A stretch of DNA of 64,000 nucleotides, taken from the NCBI GenBank assembly GCA_016191345.1, contig JACPOU010000008.1:1-64000 (forward strand). Direction: 5' to 3'. This DNA comes from Chloroflexota bacterium (lineage in GTDB: Bacteria; Chloroflexota; Limnocylindria; Limnocylindrales; CSP1-4). Of the stretch, positions 1 through 64,000 are shown one piece after another. A program made the position numbers and the translations under genes. A model generated the notes under the pieces. That model was not told the origin of the DNA. It ran no database searches and was given only the letters and a program-made list of their open reading frames with translations. How positions within the stretch are numbered: the stretch's first letter is position 1; each line of letters begins with the position of its first letter.

Positions 1-2
1 CC

Positions 3-44
3 AAGGAGGTGGACGAAGGCAAGAGCCTGCTGCTGGCGTCCTGA
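3..44 (+). CDS. 3' end of an unidentified CDS (partial)
   Basis: The frame starting at base 3 reads KEVDEGKSLLLAS and stops at TGA 42-44. Only 13 residues are inside the window, so the protein cannot be named. The call rests on an open frame reaching the edge and on the next genes being far downstream; it could be chance. Confidence 0.35.
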   Translation, partial: KEVDEGKSLLLAS

Positions 45-397
45 CCGACGCCGCCGATACTGTCGCTGCGGATCACGACGGATCGCTCAAAGTCCACCAC
101 TCCAGGGGGCACGGCCGATCCCTCGCGGCCGTGTGCCGGCCTCGTCACGGTGCCAGACACCCTCCGGGCCCGTCGCACGCGCCGCGCGGCCAACCCGGCG
201 GTGTGTCCCCCAGACACAATCCGGGCCATCTTCGGCCAACCCCGCCCACCATGAGCCTGCCTCGTGACCGCCAGGCACATTCCGGGCATGAATGCGCACG
301 CGCGTGGCCCGATCTGCCCCACAGCGGGCAAGAATTCGGCCACGGCGGATGCTTGGGCATCGAAATTGTGTCTGGCAGCCACACCCGCGAGTGGGGG

Positions 398-550
398 CGA
401 TCGTGGGCGGCTTCGCGCGAGCGAGGGGCGATCGTGGGCGGCTTCGCGCGAGCGAGGGGCGATCGTGGGCGGCTTCGCGCGAGCGAGGGGCGATCGTGGG
501 CGGCTTCGCACGAGCGAGGGCGATCGCGGGCGGCTTCGCGAGCCGCGTGC
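398..550. repeat. 31-bp tandem repeat array, about 5 copies
   Basis: A unit beginning CGATCGTGGGCGGCTTCGCG recurs at 398, 429, 460, 491 and, after a 1-bp shorter copy, at 521. Since 31 is not a multiple of three the array shifts frame each time, so the long open frames across it on both strands are composition artefacts. It sits in the gene-free stretch 45-729, in which I see nothing else. Confidence 0.85.
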
Positions 551-729
551 GGCTTCCGGGGGCGGGCCGCGGCCGACGGCGACGATCGCGGGCACGGCAC
601 GGCCACGCGTTGCGGTCTTGCCGCCGCCCGACAGCCCGGTAGGATGAACAGGCGTGCGTCCCGACGCAGGGACCGAAGCCACCCTTGTCGTCCACGTTGC
701 GCGCCCCGAGCCTTGGAGGACCATCCGAG

Positions 730-1179
730 ATGCGCTTCCGGACGACGATCCTTTCGGCCGGCAAGACGGCCGCGGGCATCGAGGTTCCGCCCGAGATCGT
801 CGAGTCGCTCGGCGCCGGCAAGCGCCCGCCGGTCACCGTGACGATCAACGGCTACACCTACCGCAGCACGATCGCCGTCCTGGGCGGGGTCTCCATGGTC
901 GGCGTCAGCGCCCAGAACCGGGCCGCGGCGGGGGTCGCCGGCGGCGACGAGGTGGACGTCGACATCGACCTGGACACGGGTCCCCGCGTGATCGCGGTCC
1001 CGGCGGACCTGCAGCTGGCCCTCGACGCGGAGCCAGCCGCGAAGGCGATGTTCGAGCGGCTTTCCAACAGCAACAAGTCGTGGCACACCCTCCAGGTCGA
1101 CGGAGCGAAGACCGACGAGACCCGGCGCCGCCGCATCGCGAAGTCGATCGAGGCGCTCCGCGAAGGCCGCATCCGCTAG
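730..1179 (+). CDS. YdeI/OmpD-associated, DUF1905-type protein
   Basis: This 149-aa protein has the two-part layout of the DUF1905 plus OmdA family: a small beta-barrel N-terminal half (residues 1-95, with FRTTILSAGKTAAGIEVPPE) and a helical C-terminal YdeI-like tail (about 95-149) ending in an Arg-rich helix with the family-typical KSIEALREGR. The ATG at 730 is preceded by GGAGGA at 715-720, nine bases upstream, which fixes the start. Members are often annotated as bacteriocin-protection proteins, but the biochemical role is unproven. It stands alone downstream of the tandem array. Confidence 0.8.
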   Translation: MRFRTTILSAGKTAAGIEVPPEIVESLGAGKRPPVTVTINGYTYRSTIAVLGGVSMVGVSAQNRAAAGVAGGDEVDVDIDLDTGPRVIAVPADLQLALDAEPAAKAMFERLSNSNKSWHTLQVDGAKTDETRRRRIAKSIEALREGRIR

Positions 1180-1236
1180 CCCGACTCGACGGGTTCAGCC
1201 GCCCTGAGTCGCGCGGGGTTCGCCCGGCAGCATGGG

Positions 1237-1530
1237 TCAGCCGCCCGAGACCGCCGGGATGATGTGGACCGTCGCGCCCGGCGGCACTGGGGCGTCGATC
1301 GCGACCCGCCGGCCGTCCACGAACACGTTGAGGTGCGTCCGGATCACCGGCCCGGCGTCGACGAGGCGGTTCCTGAGCCCAGGGATCTGGCGATCGAGGT
1401 CGTCGATGACCGCCGCGACCGTCTGACCAGCCGCGCGCAGCCGCCGCGGGGCGCCGGGGAACAGCGCGACCAGCGAGCGCGGGAGGTGAACGTCGGCCGG
1501 GGTGGGGGACGCCGCGGAAGGGTCCGTCAA
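1237..1530 (-). CDS. MoaD/ThiS-family ubiquitin-like sulfur carrier
   Basis: A 97-aa beta-grasp protein ending in the exposed Gly-Gly (HIIPAVSGG) that such carriers use for adenylation and thiocarboxylation. The central part (TVAAVIDDLDRQIPGLRNRL, then HLNVFVDG) is characteristic of the MoaD/ThiS fold. I place the start at TTG 1530-1528, which overlaps the stop of the BNR-repeat gene as TTGA and gives a normal family length; an open frame continues to 1590 but inside the upstream gene. The overlap implies translational coupling. The substrate pathway (molybdopterin, thiamine or other) cannot be told from sequence, since no MoaE or ThiG is nearby. Confidence 0.8.
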   Translation of the reverse strand: MTDPSAASPTPADVHLPRSLVALFPGAPRRLRAAGQTVAAVIDDLDRQIPGLRNRLVDAGPVIRTHLNVFVDGRRVAIDAPVPPGATVHIIPAVSGG

Positions 1531-2600
1531 TCGACGACGGCCACGTCCACGGACCAGATCGGCGGCAGGTTGTCCGCGGCGAGCGACCACGATCGCCCCT
1601 CGTCGGCGCTCGCGTAGACCTGGCCCGTGCTCGTCCCGAAGTAGACCCCGACCGGATCCAGCCGGTCGGCGGCCATCGCCTCGCGGAGGACCCCGACGTA
1701 GGCGTCCCGCTCCGGGAGGCCGTCACCGGAGCGGATCCAGGAGTCGCCCCCGTCGTGTGTCCGCCACACCGCGGCGCTCGCGTCCGGCATGAAGCGCCCC
1801 TGGTCGGCGGCGTTGAGCGGGATCGTCCAGATCGTCTCCGGGTCACGCGGGTGGGCGGCGATCGGAAAGCCGAACTCCGAGGGCAATCCCTCGGTGACCT
1901 CCTCCCAGTGGCGGCCGCCGTCTGACGATCGGTACACGCCGCAGTGGTTCTGCTGGTAGAGGTGCTCGCCCCCGTCGGCGGCCATGACGAGCTTGTGGAC
2001 GCACTGCCCGAATTCCGGGTACGGGTCCGGCGCGAAGCCTGCCCGGACGCCCTGGTTGCGAGTCTGCCACGTCGTCCCGCCGTCGGCAGTCTCGAAGGCG
2101 CCGACCGACGAGATGCCGACCCACATCCGCTCCGGATTCGTGTCCGAGGGGACGATGGAATGGAGGATCAGGCCGCCGTTGCCGGGCTGCCACTCCGGGC
2201 GCGACGGATGGTTCGTGAGGCCCTCGATGTGGTCCCAGGTGGTGCCGCCGTCGCGGCTCCGGAACAGGCCGGCGGGCTCCACGCCGGCGTAGATCGCGCC
2301 GTGCGCGGCGGTCACGTTCCAGACCGTCTTGAGCTTCGGGCCGTCGTCGCCGTACGTGAGCCCCTCGCTGGAGTGCGTCCAGGTCCGGCCGAGGTCGTCG
2401 CTCCGCCACACGGCGGGCCCGTACCACGGGCTCCCGCCGCCTGCGAGGATGACACCGGACCCGGCCTCGACCGAGATGTCGTGGATCGGCCAGCCCTCGC
2501 ACACGGGCCCCCGGAGGTCCCAGGTGGCCCGTGACGCGTCGCCATCGAGGATGAAGGCGCCCTTGGGCGTGCCGAGGAGGAGCGCGACGCGTGGGGTCAT
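1527..2600 (-). CDS. BNR/YVTN beta-propeller (sialidase-like) protein
   Basis: A 357-aa protein made of repeated BNR/Asp-box elements of the S-x-D-x-G-x-T-W type, for example SDDLGRTW, SRDGGTTW, SSDGGRHW, THDGGDSW and SADEGRSW, spaced as in a six- to seven-bladed propeller. No signal peptide is seen, so it is probably cytoplasmic despite the exo-sialidase label such proteins usually receive. The ATG at 2600 has a GGAG about ten bases upstream. It overlaps the MoaD-like gene by four bases. The pairing recurs in my general knowledge of high-GC genomes, but its meaning is unknown. Confidence 0.8.
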   Translation of the reverse strand: MTPRVALLLGTPKGAFILDGDASRATWDLRGPVCEGWPIHDISVEAGSGVILAGGGSPWYGPAVWRSDDLGRTWTHSSEGLTYGDDGPKLKTVWNVTAAHGAIYAGVEPAGLFRSRDGGTTWDHIEGLTNHPSRPEWQPGNGGLILHSIVPSDTNPERMWVGISSVGAFETADGGTTWQTRNQGVRAGFAPDPYPEFGQCVHKLVMAADGGEHLYQQNHCGVYRSSDGGRHWEEVTEGLPSEFGFPIAAHPRDPETIWTIPLNAADQGRFMPDASAAVWRTHDGGDSWIRSGDGLPERDAYVGVLREAMAADRLDPVGVYFGTSTGQVYASADEGRSWSLAADNLPPIWSVDVAVVD

Positions 2601-2764
2601 GGGACGGCATCTCCGCTGGATCGGATCGGGGGCGTTACGGTCAGCCTACACCGGCTCGGACAGGTCGCGGCCGGCACCTCGCCGCGCTGCCCTGGTTCGC
2701 GCCGTACCCGGAACGATCCGGCCGTGTCATCCCGATCGTCCGGCTCGTGCCCCTCGACTGACGT

Positions 2765-3652
2765 TCAGCCGGGCAGGCGGCCCACGATCGAGAACGAGAG
2801 CGGGATCCGGCCGTGCTCCTCGGGAAGGGCGTCGCGGTGCCCGCCCCACCAGTCCACGGGGTGCTCGGCCACGGCATCGAGGCGCAGGCCCGCACGCAGC
2901 AGCGCGGTGATGACCTCGCCGAGCGTCCAGGCCCGGGCGAACTTCAGGCTCTGCGCCCCGTCGGGGATCGAGAGCCGGTCGATGTACTCCGGCGACCAGC
3001 CCCGGGATGCCTCGACCCCGCCGAAGTAGTCGTAGTCGGTGGCGACCCACCGGCCGTCCTCGCCGACGTCGAACAGCCACTCGGCCGGATGGCCCTCGAA
3101 GAGCACGAACCGGCCGGTCGGGGCGAGGAGACGGACGACCACCGCGGCCCACGCGTCGAGGTCCTGGAGCCAGATCAGCGACCCGCGACCCGTGTAGAGG
3201 AGGTCGGCCGTGCCGTCGAGGTCATGGGGCGTGTCCAGGACGTCCGCCAGGACCCAGCGGGCGGGTGCGCCCGTCGCTTCGGCCAGGCGCGCGGCGAGCT
3301 CCAGCATCCGCGGCGAGAAGTCGACGCCGACGACCTCCTCCGCGCCGAGGTTCCAGAGCGACAGCGTGTCGCGGCCGCCCGCGCACTGGAGGTGGATCGC
3401 CCGCCGGCAGCGACCCCGAAGGTCCCCGATCAGGTCGTGCTCCACGCCGAAGAGGTTGGAGCCGCCCGACCGGAGCAGCTCGACGGCCTCGTCAAACCAG
3501 CCCTCGTAGCGCTCCGCGGCCTCGTCCCAGGCGGCGCGGGTGGCCGCGTGCATGCCCCGGACATCGGCGCGCTCTGCGTCCGTCGCCGCGCGGACCAGCT
3601 CGTCCTCATCGTGGGCCTGAGCCGGACGGTCGGAATCGGCCTGCGTCGTCAC
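2765..3652 (-). CDS. class I SAM-dependent methyltransferase
   Basis: A roughly 295-aa protein with a Rossmann methyltransferase core: motif I is AIHLQCAGGRDTLSLW, followed by the acidic end of beta-2 (VVGVDFSPRML) and a motif-III-like LLAPTGRFVLFEGHP. The helical N-terminal segment precedes the core. The open frame extends upstream but becomes Arg/Ser-rich low-complexity sequence, so I start at GTG 3652-3650 (MTTQADSDRP); no strong ribosome site is visible. The target is unknown; small-molecule methylation is more likely than DNA because no target-recognition region is seen. Confidence 0.75.
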   Translation of the reverse strand: MTTQADSDRPAQAHDEDELVRAATDAERADVRGMHAATRAAWDEAAERYEGWFDEAVELLRSGGSNLFGVEHDLIGDLRGRCRRAIHLQCAGGRDTLSLWNLGAEEVVGVDFSPRMLELAARLAEATGAPARWVLADVLDTPHDLDGTADLLYTGRGSLIWLQDLDAWAAVVVRLLAPTGRFVLFEGHPAEWLFDVGEDGRWVATDYDYFGGVEASRGWSPEYIDRLSIPDGAQSLKFARAWTLGEVITALLRAGLRLDAVAEHPVDWWGGHRDALPEEHGRIPLSFSIVGRLPG

Positions 3653-3704
3653 CCGTGGAGTATCGCCGGGCGAGGAAATCGGTACCGTCGCCCGGCCGCG
3701 ACCG

Positions 3705-4133
3705 TCAGGCCGGCCGTGCCTCCGCCGCCTCGCGCACCGTCGGGCTCTGCTGGACCGCCCAGCCGTTGCCGTCCGGGTCGCTGAAGAAGAAGAACGAGTT
3801 CCAGTCACCGCCGGGTCCATCGGCAAAGCCGGTGCCGTCGTGATGCTGGATGGCGGACACGGACACGCCCCGGCCCCCGAGGTCGGCATGCGCCGCTTCG
3901 ATGTCGGCGACGGACAGCTGCAGGCCCTGGAGGCTGCCCGGCGCCATCTTCGCGAGGCCGATGCCGAACGTGACCGAGCAGCCGGATCCTGGCGGCGTCA
4001 TCTGGACGACCCGGAACTCCGGGTTCGGCCGGTGGTCGACGTCGACATTGAAGCCGCACTGCTCGCCGTAGAACGCCTTGGCGCGATCGACATCCGACAC
4101 GGGGACGACGACGACTTCGAGCTTGTAGTCCAT
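3705..4133 (-). CDS. VOC-family (glyoxalase/bleomycin-resistance fold) protein
   Basis: A 142-aa protein with two beta-alpha-beta-beta-beta modules; the N-terminal strand (LEVVVVPVSDVDRAKAFY) and C-terminal FFFFSDPDGNGWAVQQ are family hallmarks. It reads as a VOC protein with a typical metal-site Glu/His region, but the substrate is not predictable. It is the last gene of an ArsR-AHSA1-VOC cluster (gaps of 20 and 42 bases), a common arrangement in high-GC bacteria, so it is probably co-regulated with the two genes upstream. AAGGGG lies five bases before the ATG. Confidence 0.85.
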   Translation of the reverse strand: MDYKLEVVVVPVSDVDRAKAFYGEQCGFNVDVDHRPNPEFRVVQMTPPGSGCSVTFGIGLAKMAPGSLQGLQLSVADIEAAHADLGGRGVSVSAIQHHDGTGFADGPGGDWNSFFFFSDPDGNGWAVQQSPTVREAAEARPA

Positions 4134-4175
4134 GGGAACCCCTTGGAGGTGGCGGCAGGGCTTGGCGTGCCCGGA

Positions 4176-4655
4176 TCAGGCCTGGACGAGCAGGGTCGGG
4201 ATGAGGGCCTCGAGCCGGTCGTAGCCCTGGTTGACGCCGTCACCCATGCCGGCGGCCACCATCGCGTCGCGGTCCTCGACCGACTGGAAGACGGAGCGCA
4301 CATGGATCGTCGTCCGGCCGTCGTGCTCCTCGAACCACAGCGTGTCCATGGAGACGTGGCCCGGGGCGCCTTCGAACTCGAAGGTCTGGACCATCCCGTC
4401 GATCGACGTGGAGTGGAACACGCCATGGAAGGTGTAGGCGGTGCCGGCGTCGTCACGATGGATGTAGCGGTAGCGGCCGCCGTCGCGCAGATCCCACTCG
4501 TCGATGACCATCTCGTACTGCTTCGGACCCAGCCACTGGGTGATGAGCGCCGGGTCGGTGTGGGCGCGGTGGAGGAGGGCCCGGGGCGCGGCAAAGTCGC
4601 GGCGCATGTCGATGACCGGCTGGCCTTCCGGGGCGATGATCTCGGTGGTTCCCAT
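4176..4655 (-). CDS. AHSA1/SRPBCC-domain protein
   Basis: A 159-aa START-like (SRPBCC) protein. The AHSA1 signatures are visible: an N-terminal DFAAPRALLHRAHTDPALIT, the WLGPKQYEM segment, WDLRDGGRYRY and a C-terminal helix with MGDGVNQGYDRLEALI. Start ATG 4655 is chosen because GGAG lies seven bases upstream. It sits between an ArsR repressor and a VOC protein in one operon. Such proteins bind small hydrophobic ligands; the ligand here is unknown. Confidence 0.85.
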   Translation of the reverse strand: MGTTEIIAPEGQPVIDMRRDFAAPRALLHRAHTDPALITQWLGPKQYEMVIDEWDLRDGGRYRYIHRDDAGTAYTFHGVFHSTSIDGMVQTFEFEGAPGHVSMDTLWFEEHDGRTTIHVRSVFQSVEDRDAMVAAGMGDGVNQGYDRLEALIPTLLVQA

Positions 4656-4675
4656 GACAAGGTCTCCTTCGCGTG

Positions 4676-5035
4676 TCAGCCGCGCGCCGGCTGGTCCGGA
4701 TCGAGGGGGGCGGGGCGCTGGAGGGATGCCAGGAGGGCATCCAGCTGGTCGTAGCGGGCATCCCAGAACGCCTGGTAGCGGGCGAGCCACTCGGTGGCCT
4801 CGCGCAGGGGCTCGGCCTCGAGGTGGCTGAGCCGGGCCGTGGCCCGGCGGGTGCGGGAGATGAGGCCGGCCCGCTCCAGGACCTTGAGATGGCGCGAGAT
4901 CGCGGGCTGGGAGACGCGGAACGGGGCCGTGAGCTCCATGACCGATCGATCGCCCTCGGCGAGGCTCGCGAGGATGGCGCGCCGGGTCGGATCGGCGAGG
5001 GCGGCGAAGACGGTAGAGAGCGCGTCAGGCATCAT
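4676..5035 (-). CDS. ArsR-family transcriptional repressor
   Basis: A 119-aa winged-helix protein: ALADPTRRAILASLAEGD is the ArsR entry helix pair and VSQPAISRHLKVLERAGLI is the recognition helix and wing. No metal-binding CxC is seen in the recognition helix, so it belongs to the non-metal group normally linked to AHSA1 genes. Two in-frame ATGs (5035 and 5032) are possible starts. A 16-bp inverted repeat lies immediately upstream, which suggests autoregulation of the three-gene operon. Confidence 0.88.
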   Translation of the reverse strand: MMPDALSTVFAALADPTRRAILASLAEGDRSVMELTAPFRVSQPAISRHLKVLERAGLISRTRRATARLSHLEAEPLREATEWLARYQAFWDARYDQLDALLASLQRPAPLDPDQPARG

Positions 5036-5037
5036 AT

Positions 5038-5053
5038 ATAACCATCGTGTTAT
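5038..5053. promoter_or_regulatory. candidate ArsR operator
   Basis: ATAAC-CATCGT-GTTAT is a perfect 5-bp inverted repeat with a 6-bp spacer, directly upstream of the arsR-like start and between divergent genes. It is A/T-rich in a very G/C-rich setting. Position and symmetry suggest the repressor site; binding is inferred. Confidence 0.45.
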
Positions 5054-5128
5054 GCAGATGCTGCCATTGAAGCGCGTCGCCGACCGGATGTCAACCGGCC
5101 GCCGGGGCGGTGGCTATATGATCCGGGC

Positions 5129-5800
5129 GTGGATGCCGCCGAGCTCGAACTCCGGAACGCGACCTACGGGCTGTTCGTCGAGCTCGGCCGCGCGCCGTCG
5201 GCGGGGGAGATGGCCGCGCGAGCCGGCACGACCGAGGCGGCGGTACGAGCGGGATGGGACCGCCTGCACGCGGCCCATGCGCTCGTCCTTGATGCCGCGG
5301 GCGAGATCGCGATGGCCAACCCGTTCGCGGCCCGTCCGACGCCGTTCCGCGTCGAGGCCGCCGGGCGATCGTGGTTCGGCAACTGCGGCTGGGACGCCTT
5401 CGGGATCGGCTCTGCGCTCCACGTCGACAGCGTCATCCGGACGACCTGCGCCGACTGCGGCGAGCCGATCACGATCGAGGTCGTCGATGGCCGGCCGATT
5501 CCCGCGGCGAACGGGTCGCCGGAGCCGGTGTGGCATGTCCTCGTCCCGGCCGCCGAGTGGTGGGCCGACATCGGGTACACCTGAGGGACGATGCTCGTCT
5601 TCCGGTCGGAAGCGCACGTCACCCGCTGGCTCGCCGGCCGTGTGCCCGGCGTCACGCTCCCGATCTCGACGGTCGCCGAGCTTGCGACCGCCTGGTGGGG
5701 GACTCGGCTCGCACCCGACTGGGCGCCGCGGTCGCGGGCGGAGAGCCAGGCGATCCTCGACCGGCTGGGGCTGACCGGGCCGTTCTGGCGCTTGTCCTGA
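5129..5800 (+). CDS. MerB-like organomercurial lyase family protein, candidate selenoprotein (TGA at 5582-5584)
   Basis: Read through the TGA, this is a 223-aa protein close to MerB's usual length of about 212. Residues 1-60 form the MerB winged helix. Residues 85-91 read NCGWDAF, matching the MerB catalytic Cys-x-x-Asp (Cys96/Asp99 in the classical enzyme), and CADCGEP at 107-113 matches the next conserved Cys. The TGA is codon 152, preceded by DIGYT and followed by GTMLVFRSE; aligned without gaps to the MerB SFCCHVHFFAS segment it falls exactly on catalytic Cys159. The reading frame after it (to 5800) continues MerB homology. A hairpin 14 bases past the TGA resembles a SECIS. The alternatives are a TGC-to-TGA nonsense change or a sequencing error. 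The substrate need not be organomercury. Confidence 0.75.
5599..5612 (+). promoter_or_regulatory. candidate bacterial SECIS hairpin
   Basis: CTTCC-GGTC-GGAAG is a perfect 5-bp stem with a GGTC apical loop. The loop starts 19 bases after the TGA at 5582-5584. In the E. coli fdhF SECIS, the loop GGUC also begins about 18 bases after its UGA and the G and U of the loop contact SelB. A lower CGT/ACG pairing with a 3-base bulge can extend the stem. The similarity is seen by eye; SelB recognition is inferred. Confidence 0.6.
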
Positions 5801-6027
5801 CAGCGGTCGAGCTGGCGCGGCTTTGACCGACCGTCCGCGCCGCCGGACTCGTGGTCCAGCCCCCGTCGGGCGATCGGCCGATGACTGGATCGATGGGCCA
5901 GTCCGGGCCGTTCGAGCCGCCTCGGGGGCATCCCAAGCTCACACCGCTGGATTCCGGAGCCAGCGGGAACGGCAGAGACCGTCCCCGACTTGACTGCGGC
6001 GCCAGGCAAGGGCACGGCCGATTCAAG
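5801..6027. other. intergenic, nothing firm
   Basis: This stretch lies between the MerB-like gene and the convergent PAS-protein gene. It contains a few GATCGGCC-type short inverted motifs, but I see no convincing gene or terminator. Confidence 0.4.
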
Positions 6028-6582
6028 CTAGGTGGGAGGCCCGATGGTGGGTCGGGGGCGATACCAGACACGCACCCGGTCGCCGTCGAGGATGGCCCGG
6101 AAGTCCGTCAGGATCGAGGCCCCGTTCGCCCGCCGGAGGATCACGGAGCTGTGGGCCTCTCCGGTCTCGACGAGGATGCCGAGCAGGAGGCTCGCCGTGG
6201 AGAGTGCCTCGGGCGACAGGAAGTCCGTGAGCGGTCGCCCGAGGAGTGCTGCCGCGGGACTGCCGACGAGCGCCGCCCACCGCTCGTTGGCGTCGAGGAT
6301 GGCACCGGACGCGAGATTGATCGTCACCCGCGCCGCCCCGGGTTCGGTCCACCAGGCGCCGCTCGCCTCCGGCTTGAGCCGGCCGTCGCGGTAGACGTAG
6401 ACCGCCAGCGGCTCGCCACTGAGGAGCCGTTCCGAGATCACCACCTCGGGATAGATCGGCCGGAGCCGGGCGCGCAGCTGCTCCGCGGATCGCACCGTGC
6501 TCGCGACGGCCTTGACCACCCGTCCGAACACGAGGTCGCTGGAGGGGATCGGGCGGGCCTGGATCGAGGGCTGATTCGGCAT
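6028..6582 (-). CDS. single PAS-domain protein
   Basis: A 184-aa protein. Residues 30-75 contain LRARLRPIYPEVVISERLL followed by a YVYRDG strand; residues 80-180 are a PAS fold (VTINLASGAILDANERWAAL, GRPLTDFLSPEA, then FRAILDGDRVRVWYRP). No kinase, GGDEF or HTH domain follows, so it is a stand-alone sensor or partner protein. The start at ATG 6582 has no clear ribosome site. The N-terminal part is shared with the small gene at 6872-7141, so the two are paralogous pieces. Confidence 0.65.
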   Translation of the reverse strand: MPNQPSIQARPIPSSDLVFGRVVKAVASTVRSAEQLRARLRPIYPEVVISERLLSGEPLAVYVYRDGRLKPEASGAWWTEPGAARVTINLASGAILDANERWAALVGSPAAALLGRPLTDFLSPEALSTASLLLGILVETGEAHSSVILRRANGASILTDFRAILDGDRVRVWYRPRPTIGPPT

Positions 6583-6679
6583 GCGTCGGACCAGCCTGAG
6601 CCCGCCGGGTGGCAGCCCACCCTCCGCCCGGGGAGGGGCGGGTAACGACCATGTGACAACGGCGCGGGCGGCGCGACGC

Positions 6680-6832
6680 CCCGGGGGTTCGCCCTCGTGC
6701 GGCCCACGTCCGGGCGAGGAGCTTGATGGAGCCGTCCGGGCCGGCCGGACAGACCTCGCGGTAGCGTTCCCGGAGCGCCGCCCGGCCGTGAGCGTCGAGC
6801 GATGCCACGTGCGTCGGGGCGGGGTCGGTTTC
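6680..6832 (-). pseudogene. remnant of a methyltransferase C-terminus
   Basis: On the minus strand one frame reads HVASLDAHGRAALRERYREV, then CPAGPDGSIKLLARTWAARG, which looks like the last helix and strand of a class I methyltransferase of the type ending in P-DGSI-ARAWAVRG. No N-terminal catalytic part or start codon is present upstream, so it appears to be a decayed fragment. It is an inference from motif memory. Confidence 0.4.
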
Positions 6833-6871
6833 GCCATTCCCAGGATGCCGGTGCCGCCGGGATCCCGGCAA

Positions 6872-7141
6872 TCACGGCCGGCCGGAGGTTCCGTCGCGGT
6901 ACACGTACCAGACGCGCTCATTGGGGAGCAGCGTCGCGAGCCTCGCCTGGGCAGATACCCGGACCTTCGGATAGGTCTCCCGAAGGATCGCCGCGAGCGC
7001 CTCTTCCGACTCCTCGTCGGGCAGCGACGACAGGGCGCTCTCGGCAACCTCGGAGAAGCGTCCGTCGTCGCTCGGGAAGCAGCGCAGGCGCAGTGCGGTT
7101 GCCGGCGGGAGCATGTCTTCACTTGAGAGCGGGGCGCCCAT
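6872..7141 (-). CDS. small protein sharing the YVYRDG module with the neighbouring PAS protein
   Basis: An 89-aa (or 80-aa from ATG 7114) protein with an acidic middle (LPDEESEEALAAIL) and the stretch YPKVRVSAQARLATLLPNER followed by a VWYVYRDG strand. This parallels residues 30-75 of the PAS protein at 6028-6582. The shared module suggests either a duplicated small domain or a split ancestral protein. Function unknown. It diverges from the Crp-like gene at 7307, so that regulator may control it. Confidence 0.6.
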   Translation of the reverse strand: MGAPLSSEDMLPPATALRLRCFPSDDGRFSEVAESALSSLPDEESEEALAAILRETYPKVRVSAQARLATLLPNERVWYVYRDGTSGRP

Positions 7142-7306
7142 GGAACGACCATACGCTCGCTGTCTGTCCCGCTCCGGACATTGACGGAAACCGATCGCAG
7201 GCGCACCGTGCGATGGAAGGCCCACCGGCATCCAGTGCGAATGGCTGCGTGAACGGCGGTCGACCGGGCGTCCCCGGCCGGATCTCCTTCCCGCTCGAGC
7301 CCCCCG

Positions 7307-8035
7307 ATGCCCGGCCTCGATCCCCTCCGAGCCAATCGGCTGCTGTCCAAGCTGTCCGCGGAACCCTACGCGCGCATCGCCGCTGCGGTCGAGATGGTCG
7401 ACCTCGCCGATCACGTGGTCCTGAGCCGCGGCGGCCGAGCGATGATTCACGCCTACTTCCCCCTGACCGCGGTCGTGTCGCTCCTGGCGATCGATGCCAG
7501 CGGCCGCGCAATCGAGACGGCCAGCGTCGGCCGCGAGGGCATCGTCGGATTGCCCGAGGCCCTCGCAGGGGCCGCGACCTCGGACGACGAGATCGTCGTG
7601 CAGGTCGCCGGTCGCCTGGCCCGCATCCCGCTCGCCGTCATTCGCCGGGAGATTCGGCTGGGCGGCGAGCTGTCCGACATCGTGGATCGATACGCGGTCG
7701 CCCTCCTCGCCCAGGTCTCCCGGGCGGTCGTGTGCCTGCGGCACCATCCCGTCGAGGCTCGGGCGGCCCGGTGGCTCCTGGCGTGCCATGATCGAGTCGG
7801 TCGGGTGGACTTCGTCCTGACCCAGGACTTCCTCGCGATCATGCTGGGCCAGACGCGCCCGCAGGTGTCGCAGGCCGCCGGCGTGCTGCGGCGGGCTGGG
7901 TTGATCACCTACCGCCGAGGCCACATCACGGTCCTGGATCGCGCGGGCCTCGAATTGGCTGCCTGTGCCTGCTACGCGGCCATCCGCGCGCAGTTCGACG
8001 CGCTGCTCAGCCCGGGCGAGGCCGTCGGGGGCTGA
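7307..8035 (+). CDS. Crp/Fnr-family transcriptional regulator
   Basis: A 242-aa protein with an N-terminal cyclic-nucleotide-binding-fold sensor domain (residues 20-120, including YFPLTAVVSLLAI and GREGIVGLPEAL) and a C-terminal winged helix (about 170-225: LTQDFLAIMLGQTRPQVSQA, then LRRAGLITYRRGHITVLD). The canonical cAMP phosphate-binding Arg-Ala motif is not evident, and there is no FNR-type Cys cluster, so the signal is unknown. It belongs to the subgroup ending in a LELAACACY segment. Confidence 0.85.
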   Translation: MPGLDPLRANRLLSKLSAEPYARIAAAVEMVDLADHVVLSRGGRAMIHAYFPLTAVVSLLAIDASGRAIETASVGREGIVGLPEALAGAATSDDEIVVQVAGRLARIPLAVIRREIRLGGELSDIVDRYAVALLAQVSRAVVCLRHHPVEARAARWLLACHDRVGRVDFVLTQDFLAIMLGQTRPQVSQAAGVLRRAGLITYRRGHITVLDRAGLELAACACYAAIRAQFDALLSPGEAVGG

Positions 8036-8053
8036 CCCGGTCTCCGGCGGGAG

Positions 8054-8659
8054 TCACGGCGCTGCCAGTCGCTCCCCGGCCTCGATCCGAACGGGCAGCC
8101 GGTTCTCGGCGGGCGTCAGCGGGCAGGAGAACCTCGTGTCGTAGACGCAGGACGGGTGATAGGCGAGGTTGAAGTCGAGGCTGTACGTGCCGTCCGGTTC
8201 GGCCTCCATGTCGAGGTATCGGCCGGCGCCGTAGGTCTCGGTGCCGCTGGTCCCGTCGAGGAACGGCACGAAGACCGCACCCTCCGCGTCGCCCGCGAAG
8301 CGGTAGCCCGTCAGCGTGCAGGCCGTGCCCTCGACCTCGAATCGGAAGACGCCGGCTCGCTCGGCCGGCCGGAGGCGGCCGTCGGAGGTCGGAATCTCGA
8401 ACGACACCGGCTCGTCTCCGGCATACGGCTCCAGCGCCAGGCCCTCGAAGGCGAGCGACTCGTCGACATCGAAGTAGCGGAGGCCGGCGAACTCGGCCCG
8501 CTCTGCCGCGGGGATCGGGCTGCCTGACCCGGTCCGGAAGTAGGCGTCCTTGTCTTCGCGGAAGGCCCGGATGGCGTCGCCGTACTCGAGCGGCGCATGG
8601 TCGTGGTGGTGGCCGTGGGCGTCGCGGTCGTGCTCGTGGTGCTCGTGCTCGCTGGTCAT
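8054..8659 (-). CDS. DUF1684 family protein with His-rich N-terminus
   Basis: A 201-aa protein. The first 22 residues are extremely His-rich (HEHHEHDRDAHGHHHDH), a probable metal-binding tail. The rest carries DUF1684 features: an early DKDAYFR, the FRFEVEGTACTLTGY strand and a closing LAYHPSCVYDTRFSCPLTPAENRLP segment. AGGAG sits six bases before ATG 8659. Family function is not established. Confidence 0.8.
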   Translation of the reverse strand: MTSEHEHHEHDRDAHGHHHDHAPLEYGDAIRAFREDKDAYFRTGSGSPIPAAERAEFAGLRYFDVDESLAFEGLALEPYAGDEPVSFEIPTSDGRLRPAERAGVFRFEVEGTACTLTGYRFAGDAEGAVFVPFLDGTSGTETYGAGRYLDMEAEPDGTYSLDFNLAYHPSCVYDTRFSCPLTPAENRLPVRIEAGERLAAP

Positions 8660-8740
8660 GGTCGGCTCCTTGGGACGGACGTCCATTCTGGCCCAGCCGG
8701 GCCGCTGACGGGGAGCGGCGCCCGGCCCGATGATGGGCAC

Positions 8741-9304
8741 GTGGACGGTGACAGCACCCGATCGCGGCTTCGCGAGCTCCGGACCGCGGACCTCACGCCC
8801 GGCGAGCTGGCGGCGATCCGCGCCCTCATGGACGAGGCCTTCGCGGCGGACGAGCACGGCGGGTTTTCGGATGCGGACTGGGATCATGCGCTCGGCGGGC
8901 TGCACGTCGTCCTCGACATCGATGGCGAGATCATCAGCCACGCGGCCGTGGTCGAGCGCGAGCTCCACGTCGGCGGGCTGCCACTTCGAGCGGGCTACGT
9001 GGAGGCGGTGGCGACGCGACCGGGCCACGAGCGACGGGGCTACGGCTCGGCCGTCGTGGAGCGTGTCAATGCCCTCATCGCTGCGACCTGCGAGCTCGGC
9101 GCACTCGGGACCGGCCGGCACGTCTTCTACCGGCGGCTGGGCTGGGAGACGTGGCGGGGACGCGCGTTCCTCCGAACCGACGACGGCCCGGTCCGGACCC
9201 CGGACGACGAGGGCGACATCCTCGTGCTGCGCACGCCGGCCTCGCCGCCGTTCGACCTCACCGAGGACCTCAGCTGCGAGTGGCGCCCGGGCGACCCCTG
9301 GTGA
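8741..9304 (+). CDS. AAC(2')-type aminoglycoside N-acetyltransferase homologue
   Basis: A 187-aa GNAT protein that follows the AAC(2')-I pattern closely: DWDHALGGLHVVL, then ISHAAVVERELHVGG, AGYVEAVATRPGHERRGYGS (the acetyl-CoA loop R-G-x-G), a YRRLGWETWRG strand, and the diagnostic C-terminus RTPDDEGDILVL with CEWRPGDPW at the very end. The usual length is about 181-195 aa. In-frame GTG 8741 is the chosen start. It would transfer acetyl from acetyl-CoA to the 2'-amino group of some aminoglycosides; in chromosomal settings the native substrate may be a cell-wall sugar. Resistance is not shown by sequence alone. Confidence 0.8.
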   Translation: MDGDSTRSRLRELRTADLTPGELAAIRALMDEAFAADEHGGFSDADWDHALGGLHVVLDIDGEIISHAAVVERELHVGGLPLRAGYVEAVATRPGHERRGYGSAVVERVNALIAATCELGALGTGRHVFYRRLGWETWRGRAFLRTDDGPVRTPDDEGDILVLRTPASPPFDLTEDLSCEWRPGDPW

Positions 9305-9443
9305 CGTCGCGCGGCGAACCTCGGCCGGGCCCGACCGCCGAGCGTCGGCCGGGCCCGGCCGCCGAGCCCGCCGCGGGCATCGTGCCCGCGCCCCTCCCGG
9401 CCGGGGTAGGCTTCGTGGCCACGCAGAACCGATGAGGAGCGTC

Positions 9444-10616
9444 ATGGCCGCGGACCGGATCGACATGCTGCAGGCGAGCCTGCCGTTCTACCAATGGTAC
9501 GGAGCGTCGCCGCACAGCCGTCGCGCCGGCGAGCCGGGGGTCGTGGACCTCCTCTTCGGCAATCCGCATGACATGCCGATCCCGGCCTACGTCGAGGCGC
9601 TCCGCCGCCACGCCGAGCCGCAGAACTCCTCCTGGTACGCCTACATGCTGGACCACCCGGCCGCGACCGAGGTCGTGGCCCGCGACCTCACCGCCCACAC
9701 CGGCCTGCCCTGGGACCGCGACGACGTGGCGATGACGACCGGCGGCTGGGGCGCCATCGCCACCGCGATCCGGATGCTCACCGACCCCGGGGACGAGGTC
9801 ATCTACTACGACCCGCCGTGGTTCTTCTACGACATCCTCGTTCGCGGCGCGGAGGCCGTGCCGGTCGTGCTGACACTGCAGGCGCCCAGGTTCTCGCCGG
9901 ACCCGGACCAGCTCGCGGCCGCGATCACCCCCCGGACCCGGGCCGTGATCCTCAACACGCCCCACAACCCGAGCGGGCGCGTCCTCGATGACTCGGAGTT
10001 GGCGGCGGTCGCCGAGGTCCTCAGCGACGCGTCGGCCCGCCACGGGCGTCCGATCCACCTCCTGAGCGACGAGGCCTACCGCCTGATCGTGATGGACGGG
10101 CGGCGTTCGGCGAGCCCAGCCGAGCACTACGAGCACACGCTGGTCCTCTATTCCTACGGCAAGCAGCTCCTGGCGCCCGGCCAGCGCATCGGGTACCTCG
10201 CGATCTCGCCGCGGATCGGCCTCGCGGAGCGGCAGGCGCTGCGCCAGGCCGCGACGGTGACGCGGTTCGTGAGCAGCTGGGGCTTCCCGAACAACGTCCT
10301 CCAGCGGGCCCTGCCGGACATCGCCCACCTCTGCATCGACATGGGCGCGATCCAGCGTCGCCGGGACCACCTCGTGCCCGTCCTCGAGGAGCACGGCTAC
10401 GAGCCCACCATGCCCGAGGGCACGTTCTACGTCATGGCTCGCAGCCCGGACCCGGACGACGAGGCATTCGTGGCCCGGCTCGCGGCGCAGGACCTCTACG
10501 TCCTGCCCGGCAGCACCGTCAACATGCCCGGCTGGTTCCGGATCTCGCTGACGGGCAGCGACGCCATGGTGGAGGAGGCGGCGCGGCGCGTTCCTGGGCT
10601 CCGGGCGAGCCGGTAG
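9444..10616 (+). CDS. PLP-dependent class I/II aminotransferase
   Basis: A 390-aa fold-type I enzyme. The substrate loop NPHDMPIPAY, the NTPHNPSGRVLDD motif (Asn contacting PLP), LLSDEAYRLIV (Asp) and SYGKQLLAPGQRIGYL (Schiff-base Lys) are in canonical order, and the C-terminal FRISLTGSD gives the carboxylate-binding Arg. I prefer ATG 9444 (GAGGAG just upstream) to ATG 9432. The substrate amino acid is not predictable. Confidence 0.85.
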   Translation: MAADRIDMLQASLPFYQWYGASPHSRRAGEPGVVDLLFGNPHDMPIPAYVEALRRHAEPQNSSWYAYMLDHPAATEVVARDLTAHTGLPWDRDDVAMTTGGWGAIATAIRMLTDPGDEVIYYDPPWFFYDILVRGAEAVPVVLTLQAPRFSPDPDQLAAAITPRTRAVILNTPHNPSGRVLDDSELAAVAEVLSDASARHGRPIHLLSDEAYRLIVMDGRRSASPAEHYEHTLVLYSYGKQLLAPGQRIGYLAISPRIGLAERQALRQAATVTRFVSSWGFPNNVLQRALPDIAHLCIDMGAIQRRRDHLVPVLEEHGYEPTMPEGTFYVMARSPDPDDEAFVARLAAQDLYVLPGSTVNMPGWFRISLTGSDAMVEEAARRVPGLRASR

Positions 10617-10657
10617 CGGCGGCGCGGCGGGGACGCCCGTGGCAACTGGGGCCGCGC

Positions 10658-11239
10658 TCAGATCCGGGCGAGGAACGCGAGCACTCGCTCCGTGAGGAGC
10701 GCAGTCGCCGCCGGGTCGAAGGACGGGAGCGAGCTGTCCGAGAAGTAGTGCTGGTCGCCGGGGTAGAGGAAGAGCTCCGCGTCCGGCGCCGTCGCCACGA
10801 TCTCGCGGGCGGCATCGATGTCGCCCTCGCCGACGAAGATCGGATCGTGGTCCATGCCGTGGATCTGGACCGGCACGTCCTGCGGCCACGGCCCGAAGGC
10901 CCAGTCGCCGCTGACGGGGATCGCCGAGTAGAAGAGGAGGGCGCCCTTCGCCCCGGGCCGGGTCTGGGCGAGCTGTTGAGCGATCGACTCGCCGAAGGAC
11001 ATGCCGGCGTAGACGAGCTCGTTCCGGTAGGCGTCGGCGAGCTGCACGCCACGAGCCCGCAGCTCGTCGAAACCCTGGGCCCGGATGTGGGCCATGCCCG
11101 CCTCGATCGAGTCGAACGTCTGGCCGTCGAACAGGTCCGGGGTGTGGACCTCGTGACCGGCGTCGCGAAGCACGTCGGCGAAGGCGACGACGCCCGCTGT
11201 GAGGCCCTGTGCGTGGTGGAAGAGCAGCACCTCGGCCAT
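10658..11239 (-). CDS. dienelactone hydrolase family protein (Ser variant)
   Basis: A 193-aa small alpha/beta hydrolase: LLFHHAQGLTAGVVAFADVL at the N-terminus, a nucleophile elbow YAGMSFGESIA, then DHDPIFVGEGD and a terminal GDQHYFSD His. Classical dienelactone hydrolases carry Cys in G-x-C-x-G; here the residue is Ser, as in many family members of unknown substrate. The start at 11239 has GGAGG six bases upstream. Confidence 0.82.
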   Translation of the reverse strand: MAEVLLFHHAQGLTAGVVAFADVLRDAGHEVHTPDLFDGQTFDSIEAGMAHIRAQGFDELRARGVQLADAYRNELVYAGMSFGESIAQQLAQTRPGAKGALLFYSAIPVSGDWAFGPWPQDVPVQIHGMDHDPIFVGEGDIDAAREIVATAPDAELFLYPGDQHYFSDSSLPSFDPAATALLTERVLAFLARI

Positions 11240-11361
11240 CGGATCCTCCGGCGTTCGTGGCGGGACGGCACGCACGGCCAGACGGGCGGCGCGAGGCCAG
11301 CAGCATGCCGGATCGAGCTTCCGTGCGCCTCGAACGGTCCGGCGCCGTAGCATCGGCGCTG

Positions 11362-13434
11362 ATGCCCATGTTCTCCTACCCCGTCCCGCCGACCGGCAAC
11401 GACGTGGACGACTACCACGGAACCCGGATCGAGGACCGGTATCGACCCCTCGAGGACAGCGATGCTCCGGAGGTCCGGGGCTGGATCGAGGCGCAGAACG
11501 CGCTGACCGCGGCGATCCTCGAGGCATCGCCGGATCGAGCCGCCATTCACGCCCGCCTGACGGAGCTGTGGGACTACCCGCGCGCCGGAACGCCGTGGCG
11601 GCGAGGTCGGCGCTGGTTCCAGCTCCGGAACCGCGGGCTGCAGGATCAGGACGTCCTCGGCACGGCCGGCGAGCCCTGTGGCGAGCCGCGGGTCCTCTTC
11701 GACCCGAACCTCCTCAGCGAGCAGGGCACCACGTCGCTGTCCTCGATCGCCGTCGCCGCGAGCGGGGAGTACGTCGCCCTCGGCCTGAGCCACGCCGGGT
11801 CGGACTGGCGGCGCTGGCGCGTCCGGGACGTCGAGACCGGGGAGGAGCTGCCGGACCGGGTCGACTGGAGCAAGTTCTCCTCCGCGGCCTGGACGCACGA
11901 CGATGCCGGCTTCTTCTACGGCCGCTTTCCCGAACCCGAAGCGGGTGCCGCCTATGACGCCCCGAACCGGGACATGGAGCTTCGCTACCACCGGCTCGGG
12001 ACGGACTCGGCGGAGGACCCGCTGGTCTTCGCGACGCCCCACGAGCCCGACTGGGGCTTCGAGCCCGAGGTCTCCCACGACGGCCGGCTCCTCATCGTCT
12101 CGATCTACAGGGGCACGGACCCGGAGAACCGCGTCCACGTGGCGGACCTGGGCGACGGGACGGGCGTCGCCGGTGCCGAGGTACGACCCGTCCTCGATGC
12201 CGCGGACGCGCGCTACGAGGTCGTGGGTTCGGCCGGCCGCACGCTCTTCGTCCTGACGGATCGCGACGCGCCGCTCGGGCGGCTCGTGGCCGTCGACATC
12301 GACACCCCCGAGCAGCTGCGGGAAATCCTCCCCGAAGCGGCGGATTCGCTGGAGCGCGTGCAGCTCGTCGGGCAGCGGCTTGCGGCGGTCTACCTCCACG
12401 ACGCGCACAGCCGGCTGGCGATCTTCGAGCTCGACGGGCGTCCCGTCACGGACGTGGCGCTGCCGGCGATCGGATCCATCCTCGACACGGAGGGCCGGCC
12501 CGAGGACGAGGACCTGTACCTCTCGCTTGCAACCTTCGCCTCACCGGCGACGGTGCTCGCGATCCGGATGGCCGACGGGGCCGTCCGCGAGGTACCTCGG
12601 GCTCGGCTGCCGTGGAATCCGGACGACTACGTCACCGAGCAGGTGTTCGTGACCTCGGACGACGGCACGCGGGTGCCGCTCTTCCTCACCCACCGCCGCG
12701 ACGTGGTCCCCACCGGCGACGTCCAGACGCTGCTCCACGGCTACGGCGGCTTCCACATCGCGACCGGGCCGGGCTTCAAGGCAGAGTGGCTCCTCTGGAT
12801 GGAGCGCGGCGGGCTCCTCGCCGTCGCATCGCTGCGCGGGGGAGGGGAGTACGGCAGGGCCTGGCACGATGCCGGCCGCCTCGCGAACAAGCAGAACGTC
12901 TTCGACGACTTCGCCGCCTGCCTCCGCTGGCTGGCGGCCTCGGGGTGGACACGCGCGGGGCGGATCGCGATCAGTGGCCGGTCGAACGGCGGGCTCCTCG
13001 TCGGGGCGACGATCACCCAGCACCCGGAGCTGTCCGGCGCGGCGCTTGCCGAGGTCGGGGTGATGGACATGCTCCGCTTCGAGCGGTTCACGATCGGCTG
13101 GGGCTGGACGAGCGATTACGGATCGGTCGCGGATCCGGAGCAGTTCCGGACGCTGCTCGGCTACTCGCCGCTCCACAACATCCGGCCGGGCACGATCTAC
13201 CCGCCGACGCTCGTGACCACCGGCGACCACGACGACCGCGTCGTCCCAGGGCACTCGTTCAAGTTCGCGGCCGCCCTCCAGGCGGCACAGGCCGGCGACG
13301 CCCCGGTCGTGATCCGGATCGATACCGACGCGGGCCACGGCATGGGCAAGCCGGTCGGCAAGCTCATCGACGAGCGGGCCGATGTCCTGGCGTTCCTGGA
13401 GCTCGCCCTGGCCGGGGGAGGGGACGGACGATGA
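11362..13434 (+). CDS. prolyl oligopeptidase family serine peptidase (S9A)
   Basis: A 690-aa cytoplasmic peptidase. The N-terminus (FSYPVPPTGNDVDDYHG, PYRPLEDSD-like) and the WRRGRRWFQLRNRGLQDQDV strand start the seven-bladed propeller (residues about 70-400). The C-terminal hydrolase domain has LLHGYGGFHI, SLRGGGEYGRAWHDAG, the nucleophile elbow SGRSNGGLLVG, Asp in GDHDDRVVP and His in DAGHGMGKP. No signal peptide is seen. An upstream in-frame ATG at 11305 is possible but would add unconserved residues. It would cleave short proline-containing peptides. Confidence 0.9.
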   Translation: MPMFSYPVPPTGNDVDDYHGTRIEDRYRPLEDSDAPEVRGWIEAQNALTAAILEASPDRAAIHARLTELWDYPRAGTPWRRGRRWFQLRNRGLQDQDVLGTAGEPCGEPRVLFDPNLLSEQGTTSLSSIAVAASGEYVALGLSHAGSDWRRWRVRDVETGEELPDRVDWSKFSSAAWTHDDAGFFYGRFPEPEAGAAYDAPNRDMELRYHRLGTDSAEDPLVFATPHEPDWGFEPEVSHDGRLLIVSIYRGTDPENRVHVADLGDGTGVAGAEVRPVLDAADARYEVVGSAGRTLFVLTDRDAPLGRLVAVDIDTPEQLREILPEAADSLERVQLVGQRLAAVYLHDAHSRLAIFELDGRPVTDVALPAIGSILDTEGRPEDEDLYLSLATFASPATVLAIRMADGAVREVPRARLPWNPDDYVTEQVFVTSDDGTRVPLFLTHRRDVVPTGDVQTLLHGYGGFHIATGPGFKAEWLLWMERGGLLAVASLRGGGEYGRAWHDAGRLANKQNVFDDFAACLRWLAASGWTRAGRIAISGRSNGGLLVGATITQHPELSGAALAEVGVMDMLRFERFTIGWGWTSDYGSVADPEQFRTLLGYSPLHNIRPGTIYPPTLVTTGDHDDRVVPGHSFKFAAALQAAQAGDAPVVIRIDTDAGHGMGKPVGKLIDERADVLAFLELALAGGGDGR

Positions 13435-13654
13435 AGGCCGCCAGGCGGCACGCTGCGGCCGGCTCGAGTTCGTCTCGATCGAGGACGTCGTGACGCGCGC
13501 GCCGGTTCTCCGTGCCGCGGTGTCCGGGTTCACCCGTGGGCTGCTGGCTCCAGACGACCGCGAGGTGGGGCTGCGCCTCGGTTGTCGTGAGCCACGCGAT
13601 CCTGTGCAGCACGCCTTGTGGAAGCTGCCCTCGAACGAGCCGCGCGTGGTCCGT

Positions 13655-13810
13655 TTCGACATCGAGGGTCGGCTCGTCACTGGCGCGGTCGCGAGCGCCG
13701 TGACGCTGAGCGTGGCTTGTGCCCTGGGCGCTGACGAATGCCAGCCATGAGGTCGAATTGACATCGACTTCGTGACCAAGCGCCGCCTGAGGTCGATCTG
13801 TCAGGTTCGC
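13655..13810. repeat. roughly 150-bp intergenic repeat, copy A, with hairpin 13755-13808
   Basis: This copy aligns by eye with 14573-14730 and 16480-16610. Its 3' part forms a stem: GAA/TTC, TGACA (13759-13763)/TGTCA (13799-13803) and TCGAC (13764-13768)/GTCGA (13792-13796), with loop GACCAAGCGCCGC. The arms differ between copies yet still pair. It lies just past a decayed SRPBCC 3' end, like copy B lies past the intact one. Confidence 0.6.
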
Positions 13811-13819
13811 GCCCGGACG

Positions 13820-13936
13820 CGGCGCCGGGGGATCGCGTCGGCCAGGGGGATGGCACGGCGCCGGGGGATGGCACGGACGCGACACGGGGGATCGCACGGC
13901 GCCGGGGATGGCACGGCGCCGGGGGATCGCGTTGTC
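13820..13936. repeat. short G-rich tandem array
   Basis: About six imperfect units of 16-20 bp built on CGGCGCCGGGGGATGGCA, alternating GATGGCACG and GATCGC endings. It separates hairpin copy A from the SRPBCC remnant and is absent from the equivalent position near the intact gene. Confidence 0.7.
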
Positions 13937-13948
13937 AAGCAAGCGCCG

Positions 13949-14275
13949 CTACGCCATCCGATCCGCAAGCCGGGCGGACTTATCCAACTCGCCGCGGAAG
14001 CTGCCCTCGAACGAGCCGTGCGAGAAGCGCGACGAGGAGAAGCCGGAAGCAGGTCAACCGTCTCGAACTCCTGGGTCACCCGGGAGCCGTCGCCGGAGGG
14101 CCTGAACGTGGCGCAGGAGCCGCCCGGAGGGTCAGGTTGCCAAGAGGAGTCGCAAATCGACGCGGAACCTCGATGTCGGTGATCTCGGTGGGGGATCGCC
14201 TCGGCCCGAAAGGGACGACAGACGTCGTCCCGACCCGATCGACCGGCCCGGAGATGTCGCTGACGCCGGAAACGC
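13949..14275 (-). pseudogene. decayed duplicate of the SRPBCC gene at 16652-17077
   Basis: The last 26 codons read HGSFEGSFRGELDKSARLAD plus MA and a stop, matching the intact copy's RGSYEGSFRGELETFARLAE. Upstream, VTQEFETVDLL matches the intact LTQTFETVGRI, and the nucleotide run GTCGTCCCGACCCGATCGAC matches the intact copy's N-terminal third. Frameshifts and deletions separate these pieces and no start codon is left, so the copy is not translatable as one protein. Confidence 0.75.
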
Positions 14276-14285
14276 CACCGAATCA

Positions 14286-14513
14286 GACGTCCTGCGGGCG
14301 CTCGACTACCTGCGCGACGCCGGCCTGGACCCGGCGGACGACCGGGTCGGGGAGGCCATCGGGCTCGTCAGGAGCCAGGAGCACCCCGACGGCCGGTGGC
14401 CGCTCGACCGGGTCCACGAGGGAGCCATCGACCTCGAGCTCGACGACGGCGAAGGCCGGCCAAGCCGCTGGAACACCTTGCGGGCACGGCGCGTGCTCGA
14501 CTGGTCTCGCTGA
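14286..14513 (+). pseudogene. C-terminal remnant of a prenyltransferase/squalene-cyclase-repeat-like protein
   Basis: One frame reads DVLRALDYLRDAGLDPADDR, then EAIGLVRSQEHPDGRWPLDR, then LDDGEGRPSRWNTLRARRVL and stops at TGA 14511. The pattern PDGRW followed by GRPSRWNTLRALRVLRW is a C-terminal signature I know from alpha/alpha-barrel proteins of high-GC bacteria. Nothing upstream encodes the rest, so this is a fragment. Functional identity is from motif memory. Confidence 0.5.
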
Positions 14514-14572
14514 AGCGGGTAGCGGCGCCGGCAACGCGGCCGGCCGGGCCCTCTGCCCTCATCGTTCCTGTC

Positions 14573-14730
14573 AGATCGACACTAGGGCTCGGCTCGTCGA
14601 GGAAGTGCCTCGGGTTTGGGCGGTCCTGAGCGTGGACTCAGCCGTCGGCGCTGTCGAATGCCCTGACTTATGTCGAGCCGGCAGCAACGACGCGTCGAAG
14701 CGTCGCCTCGTGTCGATCTGCCCGGGTCGT
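14573..14730. repeat. roughly 150-bp intergenic repeat, copy C, with hairpin 14675-14728
   Basis: This copy shares with copy A the runs TCGGCTCGTC, CTGAGCGTGG and GTCGAATGCC-like spacing. Its stem is GAgCCGGCAG (14675-14684) with CTGCCCGGgTC (14718-14728) and inner CGAC/GTCG. Both arms are changed relative to copies A and B, with pairing kept. Confidence 0.55.
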
Positions 14731-14876
14731 GCTGCGAGCGCGGGGTTCACGATCGGCGGTCGCTCGTCCCAACTGGTCCACGCGCTCGAGATGCCGACCG
14801 GCCTCGGTTGGCTACCCCCGGACGGGGCGGACGACCTTGGACGCTCTCGCTCTCGATCGACGATTGAACGACCGGA

Positions 14877-15914
14877 CTACGGTCCGATCTGGGCCGCCAC
14901 GGCGCGGGTGAGCAGGTACACGGCGACCGGGACGAGCAGCGCGGAGATGAATCCGCTCAGGACCTGGGGTCGCCACGGCCACGTCGGGACCTCGACGATG
15001 CGCTTCCGGAGCTCGGACACGGCCGCGAGGGTCTCGCCGACGGCCTTCGTCGCCTCGAATTGGCCGGCATCGATCCGTCGGTAGAGCTCCTCGCCGACCT
15101 GCCCATGGCGCCGGTCCAGCTCCCGCATCAGCGCGTCCTTCTCCCGGACCAGTCGATCGTGGATGCCCCAGAGCGGCAGGAAGAAGCACAGGATGCCGAT
15201 GGCGAAGACCGCGCCGAGGACGGCGATCGCGACGAGGTTTCCGGCCTGGAACGCACCGTTGACGGTCAGCGTGTAGTAGCCGCTGAACACGTAGGCGAGC
15301 CCGGTCCGGACAGTCACCGACGAGAAGGCGTAGAGGGGCACCCGGTCGAAGGGATCGATCGACGCCGCCTCGCGATGGATCCGGGCCACGAGGCGCAGCT
15401 GGCGGATGGTGTGCGCGAGCGCCAGGACGACGATCCAGTAGCCGAGGAGGGCGATCGGGAGGTAGGCCGCGAAAAGGATGACCCGGTCCGCGCCGCTGCC
15501 GAAGACCTCAGGCGGCGACTGCTGGAAGGCAATGATCGTGACGAGCAGCGCGATGCCGAAGGCCGGCAGCCCATATCCGCCGGGCGAGGTCACGAACTGG
15601 AAGCGCCAGGCTTCGCGGTCGGCCTCCGGCCAGCCCGTCGCCGGCCAGAACTCGATGAGGGCCCGCTCGGCGGCACGATTGATGTAGGCGCTCGCCGCGA
15701 GCGTGTAGGGCGCATAGAACGCACTGACGACGAAGACTGGGTGGAACGTGCCCAGGGGGAGCCGCCCAGTGGCCCACAGGATCCCATGGGACCACGCGAA
15801 GAGCGCGCCGTACAGCAGGGGGAAGACCCACCAGCCGCGCCATGGCAGCGCGGCAACGGAGCCGAGGGCGCGACTGAACCCGCCCGGTTGATACCTCGTG
15901 GTGATGGATGCCAT
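14877..15914 (-). CDS. multi-pass membrane protein of unknown function
   Basis: A 345-aa protein with about six hydrophobic segments: near residues 20-40 (WWVFPLLYGALFAW), 50-75, 115-135 (GIALLVTIIAF), 145-170 (LFAAYLPIALLGYWIVVLAL), 225-260 (LVAIAVLGAVFAIGILCFFL) and a C-terminal LSGFISALLVPVAVYLLTRA. A charged helical stretch (VREKDALMRELDRRHGQVGE) precedes the last segment and may be a cytoplasmic coiled coil. ATG 15914 begins MASITTRYQPG. I do not recognise the family. Confidence 0.7.
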   Translation of the reverse strand: MASITTRYQPGGFSRALGSVAALPWRGWWVFPLLYGALFAWSHGILWATGRLPLGTFHPVFVVSAFYAPYTLAASAYINRAAERALIEFWPATGWPEADREAWRFQFVTSPGGYGLPAFGIALLVTIIAFQQSPPEVFGSGADRVILFAAYLPIALLGYWIVVLALAHTIRQLRLVARIHREAASIDPFDRVPLYAFSSVTVRTGLAYVFSGYYTLTVNGAFQAGNLVAIAVLGAVFAIGILCFFLPLWGIHDRLVREKDALMRELDRRHGQVGEELYRRIDAGQFEATKAVGETLAAVSELRKRIVEVPTWPWRPQVLSGFISALLVPVAVYLLTRAVAAQIGP

Positions 15915-16069
15915 CGTGTTCGCCCTTCCGTCCAGTGCGGGTCGCCGAGGTCCCGACACTCTAGACGACCGCCGAGCGCAGATGGCCACGCACCCCGCGA
16001 GTGGGGCGATCCGCCCAGCCCCCGCGGAAGCTGCCCTCGGCCACGGGCCATGTCCGCTGGGCAAGAAGG

Positions 16070-16455
16070 CCGGCCCGGACGGGGTGCCGTGCCTGCCCCT
16101 GCCGGGGTGCCGTGGGTGGCCGTGCCCGGCCCTGCCGGGGAGCCGTGCCTGCCCCTGCCGGGGTGCCGTGGGTGGCCGTGCCCGGCCCGGACGGGGGGCC
16201 GTGCCTGCCCCCTGCCAGGGTGCCGTGGGTGGCCGTGCCCGGCCCGGACGGGCGGCCGTGCCTGCCCCCTGCCGGGGTGCCGTGGGTGGCCGTGCCCGGC
16301 CCGGACGGGGTGGCCGTGCCTGCCCCCTGCCGGGGTGCCGTGGGTGGCCGTGCCCGGCCCGGACGGGGTGGCCTGGCCGTGCCTGCCCCCTGCCGGGGTG
16401 CCGTGGGTGGCCGTGCCCGGCCCGGACGGGGTGGCCGTGCCTGCCCCCGCCGGAT
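16070..16455. repeat. 56-63 bp GC-rich tandem array, six copies
   Basis: The core GTGCCGTGGGTGGCCGTGCC begins at 16107, 16163, 16220, 16277, 16335 and 16398 (periods 56, 57, 57, 58 and 63). Each unit ends in GGCCCGGACGGGG. Non-multiple-of-three periods and the symmetric open frames on both strands show it is not coding. It fills most of the gene-free stretch 15915-16651. Confidence 0.85.
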
Positions 16456-16479
16456 CGACATCCGGCGTCGGCACGTCAG

Positions 16480-16610
16480 AGACGCGGTGCCGGGCCGCGT
16501 GACGTCGTGCGTGGCTCGGCCCCTCGGCACTGACCGTTGCTCGACTTGACGTCGAACTGACAACGACTTCACGACCAAGCGCCGCTCGGTGTCGATGTGT
16601 CAGTTCCTGC
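16480..16610. repeat. roughly 150-bp intergenic repeat, copy B, with hairpin 16554-16606
   Basis: The stem is perfect here: GAACTGACA (16554-16562) pairs with TGTCAGTTC (16598-16606), with inner CGAC/GTCG and loop TTCACGACCAAGCGCCGC. It lies 45 bases past the stop of the intact SRPBCC gene, so it could act as that gene's 3' structure or terminator, though no T-run follows on either strand. Confidence 0.6.
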
Positions 16611-16651
16611 CGCCAGCCTGTCGGGGATGAGGACGCGGACCGGTGGTGCCG

Positions 16652-17077
16652 CTACGCCTCGCGCTCCGCGAGCCGGGCGAACGTCTCCAGCTCGCCGCGG
16701 AAGCTGCCCTCGTAGGAGCCACGCGAGAAGATCCACGAGCTGATCGCCGAGATCCGCCCGACGGTCTCGAACGTCTGCGTCAGGCGGGTCCCGTCACCCT
16801 CGGGCTCGAAGGTGGCGCTCGACCGGCCGCGGAGCACCCAGCTCCCGAATCGCGTGGCGAATCGCCGCGGTGGATCGGCCTCGAGGACCTCGGTCCGGCT
16901 CTTGACCGGGCCGAAGTGGACGACGTAGGTCGTCCCGACGCGGTCAATCGGGCCGGAGACGCCTATGACTCCCGTCACGCCGCCGACCCACTCGCCCATG
17001 CGCGCGAGGTCCGTCCAGAGCGCGAAGACGCGCTCCGGCGATGCCGCGACGTGCGTGGAGAAGGTGTATCGCGCCAC
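16652..17077 (-). CDS. SRPBCC (polyketide cyclase/START-like) protein
   Basis: A 141-aa START-like protein: ARYTFSTHVAASPERVFALW starts the fold, DLARMGEWVGGV and the VKSRTEVLEADPPRRF strand follow, and the long C-terminal helix is GSFRGELETFARLAEREA. It starts at GTG 17077. Length is typical for the coenzyme-Q-binding/cyclase-like group, but no catalytic residues define a reaction. A decayed paralogue lies at 13949-14275. Confidence 0.8.
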   Translation of the reverse strand: MARYTFSTHVAASPERVFALWTDLARMGEWVGGVTGVIGVSGPIDRVGTTYVVHFGPVKSRTEVLEADPPRRFATRFGSWVLRGRSSATFEPEGDGTRLTQTFETVGRISAISSWIFSRGSYEGSFRGELETFARLAEREA

Positions 17078-17274
17078 GGATCAGGGGCCCGCTGCGCCGA
17101 GGTTGGCGAGGGGGAGGGAACGCATCGCCGTCCCGTCGAGGATCTGGACCAGGGGCAGGCGCCGGGGCAGGAGCCGCAGGAGGAGCCGGGGGAGGAGCCG
17201 CAGGCTCCCGAAGGACCGGGGCACCGCCGCACGATAGCGGAGACGACGCCTCGGGTCCAGCCTAGACTCGAACG

Positions 17275-18219
17275 ATGACGTCTGCGGATCGGACAACGGT
17301 CGTGGTGTGCCTCCCCGACATGCCCGAACGGGTCCACATGGGTGATCTCCCGGCGAACGTCGACGTCCGGCTGGTCGCGCCGGAACCAGCCCCCCTGCCG
17401 GACCTTGCCGAGGTCGACCTGGTCGTGCCGATCGGGCGGATCCGGAAGCCGCTCCTCGAAGCGCTGGCTGGGCCACCCGGCCCGCTGCGCGTGATCCAGA
17501 CGCTGAGCGCGGGAGTGGACTGGCTCGCCGGCCGCGTGCCCGAGCACGTCACGGTCTGCAACGCCCGGGGCGTCTACGAGGTCCCGCTGGCGGAGTGGGT
17601 CGTCGGCGCGATCCTCGCGATGCAGCGCGGGCTCCTCACGGCCCGTGACGCCCAGGCGAGGCGTGCGTGGATCGAGATGGAGCCGCCGGAGTTGAGCGGC
17701 CGGCGCGTCGTCATCCTGGGATACGGCGCAATCGGCACGGCGATCGCCGATCGGCTGCGCCCGTTCGGCGTGGACATCGTCGGCGTCGCCCGGACGGCGC
17801 GAGGCGATGTTCGAGGGCTCGCCGACCTGGAAGCGCTCCTGCCTGGCGCGGAGGTCCTCGTGAGCATCCTGCCGCTCACCCCGGAGACGGCCGGGCTCCT
17901 CGGGGCCCGGCGGCTTGCGATGCTGCCCGACGGCGCGCTTCTCGTGAACGCGGGACGCGGCCGGACGATCGATTCGCACGCCCTGGTCGCGGAGCTCGGG
18001 GCCGGACGCCTGCGGGCGGCCCTCGACGTCCACGAGGAGGAGCCGCTGCCGGCGGGCGACGCGCTCTGGGCGATGCCGAATGTCCTCGTGAGCCCGCACG
18101 TGTCCGGAGAGTCACCGGCGACGACGCGCCGCGCCTTCGAGCTTGCGGGCGACCAGGTTCGCCGTTTCGCACGCGGCGAACCGCTGATCAACCAGGTCGC
18201 GCGGTACCTGCTGGCGTAG
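17275..18219 (+). CDS. D-isomer-specific 2-hydroxyacid dehydrogenase
   Basis: A 314-aa NAD(P)-dependent dehydrogenase. The dinucleotide motif is GYGAIGTAIADRL (around residue 150); the catalytic triad is visible as Arg in VNAGRGRTIDSHA, Glu in DVHEEEPLP and His in VLVSPHVSGESPATT. It would reduce or oxidise a 2-keto/2-hydroxy acid such as glyoxylate, hydroxypyruvate or phosphoglycerate; specificity is not deducible. It stands alone, convergent with the PD40 protein. Confidence 0.88.
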   Translation: MTSADRTTVVVCLPDMPERVHMGDLPANVDVRLVAPEPAPLPDLAEVDLVVPIGRIRKPLLEALAGPPGPLRVIQTLSAGVDWLAGRVPEHVTVCNARGVYEVPLAEWVVGAILAMQRGLLTARDAQARRAWIEMEPPELSGRRVVILGYGAIGTAIADRLRPFGVDIVGVARTARGDVRGLADLEALLPGAEVLVSILPLTPETAGLLGARRLAMLPDGALLVNAGRGRTIDSHALVAELGAGRLRAALDVHEEEPLPAGDALWAMPNVLVSPHVSGESPATTRRAFELAGDQVRRFARGEPLINQVARYLLA

Positions 18220-18282
18220 CTCAGACAGGCGCCGCGCCGACGCACTCGGAGCACCGGGGACCCGGAGTTGCCAGGCACGAAG

Positions 18283-18313
18283 GGAGGCGGCGCCGCCGCC
18301 GGGCGCCGCCTCC
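18283..18313. terminator. bidirectional terminator-like hairpin
   Basis: GGAGGCGGCGC and GCGCCGCCTCC form a perfect 11-bp stem between two convergent genes. No clear T-tract follows, so it is a probable but not textbook terminator. Confidence 0.55.
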
Positions 18314-18331
18314 GTGAATCCGTCGCGAACG

Positions 18332-19255
18332 TCAGCGGGTGCTGACGAAGATGTCGCCGTTCCGTCCGAAGTGGAGCCGTCGGCCGTCCCACGACAGCGA
18401 CGAGCGGGTCTCGTTGCCGGCCGTGTTGATCGCCGCCCCGAGGTTGACCGGCGCCGACCACGGATCGGCCGTGCTCGCCCGGCTCGCGGTGTACACGTCC
18501 TGGCCGCCGAAGCCGTCTGCACGGTTCGAGTTGAACACCATCTCGAGGCCGTCCTTGCGGATGTTCGGCATGAAGTCGCTGGCCCCCGAGTTGAGCTCCG
18601 TGACCGCGGTCGCCGGGGCGAAGCTGCCGTCGGCGAGCTGGCGGCTCATGTAGATGTCCTGCGCCCCGCCCGGTGTGTTGCCGTCGCTCGAGAAGAAGAG
18701 GAACGTCCCCTCGGCGGTCTCGACGAGCGATGGCCCGAACTCGCCGCCCGGGAAGTTCGGCCCCTCACCGGTGGCGGCGCAGCCGAGGTTCTCGATCGAC
18801 CAGCCGTGGGCCGGGTTGTTGCGACCGAGGTAGATGTCGCCGCCACCGCAGCCGCCGACGCGTGTCGAGACGAAGAGGAGCGCCTTGCCGCGGAGCGGCG
18901 TCGGGCAGTAGTCGGCGGCGGTCGAGTTGACCGGCATCCCAAGGTTCTGGGCCGCGCCCCACGCGCCGTCGATCGAATCGCGGCGGAAGACCCAGATGTC
19001 GTTGGCGTCAGGGTCGGCCGTGCCGCCCGCCCGGTTCGAGGCGATGTAGAGGCTGAGGCCGTCGGGCGATTCGATCGGGCAGCCCTCGGCGGCCGCGGTG
19101 TTGACGCCGGTCTCCGCCACGGCGATTCCCCAGGCGTCGTAGGCCTTGCCGGCCACGCCGGCCGGGGCAAGCAGGAGCAGGGCGAGTCCGACCGGCAGCA
19201 GCCGGGTGGCGCCGATGGCCGCGGATCGGGTGCGGCCTGGCAGGACGTCGGGCAT
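18332..19255 (-). CDS. secreted PD40/TolB-like beta-propeller protein
   Basis: A 307-aa protein with a signal peptide at residues 1-38 (a basic start, then LLPVGLALLLLAPAGVAG). The mature part has repeated PD40 blades: SPDGLSLYIASNRAGG, LRGKALLFVSTRVGG, TAEGTFLFFSSDGN, RKDGLEMVFNSNRADG and SWDGRRLHFGRNGDI. The blade consensus is that of TolB/WD40-like extracellular propellers. ATG 19255 is preceded by GGGAG at seven bases. Ligand unknown. Confidence 0.85.
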   Translation of the reverse strand: MPDVLPGRTRSAAIGATRLLPVGLALLLLAPAGVAGKAYDAWGIAVAETGVNTAAAEGCPIESPDGLSLYIASNRAGGTADPDANDIWVFRRDSIDGAWGAAQNLGMPVNSTAADYCPTPLRGKALLFVSTRVGGCGGGDIYLGRNNPAHGWSIENLGCAATGEGPNFPGGEFGPSLVETAEGTFLFFSSDGNTPGGAQDIYMSRQLADGSFAPATAVTELNSGASDFMPNIRKDGLEMVFNSNRADGFGGQDVYTASRASTADPWSAPVNLGAAINTAGNETRSSLSWDGRRLHFGRNGDIFVSTR

Positions 19256-19433
19256 GGTTGATCTCCCTTCCTCGCAGCAACGGCTCCAGAGATGCCGTTC
19301 TAAAGGTTGTAGTGGGCTGGAGGCCCGCACACGGTTTCATTTTCGGCCGGGCGATCGGGATGGAACCAATCGCCGCCGCCATCGCACATCATTGACAGCG
19401 GCGGACGTCCCGCCGGCAGGGCAGGGTGGAGCG

Positions 19434-19988
19434 GTGCGCGACCTCGTGATCCTGGCTCGGGAGGGCGATCATCGGGCGTATTCCGAGCTGGCGGCCCGAT
19501 CGATCGGTCGCCTGACCGCGGCGGCCCGGATGATCCTGCGCGACGAGGTCCGGGCCCAGGACGCGGTCCAGGACACGCTGGTCGAGGCGTGGCGCTCGCT
19601 GCCGGGGCTGCGGGACCCGGACCGCTGGGATGCCTGGCTGCATCGGCTCCTCGTGCGCGCCTGCCACCACCGATCGCGGCGCGAGTGGCGGCGCGCGGCC
19701 GTCGAACTCCGCCTCACTCCCGCGGACGAGCCCTCGGTCGCCAACGCCGAGGGAGCCGTCGTGCTCCACGACCAGCTAGAGCGGGCGCTCAGCCGGCTGA
19801 CCCCGGAGCAGCGAACGGTCCTCGTCCTCGCCTATTACGTGGACCTGCCCCTCGCCGACGCGGCCCAGGTCGTCGGGATCCCGGTCGGGACGTTGAAGTC
19901 AAGGCTCAACCGGGCCACCCGGGCGCTGCGCGCCGTGATCGAAGCCGATGATCGGGCGCCCAGCCAGGCCACGGAGCGATACGCATGA
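19434..19988 (+). CDS. ECF-type RNA polymerase sigma factor
   Basis: A 184-aa sigma-70-like protein with region 2 (residues 5-75: YSELAARSIGRLTAAARMIL, then AQDAVQDTLVEAWRSLPGLR) and region 4 (about 115-170: LSRLTPEQRTVLVLAYYVDL, then DAAQVVGIPVGTLKSRLNRA). It starts at GTG 19434; a TTG at 19392 would add 14 residues. The stop overlaps the next gene's ATG (ATGA), so the membrane protein downstream is co-translated and is the likely partner. Confidence 0.9.
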   Translation: MRDLVILAREGDHRAYSELAARSIGRLTAAARMILRDEVRAQDAVQDTLVEAWRSLPGLRDPDRWDAWLHRLLVRACHHRSRREWRRAAVELRLTPADEPSVANAEGAVVLHDQLERALSRLTPEQRTVLVLAYYVDLPLADAAQVVGIPVGTLKSRLNRATRALRAVIEADDRAPSQATERYA

Positions 19989-20566
19989 CCACCGATCGAA
20001 CCGCCGCCACGATCCGGCGCCACCTCCTCGAGACGGCCGACGAACGCCCCGCCGACGGCCAGCTGGACGCCAGCCTCCGCCTCACCTCGGCGATTCCGCA
20101 GCGGTCCCGCTGGGTCGTTGCCGTCCGGGACCTGCGACGTCCCACCGCCACCGCGCCGCGAATCGCGATCCGGCTGGCCCTCCTGGCGGCGCTGCTCATC
20201 GTCGCGGCGGCCGGGATCGCCGCGCTGGGCGGCGGGTCGAAGGGCGGGACGCCGTTCGAGGGAACCTGGACCTCGACCGATCCGGGCGACGGCAGCCGCC
20301 AGACGCTCGTCGTGGGGCCCGGCATGACCCCGACCGTGCGCTTCGAGGACGCCTTCTCGATCATGTGCGCGCAGAGTGGCGACGCCTCCACGCTCTTCAT
20401 TGCCGAGGGCCCGGGCGTGATCAACGCCTCGCGTCTCGTCGCGAACTTCGGGGACAGTGGCTGTGTCACCTGGCGGGTGCCGGACCTGACCACCAGCTGG
20501 GACTACAACGCCTCGGCCGACACGCTGATCGACGACACGGGGATCATCTGGCACAGGCAGCCATAG
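19985..20566 (+). CDS. membrane-anchored putative anti-sigma partner
   Basis: A 193-aa protein with an N-terminal cytoplasmic helical part (residues 1-55), one transmembrane segment (about 58-78: IRLALLAALLIVAAAGIAAL) and an extracytoplasmic beta-rich domain with two Cys (IMCAQSG and GCVTW) that could form a disulfide. The ATGA overlap with the sigma gene and this topology fit a membrane-bound anti-sigma factor, but no zinc-type HxxxCxxC motif is seen. Confidence 0.65.
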   Translation: MTTDRTAATIRRHLLETADERPADGQLDASLRLTSAIPQRSRWVVAVRDLRRPTATAPRIAIRLALLAALLIVAAAGIAALGGGSKGGTPFEGTWTSTDPGDGSRQTLVVGPGMTPTVRFEDAFSIMCAQSGDASTLFIAEGPGVINASRLVANFGDSGCVTWRVPDLTTSWDYNASADTLIDDTGIIWHRQP

Positions 20567-20573
20567 CGCCGCC

Positions 20574-20600
20574 GTGGTCCCGCCGCCTGGCCGGGACCAC
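20574..20600. terminator. terminator-like hairpin between convergent genes
   Basis: GTGGTCCCG (20574-20582) and CGGGACCAC (20592-20600) form a perfect 9-bp stem just past the stop of the anti-sigma-like gene. Confidence 0.5.
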
Positions 20601-20666
20601 CTCGACCGCAAATTCGAGGACCCAGCACGGTCCTCCACCTTTGCTACCGCGTGGCGCGCCAGCTGC

Positions 20667-22100
20667 TCAGCCGTCGATCGCTGCCAGCGCCGTGCGCATG
20701 ACCTCGATCAGCTCGTCTCGCGATGGACCCGGGCGGGGTCGGGGAGTCGAACGGAGGTCCACAAAGATCCGTTCGATGCGCTCCTGCATGGCGATGTCGT
20801 CGTCGAGCACGGACAGCGGATCGAGGAAGTAGTTCCTTCGGATCATGGTCCGGAAGACATCGCCGTCCACGAGAGCAGCCGCGTTGCCCGCGGCGAACGC
20901 GAAGAGGGGATACGCCCCACCGTCGCGGTGCGCCACGTCGAGCGGTTCCCCCTGCCAGGCTCGAAGTCGCAGCCCATCCACCGCGGTGGCGTTTGCGAAG
21001 CGCTCGACCATCGGCGGGCGCACCGCGGCGTCGAACGCGAGCGCGACCGCCTCCAGGTCTCGGCCGTGGGCCTCGATCGCTGCGGCAAGCTCACGCGCCT
21101 CCACAAGGCCGAAGGACAACCCGAGGGCGAAGACCGGGTCCGTGTGGAAGAGCGCGTCGCCAATGGAAATGAGCCCGATCGCCGAGGGCCGGCCATCGAC
21201 GAACGACCGGAGCGTGTTCTGGAGGCTGCCCATCGGCAGGACGTCGGTGATGGGCTCCGACGTGTCCGCGTTGGTCCAGGAATGCAGGGCCGGCATCGTC
21301 GCCGTCGCCGCGTCGAAGGCGGGCGCGCGTCGAAGGACCTTCAGTTCCTGGTCGCCCGGCGGAATGGCGATCAGTCCGGCGAACGTGTCGTTGTCGCCCG
21401 GAAACGTCGAGAACAGCCCGTAGCCGAGATCGGCGCGCGGCGTAGGGACCCACGGGCCGTCCGGCAGCGAGGCGCCTGCCCGCACGCGGTAGTAGCGGGT
21501 GTAGTAGATGACGCCGCAGTCGGACGAGGACTCGGTCATCCGGCGGCCGCCCAGGGCGGTGATCCAATCCGGGACCGGGCTGCGGCGACCCATGGCGTCG
21601 ACGACGAGATCCGCGGCAATCGGGCCATCGGCCGCCAGGGCGCCGGTCACCACCGGGACGTCACCTCGCGTCGCCTCGAGTCCCACGACCTGGACCCCCG
21701 AGCGCACGGTGATGCCAGGCTCGCGGAGGACGGCCCGGCGGAGCGCCCACTCAATGACGGCCCGCCGGACGCCCAGGATCTGGAGCTCCTCGTCCTCGGT
21801 GCGGAGCGGCCCACGGAGCTTCGGCCGGAGATCGATCTCGTGCGCGCCGGCGTCGAGGAGGGCCTCGTACACGTCCGGGAATGCGGCTCGGAGCTCGCGC
21901 CGGCCGCGGGCCGTGAACGCATGCGCCTGGTGGAAATGGGGAATGCCCTGGCGGCGCCACCCGATGGCGTCGAGCGCCTCTCCGGCCGTCACCTCGTCGC
22001 GTTCCACGAGGGTCACCCGGTGGCCGGCACGCCCGAGCGCCAGAGCGGTCGCCAGCCCGCTGACCCCCGCCCCGAGTACCACTACGGACAACGTGGCCAT
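20667..22100 (-). CDS. FAD-dependent monooxygenase/oxidoreductase
   Basis: A 477-aa flavoprotein. The N-terminal ADP-binding motif is VVVLGAGVSGLATALALGRA with Glu ending beta-2 (VTLVERD). A DG-type region (ADLVVDAMGRRSPVP) and the second FAD motif (LISIGDALFHTDPVFALGLS) match the group-A monooxygenase/FAD_binding_3 fold. There is no signal peptide or second domain. The substrate is unknown. ATG 22100 begins exactly at the FAD strand. Confidence 0.82.
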   Translation of the reverse strand: MATLSVVVLGAGVSGLATALALGRAGHRVTLVERDEVTAGEALDAIGWRRQGIPHFHQAHAFTARGRRELRAAFPDVYEALLDAGAHEIDLRPKLRGPLRTEDEELQILGVRRAVIEWALRRAVLREPGITVRSGVQVVGLEATRGDVPVVTGALAADGPIAADLVVDAMGRRSPVPDWITALGGRRMTESSSDCGVIYYTRYYRVRAGASLPDGPWVPTPRADLGYGLFSTFPGDNDTFAGLIAIPPGDQELKVLRRAPAFDAATATMPALHSWTNADTSEPITDVLPMGSLQNTLRSFVDGRPSAIGLISIGDALFHTDPVFALGLSFGLVEARELAAAIEAHGRDLEAVALAFDAAVRPPMVERFANATAVDGLRLRAWQGEPLDVAHRDGGAYPLFAFAAGNAAALVDGDVFRTMIRRNYFLDPLSVLDDDIAMQERIERIFVDLRSTPRPRPGPSRDELIEVMRTALAAIDG

Positions 22101-22185
22101 GCGACGTATCGTAGGGACTGCCCGGCGTTCCGGCCGCCCGTGCCGGCGCGGCCGAGGGATTCCTGTTCGCGAACGAGCGAGACCC

Positions 22186-22560
22186 ATGTCCGACGAAACC
22201 CGAATCGACCGCTGGCTGTGTGCCGTGCGTCTGGTCAGGACCCGGCCCATGGCAACCCAACTGTGCGAAGGCGGGCACGTCCGCGTCAACGGCAACCCGG
22301 CCAAGCCGTCGACCAAGGTTCGTGCCGGCGACGTCGTCCATGCCCTGATCGCCGAGCGCGAGCGGGTCCTCGAGGTTGTCCAGCCCATCGAGACGCGCGT
22401 CGGAGCGCCCGTCGCCGCCACCTGCTACATCGACACGAGCCCGCCGCCGGTCATCCGCGAGATCGCGCCGGGCATCAAGGCAATCCGGGGCGAGGGCCGG
22501 CCCAGCAAGCGCCTCCGCCGGGAGCTCGACCGGATGCGGCAGTCCGGACGCGGCAGCTGA
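22186..22560 (+). CDS. S4-domain RNA-binding protein (Hsp15-like)
   Basis: A 124-aa protein with an S4 domain at residues 6-70 (IDRWLCAVRLVRTRPMATQL, then GHVRVNGNPAKPSTKVRAGD) and a basic C-terminal tail (GEGRPSKRLRRELDRMR). This is the layout of Hsp15/HslR, which binds nascent-chain-bearing 50S ribosomal subunits. It is divergent from the FAD oxidoreductase with no obvious link. Confidence 0.85.
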   Translation: MSDETRIDRWLCAVRLVRTRPMATQLCEGGHVRVNGNPAKPSTKVRAGDVVHALIAERERVLEVVQPIETRVGAPVAATCYIDTSPPPVIREIAPGIKAIRGEGRPSKRLRRELDRMRQSGRGS

Positions 22561-22572
22561 CTCGAACCTGGT

Positions 22573-22959
22573 TCAGGCACGGATGACGGCAAGGCCCGGG
22601 ACCTCGACGAAGTCATCATCCTGCGTGACCACCGCGACGCCGAGCGCCATGGCTGTCGCCGCGATCCAGGAATCATTCACGGGCATTCGCAGGCCGCGAG
22701 CCCGGAGCTCGACGCGGAGGCGCGCCCAGGCGCTGGCGACGCGCTCGTCCACCGGGATCGGGTCCAATGCCAGGGCGGAGGTCAGCGTCGCGAGCCGGCG
22801 ATCTCGGACATCCACCTGTGTCGCCGAGAGCACGCCTGTCCAGAGCTCGCCGACGGTGATAACCGAGATCGCGAGGCGGTCGGGCAGGGCCTCGGGTCGC
22901 AACGGGCGACCGGTTTCGCGGGCGATGAACAGGCTGGTGTCGGCGATCCCGACGGTCAT
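22573..22959 (-). CDS. vapC: PIN-domain toxin VapC
   Basis: A 128-aa PIN-fold ribonuclease. The four acidic positions are visible: IADTSLFIA (Asp), ISVITVGELWTGV (Glu), VNDSWIAATAMALG (Asp) and VVTQDDDF (Asp). Its start overlaps the antitoxin stop. As in the family, it would cleave specific tRNA or rRNA when released from VapB. Confidence 0.85.
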   Translation of the reverse strand: MTVGIADTSLFIARETGRPLRPEALPDRLAISVITVGELWTGVLSATQVDVRDRRLATLTSALALDPIPVDERVASAWARLRVELRARGLRMPVNDSWIAATAMALGVAVVTQDDDFVEVPGLAVIRA

Positions 22960-23282
22960 CGATCGGGCAGCTGGTCGGTGAGGTCCGGCGCAAGATCGCG
23001 CAGCTCGGCTGCAAGCTCGGGATCCGCCTGGACGCGGAGCACATGGTGAACGAACACTTCTCGGCTCACCCAGCGCGGGCGGTCGCCGAGGACGGGACCG
23101 CGGGAGACGTCGCGGAGGGGCTGATCGCCGATCGAAACGGGCGCCTCGCGCGCCACGTGCCCGGCAAGGACCTCCTGGATTCCGTCACGGATGAGGCGAG
23201 CCTCGCTCCGGCCCTGCTCGCGAGCGGCCGCAGCAAGGGCGGATTTCTGGTCCGCGGTGAGGTAGACCGTGGTCTTTTCCAT
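22956..23282 (-). CDS. vapB: VapB-type ribbon-helix-helix antitoxin
   Basis: A 108-aa protein with an N-terminal ribbon-helix-helix (MEKTTVYLTADQKSALAAAA, then RSEARLIRDGIQEVL) and a longer C-terminal arm that would wrap the toxin. ATG 23282 is preferred over the upstream in-frame ATG because it follows directly on a palindromic site. It precedes and overlaps vapC. Confidence 0.82.
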   Translation of the reverse strand: MEKTTVYLTADQKSALAAAAREQGRSEARLIRDGIQEVLAGHVAREAPVSIGDQPLRDVSRGPVLGDRPRWVSREVFVHHVLRVQADPELAAELRDLAPDLTDQLPDR

Positions 23283-23310
23283 GCCACCCACGATACCATA
23301 TATGGGTGGC
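23283..23310. promoter_or_regulatory. palindromic vapBC operator
   Basis: GCCACCCA (23283-23290) and TGGGTGGC (23303-23310) are a perfect 8-bp inverted repeat, and a second perfect palindrome CCATATATGG lies at 23296-23305. They abut the antitoxin start codon, as expected for VapB autoregulation. Confidence 0.6.
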
Positions 23311-23336
23311 ACAGTATCGGGCTGCCGATCGGGCGG

Positions 23337-24557
23337 TCAGCCGTCAAGCGCCTCGATCGTCGCCTCGGACGCCTGCCGCTCTGCCTGGATCCGGGCCGCG
23401 GCCGCCTCGGCGCCGCGCATGACCCGCAGGACGTTGCCGCCGGCGATGCCGCTGACGTCGTCGTCCGAATAGCCCCGACGCAGCAGCTCGGCGATGAGCC
23501 AGGGGAACCGCGAGACGTCCTCCATGCCGACGGGCAGAAGGTCGCCGCCGTCGAAGTCGCTCCCGATCCCGACATGCTGCGGCCCCATGACCCTGGCGAG
23601 GTGATCGATGTGGTCGACGAGCTGCCCGATCGTCGTGGGCGGCGGCGGATTCGCGGCGAGCCAGGCCGTGCGGACCTCCCGAGCGGCCGCGGGCGGCGCG
23701 TCTGGATGATCACGCTCGAAGGCCTCCTGGAGCCCCTCGGCGGGCTGGACGTGGCGGCGAACGGCCTCGGACACGAACTGCCCGAGGAAGACCGCCATGA
23801 CCACGCCGCCGTTCGCGGGGATCCGGCGCAGGATCTCGTCCGGGACGTTGCGCGCGTGCCCGTTCACGGCGAAGGCACCTGAGTGCGAGAAGATGACCGG
23901 CGCCTCGACAACCTCGAGGGCAGCGCTCATCGTCGAGGGTGCCACGTGGCTGAGGTCCACCAGCATCCCGAGCCGGTTCATCTCGCGGACGACCTCGCGC
24001 CCGAACGCGGTCAGGCCGCCGTGCCGCGGCGCGTCGGTGGCGCTGTCTGCCCAGCGCGTCGTCTTCCAGTGGGTGAGTGTCATGTACCGGATGCCGCGGG
24101 CGAAGAACGTCCGGAGGATCGGCAGCGAGCTCGCGATCATCGCGCCGCCCTCGAGGCCCATGAGCGACGCGATCCGGCCGCTCGCGAAGACGGCCTCGAC
24201 CTCATTGGCGGTGCCGGCACGCCCGAACGCATCCGGGTAGCGAGCCGCGAACCCGTCCGCGATGTCAAGCTGCTCGAGGGCCATCGGGAGCGCCCGTTCC
24301 TCGGGCAGGTCCGCCGGCACCCAGACGGACCAGAACTGCCCGCCGACCCGGCCCGCCCGCAGGCGGGGAATGTCCGTGTCGAGCCCCTCGACGCGCCCGC
24401 GGAGGTCGACCGACGACACCCCGATCCCGCCGACCCGCTCGCGCAGTTCGATCGCCAGGTCGTTGTGGCCGTCGATCAGCGGCGAGCGCTCCAGGATCTC
24501 GATCGCGCGGTCGAGATACTGGTCGGAGGGGGCGTCGACTCTGGTGTCGTTCGTCAT
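23337..24557 (-). CDS. M19 membrane-dipeptidase family metallopeptidase
   Basis: A 406-aa TIM-barrel dipeptidase. Metal ligands are visible: LIDGHNDLAIE (His-x-Asp), a bridging Glu in SLMGLEGGAMI, and His in LVDLSHVAPSTM and VIFSHSGAFAV; HVGIGSDFDGG supplies the last Asp. There is no signal peptide, so it is likely cytoplasmic. It would hydrolyse dipeptides, with two zinc ions. Confidence 0.9.
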   Translation of the reverse strand: MTNDTRVDAPSDQYLDRAIEILERSPLIDGHNDLAIELRERVGGIGVSSVDLRGRVEGLDTDIPRLRAGRVGGQFWSVWVPADLPEERALPMALEQLDIADGFAARYPDAFGRAGTANEVEAVFASGRIASLMGLEGGAMIASSLPILRTFFARGIRYMTLTHWKTTRWADSATDAPRHGGLTAFGREVVREMNRLGMLVDLSHVAPSTMSAALEVVEAPVIFSHSGAFAVNGHARNVPDEILRRIPANGGVVMAVFLGQFVSEAVRRHVQPAEGLQEAFERDHPDAPPAAAREVRTAWLAANPPPPTTIGQLVDHIDHLARVMGPQHVGIGSDFDGGDLLPVGMEDVSRFPWLIAELLRRGYSDDDVSGIAGGNVLRVMRGAEAAAARIQAERQASEATIEALDG

Positions 24558-24622
24558 GTCCTGCCCGAGGGTATCAACGCGACGGGCTCGATCTGCCCGC
24601 CGCGTGGCGGTATCGTGTTCCG

Positions 24623-25600
24623 ATGATCGACACGAGCACGATTGATTCCCAGTTTGGCGTACCGGAGCACCTCGAGCATCGCCTGACGACACGGGATGGC
24701 CGAATTCTCGCCGTGGCCGAGTGGGGCGATCCGGCGGGCAAGCCGGTGATCACCTTCCACGGCACGCCCGGCAGCCGGATCGGCTACTGGACCCCGGAGC
24801 CGGAGATCTGGGCCCGGTTCGGGCTGCGGCGGTTCAGCTTCGATCGTCCCGGCTACGGCGAATCGACGCGCCTGCCGGGGCGAAGCGTGGCCGACGTCGT
24901 GCCCGATGTCGTCGCAATCGCCGAGGCGTTCGGCCTTCGCCGGTTCGCGATCTCGGGCGGATCGGGTGGGGGACCGCACGTCCTCGCCTGCGCAGCGCTG
25001 CTGCCGGGTCGCGTGCAGCGGGCGCTCGCATCGGTATCAGTCGCGCCGGTCGACGCCGACGGGTTGGAGTTCACCGCCGGCATGAACGACGGCAACGTTC
25101 GCGAGTTCGCCGCCGCGGTCGAGGGCGAAGCCGCCCTGCGGACCATGGTCGAGGTCGAGCGCGCCACGATGATCGAGCGCCTCACCAGCGGCCGGAGCGA
25201 TTTCCTTGGTGACGACTACGAGATGCCGGAGGCCGATCGGATCGAGATGGCCAAGCACCAGCGCGCGTCGGCGGCGCACCTCCTGACCGGCATCGCACCG
25301 GGCGTCGACGGCTGGGTGGACGACGACCTGGCGTTCGTCAAGCCCTGGGGGTTTGACGTCGCCTCCTGCCGGGTGCCCGTCGTCCTCGCCTACGGCCGGC
25401 AGGACCGGCTCGTGCCGGGTGCCCACGGCGACTGGCTGGCGGCGCACGTTCCCGACGCGGTGGCCTGGGTCGACGAGGGCACGGGCCACATGGGCAGCGC
25501 CGCCGACGTGGAACGCGACCTCGCGTGGCTCGCCGGAAGGTCGTATCAGCCCGGCCTCAGCCGGGCGCCATCTCCGGGGCGCTTGCCGCGAGCTCGATGA
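24623..25600 (+). CDS. alpha/beta-hydrolase fold protein
   Basis: A 325-aa hydrolase. FHGTPGSRIGYW forms the oxyanion region, FDRPGYGEST follows, the nucleophile elbow is ISGGSGGGPHVLA, the acidic residue is in YGRQDRLVP and His in GTGHMGS. It resembles proline iminopeptidase/haloalkane-dehalogenase-like proteins without their diagnostic residues. Substrate unknown. Confidence 0.82.
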   Translation: MIDTSTIDSQFGVPEHLEHRLTTRDGRILAVAEWGDPAGKPVITFHGTPGSRIGYWTPEPEIWARFGLRRFSFDRPGYGESTRLPGRSVADVVPDVVAIAEAFGLRRFAISGGSGGGPHVLACAALLPGRVQRALASVSVAPVDADGLEFTAGMNDGNVREFAAAVEGEAALRTMVEVERATMIERLTSGRSDFLGDDYEMPEADRIEMAKHQRASAAHLLTGIAPGVDGWVDDDLAFVKPWGFDVASCRVPVVLAYGRQDRLVPGAHGDWLAAHVPDAVAWVDEGTGHMGSAADVERDLAWLAGRSYQPGLSRAPSPGRLPRAR

Positions 25601-25687
25601 TCCGCCCGTCCACGCCCCCGGTATCCGGGTAGAGGGCTGGATGGCACCGGTGTCCGCGGAGGCGAGTGTTTGATGAACCCGATTGGC

Positions 25688-25733
25688 TTGACAGAGCCGA
25701 TGAGGCGCGCAACAGTACGGACATCATCCGTAC
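25688..25733 (+). promoter_or_regulatory. promoter and operator of the DUF1778-GNAT module
   Basis: A perfect -35 box TTGACA lies at 25688-25693. GTACGGA (25715-25721) and TCCGTAC (25727-25733) form a perfect 7-bp inverted repeat overlapping the expected -10/start region and ending just before the AAGGAG ribosome site at 25734. This is an arrangement suited to antitoxin autorepression. Confidence 0.6.
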
Positions 25734-25745
25734 AAGGAGTGAGTG

Positions 25746-26051
25746 ATGGCGGCCACGCGGCCAGCGCCAATACGGTCGAAACCTCGGAAAGGAGATCGCC
25801 TGGAGCTGCGCCTCGAGGCCGATCGTCGACGTCTGCTCGACTTGGCCGCGAAGGAGTCGGGCGTCAGCACGAGCGCGTTCGTCCTGGAGCGCGCAACCCT
25901 CGCCGCGCAGGAAGTCCTTGCCAATCGGACGACCTTTGTGCTCCCTCCGGAACACTGGGACGCCTTTTTGCGGCTCCTGGATCAGCCCGTTCAGCCGGTC
26001 GAAGGTCTCGCAGCCTTCCTGGCGGAGCCGTCGATCCTCGAACCCGAGTGA
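25746..26051 (+). CDS. DUF1778-type ribbon-helix-helix antitoxin
   Basis: A 101-aa protein. Residues 15-60 (RLELRLEADRRRLLDLAAKE, then SGVSTSAFVLERATLAAQEV) are the DUF1778 ribbon-helix-helix, and FVLPPEHWDAFLRLLDQPVQ is the toxin-binding region typical of TacA-like antitoxins. ATG 25746 follows AAGGAG by six bases. The stop overlaps the toxin's GTG start. Confidence 0.88.
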   Translation: MAATRPAPIRSKPRKGDRLELRLEADRRRLLDLAAKESGVSTSAFVLERATLAAQEVLANRTTFVLPPEHWDAFLRLLDQPVQPVEGLAAFLAEPSILEPE

Positions 26052-26602
26052 GTCGATACGCCCCCGCCGAACGACTCACCAGGGATCACGATCGCACTTC
26101 CTTCGACTGCGGCGCCGAGTCGCAGACAGACTGGCTTCGCCGGCATGCCATGCTGGCCCAGCAGGCAGATACGGCCCGCGTCTACGTCGTCAGGCCCCAC
26201 GGCGAGGGACGAGTGGCTGCCTACTACGCGCTTGCGGCGGGCTCGATCGAACCGGATCTCGGCTCTGCTCGACTCGCGGCCGGCGCTGGACGATCTCCCG
26301 TTCCGGTCGTGATCCTGGCTCGGCTCGGCGTCGACCTTCGGGATCAGCGGCAGGGCCTTGGGCGCCAGGTCGTACGCGATGCCTTCATGCAGACTGCGGC
26401 AGTTGCCGAGCGGATCGGCGCCCGTGCCATGCTGATTCATGCGGAAACGGCGGGGGCGGCTGACTTCTACCGACGCCTCGATGCGGCATTCGAGCCGTCA
26501 ACGGCGGATCCCCTGCACCTGATCCTGCTCCTGAAGGACCTCCGCGCCGCCGTCCAGCGCGGCGCACGCGAGCGGGCGTTCAGGGTGGTGGTCCGGCGGT
26601 GA
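26048..26602 (+). CDS. GNAT-family toxin (TacT/AtaT-like)
   Basis: A 184-aa GNAT protein starting at GTG 26048. FDCGAESQTDWLRRHAMLAQ is the standard N-terminus of tRNA-acetylating toxins; VPVVILARLGVDLRDQRQGLG gives the acetyl-CoA loop (R-Q-G-L-G) and DFYRRLDAAFEPSTADPLHL the C-terminal strand. Known relatives acetylate the amino group of aminoacyl-tRNA. Translational coupling with the antitoxin is by a GTGA overlap. Confidence 0.87.
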   Translation: MSRYAPAERLTRDHDRTSFDCGAESQTDWLRRHAMLAQQADTARVYVVRPHGEGRVAAYYALAAGSIEPDLGSARLAAGAGRSPVPVVILARLGVDLRDQRQGLGRQVVRDAFMQTAAVAERIGARAMLIHAETAGAADFYRRLDAAFEPSTADPLHLILLLKDLRAAVQRGARERAFRVVVRR

Positions 26603-26623
26603 GCGATGGCTGAGAGGATGCGG

Positions 26624-26713
26624 CCCAAGGCCGCGACGCCCGTGCGCGTCCAGCCCAAGGCCGCGACGCCCGTGCGCGTCCAGCCCAAGGCCGCGACGCC
26701 CGTGCGCGTCCAG
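26624..26713. repeat. three perfect 30-bp direct repeats
   Basis: The unit starting CCCAAGGCCGCGACGCCCGT occurs at 26624, 26654 and 26684 without a mismatch. It ends six bases before the next start codon, in the leader of the 428-aa protein gene. The unbroken identity implies a recent expansion. Confidence 0.9.
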
Positions 26714-26718
26714 CGCTG

Positions 26719-28005
26719 ATGGCCCGCAATAGCCGCGCTCAGGGTGGACGCAAGGCCGCGAAGTCGACGCGGTCACGCCCGCCACATCGACCACTGCGGT
26801 CACCTCGGCATCCGTCCATCGAGGACCTCGCCGGCGTGGTCGCACGTGGTGGGCATGAGCTTCTGGCCCTCGAAGATCCTCTCGAGGCGGAGTTCTGGGC
26901 GAGTTCCATCATGGGGACGTTCTACAAGGTCGATGGCCCCCTCGGAGCTCGACTCGAGCTGGAGACGCGACTGTGGCCGGCGGTCATCGCGGCCGCCGAA
27001 GCCCTCCGCGACGCCGCCGGACGCGCCGCCCTCGAGGCCATCGCCGAGGTCGGTGAACCGGCAATGCGCCTTCTGGCCCGCGCGGCCGCAGGGCGGTTGG
27101 AGAGGGAAGGCGTGCCGGCCCCGAGGTGGGCGTCGGAGCTCGGTTCGGCCGCGTTCGAGGGCGTCTGGGTGCTCCAGGACGTGTTCGGCGACCATGAGGC
27201 GTACTTCGCGACCTTTCGCTACCCGGGTCGCGAGCCTCACGTCGTGAATGCCCTGTACGACAAGGCCTTCGGCGGGATTATCAAGGACGCGTTCGTCGGC
27301 TACCCGGTCGAGGATCCCCGGCAGAACATCGCGCGCGAAGACGGCGTGTTCTCCGTCGATGTCGAGCCAGAGCCGGTGGCCCGCCGCATCATCGACGCCA
27401 TTGAGCTCGGTGACACCTACCTCGACAATGACTGGACGCCCGAGTTCCGGCAGTTCCGGGCGCTCGTGCTGGCTCGGATGCGGCAGCTGCCTGCGGCGGC
27501 CGCCCCGGAACCCCCCGAGCCGCCCGACGATGCGGCTCGGGCCGCGCTCACCTCCGAGTTCCTGGCGTCAGGCGGAGACCGCGACCATATCGATGCGGAC
27601 CTGATCGTGAGCCATTGCATCGACTACCTGTGCGACTACCTTGGCGAGGATGCGTTCCGCTGGAGCCCCATCGTGGTCGAGCAATTCCTCCTCGACTACC
27701 TACCACGCAAGGCGTCACTGAGCCTGTCCATGGCTGGCGCGCTGCCGGGCGTCTTGCGCAGCTGGGTCCGGTTCGCCCTCTCGAAGCGCGGGCTTGCTGA
27801 ACGCTGGATCGTCGAGACCGAGGAGGCGGTCGATGAGTTCGCCCCGGCATTCAGGCGCGCAATCACGGACGTTGATCAGTTCGGGCCCGCGAAACGCCTC
27901 ACCAACCAGATGCTCGCTGACGGAGTGGACCTCACCGACCCTGCCGCAATCGAGCGCTGGATCGATGCGTTCAACGCCCGACCGTTCAACGAGCGGCTGC
28001 CCTGA
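26719..28005 (+). CDS. conserved hypothetical protein, 428 aa
   Basis: The first 32 residues are strongly basic (RNSRAQGGRKAAKSTRSRPP). The remainder is soluble and helical with no membrane segment. Notable stretches are GAAFEGVWVLQDVFGDHEAY-like residues 125-150, an acidic/Pro linker near 255 (PEPPEPPDD) and a C-terminal LTNQMLADGVDLTDPAAIER. I do not recognise a catalytic motif. It lies between two toxin-antitoxin pairs and just after the 30-bp repeats, but shares no overlap with them. Confidence 0.65.
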   Translation: MARNSRAQGGRKAAKSTRSRPPHRPLRSPRHPSIEDLAGVVARGGHELLALEDPLEAEFWASSIMGTFYKVDGPLGARLELETRLWPAVIAAAEALRDAAGRAALEAIAEVGEPAMRLLARAAAGRLEREGVPAPRWASELGSAAFEGVWVLQDVFGDHEAYFATFRYPGREPHVVNALYDKAFGGIIKDAFVGYPVEDPRQNIAREDGVFSVDVEPEPVARRIIDAIELGDTYLDNDWTPEFRQFRALVLARMRQLPAAAAPEPPEPPDDAARAALTSEFLASGGDRDHIDADLIVSHCIDYLCDYLGEDAFRWSPIVVEQFLLDYLPRKASLSLSMAGALPGVLRSWVRFALSKRGLAERWIVETEEAVDEFAPAFRRAITDVDQFGPAKRLTNQMLADGVDLTDPAAIERWIDAFNARPFNERLP

Positions 28006-28045
28006 GGGAGGGGGCCATGCTATCGTTGCTATCAGAGGTGATGCC

Positions 28046-28276
28046 GTGAGTCAGCTGATCGTGCGCAACGTCGAAGAGGCAATCGTTCGCGCTCTGAAGC
28101 GCCGCGCTGCGCGTCACGGGCGCTCTGCCGAGGCCGAACATCGCGAGATCCTTCGCGCCTCGCTCCAGGACGACACGGCCGAAGCCTCGTTCAAGGCGAT
28201 TCTGGTGTCGATGCCCGATGTCGGTGAGGACGCCGACTTCCTCGTCACGCGCGACCTTCCGAGAGACAGCTCGTGA
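28046..28276 (+). CDS. FitA-like antitoxin
   Basis: A 76-aa ribbon-helix-helix protein: SQLIVRNVEEAIVRALKRRA with RHGRSAEAEHREILRASL is the FitA/StbC-like DNA-binding region. It starts at GTG 28046 with GAGGTG five bases upstream. Two direct GCTATC motifs precede the ribosome site and may be operator half-sites. Its stop overlaps the toxin start (GTGA). Confidence 0.82.
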   Translation: MSQLIVRNVEEAIVRALKRRAARHGRSAEAEHREILRASLQDDTAEASFKAILVSMPDVGEDADFLVTRDLPRDSS

Positions 28277-28686
28277 CCTGGCTCCTCGACACGAACGTGC
28301 TGTCGGAGCTCCGCAAGGGAGTACGGGCGAACTCGGGCGTTCGAGCCTGGTTCGCGGATGTGGAGGAGGACGAACTCTTCACGAGCGTGCTCGTACTTGG
28401 CGAGATCCGACGAGGCATCGAATCGATCCGGCGGCGTGACGAAACGGCCGCAATGGCCCTGGAACAATGGCTCGCGCGGTTGGCGTCGACCTTCCGCGAG
28501 CGCGTCCTCCCGGTGGACGCTCGGGTGGCCGACCGCTGGGGCGCTCTCAACGTGCCGGACCCGGTTCCGAGCGTCGACGGCCTTCTGGCCGCCACCGCGA
28601 TGGTCCACGACCTCGTCCTGGTCACCCGCAACACGCGCGACGTCGAACGCACGGGCGTCCGTGTCCTCGACCCGACCGTCGTCTGA
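28273..28686 (+). CDS. PIN-domain toxin (FitB/VapC-like)
   Basis: A 137-aa PIN protein with WLLDTNVLSELRKG (Asp), VLVLGEIRRGIESI (Glu), PSVDGLLAATAMVH (Asp) and VTRNTRDVERTGV (the final Asp, within the N-T-x-D-x-E pattern). The SELRKG motif is typical of the FitB subgroup. It would act as a ribonuclease neutralised by the upstream antitoxin. Confidence 0.87.
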   Translation: MTWLLDTNVLSELRKGVRANSGVRAWFADVEEDELFTSVLVLGEIRRGIESIRRRDETAAMALEQWLARLASTFRERVLPVDARVADRWGALNVPDPVPSVDGLLAATAMVHDLVLVTRNTRDVERTGVRVLDPTVV

Positions 28687-28797
28687 CCACGTATCTCAAT
28701 CTGACGCCGGCTGCCGGCCTGCTGCGGGCGGCAGACATAACTCACCTTATCGGAAGTAGCCGGACTCCGGTGGATCGCCCTTGACCGAAGCGGCCAC

Positions 28798-29289
28798 TCA
28801 TCCCGCGTCGAGGCAGGTGAGCGCACCACAGTCGGGTTCGTCCGGGTCCACCCACGTGCCGACAAGCAGCTCCACGCCGGCCAAGGCGTCGCGGACCGGC
28901 TGGCCCGCGTAGTGGTCGCAGGACGACGTGCCGATCGGCTGCTCGCAGTGCTCGTGAACGACGACGTCGAACAGACGAACGAAGACGTCGCGGTCGTGGA
29001 GGTGGAAGGCTCGCCGAGCGTCGCGATCGCGGTCGAGCAACTCGTATTCGTACTCCCTCCGCTGATAGGAACCGCCGGCGACCGGCTGCCAGACTTCCCG
29101 AACCTCGACGATGGAGCGAGGCGGCGTGCGACCGTCCGGCAGAACCGCCCGAACCTCGAACCATCGTGCCCCGCTCGGGGACGCGTTGATGAAGGGCTCA
29201 GGATCCTCATCGACCGACGCGCCGTACCGCTCGAGCAACTCGACAACGTCAGCGACGTAGTCCTCGAGCGCCGATCCGGAGAGCCGCAC
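28798..29289 (-). CDS. uncharacterised protein paired with an HTH protein
   Basis: A 163-aa soluble protein starting at GTG 29289. The middle has REYEYELLDRDRDARRAFHL and HDRDVFVRLFDVVVHEHCEQ, then PIGTSSCDHYAGQPVRDALA; the repeated His and Cys could bind metal. I know similar uncharacterised proteins from toxin-antitoxin-rich loci, but no activity is established. It begins seven bases after the stop of the HTH gene, so the two form one operon. Confidence 0.6.
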   Translation of the reverse strand: MRLSGSALEDYVADVVELLERYGASVDEDPEPFINASPSGARWFEVRAVLPDGRTPPRSIVEVREVWQPVAGGSYQRREYEYELLDRDRDARRAFHLHDRDVFVRLFDVVVHEHCEQPIGTSSCDHYAGQPVRDALAGVELLVGTWVDPDEPDCGALTCLDAG

Positions 29290-29296
29290 GGAACGG

Positions 29297-29557
29297 TCAG
29301 ACAGGCTGGCGGTCGGGAATCCGCTCCCCTGCCCCGAGGGACGGCTCAGTCGACGTTGGACGTGTCACGACGCGGCGCCGGCTTGGCGTCCTCCCGGCCT
29401 GGTAGGCCTCGAACGCGGGCCCGGGTATTCGGATCAGCCGCGGCGACACGCGGATCGCCGGCAGCGTGCCGGCCGAGATCAGGCGCAGCACCGTGTCTGT
29501 GCTGACGCGAAGCACGCTTGCGGCCTCGGCCGGTGTCAGAAAACGACGTTCAGTCAT
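29297..29557 (-). CDS. Xis/MerR-like helix-turn-helix protein
   Basis: An 86-aa protein. Residues 5-52 (FLTPAEAASVLRVSTDTVLR, then LISAGTLPAIRVSPRLIRIP) are an excisionase/helix_turn_helix_17-type winged helix; the tail is basic and disordered (GRTPSRRRVVTRP). It is followed at seven bases by the uncharacterised 163-aa gene and may regulate it from the palindrome at 29623. Confidence 0.8.
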   Translation of the reverse strand: MTERRFLTPAEAASVLRVSTDTVLRLISAGTLPAIRVSPRLIRIPGPAFEAYQAGRTPSRRRVVTRPTSTEPSLGAGERIPDRQPV

Positions 29558-29622
29558 ACCTTGTGCGATCCCTGCGGCTTAGGTGATCATGACGCACAGA
29601 CCGCACGTCGTCAACCCCGCTC

Positions 29623-29644
29623 ACATGCCCTGTTTGCGGCATGT
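29623..29644. promoter_or_regulatory. inverted repeat in a divergent promoter region
   Basis: ACATGCC (29623-29629) and GGCATGT (29638-29644) form a perfect 7-bp inverted repeat between two divergent small-gene pairs. An extended -10-like TGCTACGCT at 29684-29692 lies just seven bases before GTG 29699, which would give a leaderless transcript for the rightward pair. Confidence 0.45.
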
Positions 29645-29698
29645 CGAAGCGGCCGCGGAACCCACAATCCGTATGACGCAGTGTGCTACGCTCCCAGC

Positions 29699-29968
29699 GT
29701 GCCGTCCTACCGGGAGCAGGTGATCGCCGACGAGTTCGAGGTCCACCAGGCCCGCGCCGGACGACGGATCGTTTCGGCAAGGGAGGCGCAGCAGGTCTGG
29801 GACAACGGGTTCCTCCCGCGGCGCAACGTCCGCGGGTCGCGAGACACGCGGCTCCTCATCGGCCGGACGAATGGCGGTCGGACAGTGACCCTCGTTTCGA
29901 GGCACATGGGCAGCGGGATCTGGATGACGTTCACCGCGTGGGATACAAAGGAGGCCGACCTGGCCTGA
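29699..29968 (+). CDS. small toxin-like protein preceding a ribbon-helix-helix gene
   Basis: An 89-aa basic protein starting at GTG 29699. An N-terminal helix (REQVIADEFEVHQARAGRRI) is followed by beta-strands DTRLLIGRTNGGRTVTLVSR and GSGIWMTFTAW. The size, the toxin-first order and the strand pattern recall BrnT/RelE-like folds, but I see no diagnostic residues, so the toxin label is an inference. Its stop overlaps the next start (TGATG). Confidence 0.55.
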   Translation: MPSYREQVIADEFEVHQARAGRRIVSAREAQQVWDNGFLPRRNVRGSRDTRLLIGRTNGGRTVTLVSRHMGSGIWMTFTAWDTKEADLA

Positions 29969-30636
29969 TGGCAATGGATCGTGACCCAAAACGCCTGGAT
30001 CTCACCTCCGACGAGCGGGCGCTCGTTGGGAGGCCCGGAGACCTCGTCAGTGAGGATGCCGTGCCACCACGCCCGAAGGCGTCCACCGTAATGGTCTCGC
30101 TCAGGATCGATCGGCGGACCTTCGACGATATCGGCCGGGTCGCTGAGGAGCGCGGCGCGTCGTTCTCGGCAACCGCTCGAGACGCCCTTCGGGCGTTCAT
30201 CAGTGATCACGACGATGATCGGCCGTATCCAGAGGTCGGTCTGTCGCCGGTGTCCCGGCGCGTATCCGAGACGGCGACCCTCTCGTGGGACGACCAGGCA
30301 TTGCGTACGGCGCTCGACCGCTACGAGGCAGCCTGCCGGCGCGCCGCGATGCGCGACAAGGCTTGGCGCTCGTATGTCGATTACGCCCGCCGATTCCTCG
30401 CCTGGCGCGAGGGCGACTACCGGCCACGCGGCACCGCTGCCGGCGATCGGCCGGTCCCACGCACCCCCGTGTCAGCGAACGGCCTTCGAGATCAGGCAAA
30501 GCAGTACGCCATGCAGGTACAGCGCGCCGGGCGCGAACCGTCAACGGTGGACACGTATTTCCGCCACGCACTGTTCTTCGTCCGCTGGCTGGACGGGCAA
30601 TTCGAACCCGGAGGGCGTCTTCGCGGGCTTCGTTGA
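29968..30636 (+). CDS. ribbon-helix-helix protein with an unusual C-terminal extension
   Basis: A 222-aa protein. Residues 33-75 (STVMVSLRIDRRTFDDIGRV, then EERGASFSATARDALRAFIS) are a ribbon-helix-helix. Residues 100-222 are helical and Arg-rich with SYVDYARRFLAWREGDY and STVDTYFRHALFFVRWLDGQ, which resembles the SAM-like core-binding fold of tyrosine recombinases. A recombinase catalytic domain is absent. It is probably the antitoxin or regulator of the 89-aa upstream gene. Confidence 0.6.
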   Translation: MAMDRDPKRLDLTSDERALVGRPGDLVSEDAVPPRPKASTVMVSLRIDRRTFDDIGRVAEERGASFSATARDALRAFISDHDDDRPYPEVGLSPVSRRVSETATLSWDDQALRTALDRYEAACRRAAMRDKAWRSYVDYARRFLAWREGDYRPRGTAAGDRPVPRTPVSANGLRDQAKQYAMQVQRAGREPSTVDTYFRHALFFVRWLDGQFEPGGRLRGLR

Positions 30637-30730
30637 GGAGCGGACCGTGATCGCGGCACGGCGATGACTCGAACCCGGATGGCTCGTCGCGCACGTCGTA
30701 CGATCGCCCGACAGCTGTGAGGAGCGCGTC

Positions 30731-31297
30731 GTGGGCCGCCTGATCTACCTGATGAACGTGTCGCTGGACGGATTCGTCGAGACGCCGGAGCGATCCCTGG
30801 ACTGGAGCGTCGTCGACGAGGAGCTCCACTCCTGGTTCAACGACCGCGAGCGCGAGGCCGAGGTCGACATCTATGGCCGGCGGCTCTGGGAGACGATGGC
30901 CGCCTACTGGCCGAGCGCCGAGTCAGACCCCGACGCCACGGAGGCGATGCGCGAGTTCGCGCGAGCGTGGAACGCGACCGCGAAGGTCGTGTTCTCGACG
31001 ACGCTCGAGACGGTCGAACATGGGGCGCGACTCCTGCGAGGCGATGTCGGCGAGCATCTTGCGCAGCTTCGTCGGGAGTTCAGCGGCGACATGGAGGTCG
31101 GCGGTCCGACCCTCGCCGCCCAGTTCATCGAGCGCGGCCTCGTCGACGTCTACCGGGTCGTCGTCCATCCGATGATCCTCGGCGCCGGGCGCCGCTACTT
31201 CCCGCCTCGGGAGTCGCCGGTCCCCCTCCGCCTCGCCGAAACGCGGACCTTCGCCTCGGGCGCGGTATACCTCGGCTACCAGGTCGTCAGGTCCTGA
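30731..31297 (+). CDS. RibD C-terminal/dihydrofolate-reductase-like reductase
   Basis: A 188-aa protein of the RibD_C/DHFR-like superfamily: GRLIYLMNVSLDGFVETPER starts the fold, EVDIYGRRLWETMAAYWP binds cofactor, and MEVGGPTLAAQFIERGLVDV plus VVHPMILGAGRRYFPP are family hallmarks. It starts at GTG 30731 with AGGAG seven bases upstream. It is likely an NADPH-dependent reductase of unknown substrate. Confidence 0.85.
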   Translation: MGRLIYLMNVSLDGFVETPERSLDWSVVDEELHSWFNDREREAEVDIYGRRLWETMAAYWPSAESDPDATEAMREFARAWNATAKVVFSTTLETVEHGARLLRGDVGEHLAQLRREFSGDMEVGGPTLAAQFIERGLVDVYRVVVHPMILGAGRRYFPPRESPVPLRLAETRTFASGAVYLGYQVVRS

Positions 31298-31360
31298 CGG
31301 GCCAGGGGCGCGCCTACCCGCTCGCCTCGAACGCTCAGGCCGTGAGGATCTCGACCTCTA

Positions 31361-31409
31361 GGCGCCGAGGGCGTGATCGCGGGTTACCACAATCGCCCTC
31401 GGAGGCGCC
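31361..31409. terminator. long bidirectional terminator-like hairpin
   Basis: GGCGCCGAGGGCG (31361-31373) pairs with CGCCCTC (31394-31400) and GGCGCC (31404-31409), with a 3-base bulge. It lies between convergent genes. Confidence 0.5.
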
Positions 31410-31471
31410 GTGACCCGGCCTCCCCCACTCCACCGGCGCCACGTGCGGCCGCTGCTCCTTGAGGCAGCCCG

Positions 31472-32107
31472 TCAGGCGGGCTTGCGCAGCACCGTCACGA
31501 ACTGCGGCGAGGTGAAGAGCTGGAACTCCGAGTGGACGTGCTCGAGGCCGGCGGCCGTCCCGATCGCCCGGACCTCCGAGGGCCGGAGCTTGTGGCGATG
31601 GAGCTCGCGGGACCGGAACGGGTTGCGATAGATGATGATCGCGTCCGGCACCGAGAAGAGGCCCCGGATCGGCTCCGCGGGGTAGATCAGGAGCATCTGC
31701 CCGCCAGGCTTCAGGACCCGCGCCATGTCGGCGAAGGCCTCCGCGATGAGCGGGAAGTGCTCGATCGCGTGGATCGCGACGATCTGGTCGAATTCGGACG
31801 CCGGGAACTCCATCTCCTCGACCCGCATCGTCCGGATATCCCGCGCCACCGCGTTCTGGGCCGCCTCGGGGTTGGCATCGATGCCGGTCGCAATCGTGCC
31901 AAGCGCCTCGAGCTTCTTCGTCAGGTGTCCCCGACCCGAGCCGACCTCGAGCAGCCGCATGCCCGGCTGGGGGTCGAGGAGGCGCTTCACGGTCGTGATG
32001 TGCTGGCCACCGAACCGCTGCGCGAGGGCATAGCGGCGCATGTCCTGCGATCCGGGGGCGTGACGACCGGCCGGGGCTCCAGGAGTGGTCATTGACGGTG
32101 TCCCCAT
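31472..32107 (-). CDS. class I SAM-dependent methyltransferase
   Basis: A 211-aa protein (206 aa from ATG 32092). Motif I is MRLLEVGSGRGHLTKKLEAL, beta-2 ends IATGIDANPEAA, then FDQIVAIHAIEHF and ARVLKPGGQMLLIYPAEP. This is the Methyltransf_11/25 group. A C-terminal RSRELHRHKLRPSEVRAIGT helix pair may bind the substrate, which is unknown. Confidence 0.85.
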   Translation of the reverse strand: MGTPSMTTPGAPAGRHAPGSQDMRRYALAQRFGGQHITTVKRLLDPQPGMRLLEVGSGRGHLTKKLEALGTIATGIDANPEAAQNAVARDIRTMRVEEMEFPASEFDQIVAIHAIEHFPLIAEAFADMARVLKPGGQMLLIYPAEPIRGLFSVPDAIIIYRNPFRSRELHRHKLRPSEVRAIGTAAGLEHVHSEFQLFTSPQFVTVLRKPA

Positions 32108-32295
32108 GACGATCCGGCCGGGCGAATCGCACCGGCGGCAAGGGATCGAGGGTAGCGGATCGCGCCGAGCCTTCGCGCCCGATTCAGGCTGGCCGGCTCG
32201 CGCTGGACTGCGCCGGGGACAACGAAACGCCCGAAGGAACCGTCTCCCGTTCGGTGTCCCTTCCGCCACCAGAGCAAGCTCCGGGGCGGGACCGA

Positions 32296-32444
32296 TGCAA
32301 GCACCGGTCGGTCCACCGATCGTTCGAGGCCCCTTCGGGCAAGACCGACTGTATGGGCGCGGGCCAGGTGCGCGGAAGGGCCTTATCCACGAGTTTCAGG
32401 GTTCAGGTGGCGTTTTCGACGACCTCGTCCACAGGCCGTCCACG
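32296..32444. repeat. 150-bp direct repeat, copy 1 (DnaA-box-like sites)
   Basis: This copy aligns with 32747-32895 without gaps. Identical blocks are TGCAAGCACC, CGGGCAAGAC, CTTATCCACGA and CGTCCACA. Box starts at 32383, 32425 and 32436 give spacings of 42 and 11. A GCCC-cttc-GGGC mini-hairpin precedes the CGGGCAAGAC block. Confidence 0.75.
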
Positions 32445-32746
32445 AACCGCCGCCGATGACTGACCTTTTCGCGGGCACCGCGACCACCTCGAGGACGGGC
32501 CTCGGGATCACCCTCATCGGTCGGCAGTCCTGCCTCGCTTGAGGACCGTGCCGGTGCCCAGGGCCGCGGGCGGCTGTGAGGAGCGCGATCACGGGCGTCA
32601 GCTGCCGACCGGCCGTGGCGGCCTCCTCCCGGACATGGAAAATGCCCAGAGGAACTCCGATCCCTGGACGTTCCCCGCCTCAGAATGCAAGCACCTGAGG
32701 CGTCCCGGCGCACCCGGTGCAAGCACCTGGCGCAACCGGTGGTCGA

Positions 32747-32895
32747 TGCAAGCACCGACCGGATCGTTCGTGGTTCGTCGCCCCTCCGGGCAAGACGTAA
32801 TGTACGGTCCAGGGCCGGAATCGCGATACCGGCTTATCCACGACTTTCGGGACTCGATTCGCGATTCCATGCATGCCGTCCACACGTTGTCCACG
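32747..32895. repeat. 150-bp direct repeat, copy 2 (DnaA-box-like sites)
   Basis: Every shared block is displaced exactly 451 bp from copy 1, and the three 9-mers keep spacings of 42 and 11 (32834, 32876, 32887). Sequence between the blocks has diverged, so the boxes and the GCCC-ctcc-GGGC hairpin look selectively retained. Confidence 0.75.
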
Positions 32896-32908
32896 CTTCA
32901 CTGCGCGA

Positions 32909-33469
32909 TCACCGCTCCTCGAGGGGCCAGGATGTGCTAGCGACGGCAATCGCGGGCAGTCCACCCGCTCCGACTTCGATCTCGTAGCCCCTCCCGGCGA
33001 GCTCGAGCCGCAGCGTCGCCCGGCCGATCGGGGCGATTCTCCCCTCCCCCGCCGCGACCGCGAGCCCGTCCGAGACGGTCAGGAGGTCGAGCGTCGACGC
33101 CTCGGCGAGCGCCGGCAGGCCTGCCGCGAGGATCGCGAGGCCCGGGGCGCCGTGCCCGACGAGGACGAACCGCGGCGCGGACGCATCGAACCGGAGGTGC
33201 TCGACCCCTCCCCTCCCCGTTCGATTGCCGTGGAGGCTTCCGTCCGCCTCGCGATGGAGGGTCAGGAGCGCCTCGGGCGTGGCGGATTCGAGTCGCGCGA
33301 ATGCCCCGTCCGGGCCCGTCTCGACCGTATGGGCCACGCCGAGCGCCGAGCCGGTACCCGCGACCACCCAGCGCCAGCGCCGGCCGCGTCGCCCATCGGC
33401 GACGGACCAGGTGACCGTCGAGCCGTCGGCATCGACGAACGTGCCCGCCCGGCGGACGAGGTCGCTCAC
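32909..33469 (-). CDS. conserved hypothetical protein downstream of hflX
   Basis: A 186-aa protein, starting at GTG 33469, which overlaps the hflX stop (GTGA). It is beta-rich, with RRWRWVVAGTGSALGVAHTV, then LLTLHREADGSLHGNRTGRG and VEHLRFDASAPRFVLVGHGA. No signal peptide or catalytic motif is recognised. The overlap shows it is the last gene of the miaB-miaA-hflX transcript. Confidence 0.65.
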   Translation of the reverse strand: MSDLVRRAGTFVDADGSTVTWSVADGRRGRRWRWVVAGTGSALGVAHTVETGPDGAFARLESATPEALLTLHREADGSLHGNRTGRGGVEHLRFDASAPRFVLVGHGAPGLAILAAGLPALAEASTLDLLTVSDGLAVAAGEGRIAPIGRATLRLELAGRGYEIEVGAGGLPAIAVASTSWPLEER

Positions 33470-34782
33470 TCGACGGGCGCGGACTCGAGCGTCTCGGTCC
33501 ACGCCGCCGCCACGCGCTCCAGCTCGCCAGCGAGTGCCGGCGCGACGCGACCCGTCACGTGCACGTCGCGGTTGCCGTAGTCGAGCTCGATCGTGCCCCG
33601 CTCGCGGATCCGGGCGAGGAGCTCGCCGGCCGCGTACGGAACGTGGACGTCGACCGCGACCCACAGCGAGGCGAGCAGTGCGGAGAGCTCCAGGCGGAGC
33701 GTGTCGAGGCCGTAGCCGGTGAGCGCGGACACGGACACCGAGCCGGCGATGACCGGCGCCGGGGCGGTCCCGTCGAGCGCGGCACGATCCACCAGATCGG
33801 CCTTGTTGAACACGACGAGCCGCGGCTTCCCGCCGGCTCCGAGCTCGTCGAGGACCGTCTGGACGGTCAGGCGATGCTCCAGGAAGTGCGCGTCGGAGGC
33901 ATCGACGACCTCCAGGAGCACGTCCGCCCGGTTGACCTCCTCGAGGGTCGCCCGGAACGCGTCGACCAGCTGGTGCGGGAGCTTGTGGATGAACCCGACC
34001 GTGTCCGTGATGATCGCGGCCTGACCGTCGCCGAGCTTCACCTGGCGGCTCGTGGGATCAAGCGTCGCAAAGAGCTTGTCCTCGGCGAGCGCCACGTCGG
34101 AGCCGACGAGCGAGTTCAGGAGCGTCGACTTCCCGGCGTTCGTGTAGCCGACGATGCCGACCGTGGCCATCAGCCGCCGGTCGCGGCCGCGGGCCGCGGT
34201 CTCGCGGTTCTGGCGGACCTCGTCCACCCGCCCCTTCATCTTCTTGATCCGGTCGCGGATGATCCGCCGGTCGGTCTCGAGCTGGCTCTCACCCGGTCCG
34301 CGCGACCCGATCCCGCCCTGCGTCCGGGAGAGGTGTGTCCAGAGGCGCGTCAGGCGGGGCAGCTGGTATTCGAGCTGGGCGAGCTCCACCTGGAGCCGGC
34401 CTTCGTGGGTCCGGGCGTGCTGGGCGAAGATGTCGAGGATCAGCCGGCTCCGATCGATGACCTTGACGTTGAGCAGGCTCTCGAGCGACTTCTGCTGGCT
34501 CGGCGAGAGCTCGTCGTCCGCCACGAGGAGGTCGAAGCGAGTCTCGTTCTTGGCCGCGACCAGGTCCTCCGCCTTGCCCTTGCCGACATACCAGTTCGGG
34601 TCGACATGGCGGCGGTTCTGCCACTCCGCGCCGACGACCTCGGCCCCCGCGGTCGCGGCGAGGGCGGCAAGTTCGGTCAGCGAATCCTCGGCCGACCAGC
34701 CGCTGTCGTCACCGGTGTCGACGGCGACGAGGAAGGCCCGCTCGACGGGCGGCGCGAGGTCGATCGTCGAGGCCTTCGGCAC
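33466..34782 (-). CDS. hflX: ribosome-associated GTPase HflX
   Basis: A 438-aa protein. The N-terminal HflX domain (residues 15-200) has NRRHVDPNWYVGKGKAEDLV, DRSRLILDIFAQHARTHEGR and GIGSRGPGESQLETDRR. The G domain has GYTNAGKS (212-219, G1), a DPTSRQ switch I, DTVGFI (G3) and NKAD (G4). It starts at GTG 34782. HflX splits stalled or hibernating ribosomes in other bacteria. It follows miaA, the classical neighbourhood. Confidence 0.95.
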   Translation of the reverse strand: MPKASTIDLAPPVERAFLVAVDTGDDSGWSAEDSLTELAALAATAGAEVVGAEWQNRRHVDPNWYVGKGKAEDLVAAKNETRFDLLVADDELSPSQQKSLESLLNVKVIDRSRLILDIFAQHARTHEGRLQVELAQLEYQLPRLTRLWTHLSRTQGGIGSRGPGESQLETDRRIIRDRIKKMKGRVDEVRQNRETAARGRDRRLMATVGIVGYTNAGKSTLLNSLVGSDVALAEDKLFATLDPTSRQVKLGDGQAAIITDTVGFIHKLPHQLVDAFRATLEEVNRADVLLEVVDASDAHFLEHRLTVQTVLDELGAGGKPRLVVFNKADLVDRAALDGTAPAPVIAGSVSVSALTGYGLDTLRLELSALLASLWVAVDVHVPYAAGELLARIRERGTIELDYGNRDVHVTGRVAPALAGELERVAAAWTETLESAPVE

Positions 34783-34852
34783 GAAGAGAAGGATAGACGC
34801 GCGGGGATGGATGCCGCCGGGGCACGGCCCACCGCACCCGTGTTGTGAACCT

Positions 34853-35782
34853 TCAGCCGAGCAGGGACCGCGCCTGTTCGACGGCCCATCGATGCGAATC
34901 ACGCGCTGCCGGATCCAGCCACTCGATCTCGGGCTCGCGCCGGAACCACGTCCGCTGGCGCTTCGCGAAGGCGACGTTGCGGGCGGCGTCACGCTCGATC
35001 GCCGCTTCGCGGGTGATCTCGCCATCGAGGACGGCCCACGCCTCGGCATAGCCGATCGCCGAGAACGCGCGCAGCGATGGGTCCCAGCGATCGCGCAGGG
35101 CACGGGCTTCCTCGATGAGCCCGGCATCGAACTGGGCGCGGGCCCGGGCGGCGATCCAGCCGGCGTGGACGTCGCGCGGCACATCGAGGCCGAGCCAGGC
35201 CACGGGGCCGCCGTAGCCGCGAGCCGCTGGCAGCGCGACGTCGCCGGCGATCTCGGCGATCTCGAGGGCGCGCGCCACCCGTCGCGGGTTGGCCAGGTCG
35301 ATCCGGGCGGCCAGGCGGGGCGCGATGGATCGGAGCCTCGCCGCCCCGGGGGCGACCCCGTGCTCGGCCATCGTCGCCTCGATGGTCGCGCGGATGCCGG
35401 CGTCGGAGGGCAGGGCGTCGAGGTCGAGGCCGCGCGCGATCGCCCGGAGGTAGAAGCCGGTCCCACCGGCGAGGATCGCGAGCCCGCCGCGCGCCGCGAT
35501 GTCCGTGAGCACGGGCGTCACATGCGCCGCGAAGTCCGCCACCGAGAAGCCGGCGTCGGGATCCACGAGGTCGAGGCCGTGGTGGGGCACGCCTCGCCGC
35601 TCGGCGACGGTCGCCTTGGCGGTCCCGATGTCGAGGCCGCGGTAGACCTGCCGCGAATCCGCCGAGATGACCTCGGCCGGGGTGCTGTCGGCTCGGAACC
35701 GTTCCGCAATGTCGACGGCGAGGCCGGTCTTGCCGGTCGCGGTGGGACCGGCGATGACGAGCAGCGGCGGGGCCGCGCTCAC
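34853..35782 (-). CDS. miaA: tRNA dimethylallyltransferase MiaA
   Basis: A 309-aa enzyme that prenylates A37 of tRNAs reading U-initial codons. Visible motifs are the P-loop GPTATGKT (12-19), ISADSRQVYRGLDIGTAKA with the catalytic Asp, and ILAGGTGFYLRAIARG. The C-terminal RNVAFAKRQRTWFRRE is the tRNA-binding end. It starts at GTG 35782, overlapping the miaB stop, so miaB and miaA are coupled and act successively on the same base. Confidence 0.95.
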   Translation of the reverse strand: MSAAPPLLVIAGPTATGKTGLAVDIAERFRADSTPAEVISADSRQVYRGLDIGTAKATVAERRGVPHHGLDLVDPDAGFSVADFAAHVTPVLTDIAARGGLAILAGGTGFYLRAIARGLDLDALPSDAGIRATIEATMAEHGVAPGAARLRSIAPRLAARIDLANPRRVARALEIAEIAGDVALPAARGYGGPVAWLGLDVPRDVHAGWIAARARAQFDAGLIEEARALRDRWDPSLRAFSAIGYAEAWAVLDGEITREAAIERDAARNVAFAKRQRTWFRREPEIEWLDPAARDSHRWAVEQARSLLG

Positions 35783-37446
35783 GAGACGACCGGGCGGCCT
35801 CGCAGGGCGTACGGGCCGGCGTGGTCCACCCGGACCGTCACGAGCTCGCCGAGCCAGGCGGTGGGACCGGCGAGGTGGACGAGCTTGTTGCCCCGCGTGC
35901 GGCCGGACAGGGCGACCTCACCGGGCCCGGGGTGGACACCGCGGGATCCTGCCACCTCGCCCTCGGCTGCCCCGTCGCCGGCCGGCTCCTCGTGGTCGTG
36001 GGAGCGCTCCCGAGCGATCGTGTCCACGAGAACCTCCACGTCGCGGCCCAGCCAGGCTTGATTCCGCTCCAGCCCGATCGGCTCCTGGATCGCCAGGAGG
36101 GCGTTGAGTCGGCGTCGCTTCTCCGCCGTCGGGACGTCATCGGCGAGGCGCGTTGCGGGCGTGCCGGGCCGCTCGGAGTACGCGGCCGCGAAGACCTGGT
36201 CGTAGCGGACGGCCGCGAGGAACCGGAGGGTCCGCTCGAACTGGGCCTCGGTCTCGCCGCAGAAGCCGACGATGACATCCGTCGAGACCGTGATCCCGGG
36301 GATCGCGGCCCGGATCTTCTCGAGTCGTTCGAGGTAGTGCCCGGTCGTGTACTGGCGGCCCATCCGCCGGAGGACCTCGTCGTCGCCGGACTGGACGGGC
36401 AGGTGGAGCGACTCACAGAGGCTGGGGCATGCCGCCATCGCCTCGATGAGCCGGTCCGAGAGATCCCAGGGGTGCGAGGTGATGAACCGGAGGCGCGGGA
36501 TCGCGGGCACGCCGTCGGCGGTCCGCAGCGCATCGATGGCGCGGATCAGCTCGGCGAGGTCCGGCCGCGACCCGAGATCCAGGCGCCGGCCCGCCCAGCG
36601 CTCCGTGGCGATATGCCCGAAGCGCGGCTCGGGGGCGAGGTCGTGCCCGTAGGAGTTGACATTCTGGCCGAGGAGCGTGACCTCGCGGAACCCGGCCTCG
36701 GCGATCGCGCGGGCCTCCGCCACGATTTCGTCGAAGGGCCGGCTCCGCTCCGGCCCGCGGCTGAACGGGACGATGCAGTACGTGCAGGTCTTGTCGCAGC
36801 CGTAGATGATCGGCAGCCAGGCCGAAATCGCGGATCCGCGCTGCACCGCGCCCGAGGCGACGGCCGCCGCCCGCGTGGCCGAGAGGTGATCGGCCACGCC
36901 CACCGCCGTCCGGCCGACGATCGTCGTCGCCCCGACAGCACCCACGGGCGCCTGCGCCGAGGCGAGCCCGAGGCGGTCCACGAGCTCCGGCTCCTCGTCC
37001 GGGCGGAGGAAGAGGTCCACGGCCGGGAACCGGCGCTCCAGGCCCTCGCGGTCACGTTCCCGGACCGCACAGCCGGTCAGGACGACCCGCAGGGAGGCAT
37101 TCGAGGCCTTGAGCGCATTGAGATACCCCTGCCGGCCGATGACCTTCTGCTCGGCGAGCTCCCGGATCGCGCAGGTGTTGATGACGACGAGGTCCGCGGC
37201 CTCCATCGTGGGAGCCTCGGTGGCGCCCGCGGCCAGGAGCCGGCCGGCCATCTCCTCGGAATCGCTGCGGTTCATCTGGCAGCCGAGCGTCCAGACGTAG
37301 AACCGCGGCAGCGCCCGCGGTTCGGGGCGGAACTCCCCGACGCGAACATCTACCGGCGCCGCCGTGGTGCGCGTAGCCGAGGGTCCGGGCGGCGCCACAT
37401 CGAGGACGGGCAGGGCGGCTCGCGTGGGTCGCGGCGGATCGATCAC
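35779..37446 (-). CDS. miaB: tRNA methylthiotransferase MiaB
   Basis: A 555-aa radical-SAM enzyme that methylthiolates i6A37. The UPF0004 cluster cysteines are in YVWTLGCQMN, INTCAIRE and LTGCAVRE; the radical-SAM triad is CDKTCTYC. The C-terminal TRAM domain is present but contains a hydrophilic insertion after LVDTIARER (SHDHEEPAGDGAAEGEVAGS). I use GTG 37446; ATG 37470 is possible but overlaps the terC start codon on the other strand. Confidence 0.93.
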   Translation of the reverse strand: MIDPPRPTRAALPVLDVAPPGPSATRTTAAPVDVRVGEFRPEPRALPRFYVWTLGCQMNRSDSEEMAGRLLAAGATEAPTMEAADLVVINTCAIRELAEQKVIGRQGYLNALKASNASLRVVLTGCAVRERDREGLERRFPAVDLFLRPDEEPELVDRLGLASAQAPVGAVGATTIVGRTAVGVADHLSATRAAAVASGAVQRGSAISAWLPIIYGCDKTCTYCIVPFSRGPERSRPFDEIVAEARAIAEAGFREVTLLGQNVNSYGHDLAPEPRFGHIATERWAGRRLDLGSRPDLAELIRAIDALRTADGVPAIPRLRFITSHPWDLSDRLIEAMAACPSLCESLHLPVQSGDDEVLRRMGRQYTTGHYLERLEKIRAAIPGITVSTDVIVGFCGETEAQFERTLRFLAAVRYDQVFAAAYSERPGTPATRLADDVPTAEKRRRLNALLAIQEPIGLERNQAWLGRDVEVLVDTIARERSHDHEEPAGDGAAEGEVAGSRGVHPGPGEVALSGRTRGNKLVHLAGPTAWLGELVTVRVDHAGPYALRGRPVVS

Positions 37447-37468
37447 GCCGAGACGATACCCTTTCGCC

Positions 37469-38260
37469 ATGGATCTGCTGACGAACCCCGAGACCTGGAT
37501 CGCCCTGCTCACCCTGACCGTCCTGGAGATCGTCCTCGGCATCGACAACATCGTCTTCATCTCCATCCTCACCGACAAGCTCGCCGAGGAGCAGCGAGCC
37601 CGGGCCCGGACGATCGGACTCGGCCTCGCGATGGGGATGCGGATCCTGCTGCTCCTGACGATCACGTGGGTGGTGGGCCTCACCGAGCCGCTCGTGACGC
37701 TGCTGGGCCAGGAGCTCTCCGGGCGCGACACCATCCTCATCGGCGGCGGGCTCTTCCTCCTGGCGAAGGCGACGACGGAGATCCACGAAACCCTGGAGGG
37801 CGAGGAGGCCCATGGGGTCGCTCGCGGCACGGCCACCCTCGGCGCCGTGCTGGTCCAGATCGCCCTGCTCGACGTGGTCTTCTCCCTCGACTCGGTGATC
37901 ACCGCCGTCGGGATGGCCGACGAGGTCATCGTGATGATCGCGGCCGTCGTGATCGCGATCGGCGTGATGCTCGTGGCAGCCGGTCCCCTCGCGGCGTTCG
38001 TCGGCCGCCATCCGACCGTGAAGATGCTCGCCCTCAGCTTCCTGCTGCTCATCGGGATGTCGCTGGTTGCGGACGGCCTCGACATCGACATCCCGAAGGG
38101 CTACGTGTACTTCGCGATGGGCTTCTCGGTGTTCGTCGAGATGCTGAACCTGCGGCTTCGCCGCCGGCAGGACCCCATCCACCTCCGCCCGACCTTCGTC
38201 AAGGAGCTGGCTGCCGACGCCCCGGGCGGCGAGACGCCCGCCGCCTCAACCCGGGGCTGA
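37469..38260 (+). CDS. TerC-family integral membrane protein
   Basis: A 263-aa protein with about seven transmembrane segments. The TerC signatures LEIVLGIDNIVFIS (segment 1) and LLDVVFSLDSVITAVGM (segment 5) with conserved acidic residues in the membrane are clear. Relatives help export metals such as manganese or support metalation of exoenzymes. It diverges from miaB with no spacer (start codons overlap on opposite strands). Confidence 0.92.
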   Translation: MDLLTNPETWIALLTLTVLEIVLGIDNIVFISILTDKLAEEQRARARTIGLGLAMGMRILLLLTITWVVGLTEPLVTLLGQELSGRDTILIGGGLFLLAKATTEIHETLEGEEAHGVARGTATLGAVLVQIALLDVVFSLDSVITAVGMADEVIVMIAAVVIAIGVMLVAAGPLAAFVGRHPTVKMLALSFLLLIGMSLVADGLDIDIPKGYVYFAMGFSVFVEMLNLRLRRRQDPIHLRPTFVKELAADAPGGETPAASTRG

Positions 38261-38271
38261 CGGGTCGATTG

Positions 38272-39183
38272 TCAGCGGCCGACGACCGCTCGCACGCCCA
38301 CGCCGACGGCCTCGGGGACGTCGAGCGCCGCATGCGCTTCCGCGTACGTCTCCGTGTCGCCGTGGTAATCCGATCCGCCGGTCGGCTGGAGCCGTGCCTC
38401 CGCGGCGACGGCGGCGACGGCGGCGACCGTCTCCGCGTCGAACGTCCGGTAGTAGACCTCGAGCCCGCCCAGCCCGGCCGCCTTGAGCTCACGGATGAGG
38501 TCGAGGCGCTCAGGGGCCTCCCCGAAGTGGGCCAGCGACGCGAGCCCGCCCGCCGCCCGGATCGCCCGGATCGCCTCGACCGGGCCGAGGCCCTCGCGCG
38601 GCACGTAGCCGGGCCGCCCACGGGACAGGTACAGCGAGAACGCCTCCTCGACGCTCGACACGTAGCCCTTCGCGATCATCGCCCGGGCAACGCGCGGCCG
38701 GCCAAGGGCGTCGTCCTCACCGGTCACGGGAAGCGCCTCGAGGGCGTCGTCGACGGGTCGGCCGATATCCGCGAGGCGCCGGACCATCTGCTCGAAGCGC
38801 ACGCGGCGCCGCGTCCGCTGCAGTGCAAGCGTCGCCTCGAGGCCCTCGTCGTCCGGGTCCACCCCGAGCCCGAGGACGTGGACCTCGCTCTCGCGGAGGT
38901 CGGGCCGATCCGTGACCGCGTTCAGCTCGATCCCGGGCAGCAGCTCCAGGCCCGGTGGTATCGCGTGCGCGGCGAGGACCTCCCGCACGCCGGCGAGCGT
39001 GTCGTGGTCCGTGATCGCGAGGAGCCGGACGCCGGCGGTCGCGGCCGCGGCGACGAGCTCGCCCGGCTCGAGCAGGCCGTCGGAGCGAGCGGTATGCGTA
39101 TGGAGATCGATCGTCGACGGCGCCGCGGGGACCACCGGGTCGCCGGCCGCGACATGGCGCCGCCTGGCCGCGGCCACGCTCAA
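38272..39183 (-). CDS. PHP-domain phosphoesterase
   Basis: A 303-aa protein of the YciV-like/RNase AM group: IDLHTHTARSDG (metal site), LLAITDHDTLAG, LLPGIELNA, AHFGEA and PTGGSDYHG at the C-terminus complete the PHP metal cluster. These hydrolyse 3',5'-bisphosphates or act as 5'-3' exonucleases. It starts at TTG 39183, overlapping the ymdB-like stop, so the two form a unit. Confidence 0.88.
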   Translation of the reverse strand: MSVAAARRRHVAAGDPVVPAAPSTIDLHTHTARSDGLLEPGELVAAAATAGVRLLAITDHDTLAGVREVLAAHAIPPGLELLPGIELNAVTDRPDLRESEVHVLGLGVDPDDEGLEATLALQRTRRRVRFEQMVRRLADIGRPVDDALEALPVTGEDDALGRPRVARAMIAKGYVSSVEEAFSLYLSRGRPGYVPREGLGPVEAIRAIRAAGGLASLAHFGEAPERLDLIRELKAAGLGGLEVYYRTFDAETVAAVAAVAAEARLQPTGGSDYHGDTETYAEAHAALDVPEAVGVGVRAVVGR

Positions 39184-39959
39184 CCCTCGAAGACCCGCGT
39201 CACCCGCTCGATCGCGAGCGCGCGGCCGGTCGCGGGGTCGATGTCAATCTGCGTCGCGTTGAGGATGACCGGCCCGCTGCCGACCTCGAAGCGGGTGGGC
39301 AGCGCGTTGATGAACCGCGGCAGAACCGTCCTGGGATCGAAGCCGATGACGCTCCAGATGGGTCCGGTCATGCCGAGGTCCGTCTGGTAGGCCGTGCCGC
39401 CGGGCAGGATCCGCTCGTCGCCGGTCACGACGTGGGTGTGCGTGCCGACGACCGCCGACACCCGCCCGTCGAGGTGGAGCCCCAGCGCGTTCTTTTCCGA
39501 GGTGACCTCGCAATGGAAGTCCGCGAGACGGATCGGCGGCAGCGCTTCCGAGGATTCGTCGAGGAGCCGGTCCATGTCGGTGAAGGGGTTCTCGATCGGC
39601 TGCATGTAGGTCCGGCCCTGAAGGTTGACGACCGCGAGGTCCGTCCCGTCGAGGGCCTGGTAGACACCCCAGCCACGCCCGGGGACGTCGTGCGTGCCGT
39701 AGTTGAGGGGCCGGAGGATCCGGTCGTTCGCGTCGAGGACCGGGTAGATCTCGCGCTTGTCCCAGATGTGGTTGCCGGAGGTGATGACGTCGACCCCATG
39801 GGCAAAGAGCGCATCGGCGATTGACGCGGTGAGCCCCATCCCGCCGGCGAGGTTCTCTCCGTTGGCAGTCACGAAGTCGATGCCGCGTTCCTCGCGAAGC
39901 CCGGGCAGGATCGCCTCGAGCGCGAGGCGCCCGGGCTTGCCGATGACGTCGCCGATCAT
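39180..39959 (-). CDS. ymdB: YmdB-type metallophosphoesterase
   Basis: A 259-aa calcineurin-like phosphodiesterase of the TIGR00282/YmdB family: IGDVIGKPGR, TANGENLAGGMGLT, ITSGNHIWDKREIY, LADFHCEVTSEKNALG and VVGTHTHVVTGDERIL carry the binuclear metal ligands. In-frame codons before ATG 39959 encode RVL, the expected start of the first strand, but no start codon precedes them, so ATG 39959 is the only choice. It is normally next to rny; here the 7.9-kb element lies between them. Confidence 0.92.
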   Translation of the reverse strand: MIGDVIGKPGRLALEAILPGLREERGIDFVTANGENLAGGMGLTASIADALFAHGVDVITSGNHIWDKREIYPVLDANDRILRPLNYGTHDVPGRGWGVYQALDGTDLAVVNLQGRTYMQPIENPFTDMDRLLDESSEALPPIRLADFHCEVTSEKNALGLHLDGRVSAVVGTHTHVVTGDERILPGGTAYQTDLGMTGPIWSVIGFDPRTVLPRFINALPTRFEVGSGPVILNATQIDIDPATGRALAIERVTRVFEG

Positions 39960-40104
39960 CAGGACCCGGCAGGCGCCCGGCGGCCGCGGCGCGTTGCCGT
40001 TCGGCGGGTTGCCGAGGCGGACCCGACCCGCGAGCTGGTCGCCGGTCGTGCCGCCGGGGCCGCCTACTTCGCGTACCCCGCGCCCGTGCGTGACGGACGC
40101 CTAT

Positions 40105-40124
40105 TGCAGCATCTATGCAGCATC
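40105..40124. repeat. left end direct repeats (candidate attL)
   Basis: TGCAGCATC occurs at 40105-40113 and 40116-40124, two bases apart. The same doublet with a 3-base spacer is at the right end. A possible integrase promoter overlaps it: TTGCAG at 40104-40109 and an extended -10 TGATACACT at 40126-40134, with a long 19-base spacer. Confidence 0.55.
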
Positions 40125-40209
40125 GTGATACACTCCGGCACAGCAGCGCGACGATCCGGCCATTGGCCGACCGGACCGGCTCGCGCTCGACTCGGAAAGG
40201 ACCCGAGCC

Positions 40210-41304
40210 ATGCAGGAGACTACCCGACCACGTCGGACGCCGGGTGCCGGCAGCCTCTACGAAACCGCCACGGGCATGTGGCGAGGCGCCTACGTCGTCG
40301 AAGATCCCACGACGCGAGCGCGCGTGCGCCGCTACGTATCCGGACACTCGCGGGCGGAGGCTGGCCGCCGACTCCGCGAAGCGATCGCGACATCTGATCA
40401 GGACGCGGCGCTCGCCGCCTCTCCTACTCTCGGATGGTGGGCGACGCGATGGCTGGACACGCTAGCAGCATCCGACCGTGTCAGGCCGGCAACGCTTCGA
40501 AGCTACCGGAAAGTCATCGTGCAGCACGTGGTGCCGCAGCTCGGATCCTGGCCGCTTGCGGATCTCCGTCCGGGCGACGTGGAGCGATGGTGGGCCGGTC
40601 TCCTCGAGCGCGGTCTCAAGCCGTCTACCGTGGCTCTATCGCGCCGCATCCTGGCCGCATGCCTTGCTGACGCCGAGCGGGACGGCCGTGCCCCGCGCAA
40701 CGCTGCTCGGCTAGCCCATGCGCCACGGGTCGAAGGCACGACACGGCGCCGGACGTTGACCGCCGCCGAGGCCCGGAACCTGCTAGACCTTGCCCGGGAC
40801 GATTTGAGCGCCGGCCTCCTCGTCACCCTGGCACTTGGCACCGGCGCCCGTGTCGGCGAGCTCCTCGCACTCACCTGGGACGATGTCGATCTCAGCGCCG
40901 GGACCGTGAGCATCCACGGGAGCCGTTCGCGAGCCGGCGTCGGGCCGACCAAGAGCCGCCGCGGTGTGCGGACCGTCAAGCTCCCTCCGTTCGCGCTCGA
41001 GGCACTACGGGCCGAGGCACGCAGGAATGGGCCTGTTATCGCGTTGCCGGATGGGCGCCCGATGACACCCGAACGTGCCGGCGAGCGATGGCGAGCATTT
41101 CGAGATGTGGCCGAGCTCGAGGAGCTCCGCTTCCATGACTTGCGCGGGACGTTTGCGACGCTCGCCTTGGCGCGCGGCGTCCCTGCGAAGGCCCTTGCCG
41201 ACGTTCTCGGGCATGATCCAGCCGTCTTGCTCCGCACCTATGCCGGTCCGATCGAGAACGCCCGCGACACGATCGCCGATGCGATCGGCGAGGCCCTCCG
41301 ATGA
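40210..41304 (+). CDS. int: tyrosine recombinase (integrase)
   Basis: A 364-aa integrase. Residues 1-60 form an AP2-like arm-binding region (GSLYETATGMWRGAYVVEDP), 70-165 the SAM-like core-binding domain and 180-364 the catalytic domain. Catalytic residues are visible: Arg214 (GTGARVGELLAL), Lys248 region (GPTKSRRG), His309-x-x-Arg312 (FHDLRGTFATLAL), His335 (DVLGHDPA) and Tyr344 (RTYAGPIENA). AAAGGA lies eight bases before ATG 40210. It sits 86 bases from the left end repeat. Confidence 0.95.
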   Translation: MQETTRPRRTPGAGSLYETATGMWRGAYVVEDPTTRARVRRYVSGHSRAEAGRRLREAIATSDQDAALAASPTLGWWATRWLDTLAASDRVRPATLRSYRKVIVQHVVPQLGSWPLADLRPGDVERWWAGLLERGLKPSTVALSRRILAACLADAERDGRAPRNAARLAHAPRVEGTTRRRTLTAAEARNLLDLARDDLSAGLLVTLALGTGARVGELLALTWDDVDLSAGTVSIHGSRSRAGVGPTKSRRGVRTVKLPPFALEALRAEARRNGPVIALPDGRPMTPERAGERWRAFRDVAELEELRFHDLRGTFATLALARGVPAKALADVLGHDPAVLLRTYAGPIENARDTIADAIGEALR

Positions 41305-41669
41305 CGAGAGAGCTGCCCGGCCCCGGAAAGCCAACCTTCGACGGCGACCCGATCGCCGTGGACCCGGGCCTCATTTCGGCTCTCGCACCCCTACCACATC
41401 TCGCGTACTTGATCGGCCAACCCGTCGCAGAGCACGCAGCCCCTCGACCGCTGGCGCCCGCAGCGGGCCGCCCCAACATACGCCGCGCGGCTGGGCGCCC
41501 GCCCTGGGAGCGCGATGAGTTCCTACGACACTGGAATGCCGCCGTTGCAGCTACTCCGGAGCCAAAGACGCACGCCGCCATCGCCGAGCACTTCATCAGG
41601 CAGGACGGGACCGAGGGGATTGAGCCCGGTTCGCTTCGAAAGCTCCGGCGACGCTTCCTCGATAAATAA
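41301..41669 (+). CDS. small protein overlapping the integrase
   Basis: A 122-aa protein starting in the ATGA overlap with int. The N-terminal two thirds is Pro/Ala-rich and probably flexible; the C-terminal part (THAAIAEHFIRQDGTEGIEP, then SLRKLRRRFLDK) looks like a small helical DNA-binding domain. No named family recognised. Confidence 0.65.
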   Translation: MTRELPGPGKPTFDGDPIAVDPGLISALAPLPHLAYLIGQPVAEHAAPRPLAPAAGRPNIRRAAGRPPWERDEFLRHWNAAVAATPEPKTHAAIAEHFIRQDGTEGIEPGSLRKLRRRFLDK

Positions 41670-41741
41670 CCGGAAACCGGCGCATTTGGGACCGGTTTCG
41701 AACCTATAAGGGCGCGCAAGCCACGCCCGACCATCTAACGC

Positions 41742-42002
41742 ATGGAAGGACGCCATGCGACACCTGAGCTCCGAGCACTAGCCGCACTCGACGACCTCCG
41801 CGATGCCCTGGGCGCGTTCTTTGCCGCGCGTCGCGAGCCCGTCGAGCCGGCGGCCCTATTGACGATCACCGACGCCGCCCGCCGGCTCGGTGTGTCCCGA
41901 TCCACCGCGACCCGATGGGCCGACGATGGCCGTCTCCGGACGATTGGCGTCCGGAACGGTCGACGCGTACCCCGATCCGAGGTTGAGCGTCTCGCCTCGT
42001 GA
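41742..42002 (+). CDS. Xis-like helix-turn-helix protein
   Basis: An 86-aa protein. Residues 38-86 (ALLTITDAARRLGVSRSTAT, then RWADDGRLRTIGVRNGRRVP) are a MerR/excisionase-type winged helix. Together with the integrase it forms the expected recombination-directionality pair. Its stop overlaps a GTG start of the next small frame. Confidence 0.82.
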   Translation: MEGRHATPELRALAALDDLRDALGAFFAARREPVEPAALLTITDAARRLGVSRSTATRWADDGRLRTIGVRNGRRVPRSEVERLAS

Positions 42003-42193
42003 TTGTCTCGAGCCGTCACCTGCCCCAATGGGAACGCCGGAGCCCGCGAGCGATCGCGCTTATGACGCTCCGTGACGCCGTGCTCTCCGAGCGGTCTGTG
42101 TGGCCGACTGGAGGCGAGATTCATACCGCCCTGGGACGCGCCGAGCGTGCCATCGCGACCGCCGCCCGACTGGCCGACCACCCGAAGACGTAG
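41999..42193 (+). CDS. tiny protein, function unknown
   Basis: A 64-aa frame starting at GTG 41999 in a GTGA overlap with the Xis-like gene; an internal ATG at 42062 gives 43 aa. The C-terminal part (RDAVLSERSVWPTGGEIHTA, then ERAIATAARLADHP) is a plausible helical protein. The overlap supports it, but it is short. Confidence 0.45.
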   Translation: MIVSSRHLPQWERRSPRAIALMTLRDAVLSERSVWPTGGEIHTALGRAERAIATAARLADHPKT

Positions 42194-42238
42194 TGACGCC
42201 CGGCGGGGGCGAATCCGCCGAGCGTCTGAGGATCCAGC

Positions 42239-42472
42239 ATGATCAGCTCCACCGATCCCCAGCCCCAGACTACAGCCACCGTGCAAGCGCCCCACGACGG
42301 CCGCAGCCGATGCTGGCGGCCCGATTGCCGCGCTGCATGGGGTTCGTACCGGACCGTGACGTGGCAGCCCTCCTGGGCCATCGCCCGGTGCCACGGCGCC
42401 CGTTACCGCCGTCACGACCTCGACCTCGCCGCGGAGCTCGCCGCCCATGCCGATGTGGTGGTGGCCGCGTGA
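42239..42472 (+). CDS. small Cys-containing protein
   Basis: A 77-aa protein with CWRPDCRAAW and ARCHGARYRRHDLDLA, i.e. C-x4-C and a Cys-His pair that might bind zinc. Its stop overlaps the ATPase gene's GTG start (GTGA), which suggests co-translation. Confidence 0.55.
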   Translation: MISSTDPQPQTTATVQAPHDGRSRCWRPDCRAAWGSYRTVTWQPSWAIARCHGARYRRHDLDLAAELAAHADVVVAA

Positions 42473-43368
42473 GCCTGCGAGCTCTGTCCTGGACCGAGAT
42501 CCAAGCCGAGCCGGCGGCACCACCGCCCACCCTCCGGGCCGGCATCCCGAAGGTCGGCCTCACCGTGGTCGCGGGCTCACCGAAGGTCGGCAAGACCCTC
42601 TGGGCCGGGCAGACGGCCCTCGAGACGAGCGCGAAGACGTTGCTCGTCATCGAGGAAGGCACCATGGCCGGGATCGGTTACCGCCTCCGGATGCAGGCGG
42701 CCGCTCTTGGCATCGTCGACCCGCCGATCGTCGTCATGCACAGGCAGCGCGTCCGCCTAGACACGCCCGCCTCTGTCAAGCAGCTCCGAGACTACGTGGA
42801 GATCGCGAAGGGCCGCGGGCTCGGCCTCATCGTCCTCGACCCGCTCAACCGCCTCCACGGTGTCGACGAGAACCGCCCGACCGAGATGACCCGCGTCATG
42901 GACGCGATGGCCGGCCTCGCCTATGACTACTCGCTGGCTGTTCTGGCCATCCACCACCTTGCCAAGCCGTCCGCCGAGCGGCGGGGCGACGTCTGGGACC
43001 GTTTCCGGGGCGCAAGCTCGATCCGGTCCGGTACCGACGCGAACCTTGTCCTGGACGGGACCGGCGACCGGATCCACCTCGTTGGCGAGTTCCGCGATGC
43101 CGAGCCGCTCACCGAATGGCTCGAGCTTGACCGGGATGCCCTGATCTTCCGCCCGGCCGACTCTCCGGACGGTCCGGCCACGAAGGTCGACGTGGGCCGT
43201 CTCCGAGCCTTCGTCGAGGACCGCCGCATGGTCGTCGCCCGGCAGGTATGCGAGGAGTTCGGCGTGTCGAAGCACACCGCAATCAACGCCCTCCGCGGGC
43301 TCGGCTGCGACGAGTTCGCAGGCCTCCGAGGGGCGATCACCTTCACCCTCGGGGCGACCGTGCAATGA
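42469..43368 (+). CDS. RepA-like AAA_25-type ATPase
   Basis: A 299-aa protein. The RecA-fold core has Walker A GSPKVGKT (36-43), a LLVIEEG strand, Walker B GLIVLDPLNRLHGVDEN (119-135) and LAVLAIHHLAKPS with the sensor His. The region VWDRFRGASSIRSGTDANLV matches the C-terminal end of RepA/DnaB-like replication ATPases. Residues 245-299 form a winged helix (VARQVCEEFGVSKHTAINAL). The neighbouring repeat array suggests it acts at an origin. It could instead be an RSF1010 RepA-like helicase or a regulator. Confidence 0.8.
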   Translation: MSLRALSWTEIQAEPAAPPPTLRAGIPKVGLTVVAGSPKVGKTLWAGQTALETSAKTLLVIEEGTMAGIGYRLRMQAAALGIVDPPIVVMHRQRVRLDTPASVKQLRDYVEIAKGRGLGLIVLDPLNRLHGVDENRPTEMTRVMDAMAGLAYDYSLAVLAIHHLAKPSAERRGDVWDRFRGASSIRSGTDANLVLDGTGDRIHLVGEFRDAEPLTEWLELDRDALIFRPADSPDGPATKVDVGRLRAFVEDRRMVVARQVCEEFGVSKHTAINALRGLGCDEFAGLRGAITFTLGATVQ

Positions 43369-43468
43369 CCGTGCAGTGGTGTGTAGTGCACGGTCAACCG
43401 ACTGTGCAATCACCTCCCCCTTTAGGGGGGGTATTGCACGGTGCACGGTCGTGCTCATTGACCGTGCA
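43356..43468. repeat. iteron-like array, candidate replication origin
   Basis: GACCGTGCA occurs at 43356, 43367 and 43460, its reverse complement TGCACGGTC at 43387 and 43442, with near copies at 43401 (ACTGTGCA) and 43435 (TGCACGGTG). In the middle, CCCCC-TTTA-GGGGG (43416-43429) forms a hairpin. The array starts inside the last codons of the RepA-like gene and ends before the next firm gene, the usual place for a rep-linked origin. Confidence 0.7.
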
Positions 43469-43502
43469 GTCGACCCGATGTCCTGGCGAGGAGAGCTCGT
43501 GA
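43365..43502 (+). CDS. doubtful 45-aa frame through the iteron array
   Basis: ATG 43365 overlaps the ATPase stop and the frame ends in GTGA overlapping the next start, so the spacing mimics a real gene. However, it runs wholly through the repeats (TVQWCVVHGQPTVQS), so it may be only a consequence of them. Confidence 0.25.
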   Translation: MTVQWCVVHGQPTVQSPPPLGGVLHGARSCSLTVQSTRCPGEESS

Positions 43503-43759
43503 ACCCGACGATCGTCCGGGTCTCCCGCGAGGATCGCTTCCTCTGGGACGACGTCGACGTGACGATCCCCGACTACCCGGACCGGATCGCCCTCCGCGGT
43601 CTCAAGCTCTTCCAGCAGCCTGAAGGCTGGGTCATCAAGAGCCAGCAGGTCCGCGGCGCCTACACCTGGGCGCCGGCCGTCGTGTTCGTCGGTCCGCTCC
43701 AGCGCCGTGTCATCGCGGCGATCCTCGCCGAGGCCCGCTCGCAAGGGCTCGTCGAGTGA
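43499..43759 (+). CDS. small element protein, unknown function
   Basis: An 86-aa protein starting at GTG 43499. VRVSREDRFLWDDVDVTIPD and GLKLFQQPEGWVIKSQQVRG suggest a compact alpha/beta domain; the last 20 residues form a helix (RRVIAAILAEARSQGLVE). Its stop overlaps the next GTG. No family recognised. Confidence 0.65.
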   Translation: MNPTIVRVSREDRFLWDDVDVTIPDYPDRIALRGLKLFQQPEGWVIKSQQVRGAYTWAPAVVFVGPLQRRVIAAILAEARSQGLVE

Positions 43760-43935
43760 CGCGGCCACTCGAGATCGTCGGGCCGCGCCGCAAGCCTGGA
43801 CCGCGCCGACCTTGCGCCCTATGCGATCGGCCGACCCCGCGCCGACAGGCCGTCGTCATCCGCGACGAGTGGTACTGCCGGCGGCACTGGTCGGACGACC
43901 GCGAGATTCCCCGTTCATTGCAGCCCAGTAGCTAG
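43756..43935 (+). CDS. 59-aa Cys/His zinc-type protein
   Basis: It starts at GTG 43756 in a GTGA overlap. The sequence has CALCDRPTPRRQ and WYCRRHWSDD, i.e. C-x2-C followed 19 residues later by C-x2-x-H, a plausible zinc-binding fold, with a very basic N-terminus (RRKPGPRRP). Small zinc proteins of this sort are common in phage and plasmid modules; role unknown. Confidence 0.55.
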   Translation: MTRPLEIVGPRRKPGPRRPCALCDRPTPRRQAVVIRDEWYCRRHWSDDREIPRSLQPSS

Positions 43936-43947
43936 GAGCACCGCCCT

Positions 43948-44265
43948 ATGAACGTCACGATCGTGCCAGTCCGCGTCACCGACGAGACGGGCCAGCCCGT
44001 CAGTGAAGACACCGAGATCCGAATGACCGCTGGCGAGCTCAACGCGGCGCTCACCGAGCACACGCGTCTCATCGTCGAATCAGCCGCACACGCGGTTGCA
44101 TCAGCTGTTGCCCGAAGCGCCCCTACGACCGACGCTCTCGTGGCGGCGATCGACCGGCAGACCGCCGTAATCGCCGCACCAAAGATCCGGACGGCCGTCC
44201 GTGACGAGCACGGCATGATCATCTCAACGCGCGAGGTCATCGCCCCCGACCGGCCCGCCCAGTGA
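43948..44265 (+). CDS. 105-aa element protein with helical middle
   Basis: AGGAG at 43934-43938 lies nine bases before ATG 43948. A beta-type start (NVTIVPVRVTDETGQPVSED) is followed by a long Ala-rich amphipathic helix (LIVESAAHAVASAVARSAPT) and a strand (KIRTAVRDEHGMIISTREVI). It lacks cysteines and membrane segments. A virion-associated or scaffold role is possible but nothing specific supports it. Confidence 0.6.
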   Translation: MNVTIVPVRVTDETGQPVSEDTEIRMTAGELNAALTEHTRLIVESAAHAVASAVARSAPTTDALVAAIDRQTAVIAAPKIRTAVRDEHGMIISTREVIAPDRPAQ

Positions 44266-44363
44266 GGGGGGGTATGCCGAAACTGGGAGGCATCCCGTCC
44301 CTTCTGTACCCGCCACCACGCTCGCGGTGTGTACGGGTCTCAGACTCTGGAGGAAAACAGATC

Positions 44364-44612
44364 ATGACGACCACGGATCCGATCGGCCTGGACATTCGCC
44401 GGATGGTTGCCGCGCTTGTGCGCTCCGGGCTCGAACACCCGGACGTTGAACGTTTCCGCCTCGACGCCTGGCGCCTCGTCTTCGCGAACGGCTCCTACGT
44501 CGCCTTGTGGTCGGACGGACGGCCGATCGCGGTGTTCGACGAAGACACCGTCGCGCTGGCCGTCGGCCTCCTCCGAGCCCGCCGCGAGGCCCGCCGCGCC
44601 CAGCTCAACTAG
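44364..44612 (+). CDS. 82-aa element protein
   Basis: GGAGGA (44349-44354) nine bases upstream makes ATG 44364 a strong start. The protein is acidic to neutral with FRLDAWRLVFANGSYVALWS and a C-terminal Arg-rich helix (LRARREARRAQLN). Function unknown. It is followed at once by the promoter-like element in front of the capsid gene. Confidence 0.65.
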   Translation: MTTTDPIGLDIRRMVAALVRSGLEHPDVERFRLDAWRLVFANGSYVALWSDGRPIAVFDEDTVALAVGLLRARREARRAQLN

Positions 44613-44822
44613 ATGCTTGCGAACTTGCGCAAATGGGGTATACAATCGGACGGTCCGGCCAGAGGCCGGAGGATCGTGGGCAGCGCGCCCGACCGTCCAG
44701 AGGACGTGTCCAGGAGCAGCGCCCGTCGAGCCGAGACGACGCCAGAGGCGGAGTCGGAGCACGGCGATGGTCGGCCCGACCTCCGCCCCGGCGCGCACTG
44801 CGCCTCTCTGGAGATGACGTGA
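44613..44822 (+). CDS. possible 69-aa leader peptide or small protein before the capsid gene
   Basis: ATG 44613 directly follows the previous stop and the frame ends in a GTGA overlap with the capsid start, which is suggestive of coupling. Its middle (AETTPEAESEHGDGRPDLRP) is low-complexity and coincides with the structured leader, and the promoter at 44617-44646 lies inside it. I regard it as equally likely to be non-coding leader. Confidence 0.3.
   Translation: MLANLRKWGIQSDGPARGRRIVGSAPDRPEDVSRSSARRAETTPEAESEHGDGRPDLRPGAHCASLEMT
44617..44646 (+). promoter_or_regulatory. promoter upstream of the capsid gene
   Basis: A -35-like TTGCGA (44617-44622) is followed after 18 bases by TACAAT (44641-44646), five of six matches to the -10 consensus. 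Transcription would start near 44653 and give a roughly 165-base leader before the capsid start. The leader can fold: CCGGCC-AGA-GGCCGG near 44657-44671 inside GGACGGTC/GACCGTCC. Confidence 0.55.
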
Positions 44823-46135
44823 ACTTCACGACCGAACAGGTGAGCGCGCTCAACCGCGCCCTTGCCGCCATCCGCACCTGGACCCGCCTCGAGGAGATCC
44901 GTGGCGAGCACTCGTACTTGACGGCCCCGCAGGCCGAGGACCACTCGACCGCGGTGCGCTCTTGGAATGAGGCCGTCGCCGCCCTCCCGGAACTTCGCCT
45001 GCCCGCTCTCGATCACGCCTGGACCGCCGATGAGCTCGCCCGCGCCGTGCGAACGCTCGAAGGCTTCCAGAAGATGGCCGAGGGCGCCGCGTTCGGCGCT
45101 GAGGTCCGGAACCGCATCGGCGCGGTCTCCGATCCGGCGAGCGGCAATCCGCCCGGTAGGCCGACCGCGACGGACCAGATCCGCGACATGCTCGCTTCTC
45201 GCGAGCGGCAGGCGGACTTTGTCTTCCCCGAGTCAGAGACAATCCGCAGCCTCCCCTGGCTGGGCGGCGAGGACGATGCCTCCCGGTCGATTTCCAACTT
45301 TGCGAACGGCACGTCGCTGTACGTCAGCGACTTTGCCGCCCGTGTCGCCGCCTACGCCCGGACGATCAGCCCGTACATCGGCCTCGGGACCGTCGTCAAC
45401 AGCGACAACGGGCGACCGCTCGTCGTGCCGACCCTCACTGGTGATGTCACGGTCTACACCCCTGGCGAAGGTACCGCGATCACCCCGGCCGATCCGACCC
45501 TCGGCAGTGTCACGGTCACGCCCGCCGGATTCAAGGCCCTGACATACATCAACCGCGAAGCGTTCGACGACGCCGAGATCAACCTGACGGACGTCCTCGC
45601 CCGGTCGCACGCACGCGCCATCGGTCTGGCGTTCGGCTCCGCGTTCACGACGACGGTCCTGACCGGCATCACAAACGGCGGCACCGCCGTCCCCGCCGGC
45701 GGCGCCGGCACCGGCACACCGACGTTCATCGGCTACGAGGACCTCATCGACCTCGAGTACGGCCGCGCCGCGCCGTACCGCGAATCGGGCGTCTGGGTCA
45801 TGTCCAACGGCATGATCAAGAAGGCCCGCAAGTACCGCGATTCCACGGGGGCGTACCTCTGGCAGCCGAACCTCGCGGCCGGCCAGCCGCAGACCTTCGA
45901 CGGGCACGCGGTCTACGAGGATCCCTACCTCGCGGCCCCCGCGTCGGCGACCAAGTCAGTCCTGTTTGGGGACCTTGCAGCCGCGCTCGTGCTCAAGGCG
46001 ACCCCGATCCGGGTCGAGCTCTCGAGCGATTTCCTGTTCGACAAGGACCAGATCGCGATCAAGAGCGTCCAGCGGATCTCCGGAGCCGTCCAGGACGCGG
46101 CAGGGGCCGCGTACATGGTCAGCTTCAACACGTAG
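44819..46135 (+). CDS. HK97-fold phage major capsid protein
   Basis: A 438-aa protein starting at GTG 44819 (GGAG six bases upstream). Residues 1-125 are helical, like an HK97 delta/scaffolding region; 140-438 is the capsid fold: SPYIGLGTVVNSDNGRPLVV, EGTAITPADPTLGSVTVTPA (the E-loop/axial strand pattern), INREAFDDAEINLTDVLARS, then WVMSNGMIKKARKYRDSTGA and YLWQPNLAAGQPQTFDGHAV, FGDLAAALVLKATPIRVELS. These are standard for the TIGR01554-type capsid family. Encapsulins share the fold but are shorter and lack this N-terminal part. No maturation protease gene accompanies it. Confidence 0.93.
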   Translation: MNFTTEQVSALNRALAAIRTWTRLEEIRGEHSYLTAPQAEDHSTAVRSWNEAVAALPELRLPALDHAWTADELARAVRTLEGFQKMAEGAAFGAEVRNRIGAVSDPASGNPPGRPTATDQIRDMLASRERQADFVFPESETIRSLPWLGGEDDASRSISNFANGTSLYVSDFAARVAAYARTISPYIGLGTVVNSDNGRPLVVPTLTGDVTVYTPGEGTAITPADPTLGSVTVTPAGFKALTYINREAFDDAEINLTDVLARSHARAIGLAFGSAFTTTVLTGITNGGTAVPAGGAGTGTPTFIGYEDLIDLEYGRAAPYRESGVWVMSNGMIKKARKYRDSTGAYLWQPNLAAGQPQTFDGHAVYEDPYLAAPASATKSVLFGDLAAALVLKATPIRVELSSDFLFDKDQIAIKSVQRISGAVQDAAGAAYMVSFNT

Positions 46136-46149
46136 CCGACTCTTCCTCA

Positions 46150-46178
46150 GCCCGCCGGGTTCCTCCCGCCCGGCGGGC
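46150..46178 (+). terminator. hairpin after the capsid gene
   Basis: GCCCGCCGGG (46150-46159) and CCCGGCGGGC (46169-46178) form a perfect 10-bp stem 14 bases past the capsid stop, followed only by TTCC. Confidence 0.6.
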
Positions 46179-46230
46179 TTCCAACCGACCTCTCCGCCGG
46201 CCCCCTCCAAGGGCCGGTGCGAAACTAGAG

Positions 46231-46268
46231 ACGGCCCGTCGAGCCCTAACACTCGGCGGGCCGTTTTC
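46231..46268 (+). terminator. Rho-independent terminator
   Basis: ACGGCCCGTCGAG and CTCGGCGGGCCGT pair (one G-T) around an 8-base loop and are followed by TTTTCTGT. The loop includes CCCTAACA, related to the repeated CCCTAAC/GTTAGGG motif in this spacer. Confidence 0.75.
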
Positions 46269-46319
46269 TGTGTCTTGACGACGGCCGCCAAGGGCGCGCA
46301 CCATCCGCCGCAGCGACGT

Positions 46320-46362
46320 GTTAGGGCCGGCGCACTTTTCGTGCCCCGGTGTCGGCCCTAAC
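46320..46362 (+). promoter_or_regulatory. structured element with GTTAGGG arms before the secreted-protein gene
   Basis: GTTAGGGCCG (46320-46329) pairs perfectly with CGGCCCTAAC (46353-46362), enclosing a smaller GCAC-ttttc-GTGC hairpin. GTTAGGG recurs at 46419 next to the ribosome site (GGGAGG) of the downstream gene. The element could be an operator, attenuator or RNA switch; a second terminator is also possible. Confidence 0.45.
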
Positions 46363-46436
46363 CCGATGCCGGGGCGTCTGTCGTCCCTGGGGGATGAGGA
46401 GTCGGGGCGCGTGCAGCCTGTTAGGGAGGCTTGCCA

Positions 46437-46931
46437 ATGTTCCATCGTCGTCTGGCCACGCTCGGAGTAGCGTCGGCCCTCATGTTGTCGGTCGCACCGT
46501 CCGCTCTCGCGGCGACGGTCACCGACTCCTTTACCGTCACGGCGTCCGTCGCCGTGACCGGGATCCCCGCCTCGATCAGCTATGGCGCACTCGATCCGGG
46601 CACGACTTCGGGCGTGCAGATCATCGACGCGAACGTCAGCAGCAACTCGGCATGGTCAATGAGGATCACCGGCTCCGACTTCACCGGACCGGCCGCCCTC
46701 GGCAAGGGCGCGCGCGAAGTCAAGCTCTCGTCGACGAACGGGGCGGCCGTTCAGGTAGCGCCCTTCGCGTTCGTCGCGTTCGATGACCCGAAATACACGG
46801 ACGCTATCGCCGATGCCACCGGCTCGGCCGGCAGCTTCCTCGTGCGATCGGAGCTCCGGATCGTGGTCCCGGTGGCTCAGGCGCCCGGCTCCTACTCGGG
46901 CACGATCACGTACACGTTCTCGGCCCCGTAA
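46437..46931 (+). CDS. secreted beta-rich protein
   Basis: A 164-aa protein with a clear signal peptide (FHRRLATLGVASALMLSVAP, cleavage after SALA near residue 25). The mature part is Thr/Ser/Val-rich strands: TVTDSFTVTASVAVTGIPAS, GALDPGTTSGVQIIDANVSS and a terminal GSYSGTITYTFSAP, resembling WxL- or pilin-like beta-sandwich surface proteins. It lies downstream of the capsid gene in the element and is followed five bases later by a membrane-anchored partner. Confidence 0.8.
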   Translation: MFHRRLATLGVASALMLSVAPSALAATVTDSFTVTASVAVTGIPASISYGALDPGTTSGVQIIDANVSSNSAWSMRITGSDFTGPAALGKGAREVKLSSTNGAAVQVAPFAFVAFDDPKYTDAIADATGSAGSFLVRSELRIVVPVAQAPGSYSGTITYTFSAP

Positions 46932-46936
46932 ACCCG

Positions 46937-47401
46937 ATGGTCCGCCTCATCAGGGCGGCCGTCGTGCTCGGCATCCTCGCGGCGGCTTCCCCCGTCGCCG
47001 CGAGCGATAGCCCGACACTCGGCGGCCGACTCTCACCGTTTCCGCTCGTCTGGGAGCGAGACGCCCCCGTCGTCAACGTGACCAACCTATCCACGATCCC
47101 CGTGCGCGTCACCGTCGAGGCCGATGGCGGCTGGCGCGTCGACTCGGCATCCTTCACGCTCGCAGTCAACGAACGCCGCAGTGTGTCAATCACTGCGGCG
47201 GGCTCGGCGGACGGTCGCATCCGGGCCCGCCTGGACCCGGCGGATGCCATCCCGGGCGTTGAGGCTGTCGGGCTCGTCCTCGAGACGCGGGCCCGTCACG
47301 CGACATTCGTCGAGCTCTATCCGGCGGCGCCGGCTGCCCTCCTCGCCGCCGTGACGATCCTCCTCCTAGCCCTCGTGCGCCGAAAGGTCGTCAGACGATG
47401 A
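46937..47401 (+). CDS. membrane-anchored extracellular protein
   Basis: A 154-aa protein with a signal peptide (IRAAVVLGILAAASPVAAS), an extracellular beta-domain (RDAPVVNVTNLSTIPVRVTV, then VNERRSVSITAAG) and a C-terminal transmembrane helix with a basic stop (PAALLAAVTILLLALVRRKV). This is type I topology. Its position suggests it anchors or assembles the preceding secreted protein, as DUF916-type proteins do for WxL proteins; that is an analogy. Confidence 0.78.
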   Translation: MVRLIRAAVVLGILAAASPVAASDSPTLGGRLSPFPLVWERDAPVVNVTNLSTIPVRVTVEADGGWRVDSASFTLAVNERRSVSITAAGSADGRIRARLDPADAIPGVEAVGLVLETRARHATFVELYPAAPAALLAAVTILLLALVRRKVVRR

Positions 47402-47577
47402 CGCGGCACCCCACCTATCCACCACGCCTAACGGCCGCCGAGCTCCGGCAGCCGATCCCGGCCACGTGTGCCGCCTGTGGCGGCCCTGGTGTCATCCTCG
47501 CGGACCCCGCCCCGCGTGGACGCTTTGTCTGTTTCCGGCGGGACCTGTACGGCACTTGTGGGAGGCCAGCAGCATGA
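47398..47577 (+). CDS. 59-aa zinc-ribbon-like protein
   Basis: It starts in an ATGA overlap with the anchored-protein gene. TCAACGGPGVILADP and FVCFRRDLYGTCGRP give C-x2-C and C-x8-C, a probable four-Cys zinc ribbon. Its stop overlaps the next start (ATGA). Confidence 0.6.
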   Translation: MTRHPTYPPRLTAAELRQPIPATCAACGGPGVILADPAPRGRFVCFRRDLYGTCGRPAA

Positions 47578-47912
47578 CCACGGCAACCGCAATGCAGCTC
47601 GCCTGGAAAGGCACGGTCAACGACACGCCGCGCGAGAAGATCCGGCTCGTCTGGGCCGAGCTCATCGCTCGGCACCCGAGCTCCGATGCGCTCGAGTCGG
47701 ACCTGTTCAGCGACTCGTTCTTTCAGGCGATCGACGCACGCACTGACGACGCCTTCCGGGCCGGCTTCGCGACTGCCTCGATCCTCGAAGACACGGGCTA
47801 TCCCGAAACCGACGATGACAGGGAGGCCCTGCTCCGGGCGATCGTGGAGGCCGCTCACGTTCCCCAGGTGCCCGGGCACATCAAAGGCGACGAGTTCGTC
47901 CGGGACGAATAA
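47574..47912 (+). CDS. 112-aa acidic helical element protein
   Basis: The last gene of the element. It is strongly acidic and helical (DALESDLFSDSFFQAIDART, DDAFRAGFATASILEDTGYP). No family recognised. A perfect 9-bp hairpin follows it. Acidic small proteins of this type are often inhibitors or DNA mimics in phages, but no direct evidence is visible. Confidence 0.65.
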   Translation: MTTATAMQLAWKGTVNDTPREKIRLVWAELIARHPSSDALESDLFSDSFFQAIDARTDDAFRAGFATASILEDTGYPETDDDREALLRAIVEAAHVPQVPGHIKGDEFVRDE

Positions 47913-47943
47913 GCCGCAGCTGAGCGGCTCGCGCCACACTCAC

Positions 47944-47975
47944 CGGCCCCGGCCCGCCTCGTGCGACCGGGGCCG
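47944..47975 (+). terminator. terminal hairpin of the element
   Basis: CGGCCCCGG (47944-47952) and CCGGGGCCG (47967-47975) form a perfect 9-bp stem after the last element gene, followed by CTCTATG. Confidence 0.55.
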
Positions 47976-48016
47976 CTCTATGCCGTTATCGAAACCGACG
48001 CGACCCGCCCTGGTCG

Positions 48017-48037
48017 TGCAGCATCGCGTGCAGCATC
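48017..48037. repeat. right end direct repeats (candidate attR)
   Basis: TGCAGCATC occurs at 48017-48025 and 48029-48037, three bases apart, matching the left-end doublet. The end is 81 bases from the rny stop, so integration did not break rny. The exact core and crossover point cannot be set from one copy. Confidence 0.55.
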
Positions 48038-48118
48038 CATGGAGTCGGATGGTGGACGACTAGAGAGCAATCCCCGCACGGATGCTACGCGGTGCGCCAT
48101 CGTGCGACGCAATGCAGA

Positions 48119-49639
48119 TCACTTCGCGTACTCCACGGCGCGCGTCTCGCGGATGACCGTGACCTTGATCTGGCCCGGGTAGGTCAGCTCCTCCTCGATC
48201 TTCTTCACGATGTCGCGGGCGAGTCGCGTTGCGGTGAGGTCGTCGATCTCCTCGGGCCGGACGAGGATCCGCACCTCGCGCCCGGCCTGGACCGCAAACG
48301 ACCGCTCGACGCCGCCGAACGATTCGGCGATGGCCTGGAGGTCCTCGAGGCGCTTGACGTAGGTGTCCATCGTCTCGCCGCGGGCGCCGGGCCGTGATGC
48401 CGAGATGGCATCGGCCACCTGGACGATCGGCGCCTCGAGGCAGGCGTACTCGACCTCCTGGTGGTGGGCGGCAATGCAGTTCACGACCTTGAACGGCAGC
48501 TCCGCCTTGGCGGCGATGGCCGCGCCGATCGCGGCGTGCGGGCCCTCCACCTCGTGGTCCACGGCCTTGCCGATGTCGTGGAGGAGGCCGCCCATCTTGG
48601 CGGCCATGATGTCCGCCCCGATCTCGCCGGCGATGACCGACGCGAGGGCGCTCGTCTCGATCGAGTGGACGAGGACGTTCTGGCCGTAGCTCGTCCGGAA
48701 CTTGAGCCGGCCCAGGAGCTTCACGACATCCGAGGGCAGGCCCGGGACGCCGGCATCGTAGGCGGCCTGCTCGCCCGCCTGGCGGATGACCAGCTCGACC
48801 TCGGCGCGCGCCTTGTTGACGACCTCCTCGATCCGGCCGGGATGGATCCGCCCGTCGCCCATGAGCTTCGTCAGGGCAATGCGGGCGACTTCGCGTCGAA
48901 CGGGATCGAAGCCCGACAGGACGACCGTCTCGGGGGTGTCGTCGATGATCAGGTCGATACCGGTCGCCTGCTCGAGGGCCCGGATGTTGCGGCCCTCGCG
49001 ACCGATGATCCGGCCCTTCATCTCGTCGCTGGGCAGGTGGACGACGGTGACCGTGTGCTCGGCGGTGTGGTCCGCGGCGACGCGCTGCATGGCGGTCAGG
49101 ACGATGTCGCGGGCCTTCTCGGTCGCCTCGTCGCGGGCTCGCCGCTCGATCGACCGGGCGAGCTTCACCGCGTCGTGCTCGGCCTCCTCACGGACCGCCT
49201 CGAGGATGACAGCCTTGGCATCGTCCGCCGACATGCCGCTGACCCGTTCGAGCGCGGCGACGCGCTCAGCCTGCAGACGGACGAGGTCCTCGCGCTGGCG
49301 CTCCAGCTCCATGTCCCGCTCGAGAAGCTTCCGGTCGCGCTGCTCGAGCATGTCGCTGCGCTGGTCCAGCTGCTCATCTCGCGCGTGGAGGCGGCGCTCG
49401 AGGGCGCTCAGCTCGTTGCGGCGGCTGCGAGCCTCGTCCTCCGCCTCGCGCTGGAGGCGGATCTTCTCCTCCTTGGCCTCGAGGATGAGGTCCTTCTGCT
49501 GGGTGCGGGCATCGGCGACGATGCGGGCGGCCTTCTCGTGGGCGATCTTGACCGCCTGGTTCGCAAACCGGCTTCGGGCGACGAATCCGAGTGCGACACC
49601 ACCGGCCAGCGCCACGAGGGCGACGGCAAGGTAGTCCAT
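48119..49639 (-). CDS. rny: ribonuclease Y
   Basis: A 506-aa membrane-tethered endoribonuclease. An N-terminal transmembrane helix ([20 protein letters not shown]) precedes a long coiled coil (residues 30-160, Glu/Arg-rich), a KH domain ([20 protein letters not shown]) and an HD domain ([20 protein letters not shown], then [25 protein letters not shown]). GGAGGAAG lies just before ATG 49639. It initiates mRNA decay and is normally followed by ymdB; here an inserted element intervenes. Confidence 0.95.
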
Positions 49640-49818
49640 CTTCTTCCTCCCATCCGGCCGCGGTGGGCCGGACGCGTGACGTACGTGCAGGCCCCGTCCG
49701 GCGGTGGAGAGGTCTCCGAGGGCCCGGAGCGGAGTGTTGCCGCGTAGCCTACTACGGCGGTCGCGGCGCGCGGTGAGGTCGAGCGCGACATCGCGCGGTC
49801 CGCGGACCGGCTGCGCGA

Positions 49819-50454
49819 TCAGGTCTCGGCGTCGGGCTCCGGAACATCCTCGAGGCTCGCGGCCGCCACCGCGACGAGATCGCGCGAGAGGTCCGCGGCG
49901 ATCTCCGGGCTGAACCCGTTCCGGGCGAGCAGCGCGTAGGCCCGCTGGCGACGCGCTCGGGGTTCGGCGACCCGGGCAAGGGCATGGGCGTGGCGCGCGA
50001 GGAGCTTCCGGGCGGCCGACTCGTCCGGGGAGGCGGACACTCGCCGCTCGGCGTCGCCGCCGTCCCCCAGGTGGTCGTTTCCACTCGAAACCGCGGCCTG
50101 CCGGCGCTCCTCCAGGGTCTCGGTGATCGTCGCCGCGTCGATCCCCTTGCGGCGGAGCTCGACGCCCAGCGCCCGCTCGCCGCGCGGGCGGGCCCGGTCG
50201 CGGGACTCCACCCACTGCGCGGCGAACGCCGCGTCATCGAGCATGCCAAGGTCCCCGAGCCGTTCGATGGCGCGGGCCACCAGGTCCTCGCGATAGCCGG
50301 CGCTCGTCAGGCGGCGACGAACCTCGGCGACGGACCTTGCCCGGGCCTCGAGGAAGCGAAGAGCCGCGTCCAGCACGACCGCCGGGTCCTCGACGTCGGC
50401 GCGTCGTGCCCGCCGCTCGGCGAGCGACGGCTTCGGCCGGCGAGGGGACGCCAC
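49819..50454 (-). CDS. recX: recombination regulator RecX
   Basis: A 211-aa protein with three-helix RecX repeats: [40 protein letters not shown] and [20 protein letters not shown]. It starts at GTG 50454, four bases after the recA stop, matching its role as inhibitor of RecA filaments. A roughly 35-aa hydrophilic insert ([15 protein letters not shown] region) is longer than in classic members. Confidence 0.85.
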
Positions 50455-50458
50455 GTGC

Positions 50459-51511
50459 CTAGGCTTCCTCGATGCCCTCGACGGGGAGGACCACGTCGTT
50501 CACCTTGCCGCGGATCTTGCCTTCGATGTCCGCCGCGATCGCGGCATTGGCCCGGAGGAAGTCCTTCGAGGCCTCGCGGCCCTGGCCGAGCCGGGTGTCC
50601 GTGTACGTGAACCACGAGCCCGTCTTGTCGACGACGCCCATCGCCACGCCCACGTCGAGCAGGCCGCCCTCCTTCGAGACGCCCTCGCCGTACATGACGT
50701 CGAACTCGGCGACGCGGAACGGCGGCGCGACCTTGTTCTTCACGACCTTGACCCGGACCCGGTTGCCGACCGACTCCGTACCCGTCTTGATCGTCTCGAT
50801 CCGGCGGATGTCGAGGCGGACGCTGGCGTAGAACTTCAGGGCCCGGCCGCCCGGCGTCGTCTCGGGATTGCCGAACATGACGCCGATCTTCTCGCGGAGC
50901 TGGTTCGTGAAGACGAGCGCGGTGTTGGAGCGGGAGACCGCGCCGGTCAGCTTCCGGAGCGCCTGGCTCATGAGGCGGGCCTGGATGCCGACGAACGAAT
51001 CGCCCATCTCGCCCTCGATCTCCGCGCGCGGCACGAGGGCGGCCACGGAGTCGACGACGACGACGTCGATGCCGCCCGAGCGGATGAGCGTCTCGGTGAT
51101 CTCGAGCGCCTGCTCGCCGGTATCCGGCTGGCTGACGAGGAGCTCGTCCACGTTCACGCCGCAGGCCCGGGCGTAGCCGGGATCCAGCGCGTGCTCGACG
51201 TCGATGAAGGCGGCCACGCCGCCCCGCTTCTGGGCCTCGGCGATGACGTGCTGGCAGACGGTCGTCTTGCCCGAGGATTCCGGCCCGAAGATCTCCGTGA
51301 TCCGGCCGCGCGGGATGCCGCCGACCCCGAGGGCGAGGTCGAGGGCGATGGAGCCCGTGGGGATGAAGTCGACCTGCTGCCGGGCGGTGGCGCCCAGCTT
51401 CATGATCGAGCCGGTCCCGAACTGCTTCTCGATCGCGAGGATCGCCGCGTCCACGGCCTTGCCGCGCTCCGCGAGGCCGCGCTGGCCGTTGCGCTCGTCT
51501 GTCATCGCCAT
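50459..51511 (-). CDS. recA: recombinase RecA
   Basis: A 350-aa RecA: Walker A GPESSGKT (76-83), the [10 protein letters not shown] strand, Walker [13 protein letters not shown], loop L1 [20 protein letters not shown], loop L2 [20 protein letters not shown], and a C-terminal domain. No intein is present. ATG 51511 gives [10 protein letters not shown]. It catalyses strand exchange and LexA/SOS activation; recX follows in the same transcript. Confidence 0.98.
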
Positions 51512-51584
51512 GTTCCCGTCACGCTCCTGTCCTTGCCGATCGATGCCGACGCCGCGGAGCGGACCCAAGGGCCTGCCTGACGGG

Positions 51585-51746
51585 TCAGCCTTCGTCCTGG
51601 TCGTCCCGGACGGTCCGCGGCTTTCGTTCCTTGCGGATGAGCTCGACGTTCATCGGCGGCTCGGAAAGGGGCTGGACCTTCGAGATCCCGGACCGGTCCT
51701 TCGGCTTCTTCTTGGCTTCCTTGCTGGGCTTGTCCCGAGAGGCCAT
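51585..51746 (-). CDS. small basic protein between tgt and recA
   Basis: A 53-aa protein, ATG 51746, with GGAGG immediately upstream (51755-51759). The N-terminal half is Lys-rich ([17 protein letters not shown]), the second half is [20 protein letters not shown]. Coding character and ribosome site are both good. No function known; its charge suggests nucleic-acid or ribosome contact. Confidence 0.65.
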
Positions 51747-51788
51747 CGAGGGTTCCTCCGCGATGGATGAAGGGTATCCATCGGTCCT

Positions 51789-52964
51789 TCACGCCGGCTC
51801 ACCCGCGACTTCGTCGCGACGTACCCGGCCCGCGCGAGCCCGCAGCGTTGCGAGCGATTCGGGGAAGGTTCCGGCTCGCAGCGAGGCCCGGATCCTGTCC
51901 ATGAAGTCTAGGGTGAAGGTGAGGTTGTGACAAGTTGCGAGGCGGAACGCGAGGAGCTCCTTCGCCCGGAAGAGGTGGGCGAGATAGGCCCGCGAGAAGC
52001 GCCGGCAGAGGAGGCACGGACAGTCCTCCTGGACGGGCCGCGGGTCGTCGAGGAAGGCGGCGTTCCGGAGGTTGAGCCGGTCGCCCGGGACCCACAGCTG
52101 GCCGTTCCGCGCGACGCGTGCCGGGAGCACGGAATCGAAGAGGTCCACGCCCAGGTTCACGGCCTCGAGCAGGTCCACCGGCGAGCCGAGGCCCATGAGG
52201 TAGCGCGGCCGCGGATCGTCCTCGAGCAGCGGAATGACGACGTCGAGCGCGGCGGCCCGCTGGACCGGCGTCTCGTCGCCGGCGAGCCCGCCGATGCAGA
52301 TCCCGTCGAACGGCAGCGAGGCGATGAACCGGGTGGAGCGCTCGCGGAGCTCCGGGTCCACACCGCCCTGGATGATCCCGAACAGGGCCTGGTCCTCGCG
52401 ATCGTGGGCGGCGAGACTCCGCTCCGCCCAGCGGTGGGTCCGCTCGGTCGCGTCCTCGACCTCGGGACGGGGCCGGGACGGGTACACCGGATGGTCGAAG
52501 GCCACGGCGATGTCCGGTCCGAGGGCCTGCTGGATCGCGATCGCCTTCTCCGGGGTCAGCTCGTGGACCGACCCGTCGATGTGGCTGCGGAACGTGGCGC
52601 CCTCGTCGGTCACGACCCGGGCGTCGGCCAGCGAGACGACCTGGAAGCCGCCCGAATCGGTGAGGATCGGATGGTCCCAGCCCATGAAGCGATGGAGCCC
52701 GCCCAGCCGCTCGATCCGTTCGTGGCCGGGCCGCAGGTACAGGTGGTAGGTGTTGGCGAGGATGATCGAGGCGCCGGCGGCCTCGAGGTCCGACGGGTCG
52801 AGTGCCTTCACGGTCGCGTTCGTGCCGACGGGCATGAACTGGGGGGTGTCGACGCTGCCATGCGGCAGGTCAAGCCGTCCGAGCCGGGCCCGGGTCCGGC
52901 CGTCGGCCGGGGCCGGCGCGAGCACCTCGAAGCGGGCCGGACCCGTCGGTGCGGAGGCGGTCAT
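51789..52964 (-). CDS. tgt: queuine tRNA-ribosyltransferase
   Basis: A 391-aa TIM-barrel enzyme that exchanges G34 for a queuosine precursor. Visible motifs are TPQFMPVGTNATVKAL, ILTDSGGFQVVSL (Asp), AFDHPVYPS, GIIQGG, GICIGGLAGDE, DLFDSVLPARVARNG (nucleophilic Asp) and the zinc site CPCLLCRRFSRAYLAHL plus a later His. The start is ATG 52964. Confidence 0.95.
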   Translation of the reverse strand: MTASAPTGPARFEVLAPAPADGRTRARLGRLDLPHGSVDTPQFMPVGTNATVKALDPSDLEAAGASIILANTYHLYLRPGHERIERLGGLHRFMGWDHPILTDSGGFQVVSLADARVVTDEGATFRSHIDGSVHELTPEKAIAIQQALGPDIAVAFDHPVYPSRPRPEVEDATERTHRWAERSLAAHDREDQALFGIIQGGVDPELRERSTRFIASLPFDGICIGGLAGDETPVQRAAALDVVIPLLEDDPRPRYLMGLGSPVDLLEAVNLGVDLFDSVLPARVARNGQLWVPGDRLNLRNAAFLDDPRPVQEDCPCLLCRRFSRAYLAHLFRAKELLAFRLATCHNLTFTLDFMDRIRASLRAGTFPESLATLRARAGRVRRDEVAGEPA

Positions 52965-52998
52965 CGATGGACCGTGTGCGATGGCGAGGCCGGCCGCC

Positions 52999-54093
52999 TC
53001 ACTCGTCGACGGCGCCAGGGCCCGCGGCCTCCCAGAGGGGCAGGATGTCCGAATCGCCCCGGCGCGGCGGCGGGATCTCGTAGCCGAGGGCGGCGAGGTG
53101 ACCGCGGGCCGCGTCCGTGGCGATCCGGCCCTGGGGTGTCCGGTCGAGGAACCCGAGACGGAGCAGGAAGGGCTCGTAGACGTCCTCGATCGTCTCGATC
53201 TCCTCGCTGAGGACCGCCGCCAGGGCGGCAACCCCCACCGGTCCGGAGCCGAACTTCTGGATGATCGCGGCCAGGAGCTTGCGGTCCGTGGAATCGAGAC
53301 CCTCGTCGTCGATCTCCAGGAGGCGCATGGCCTCACGGGCAACCTGCTCCGTGACGTGCCCGTCCCCGTGGACCTCGGCATGGTCGCGGACGCGCTTGAG
53401 GAGGCGATTGACGATCCGCGGCGTCCCGCGGCCTCGACGGGCGATCGCGACGGCCGCGCCGGAATCGATCCGGACGCCGAGGATTCCGGCCGACCGCTCG
53501 ACGATCTCGGTGAGCTCGCGCTCCGTGTAGAAGTCGAGGCGGTACGTGGCCCCGAACCGGTCGCGGAGCGGCGAGGAGATCCGGCCCGCCCGCGTCGTGG
53601 CGCCGACGACGGTGAACGGCTTCAGCGTCAGGCGAAGCGACCGTGCCGACGGCCCCTTGCCGATCATCACGTCCAGCGCGAAGTCTTCCATCGCCGGGTA
53701 GAGGATCTCCTCGACCGCGTGGTTGAGGCGATGGATCTCGTCGATGAAGAGCACGTCGCGCTCGTCGAGGCTCGTGAGCACCGCGGCGAGGTCACCCGGC
53801 CGCTCGATCGCCGGCCCCGACGTGTACCGCACGTTCACCCCGAGCTCCCGGGCGATGATCGTCGCGAGGGTGGTCTTGCCGAGGCCCGGCGGGCCGTACA
53901 GGAGGACGTGGTCCGCCGCCTCCTCCCTCGCCCGGGCCGCCTGGAGCAGCACGCCGAGGTTCGTCTTCACCTCGCGCTGGCCGATGTACTCGTCGAGCGA
54001 TCGCGGTCGCAGGGAGCCCTCGATCGCGACCTCGGCGGGATCCTCGGCATCGGCGGCGAGCAGGCGAAGCGCGTCGTCCGTCACGTCGGCCAT
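52999..54093 (-). CDS. ruvB: Holliday junction helicase RuvB
   Basis: A 364-aa AAA+ ATPase: [12 protein letters not shown], Walker A GPPGLGKT (67-74), Walker [21 protein letters not shown], the [18 protein letters not shown] sensor/arginine-finger region and a C-terminal winged helix ([20 protein letters not shown]). It works with RuvA and RuvC encoded immediately upstream. Confidence 0.97.
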
Positions 54094-54150
54094 TCTAGCA
54101 GTCTCACCGCCATATCGTACAGATGTTCGAACGCCGATGGAAGCCCCGGA

Positions 54151-54744
54151 TCAATCCCGGGCGAGCCCTCGGAGCGCGGCCTTGACCCGTTCTTCAAGGG
54201 TTGGCCCCGTGCCCGGCGTCGCGAGGGCGGCCCGGGCGGCATCGCGCGCCTCCGCCAGCGAATAGCCGAGCGCCTGGAGGGCGGCCACGACATCGCTGTC
54301 GCTGGCGGTTCCGGCGAGGACCGTGCCGGCCGCCGCCACGCCCGCCGCGGCGACCTTCTCCTTGAGCTCGAAGATGACCCGCTCGGCGAGCTTCCGGCCG
54401 ATCCCCGGGATCGCGACGAGCATCGCCTGGTCCTGCTGCATGATTGCGAGCTGGAGCTCCGCGACGGGCCGGCTGCCGACGATCGCGAGGGCCACCTTCG
54501 GGCCGACGCCGGTCACGGTCAGCAGCAGGTTGAAGAACCCGAGCTCCTCCACGGTCCGGAAACCGTAGAGGGCCTGCTGATCCTCACGGACGAGGTGGAA
54601 GGTGTGGACCTTGAGCCGGGCGCCGGGCGTGGCGGTGACCAGCAGCCCCGGTGACGCGAAGACGCGGTAGCCGAGCCCGCCGACCTCGATGACGAGCGAG
54701 TCCGCGGCGACCGCCCCCACCGTGCCCTCGATCGAGGCAATCAC
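54151..54744 (-). CDS. ruvA: Holliday junction protein RuvA
   Basis: A 197-aa protein: OB-fold N-terminus (IASIEGTVGAVAADSLVIEV, VHTFHLVREDQQALYGF), two helix-hairpin-helix motifs (LLTVTGVGPKVALAIVG, LVAIPGIGRKLAERVI) and the RuvB-binding C-terminal helices (ALQALGYSLAEARDAARAAL). It starts at GTG 54744 and overlaps the ruvC stop by four bases. Confidence 0.96.
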   Translation of the reverse strand: MIASIEGTVGAVAADSLVIEVGGLGYRVFASPGLLVTATPGARLKVHTFHLVREDQQALYGFRTVEELGFFNLLLTVTGVGPKVALAIVGSRPVAELQLAIMQQDQAMLVAIPGIGRKLAERVIFELKEKVAAAGVAAAGTVLAGTASDSDVVAALQALGYSLAEARDAARAALATPGTGPTLEERVKAALRGLARD

Positions 54745-55346
54745 CGGCCCGCGGCAGCCTTCCGGTCGCGGGCCAGTGCCTCGCGCACTGCTCGGTCGTA
54801 CGAGGACTCGCCGCGCGCGATCGGCGCGACCGCCGCGCGGTCCATCACCGGCGCCCCGGGCGTCGCCCGGCCGTCGAGGCGTTCGCTGTTGGCGGCCCAG
54901 ATCGCGACGGCCAGCGCGTCAGCCGCGTCGTCGGGCCGCGGCACGGCCGCCAGGTTGAGGCAGACCGCCACCATCCGCCCGACCTGCGTCTTGTCCGCGG
55001 TCCCGGAGCCGGTGACGGCCGTCTTGACCTCGCTGGGGGTCGCCTCGCGGACCGTGCAGCCGGCCTCGGCGGCGGCAAGGAGCACGACCCCACGGGCCTG
55101 ACCCACCGCGAACGCGGTCTGGGCGTTCTTCGAGAAGAAGAGCCGCTCCACGCCGACGATCTCCGGCCGGTGGCGAGCGATGAGCTCGCCGAGGAAGCGG
55201 TGGATGGCGAGCAGCCGGTCCGGGAGCGCGAGGTCGGGCGACGTCTCAAGGCAGCCGACATCGAGCATCCGGAGCGTTCCCCCGGTTCGATCGACGATGC
55301 CCCAGCCGAGCGCTGCGGTTCCTGGGTCGATGCCCAGGACGATCAT
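54741..55346 (-). CDS. ruvC: Holliday junction resolvase RuvC
   Basis: A 201-aa RNase-H-fold nuclease: VLGIDPGTAALGWGIVD (catalytic Asp), VGVERLFFSKNAQTAFAVGQ (Glu), TPSEVKTAVTGSGTADKTQV and PRPDDAADALAVAIW (Asp pair). A C-terminal tail of about 30 residues extends past the usual end. It starts in a 4-bp overlap with yebC. Confidence 0.95.
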   Translation of the reverse strand: MIVLGIDPGTAALGWGIVDRTGGTLRMLDVGCLETSPDLALPDRLLAIHRFLGELIARHRPEIVGVERLFFSKNAQTAFAVGQARGVVLLAAAEAGCTVREATPSEVKTAVTGSGTADKTQVGRMVAVCLNLAAVPRPDDAADALAVAIWAANSERLDGRATPGAPVMDRAAVAPIARGESSYDRAVREALARDRKAAAGR

Positions 55347-56095
55347 CCGGCGACCTCGGCGAAGAGGTCCTCCGGGATGTCGAAGTTGGCGGTGACACGC
55401 TGGACGTCGTCGAGATCCTCGAGGAGCTCGATCAGACGGAGGTTCTGGCGAGCCCGTTGGCCATCGACCTCGACGGTCGACTTCGCGATCATCGTGTGCT
55501 CCGCGGATTCCGCCGCGATCCCCTGCCCCTCGAGGGCCCTCCGGACCTGCTCGAGGTCGCCCGGTTCCGTGTAGACCTCGATGACCTGCGGGTCCGAGGT
55601 GTCCACGTCCGCGGCGCCGGCGTCGATGGCCGCGAGGGCGACGTCATCCGCGTCGCGGCCCGCGGCGGTGACGGAGATGAGGCCGCGCGGCTCGAACTGC
55701 CAGGCGACCGCGCCGCTGCCCGCGAGGGAGCCGCCGGCCTTGGTGAACATCGACCGGATGTCGCTCGCGGTCCGGTTCCGGTTGTCCGTCGCGGCCTCGA
55801 CGAGGACGGCCACGCCGCCGGGGCCGTAGCCTTCGTAGACGATCTCCTCGAACTGCTCGCCCTCGGTCCCGCCAGTGGCTCGCTCGATGGCCCGCTTGAT
55901 GTTGTCGAGGGGCATGTTCACCGAGCGCGCCTTGTCCATCGCGAGGCGGAGCCGGTAGTTCGCGTCAGGATCCCCGCCGCCCGACCGGGCCGCGACCATG
56001 ATCTCGCGGGCGACCTTCGTGAAGAGTGCCCCGCGCTTCGCGTCGTTGGCACCCTTGGCGCGCTTGATCGTGGACCACTTGGAGTGACCTGACAT
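55343..56095 (-). CDS. yebC: YebC/PmpR-family protein
   Basis: A 250-aa three-domain protein: SGHSKWSTIKRAKGANDAKR, KARSVNMPLDNIKRAIERAT, VYEGYGPGGVAVLVEAATDN and IRSMFTKAGGSLAGSGAVAW are diagnostic. Relatives act as transcription regulators or help translate polyproline stretches. It leads the ruvCAB cluster, a common gene order. Confidence 0.95.
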   Translation of the reverse strand: MSGHSKWSTIKRAKGANDAKRGALFTKVAREIMVAARSGGGDPDANYRLRLAMDKARSVNMPLDNIKRAIERATGGTEGEQFEEIVYEGYGPGGVAVLVEAATDNRNRTASDIRSMFTKAGGSLAGSGAVAWQFEPRGLISVTAAGRDADDVALAAIDAGAADVDTSDPQVIEVYTEPGDLEQVRRALEGQGIAAESAEHTMIAKSTVEVDGQRARQNLRLIELLEDLDDVQRVTANFDIPEDLFAEVAG

Positions 56096-56193
56096 CGGGC
56101 GGGAGTATACCGGACTATGATGGCCGGACCGCCGCGCGACGCCCCTCCGCGGCCGGGTTCGCCCCCTCCGCCAGCAGAGAGGACCGACCGTTC

Positions 56194-58275
56194 ATGACGA
56201 TGAAGAACGTCGATCTCCCCCACCTCCGGAGCGTCGTCCTGGCCGGCCACGCGGGATGCGGCAAGACGACGCTCGGCGAGCAGCTCCTCGTTCGGGCAGG
56301 CGCCGTCTCGCGGCTCGGCCGGGTCGACGACGGGACCTCGCACCTGGACTTCGAGCCGGAGGAGCAGAAGCGGCGCGAGTCGCTCAGCCTCGCGGTGGCG
56401 ACGTTCGAGACGGACGGCACGCGGATCACGCTCGTGGACACGCCCGGCTACCTCGACTTCGCGGCCGAGGTCGTGTCCGGCTTCCACGCGGCGGATGGGG
56501 CGCTCCTGCTGATGGACGCCTCGGGCGGCGTCGAGGCGGGCCTCGAGCAGGCGGTCGCCCTGGCCCGCTCCACGAACAGCGCGGCCTGCTTCTTCATCAA
56601 CAAGTGCGATCGCGAGAACGCGAACCCGACGGCGGCCCTGGATGCGCTCCGGGCCGTGTTCGGGACCAAGGTTGCGCCGCTCCAGATCGCGATCGGGGCG
56701 GCGGAGTCCTTCTCCGGCTACGTCGACCTCGTCCACCGCAAGGCCTGGCGATGGGATGGCTCGAAGGAGGTCGAGATCCCGATTCCGGCCGAGCTCGAGG
56801 CCGAGGTGGCGACGCGCCGGGACCAGCTCCTCGAGGCCGCCGCGGAAGCGGACGATGACGTCCTCACCAAGTACCTGGACGGCGCCGACGTTTCCGACCC
56901 GGAGCTCGAGGCGTGCCTCCGGAAAGGCGTGAAGGAATCGATCCTCGCCCCGGTCCTCGTCGGCAGCGCTGCCTCCGGGATCGGGCTGCGGGCGCTCCTC
57001 GACGCGTTCATCCGCTACCTCCCCTCGCCCGCGGACGAGGGTCCGGCGACGGCTCGCGACCGGGCCGGCAACGAGGTCAGGGTGGACCCGGATCCGGACG
57101 GGCCGCTCCTGGTGCGCGTCTTCAAGACCGCCGCGGACCCCTTCGTCGGGCGCCTCACCTACCTCCGGGTTCTGTCCGGCACGCTCCATGCTCAGGCCCA
57201 CGCCTGGAACTCGACGCGCAACGAGGACGAGCGGATCGGCCAGCTCCTCCTCCTCCACGGCAAGGATCAGGAGGCGATCGGGGAGCTCAAGGCGGGCGAG
57301 ATCGGGGCGGTGGCCAAGCTCGCCGTGACCGCGACCGGTGACACGCTCTCGAGCCGGGAGAAGCCGCTCGTCCTGCCGCCGCTCGAATTTCCGACCCCGA
57401 CGCTCATGGTCGCCATCGAGCCAGTGGCCAAGGCAGACCTCGACAAGATGGGCCCGGCCCTCCAGCGGATGCTCGAGGAGGAGACCACGGTCCGCCTGGA
57501 GCGGAGCGAGACCGGCGAGCAGGTCCTGGTGACGATGGGCGAGGCCCACACGGCGGTCATCATCGAGCGGCTGAAGCGGAAGTTCGGGGCCGCGATCGCG
57601 ACGAAGACGCCGCGCGTCCCGTACAAGGAGACGATCCGGGGCAGGACCCAGGTCCACGGCCGCTACAAGAAGCAGACCGGAGGCCACGGGATGTTCGGCG
57701 ACGTCTGGCTGGAGCTGGAGCCGAACCCGGGCGGCGGGGTGGAGTTCGCGGAGCGCGTCGTCGGCGGCTCCGTCCCCAAGCAGTTCTTCCCCGGCGTCGA
57801 GAAGGGCATCCGTGAGACCGCGGCCGAAGGTGTCGTGGCTGGCTACCCGCTCTCCGACTTCAAGGCGACGCTCTACGACGGCTCATTCCACAACGTGGAT
57901 TCGAACGAGCTCTCGTTCAAGATCGCGGCCTCGATGGCGCTGAAGGACGGCGTCCACAACGCCAAGCCGGTGCTTCTCGAGCCGATCATGAACGTCGAGA
58001 TCCGCGTGCCGGAGGCCTACATGGGCGAGGTCAACCGGGACCTCAACGGCCGCCGCGGACGGGTCCTCGGCATGGACATCCAGGACGGCATGCAGGTCAT
58101 CAACGCCCACGTCCCGCAGGCCGAGCTGTTCTCCTACGCGACGGAGCTGCGCTCGATCACCGGCGGCCGGGGGACGTTCACGGCGACCGTGGACACGTAC
58201 GAGGAAGTGCCGGCCCATCTCGCCGAGAAAGTGATGGAGCAGCACCGCAAGACCGCGGAACCCGCCGGGCACTGA
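56194..58275 (+). CDS. elongation factor G-like GTPase (EF-G paralogue)
   Basis: A 693-aa protein with all five EF-G domains: G1 LAGHAGCGKTTLGEQLL, G3 DTPGYLDFAAEV, G4 NKCDREN, domain II (about 290-385), III, IV (PRVPYKETIRGRTQVHGRYK, then KQTGGHGMFGDV) and V (EAYMGEVNRDLNGRRGRVLG). The G1 and G3 sequences differ from housekeeping EF-G (AHIDAGKT, DTPGHVDF), which places it in the FusA2/EF-G-like group; some of these act in recycling or protection, not elongation. It diverges from yebC. Confidence 0.93.
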   Translation: MTMKNVDLPHLRSVVLAGHAGCGKTTLGEQLLVRAGAVSRLGRVDDGTSHLDFEPEEQKRRESLSLAVATFETDGTRITLVDTPGYLDFAAEVVSGFHAADGALLLMDASGGVEAGLEQAVALARSTNSAACFFINKCDRENANPTAALDALRAVFGTKVAPLQIAIGAAESFSGYVDLVHRKAWRWDGSKEVEIPIPAELEAEVATRRDQLLEAAAEADDDVLTKYLDGADVSDPELEACLRKGVKESILAPVLVGSAASGIGLRALLDAFIRYLPSPADEGPATARDRAGNEVRVDPDPDGPLLVRVFKTAADPFVGRLTYLRVLSGTLHAQAHAWNSTRNEDERIGQLLLLHGKDQEAIGELKAGEIGAVAKLAVTATGDTLSSREKPLVLPPLEFPTPTLMVAIEPVAKADLDKMGPALQRMLEEETTVRLERSETGEQVLVTMGEAHTAVIIERLKRKFGAAIATKTPRVPYKETIRGRTQVHGRYKKQTGGHGMFGDVWLELEPNPGGGVEFAERVVGGSVPKQFFPGVEKGIRETAAEGVVAGYPLSDFKATLYDGSFHNVDSNELSFKIAASMALKDGVHNAKPVLLEPIMNVEIRVPEAYMGEVNRDLNGRRGRVLGMDIQDGMQVINAHVPQAELFSYATELRSITGGRGTFTATVDTYEEVPAHLAEKVMEQHRKTAEPAGH

Positions 58276-58515
58276 CCCGGATGCGCCGCCTACCCGGCCC
58301 CATCAGGCGGGCCAGCCTACTGGGCTCGTGGTCCAGTCCCGGACCGACGCTGGGTCACCTGCTGGACTGCGGGGCCGAGAGCAGGCCCTTCCGATGTTGC
58401 CGGCGCGGCGTCCGGGTCGCCAACTGGACTCGCGTGCCACTGGCTGGACCATCTGGCGATGCCAGCTGGACTGTCACGCCAGCCCGCGTTCGCCGCAGGG
58501 CGTTCGAAGCGCTCG
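58276..58515. other. convergent intergenic region with repeated CTGGAC motifs
   Basis: CTGGAC occurs near 58362, 58424, 58445 and 58467, and its complement GTCCAG near 58330, between the 3' ends of the EF-G-like gene and hisA. A similar GTGGTCCAG occurs at about 5851. No gene or clear terminator is seen. Confidence 0.4.
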
Positions 58516-59310
58516 TCATTGCCCCGATTGCGGCTTCGAGTCGGACGCCTCACCTTGCTCGCCCCCCACGCCGGCGCCCGTGGCGCGAATGGCCCGGGCC
58601 AGGTCGAAGTCGCCCTCGTACAGCGCTCGACCCACAATCGCGCCCGAGCATCCGGCGGTCCAGGTGGCCAGCAGGTCCTCCACCGTCGCGATCCCGCCGG
58701 AGGCGATGACCTTCGCGTCGCCGGCCTGCGCGAGCACCCGCTGGAGGAGCTCGAGGTCCGGCCCCTCGAGGGAGCCGTCGCGGGCGATCGCTGTCACCTC
58801 GAACCATCGGACCCCGGCGGCGATGAGGTCGCCGAGCGCGCGCTCGGTGGCCTGTCCCACGGCGTCGGGCCGCCAGCCCTGGCCGACGGCCTCGCCGTCC
58901 CGGACATCCAGCGCGACGGCAATGCGATCCGGGCCGTGCCGCTTCACGAGGTCCGCAGCGAACCCGGGGTCGTGGATCGCGGCCGATCCCACGACGGCAC
59001 GGGCCGCGCCGGAGGCGAGCAGCGCCGCGACGGCGGCCGCGGTCCTGAGCCCGCCGCCGACCTCGATCGCGGCGCGGCCCCCGACGGCGTCGATGATCGC
59101 GGCGACCTCGCGGACCTGGATCCGCTCCCCGGCCCTTGCGCCGTCGAGGTCCACCAGGTGCAGCCACCGCACGCCCCGATCCACGAACCCGCGCGCCACC
59201 GCGGCCGGATCGTCGGCGTACGTCGTCTCCCGCGCGAAGTCGCCCTCCCGCAGCCGGACGACTCGTCCGGCGCGGAGGTCGATCGCCGCCAGGACGTCGA
59301 ACCTTGCCAA
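58516..59310 (-). CDS. hisA: phosphoribosylformimino-AICAR ribotide isomerase
   Basis: A 264-aa TIM barrel: VLAAIDLRAGRVVRLREGDF (first catalytic Asp in AAIDL), WLHLVDLDGARAGE, AAIEVGGGLRT, AVVGSAAIHDPG, FEVTAIARDGSLEGPDLELL and VIASGGIATVEDLL are canonical. It starts at TTG 59310 with GAAGG a few bases upstream. The last 25 residues are hydrophilic and extend past the usual end. It diverges from the his operon, so shared control is likely. Confidence 0.93.
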   Translation of the reverse strand: MARFDVLAAIDLRAGRVVRLREGDFARETTYADDPAAVARGFVDRGVRWLHLVDLDGARAGERIQVREVAAIIDAVGGRAAIEVGGGLRTAAAVAALLASGAARAVVGSAAIHDPGFAADLVKRHGPDRIAVALDVRDGEAVGQGWRPDAVGQATERALGDLIAAGVRWFEVTAIARDGSLEGPDLELLQRVLAQAGDAKVIASGGIATVEDLLATWTAGCSGAIVGRALYEGDFDLARAIRATGAGVGGEQGEASDSKPQSGQ

Positions 59311-59326
59311 CGCGCCTTCACCGTGC

Positions 59327-59352
59327 TAGCGTTTTACTACGTTACAACGCTA
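59327..59352. promoter_or_regulatory. inverted repeat between divergent his units
   Basis: TAGCGTT (59327-59333) and AACGCTA (59346-59352) are a perfect 7-bp inverted repeat spaced by 12 bases of unusually A/T-rich sequence, between hisA and the YerC-like gene. It is a candidate operator for the TrpR-type regulator encoded next to it. Confidence 0.55.
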
Positions 59353-59378
59353 CCACAGCAGCAGGAGCTGATTCGCAC

Positions 59379-59705
59379 GTGGCCGACGACTGGAAGAACG
59401 AGGAGACGCAGGCGCTCTTCGACGCGATCCTCAGCCTGAGAGATCGCGACGAGGCCGGGCGGTTCTTCCGCGACCTCCTGACCCTCAACGAGCTGCGCGA
59501 CCTGACGCTCCGCTGGAACGTCGCCCGGCTCCTCGACGCGGGGCTCCACTACGCGGAGATCTCCGATCGAACCGGCGCGAGCACCGCGACAATCACCCGG
59601 ATCGCCTCCTGGCTGAACCACGGGGAGGGCGGCTACCGGCTGCTCCTCGACCGCCTCCGCGCGAGCGGCACGCTCCCCTACCCGACCGCGGGCGTCGATC
59701 GCTGA
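59379..59705 (+). CDS. TrpR/YerC-YecD family regulator
   Basis: A 108-aa helical protein of the TrpR superfamily: ALFDAILSLRDRDEAGRFFR, LLTLNELRDLTLRWNVARLL and YAEISDRTGASTATITRIAS, the last being the helix-turn-helix. The start is GTG 59379, with AGGAG at 59362-59366. Its stop overlaps the hisG start by one base, so it is the first gene of the histidine operon and probably its regulator. Confidence 0.9.
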   Translation: MADDWKNEETQALFDAILSLRDRDEAGRFFRDLLTLNELRDLTLRWNVARLLDAGLHYAEISDRTGASTATITRIASWLNHGEGGYRLLLDRLRASGTLPYPTAGVDR

Positions 59706-60565
59706 TGCGGGATCGCCTGCGGCTGGCCGTCCCGAACAAGGGCCGGCTCGTCGAGCCGACCCTTGCCCTCCTGCGGGACGCCGGTCTCGCCTTCGAGGAG
59801 CACGACCGGAGCCTGGTCGCGCGTGTCCAGAACCTGGATGTCGACATCCTCTTCGTCCGCGCCACGGACGTCATCGAGTTCGTGGCCGACGGCGTCGCCG
59901 ACCTCGGGATCACCGGCCAGGACCTGCTCGCCGAGGCCCGCAGCACGCTCGAGGTCCGGCGCGCCCTCGGCTACGGCCGCTGCCGGCTCGCCGTCGCGGT
60001 TCCCGCGGATTCGCCCCACCGCGCGGTCGGGGACCTGCGCGGCCTCCGGGTCGCCACGGCCCACCCGAACGCCGCGCGCAGCTACTTCGCGGCGGAGAGC
60101 ATCGATGTCGAGGTCATCGCCCTCTCCGGCGCCGTCGAGGTCGCCCCGCGCCTCGGCCTTGCCGAGGGCATCGTCGATCTCGTCTCGACCGGTTCCACCC
60201 TCGCCATGAACGGGCTGCGACCCATCGCCGACGTCCTCGCCTCCGAGGCGGTCCTCGTCGCGAACCCGGCGTCCGCGGACGCCCGTGGACCGGGGATCGC
60301 CGGCATCGACACGATGCTCGGCTCCGTCATCGCGGCCCGCGGCCGCAAGTACGTGATGATGAACGCGCCCGCGGATCACCTGGCCGCGCTCGAGGCGCTC
60401 CTGCCCGGGCTCGAGTCACCGTCGGTCATCCCCCTCGCCCACTCCGGGATGATCGCGATCCACTCGGTCGTCGGCGCGGACGACGTCTGGGCGCTCCTGC
60501 CGCGCCTGAAGGCGGCCGGCGCCTCGGGGATCCTGGTCCTGCCGATCGAGAAGATCGTCGCGTGA
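59705..60565 (+). CDS. hisG: ATP phosphoribosyltransferase, long (HisG-L) form
   Basis: A 286-aa first enzyme of histidine synthesis. RLRLAVPNKGRLVEPTLALL starts the periplasmic-binding-like fold, GVADLGITGQDLLAE and EGIVDLVSTGSTLAMNGLRP hold the PRPP-binding loop, and residues 210-286 (KYVMMNAPADHLAALEALLP, GASGILVLPIEKIVA) are the ACT-like regulatory domain for histidine inhibition. No HisZ is needed for this form. Confidence 0.95.
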   Translation: MRDRLRLAVPNKGRLVEPTLALLRDAGLAFEEHDRSLVARVQNLDVDILFVRATDVIEFVADGVADLGITGQDLLAEARSTLEVRRALGYGRCRLAVAVPADSPHRAVGDLRGLRVATAHPNAARSYFAAESIDVEVIALSGAVEVAPRLGLAEGIVDLVSTGSTLAMNGLRPIADVLASEAVLVANPASADARGPGIAGIDTMLGSVIAARGRKYVMMNAPADHLAALEALLPGLESPSVIPLAHSGMIAIHSVVGADDVWALLPRLKAAGASGILVLPIEKIVA

Positions 60566-61926
60566 GCGCGGACGCCGGTCCCGGGACGCGCCTCGCCTGC
60601 CTCGATCTTCGCGCCGCGGGCGCCGAGGCCGCGCGCGACCCCGAATTCCTGCGGCTTGCCCGCCGGGGCGCCGTTCCCGACGCGTCGGTCCGGGCCGGTG
60701 TCCGCGAGATCCTCGCCGACGTCCGGGCCGGTGGCGGTGCCGCGGTCCAGCTTCGCAACCGGCAGGTCGGCGGCGGCCTCGCCGATGGGCGCCTGGTCAT
60801 CGAGCGGGCCGAGCTCGCCGCCGCGGCCTCGAAGCTCGATCCGGACGTTCGGGCCGCCCTCGAGGTCGCGATCCGGAACGTCTGGCGCTTCGCGGAGCGG
60901 CAGCGGCCCGCGTCCACCGTCACGGCCATCCTGCCGGGCGTCGAGATCGAGCGGCGCTGGCGGGCCGTCGAGCGGGCCGGGGCCTACGTCCCCGGCGGCA
61001 GCGCGGCCTACCCGTCGTCGGCGGTGATGACCGTGGTCCCGGCGCGGGTCGCCGGCGTCGCGTCCATCGTCGTCGCCTCGCCGGCCGGCCCCGACGGGGC
61101 GGTGAACCCCGTCCTCCTCGGCGTGCTGGGGCTCCTCGACGTCGATGCCCTGATCGTGGCCGGCGGGGCGCAGGCCATCGCGGCCCTCGCGTTCGGTCTG
61201 CCGGACGCCGGAACCGAGCCTGCGGACGTGGTCGTCGGACCGGGCAACGCCTGGGTGACGGCCGCCAAGCTGGAGCTCGCCGGTACGACGGCCATCGACC
61301 TGCCGGCCGGCCCCTCCGAGGGGATGGTCGTCGCGACGCCGCCGGCGGACCCGCGCCTCGTGGCCGCGGACCTCATCACCCAGGCCGAGCACGGCCCCGA
61401 CTCGCCGGCGATCCTCGTGACGACTTCGGCCGAGTTCGCGGATGCCGTCGAGGCGGAGGTCGCCCGTCAGGTCGAGGAGGCCGCGCGTGCAGACATGCTG
61501 CGCCGCTCGCTGGGCAGCCACGGCCGGATCCTGCTCGTGTCGGACCTCGCCGCGGCGGTCGCGATCGTCAACGCCTACGGGCCCGAACACCTGTCGATCG
61601 AGGTCGAGGAGCCGGAGGCGCTCGTCCGCTCGATCCGGAACGCGGGCTCCGTGTTCGTCGGCCCATGGGCACCGGAATCGGCCGGCGACTATGCGACGGG
61701 CGCCAACCACGTCCTGCCGACCGGCGGCCTCGCCCGTGGCTGCGGCCCGCTCGCGGTCGAGACGTTCGGCAAGTTCAGCCAGGTCCAGCGGATCACGCGC
61801 GAGGGCCTCGAGGCGCTCCGGCCGACGATCACCATGCTTGCCGCGGTGGAAGGCCTGGCGGCTCACGGCCGGGCTGTCGAGCTGCGGTTCGAACCTGCCC
61901 CGGCCGGCGCGGAGATCCGGGCATGA
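60562..61926 (+). CDS. hisD: histidinol dehydrogenase
   Basis: A 454-aa zinc enzyme catalysing the last two oxidations to histidine. It starts at GTG 60562 (GTGA overlap with hisG). Visible are VERAGAYVPGGSAAYPSSAV, VVGPGNAWVTAAKLELAGTT, DLPAGPSEGMVVA, ADLITQAEHGPDSPAILVTT (zinc Gln/His), YGPEHLSIEVEEPEAL (catalytic Glu-His) and GANHVLPTGGLAR. Confidence 0.96.
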   Translation: MSADAGPGTRLACLDLRAAGAEAARDPEFLRLARRGAVPDASVRAGVREILADVRAGGGAAVQLRNRQVGGGLADGRLVIERAELAAAASKLDPDVRAALEVAIRNVWRFAERQRPASTVTAILPGVEIERRWRAVERAGAYVPGGSAAYPSSAVMTVVPARVAGVASIVVASPAGPDGAVNPVLLGVLGLLDVDALIVAGGAQAIAALAFGLPDAGTEPADVVVGPGNAWVTAAKLELAGTTAIDLPAGPSEGMVVATPPADPRLVAADLITQAEHGPDSPAILVTTSAEFADAVEAEVARQVEEAARADMLRRSLGSHGRILLVSDLAAAVAIVNAYGPEHLSIEVEEPEALVRSIRNAGSVFVGPWAPESAGDYATGANHVLPTGGLARGCGPLAVETFGKFSQVQRITREGLEALRPTITMLAAVEGLAAHGRAVELRFEPAPAGAEIRA

Positions 61927-63065
61927 GCCCGACGCCGGTGACGTTCGCCTCGCCAACGGCGCCGATCGCGTACGCCTGGGAGGCGACGGACGAGGCCGTC
62001 GCGGAGCGCTACGGCATCCCGATCGACCAGGTCGCCCGCTTCGACCTCAACACCTCGCCGGTCCCGCCGGACCTTGCCGTCCGCCTGCTGGCGGAGAACC
62101 GCTTCGACCGCCCCATCTCGGAATACCCGCCCTCGGACTACCGGGCGCTCGTCGCGGCGGCCGCGGCACGCTACGAGGTGGGGGCCGACGAGATCATCGT
62201 GGGTGCCGGGGCGGACGAGATCCTCGACCTCATCGCCAAGGCGTTCCTGCCGCCCGGCGGCAGCGCGGTCATCCCGACGCCCTCGTACGCGATGTACCGC
62301 GTCGATACGGAGCAGCGCGGAGCCACGGTCCGGGGCGTGCCGCGCCTGGGTCCCGAGGCGGGCTTTGCGATGGACGTCGCCGGGGTCCGAGTCGCCGCCC
62401 GTGGCTCGGACGTCGTATGGCTGTGCAGCCCCAACAACCCGACCGGACTCGCGGAGCCCGATGGCGCGATCGAGTCGCTCCTCGGGTTCCTCGCTGCCGA
62501 CGCCGCGTCGGAGGGCGTCGAATCGCCGATCGTCGTCCTGGACGAGGCCTACGCGGAGTTCGTCGGGACATCGCTCCTGGGCCTCCGAGCGGCCTATCCC
62601 CGCTTCATCGGGATCCGGACGGCCAGCAAGGCCTATGCGCTCGCCGGGCTCCGCGTCGGCTTCGCCATCGCGCGACCGGAGATCATCGACCGGATGGCCC
62701 CGTACCGGCCCCCGGGGTCCGTGGCCGTGCCGTCCGTCGCGATCGTGACGGCGGCCCTCCGCGACGACGACATCCTCGCCGGCAACATCGGCAGGGTGGA
62801 GCGCGAGCGAGCCCGCCTGTCCGGGGCCCTGGTCGCCGCCGGCTGGACGGTTCGGCCTTCGGTCACGAACTTCGTCCTCGTCGACTTCGGGACGCCGGAC
62901 GCGGCGGGGCGCGTGGCGGAGGCCCTGATGCGGCGCGGCCTCGTGCCCCGGACGTTTCCATCCGGCCACCCGCTTGCCCACTGCCTCCGGATCACGGTCC
63001 GGAGCGAGGGCGAGGACGACCGCGTGATCACCGCCGCACGGGATCTGGCGGAGGGACGTCCATGA
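61923..63065 (+). CDS. hisC: histidinol-phosphate aminotransferase
   Basis: A 380-aa PLP enzyme, ATGA overlap with hisD. FDLNTSPVPPDLAVRLLAEN, EYPPSDYRALVAAAAARYEV, GAGADEILDLIAKAFLPPGG, CSPNNPTGLAEPDG, VVLDEAYAEFVG and RTASKAYALAGLRVGFAIAR (PLP Lys) are in order, and LRITVRSEGED supplies the carboxylate Arg. Confidence 0.95.
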   Translation: MSPTPVTFASPTAPIAYAWEATDEAVAERYGIPIDQVARFDLNTSPVPPDLAVRLLAENRFDRPISEYPPSDYRALVAAAAARYEVGADEIIVGAGADEILDLIAKAFLPPGGSAVIPTPSYAMYRVDTEQRGATVRGVPRLGPEAGFAMDVAGVRVAARGSDVVWLCSPNNPTGLAEPDGAIESLLGFLAADAASEGVESPIVVLDEAYAEFVGTSLLGLRAAYPRFIGIRTASKAYALAGLRVGFAIARPEIIDRMAPYRPPGSVAVPSVAIVTAALRDDDILAGNIGRVERERARLSGALVAAGWTVRPSVTNFVLVDFGTPDAAGRVAEALMRRGLVPRTFPSGHPLAHCLRITVRSEGEDDRVITAARDLAEGRP

Positions 63066-63688
63066 CCACGCCGCTCGGCACGCTCGAGACGCTCGAATCA
63101 GGGTCCCGCGTCGCTGCGCTCCGGCGCCGGACGCGTGAGACGGACGTGACCGTCCGGGTGGCGCTCGACGGCAGCGGAGAGGCGTCGATCTCGACCGGGA
63201 TCGGCTTCTACGATCACCTCCTGGTCTCGCTCGCCCATCACGCGCTCATCGACCTCCGGATCGAGTCGGCGGGCGACCTCGACGTCGACGACCACCACAC
63301 CGTCGAGGACATCGCCCTGGTCCTCGGCTCGGCGCTCGGAGCGGCCCTCGGCGACCGGGCGGGCATCCGGCGGTTCGGCGACGCCGCCGTCCCGATGGAC
63401 GAGGCTGTCGCGACGGCCGTCATCGACCTGGGTGGACGGCCGTACGCGGTGATCGACCTGCAGTTCCGCGCCGAGCGGATCGGGGCGCTGTCCAGCCAGC
63501 TCGTGGAGCATGCCCTGGAGGCATTCGCGCGAACCTCCGGGGCCACGCTCCACCTGCGCGGCACGGGGCGCAACGACCACCACCTCGCCGAGGCCGCGTT
63601 CAAGGCCCTCGCCCGGGCGCTCCGAACCGCCATCGAGGCCGATCCGCGCCGCGCGGGCGTGGCCTCGACGAAGGGTTCGCTCGGATGA
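63062..63688 (+). CDS. hisB: imidazoleglycerol-phosphate dehydratase
   Basis: A 208-aa monofunctional HisB (no phosphatase domain). Family motifs are ISTGIGFYDHLLVSLAHHAL, DLDVDDHHTVEDIALVLGSA, AVPMDEAVATAVIDLGGRP and LHLRGTGRNDHHLAEAAFKA, which carry the manganese-binding His residues. The ATG is in a 4-bp overlap with hisC. Confidence 0.96.
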   Translation: MTTPLGTLETLESGSRVAALRRRTRETDVTVRVALDGSGEASISTGIGFYDHLLVSLAHHALIDLRIESAGDLDVDDHHTVEDIALVLGSALGAALGDRAGIRRFGDAAVPMDEAVATAVIDLGGRPYAVIDLQFRAERIGALSSQLVEHALEAFARTSGATLHLRGTGRNDHHLAEAAFKALARALRTAIEADPRRAGVASTKGSLG

Positions 63689-64000
63689 GCATGACCGCGA
63701 CCGGCCGGGCCGGGTCCCCGGGGCCGGAGCCGAGCGGCGGGCTGCGTGTCGCCGTCGTCGACTACGGCGCCGGCAACCTCGTCAGCATCGAGCAGGCCCT
63801 GACCTTCGTCGGCGCCGAGGTGCACGTCGCTCGCGAGCCGGCCGACCTCGAGGGCGCCGAGGCGGTCGTGGTGCCCGGCGTCGGTGCGGCGGGGCCGGCG
63901 ATGGACCGGTTGACCGCCGCTGGGCTCGTGGACCCGCTCCTGCGCTGGATCGCCCTCGGCCGGCCGTACCTCGGCATCTGCCTCGGGCTCCAGCTGCTCT
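63685..64000 (+). CDS. hisH: imidazole glycerol phosphate synthase glutaminase subunit HisH (partial)
   Basis: The first 105 residues are present. After a roughly 25-residue Pro/Gly-rich leader, RVAVVDYGAGNLVSIEQALT starts the class I glutaminase, VVVPGVGAAGPAMDRL is the oxyanion PGVG strand and YLGICLGLQLL holds the nucleophilic Cys. The gene runs off the window end; hisF would be expected next. ATG 63685 overlaps the hisB stop. Confidence 0.93.
   Translation, partial: MSMTATGRAGSPGPEPSGGLRVAVVDYGAGNLVSIEQALTFVGAEVHVAREPADLEGAEAVVVPGVGAAGPAMDRLTAAGLVDPLLRWIALGRPYLGICLGLQLL

Follow-up and report, generated by a model that had tools for sequence, protein, structure and literature searches.

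Boundaries and gene content of the element

The window (the whole stretch of 64,000 nucleotides analysed, from a Chloroflexota bacterium) contains an intact element of 8,055 bp at positions 40066-48131. Alignment with the empty sites of four congeners (G098, G099, G101 and G103) places it in the 3' end of rny and delimits its att cores. Upon insertion the stop codon of rny changes from the TAG of the empty site to TGA, the new end of the gene being supplied by the element, and the host stop context CTACTTCGCG is preserved at the left junction. The features are, from left to right:

40066..40076, no strand: attL core ACTTCGCGTAC, from the rny 3' end
40104..40124, + strand: GCAGCATC repeated at 40104 and 40115, the left doublet of putative integrase arm sites
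40210..41304, + strand: tyrosine integrase, 364 aa (PF00589 1e-19; phrog_1 2e-58)
41301..41669, + strand: 122-aa protein overlapping the integrase stop codon, no match to a Pfam, PHROGs or NCBIfam family
41742..42002, + strand: excisionase-type winged HTH protein (HTH_17), 86 aa (TIGR01764 above cut-off; PF12728 4e-12)
41999..42193, + strand: 64-aa protein, open frame, no family
42239..42472, + strand: 77-aa protein, open frame, no family
42469..43368, + strand: RepA-type AAA_25 replication ATPase, 299 aa (PF13481 1e-16)
43355..43468, no strand: iteron-like array of 114 bp, five copies of YGACCGTGCA in both orientations, putative origin
43499..43759, + strand: 86-aa protein, open frame, coding-like
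43756..43935, + strand: 59-aa Cys-rich protein, open frame, no significant family
43948..44265, + strand: 105-aa protein, no significant family
44364..44612, + strand: coding-like frame for an 82-aa protein, lying before the capsid gene
44617..44646, + strand: TTGCGA-18-TACAAT preceding the capsid gene, promoter-like by consensus match only
44819..46135, + strand: HK97-type major capsid protein (MCP), 438 aa (PF05065 5e-41; TIGR01554 9e-47; AlphaFold2 model; tree)
46228..46267, + strand: intrinsic terminator closing the capsid unit (16-pair stem and T tail)
46437..46931, + strand: exported 164-aa protein of the accessory cassette, signal peptide in the sequence, no family
46937..47401, + strand: exported, membrane-anchored 154-aa protein of the accessory cassette, signal peptide and C-terminal TM segment, no family
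47398..47577, + strand: 59-aa Cys-containing protein, open frame, no family
47574..47912, + strand: 112-aa protein, coding-like, no family
48016..48037, + strand: GTGCAGCATC repeated exactly at 48016 and 48028, the right doublet of putative integrase arm sites
48121..48131, no strand: attR core ACTTCGCGTAC

The original prediction had set the ends at 40105 and 48037. The real ends lie slightly further out, at the att cores, and those two positions mark the repeat doublets, which are probably the arm sites of the integrase. An equivalent doublet, GCAGCACC, adjoins the sister integrase in L250.

Every gene points rightward and all the frames are open, as had been described; however, the unbroken block that had been proposed is not one unit, because the MCP gene has its own promoter-like site and a strong terminator, after which comes a separate cassette of four genes, two of them for predicted exported proteins. 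The view that no gene is broken, unlike in a decaying prophage, agrees with the open frames and with the two intact att sites.

The predicted integrase, Xis-like protein and RepA-like ATPase were all recovered by the profiles given above. The HTH_17 protein also gave a weak match to phrog_57, "terminase small subunit" (7.5e-5); the excisionase models score higher, and the weak match leaves room for a Nu1-like role that this protein may have. The ATPase is 39-40% identical to that of another element with a lone capsid gene (L047), and no useful close relatives of it were found in IMG/VR or among plasmids. The array proposed as iteron-like is real but small; it holds all three exact copies of TGACCGTGCA present in the 64-kb window and is a putative origin of replication.

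A complete set of phage modules at this site in relatives would have pointed to a simple deletion. None was found at rny, where the sites were empty or carried a different element. In G081, this att site is occupied by a sister element whose integrase is 77% identical and whose HTH protein is 66% identical. It encodes TerL and a TerS-like protein, and no MCP or portal in the part covered, which stops short of its right end.

A capsid gene without other head or tail genes

The profile matches agree with the earlier description of a full-length major capsid protein. In the AlphaFold2 model, built with 28 sequences, residues 1 to about 133 form an N-terminal helical, delta-like domain, and the fold is similar to those of GTA, cf-PICI EcCI2 and HK97 capsids among the PDB fold matches. 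The protein is 45-53% identical to the MCPs of complete siphophages (L002, L003, L015 and L236). The promoter-like site ahead of the gene is the sole sigma-70-like match within 8.4 kb. An Rfam match to ar14 at the terminator was far under the gathering score and was attributed to chance.

As had been anticipated, Pfam and PHROGs detected in the element no gene for terminase, portal, protease, connector, tail or lysis functions. The other frames matched no structural, packaging or lysis family in these databases (nor in NCBIfam, for some of them), and the profile search of the small frames for a hidden portal or terminase in Pfam, PHROGs and NCBIfam returned nothing beyond the weak phrog_57 match. 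There are no remnants of portal or protease genes adjoining the MCP gene. The host genome, which is 92% complete, showed no match to portal or TerL anywhere and no prophage fit to act as helper. When the element was compared by blastn with four phages considered as possible helpers (L002, L003, L015 and L048), the DNA in common was limited to the capsid gene and one match of 25 bp; this comparison pointed to no cos or pac site in the element.

A lone HK97 shell protein without packaging genes is also the gene layout of encapsulins, and the element could thus be thought to carry a domesticated, encapsulin-like compartment. We regard this as highly improbable: the MCP retains the delta-like domain, it nests inside a siphophage clade, its sequence and fold matches are capsids of phages, GTA and cf-PICI, with no encapsulin among the 30 sequence matches and 50 fold matches listed, and the element has no obvious cargo gene. 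The same domain, clade and fold speak against the earlier suggestion of capsid-like particles made for another purpose.

Lone capsid genes in other Chloroflexota elements

A lone MCP was found in at least 10 other Chloroflexota elements. Four MCP-only elements, including the one described here, are bounded by exact att repeats and measure 7.5-9.3 kb. The other three are inserted at tRNA-Asn (L047; about 7.48 kb, 44-bp repeat), tRNA-Phe (L128; 8.81 kb, 42-bp repeat) and tRNA-Trp (L147; 9.30 kb, 44-bp repeat). The joint recurrence of integrase, ATPase and capsid genes, proposed as a check, was observed together with the HTH gene in the independently bounded L047 and L128, both with a tyrosine integrase, HTH, AAA_25 and lone MCP; L147 has an integrase, HTH and lone MCP. 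Eleven lone elements encode 83 proteins besides the MCP, and according to the complete Pfam list none of these belongs to a structural or packaging family. Small proteins of 80-120 aa lie ahead of the MCP in several of them. A family of MCP genes of about 295 aa found elsewhere in Chloroflexota was excluded from the lone class, because the portal and terminase models appear to miss its phages.

The MCP tree, with 12 lone and 25 full-phage rows, requires about five switches between the lone and full states, of which at least four are forced. The MCP of the window is grouped within complete siphophages (support 100/100), and a separate clade is made up of lone elements only (support 100/94). The dN/dS ratio was 0.49 for a lone-lone pair and 0.45 for a phage-phage pair, and N-termini of delta size are kept in the lone MCPs. 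A short delta domain, considered as a Ccm-like signature, is not general (median 122.5 vs 113 residues, p = 0.45).

These data bear on the possibility that the element is a prophage remnant, in which a siphophage was reduced by deletion to integration, replication and one capsid gene. The nearest relatives of the MCP are indeed those of complete siphophages, at the identities given above, and comparable mycobacterial elements have been termed defective (PMC3986857). However, such an origin is quite improbable in view of the intact att sites, the open frames, the congeners with an empty site and the lack of portal or protease remnants nearby. Furthermore, the integrase, HTH protein and ATPase are common to other lone-capsid elements and not to the phages. 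The lone state arose independently at least four times, and one clade made up of lone elements only has diversified under a constraint comparable to that of phages.

A probable phage satellite with a capsid protein of its own

The explanation that we favour, and consider rather probable, is that the element is a satellite of phages and contributes a capsid subunit by which the head of a helper is redirected or replaced. The original prediction of a satellite with its own capsid, which would borrow portal and terminase, fits all of the evidence. The accompanying statement that known satellites carry either more morphogenesis genes or none does not hold, since SaPIbov5 has a single HK97-type capsid homologue, Ccm, which forms mosaic small heads with the capsid protein of the helper (PMC8569155, PMC5052747).

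SaPIbov5 and the cos-type SaPIs resemble the element in being integrative and in having one phage-derived, delta-bearing HK97-fold capsid homologue and no other head genes, with no portal, protease or large terminase; their own integrase, excisionase and replication genes also have counterparts in it. The differences are the phylum, integrase, att site and replication genes, and, on the side of the Chloroflexota elements, the smaller size (7.5-9.3 kb) and repeated independent captures. The delta domain is shortened in Ccm and not in the MCP of the window, and no Ccm entry appeared among the PDB sequence matches listed for this MCP. In addition, Ccm assembles solely as pentamers alongside the hexamers of the helper, whose capsid protein it is unable to complement.

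The cf-PICIs (PMC10690885; EcCI2 structure 9gyi) likewise have their own HK97 capsid, which the MCP model matches in fold, with integrase and replication genes and no tail genes. However, they also carry prohead protease, portal, head-tail connectors, HNH and the two subunits of terminase, none of which the element has, apart from the weak TerS-like phrog_57 match. By their description, the mycobacterial elements phiMmcs_2 and phiBN42_1 (cf. phiRv1/phiRv2) are similar as well, being integrated, of about 10 kb, and with an integrase, excisionase or primase and a capsid gene but no portal or terminase; phiBN42_1 has a prohead protease, and these elements were described as defective remnants (PMC3986857). 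The Chloroflexota siphophages L002, L003, L015 and L236, with terminase, portal, protease, glycosyltransferase and tail genes, have only the MCP in common with the element. Charybdis elements were ruled out as a match, having no hallmark capsid, and for VEIMEs a capsid-only description was not found in the literature searched.

The element is integrated site-specifically in the 3' end of rny by means of the tyrosine integrase and excisionase that it encodes; as a satellite it would probably be replicated from the iterons by its RepA-type ATPase. Its one structural contribution to the particle would be the HK97-type MCP with its delta domain, while portal, protease, terminase and tail would come from a helper siphophage, with a capsid probably like those of L002, L003 and L015. 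The helper would be an infecting phage, since the host genome has no candidate prophage. The satellite MCP would either co-assemble with the helper capsid, as Ccm does in SaPIbov5, or take its place; the outcome would be a small head fitting the 8-kb genome, and a starved helper.

The lone capsid protein could also serve interference alone, without transfer. Under this explanation, the element would be an anti-phage island whose MCP poisons or decoys the assembly of incoming phages in a dominant-negative manner; it would not be packaged in MCP-containing particles, and would move by its integrase and ordinary transduction. That the host genome contains neither a portal nor a prophage fit to help suits it, as does the MCP gene being a promoter-terminator unit of its own, as for a single gene carried in; moreover, Ccm expressed alone blocks phi12 10^3-10^4-fold (PMC5052747). 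We nevertheless consider it rather unlikely, because a replication ATPase and iterons are part of the element, the sister element carries a terminase, and known cases couple interference with small-head packaging. Furthermore, all the att-bounded elements fall within 7.5-9.3 kb, which suggests a packaging size.

To our knowledge, it is in staphylococcal islands that capsid piracy by means of a borrowed capsid gene (Ccm) has been described; the literature searched contained no such report for Chloroflexota. If the satellite reading is right, capsid piracy would also exist in a distant phylum, with at least four separate captures and one lineage diversified as lone-capsid elements. It would then be a general solution reached repeatedly by satellites, and these elements a comparative set for how one subunit resets head size. 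Annotation can easily mistake them for dead prophages, since a phage hallmark gene is present without a phage. As two practical markers we propose an HK97 MCP less than 10 kb from an integrase and an AAA_25 ATPase with no portal, and an element size of 7.5-9.3 kb.

In two further elements (L118/L187 and L141), an MCP and a tape measure are the only virion genes. This raises the possibility, which we advance tentatively and with some doubt, that Chloroflexota harbour widespread, repeatedly evolved minimal satellites whose only virion genes set the dimensions of the particle, leaving the assembly machinery to the helper: the MCP would set head size and, in these two, the tape measure would also set tail length. 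The wider family to which the MCP of the window belongs includes circular, cf-PICI-like elements of about 10.4 kb from IMG/VR (L201/L202).

Boundaries and gene content of the element at rny

The boundaries were defined by an empty-site search, in which the flanks of the element were joined and queried against the genus, and both junctions were then aligned with congeners. In the congeners recovered, ymdB and rny adjoin, and the alignment places attB at the 3' end of rny. The att core ACTTCGCGTAC is present at 40066 and 48121, a spacing of 8,055 bp. The left junction and the empty sites read CTACTTCGCG, with the rny-strand stop TAG, whereas the right junction reads TCACTTCGCG, with the stop TGA; therefore, the element exactly substituted the rny end. 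Directly inside both ends there are GCAGCATC doublets. The neighbours are:

39180-39959, minus strand: ymdB, left neighbour
48119-49639, minus strand: rny, right neighbour

The interval between them contains a block of 16 frames, all rightward. It begins with a tyrosine integrase and an unknown of 122 aa, followed by an excisionase-type HTH, a pair of small frames and the AAA_25 RepA-type ATPase; after more small frames come the gene of the HK97 major capsid protein (MCP) and a cassette in which two of the proteins are exported. Five YGACCGTGCA copies clustered beside the ATPase gene (43355-43468) match a consensus and may be functional. The sole sigma-70-like site of the region (44617-44646), a putative promoter by consensus match, lies ahead of the MCP gene, and a predicted 16-pair terminator (46228-46267) ends this unit. 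Behind it, the two neighbouring exported proteins (46437-47401) match no known family, and the second one is membrane-anchored. Their relatives are nearly absent among 177 genomes of the class, and they possibly have a surface or superinfection-exclusion function.

No element frame matched terminase large subunit (TerL), portal, protease, connector, tail or lysis models in Pfam, PHROGs or NCBIfam. The original observation of nothing resembling terminase or portal holds for TerL and portal; the HTH weakly matches the terminase-small-subunit family phrog_57 (7.5e-5), below the excisionase models, and may have a second, Nu1-like role.

A sister element occupies the same site in another genome, G081:

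L250 (G081, contig C80), 3617-14380: related element at rny, with TerL and a TerS-like gene in place of the capsid gene

Its integrase and HTH are 77% and 66% identical to those of the window element, and the rny-end junction and arm repeats are common to both, with an equivalent doublet by the sister integrase. It encodes a DUF3631 protein, FtsK, the TerS-like gene (PF25673, 2e-5, slightly under the cut-off; the PHROGs label for the family is minor tail protein) and TerL (phrog_9, 7.5e-42). The G081 genome gave no matches to PF05065 or PF04860. As this element was read short of its right end, the comparison is suggestive, not conclusive, of one rny site hosting different modules, terminase instead of capsid.

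Capsid origin and related elements in Chloroflexota

The window MCP is 45-53% identical to those of four complete siphophages (L002, L003, L015, L236), which encode terminase, portal and protease, and tail genes where the contig is long enough (that of L015 ends inside the portal gene). AlphaFold2 with 28 relatives predicted a helical region at the N-terminus (residues 1-133) and an HK97 core, for which pLDDT is about 80-92 over the greater part of residues 170-438. The best PDB folds for the model were the capsids of the Rhodobacter gene transfer agent and the capsid-forming PICI (cf-PICI) EcCI2, Mycofy1 and HK97, and the profile search concurs. That the protein builds a compartment appears very improbable.

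We surveyed PF05065 matches, all of them for the class (177 genomes) and the stronger ones for the phylum (400 genomes), and scanned their neighbourhoods with models made from the phages found. The type recurs: a lone MCP adjoins a recombinase at ten loci beyond the window (L047, L115, L117, L125, L126, L128, L129, L134, L147 and L158; L125 and L129 lie near contig ends). An eleventh neighbourhood, L116, matches that of L115 and is truncated at a contig end. L115 and L117 are inserted in comM, beside serine recombinases. Elements bounded by exact att repeats at tRNA genes were:

L047: tRNA-Asn, about 7.48 kb, 44-bp repeat
L128: tRNA-Phe, 8.81 kb
L147: tRNA-Trp, 9.30 kb
L141 (G217, contig C3): tRNA-Thr, 8.84 kb, 41-bp repeats

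L141 (7481-10822) carries a tape measure protein with the MCP, as do L118 (G048, contig C114, 1017-4786) and its identical IMG/VR sequence L187 (22-3791); terminase, portal and protease were looked for in these three integrative elements and none was found. We also scanned 83 proteins of 11 lone elements, leaving out MCPs, recombinases and main replication proteins. The complete list of 15 Pfam families included no structural, packaging or lysis family, nor did the PHROGs matches listed (25 of 38 families). In L117 (G063, contig C34, 10920-13351), a DNA methyltransferase and an adjoining 476-aa gene, with a NucS-like nuclease domain among the family matches, are probably restriction-modification cargo.

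The MCP tree (12 lone and 25 full-phage rows) requires five lone/full state changes, of which well-supported branches impose at least four. Support is 100/100 for the grouping of the window MCP with L002/L003/L015. One lone clade (100/94) unites L115, L116, L117, L128 and L129, together with L118, and L047 attaches to it less surely. Because some rows are long-branched, we read the lone MCPs as several captures plus one radiation and claim no exact count. The lone-lone pair L115/L116 has a dN/dS of 0.49, similar to a phage-phage pair (0.45), and lone MCPs keep delta-sized N-termini. The similar-looking mycobacterial phiMmcs_2 and phiBN42_1 have been described as defective (PMC3986857); for the window element, we consider it improbable that it is a remnant.

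Possible way of working and helpers

The staphylococcal satellite SaPIbov5 encodes Ccm, a phage-derived capsid homologue that has a delta domain. In the T=4 head, Ccm makes up the pentamers and the helper protein the hexamers; Ccm is found with delta removed, blocks the helper and alone forms no capsids (PMC8569155, PMC5052747). The window element has the same parts list, which favours capsid redirection or replacement: its capsid would probably redirect or replace the head of a helper, which would furnish portal, protease, terminase and tail. Pure interference is a less likely reading. The likeness to the Ccm satellite is one of parts list; integrase and attachment site are unrelated to those of that satellite, and the phylum is another. 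The window element falls outside the definition of cf-PICIs, since it has no portal, protease or terminase. The literature searched, which covered few subscription journals, yielded no account of lone-capsid satellites from Chloroflexota. The type is unusually broad in occurrence.

Among the lone-capsid genomes tested, a PF04860 portal was present only in G063 and G227, on other contigs with separate full prophages, and TerL was present elsewhere in the genome in G027 and G482. The window genome (2.77 Mb, 92% complete) gave neither a PF04860 portal nor TerL, so that its helper would be an infecting phage.

Further capsid loci

Two IMG/VR genomes of ~10.4 kb (L201, with a 127-bp terminal repeat, and L202) encode TerL, MCP, protease, portal, a tyrosine integrase and an AAA_25-type ATPase, with no tail genes seen; by gene content, they are cf-PICI-like. 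A family of ~295-aa HK97 capsids (MALTLAEAAKLSND...) was found at L127, L130, L131, L132, L161, L162, L163 and L164. Portal- and terminase-sized genes lie alongside in L131 and L164, and in L127, L132 and L163 the capsid gene adjoins a coiled-coil gene, with host DNA around and no recombinase seen; it is possible that these loci are domesticated or gene-transfer-agent-like. Finally, L051 (G022, contig C21, 9547-9774) shows a tRNA-Pro and, after it, a short piece of the C-terminus of an HK97 capsid, in frame; this is likely the scar left by a lost prophage or element.
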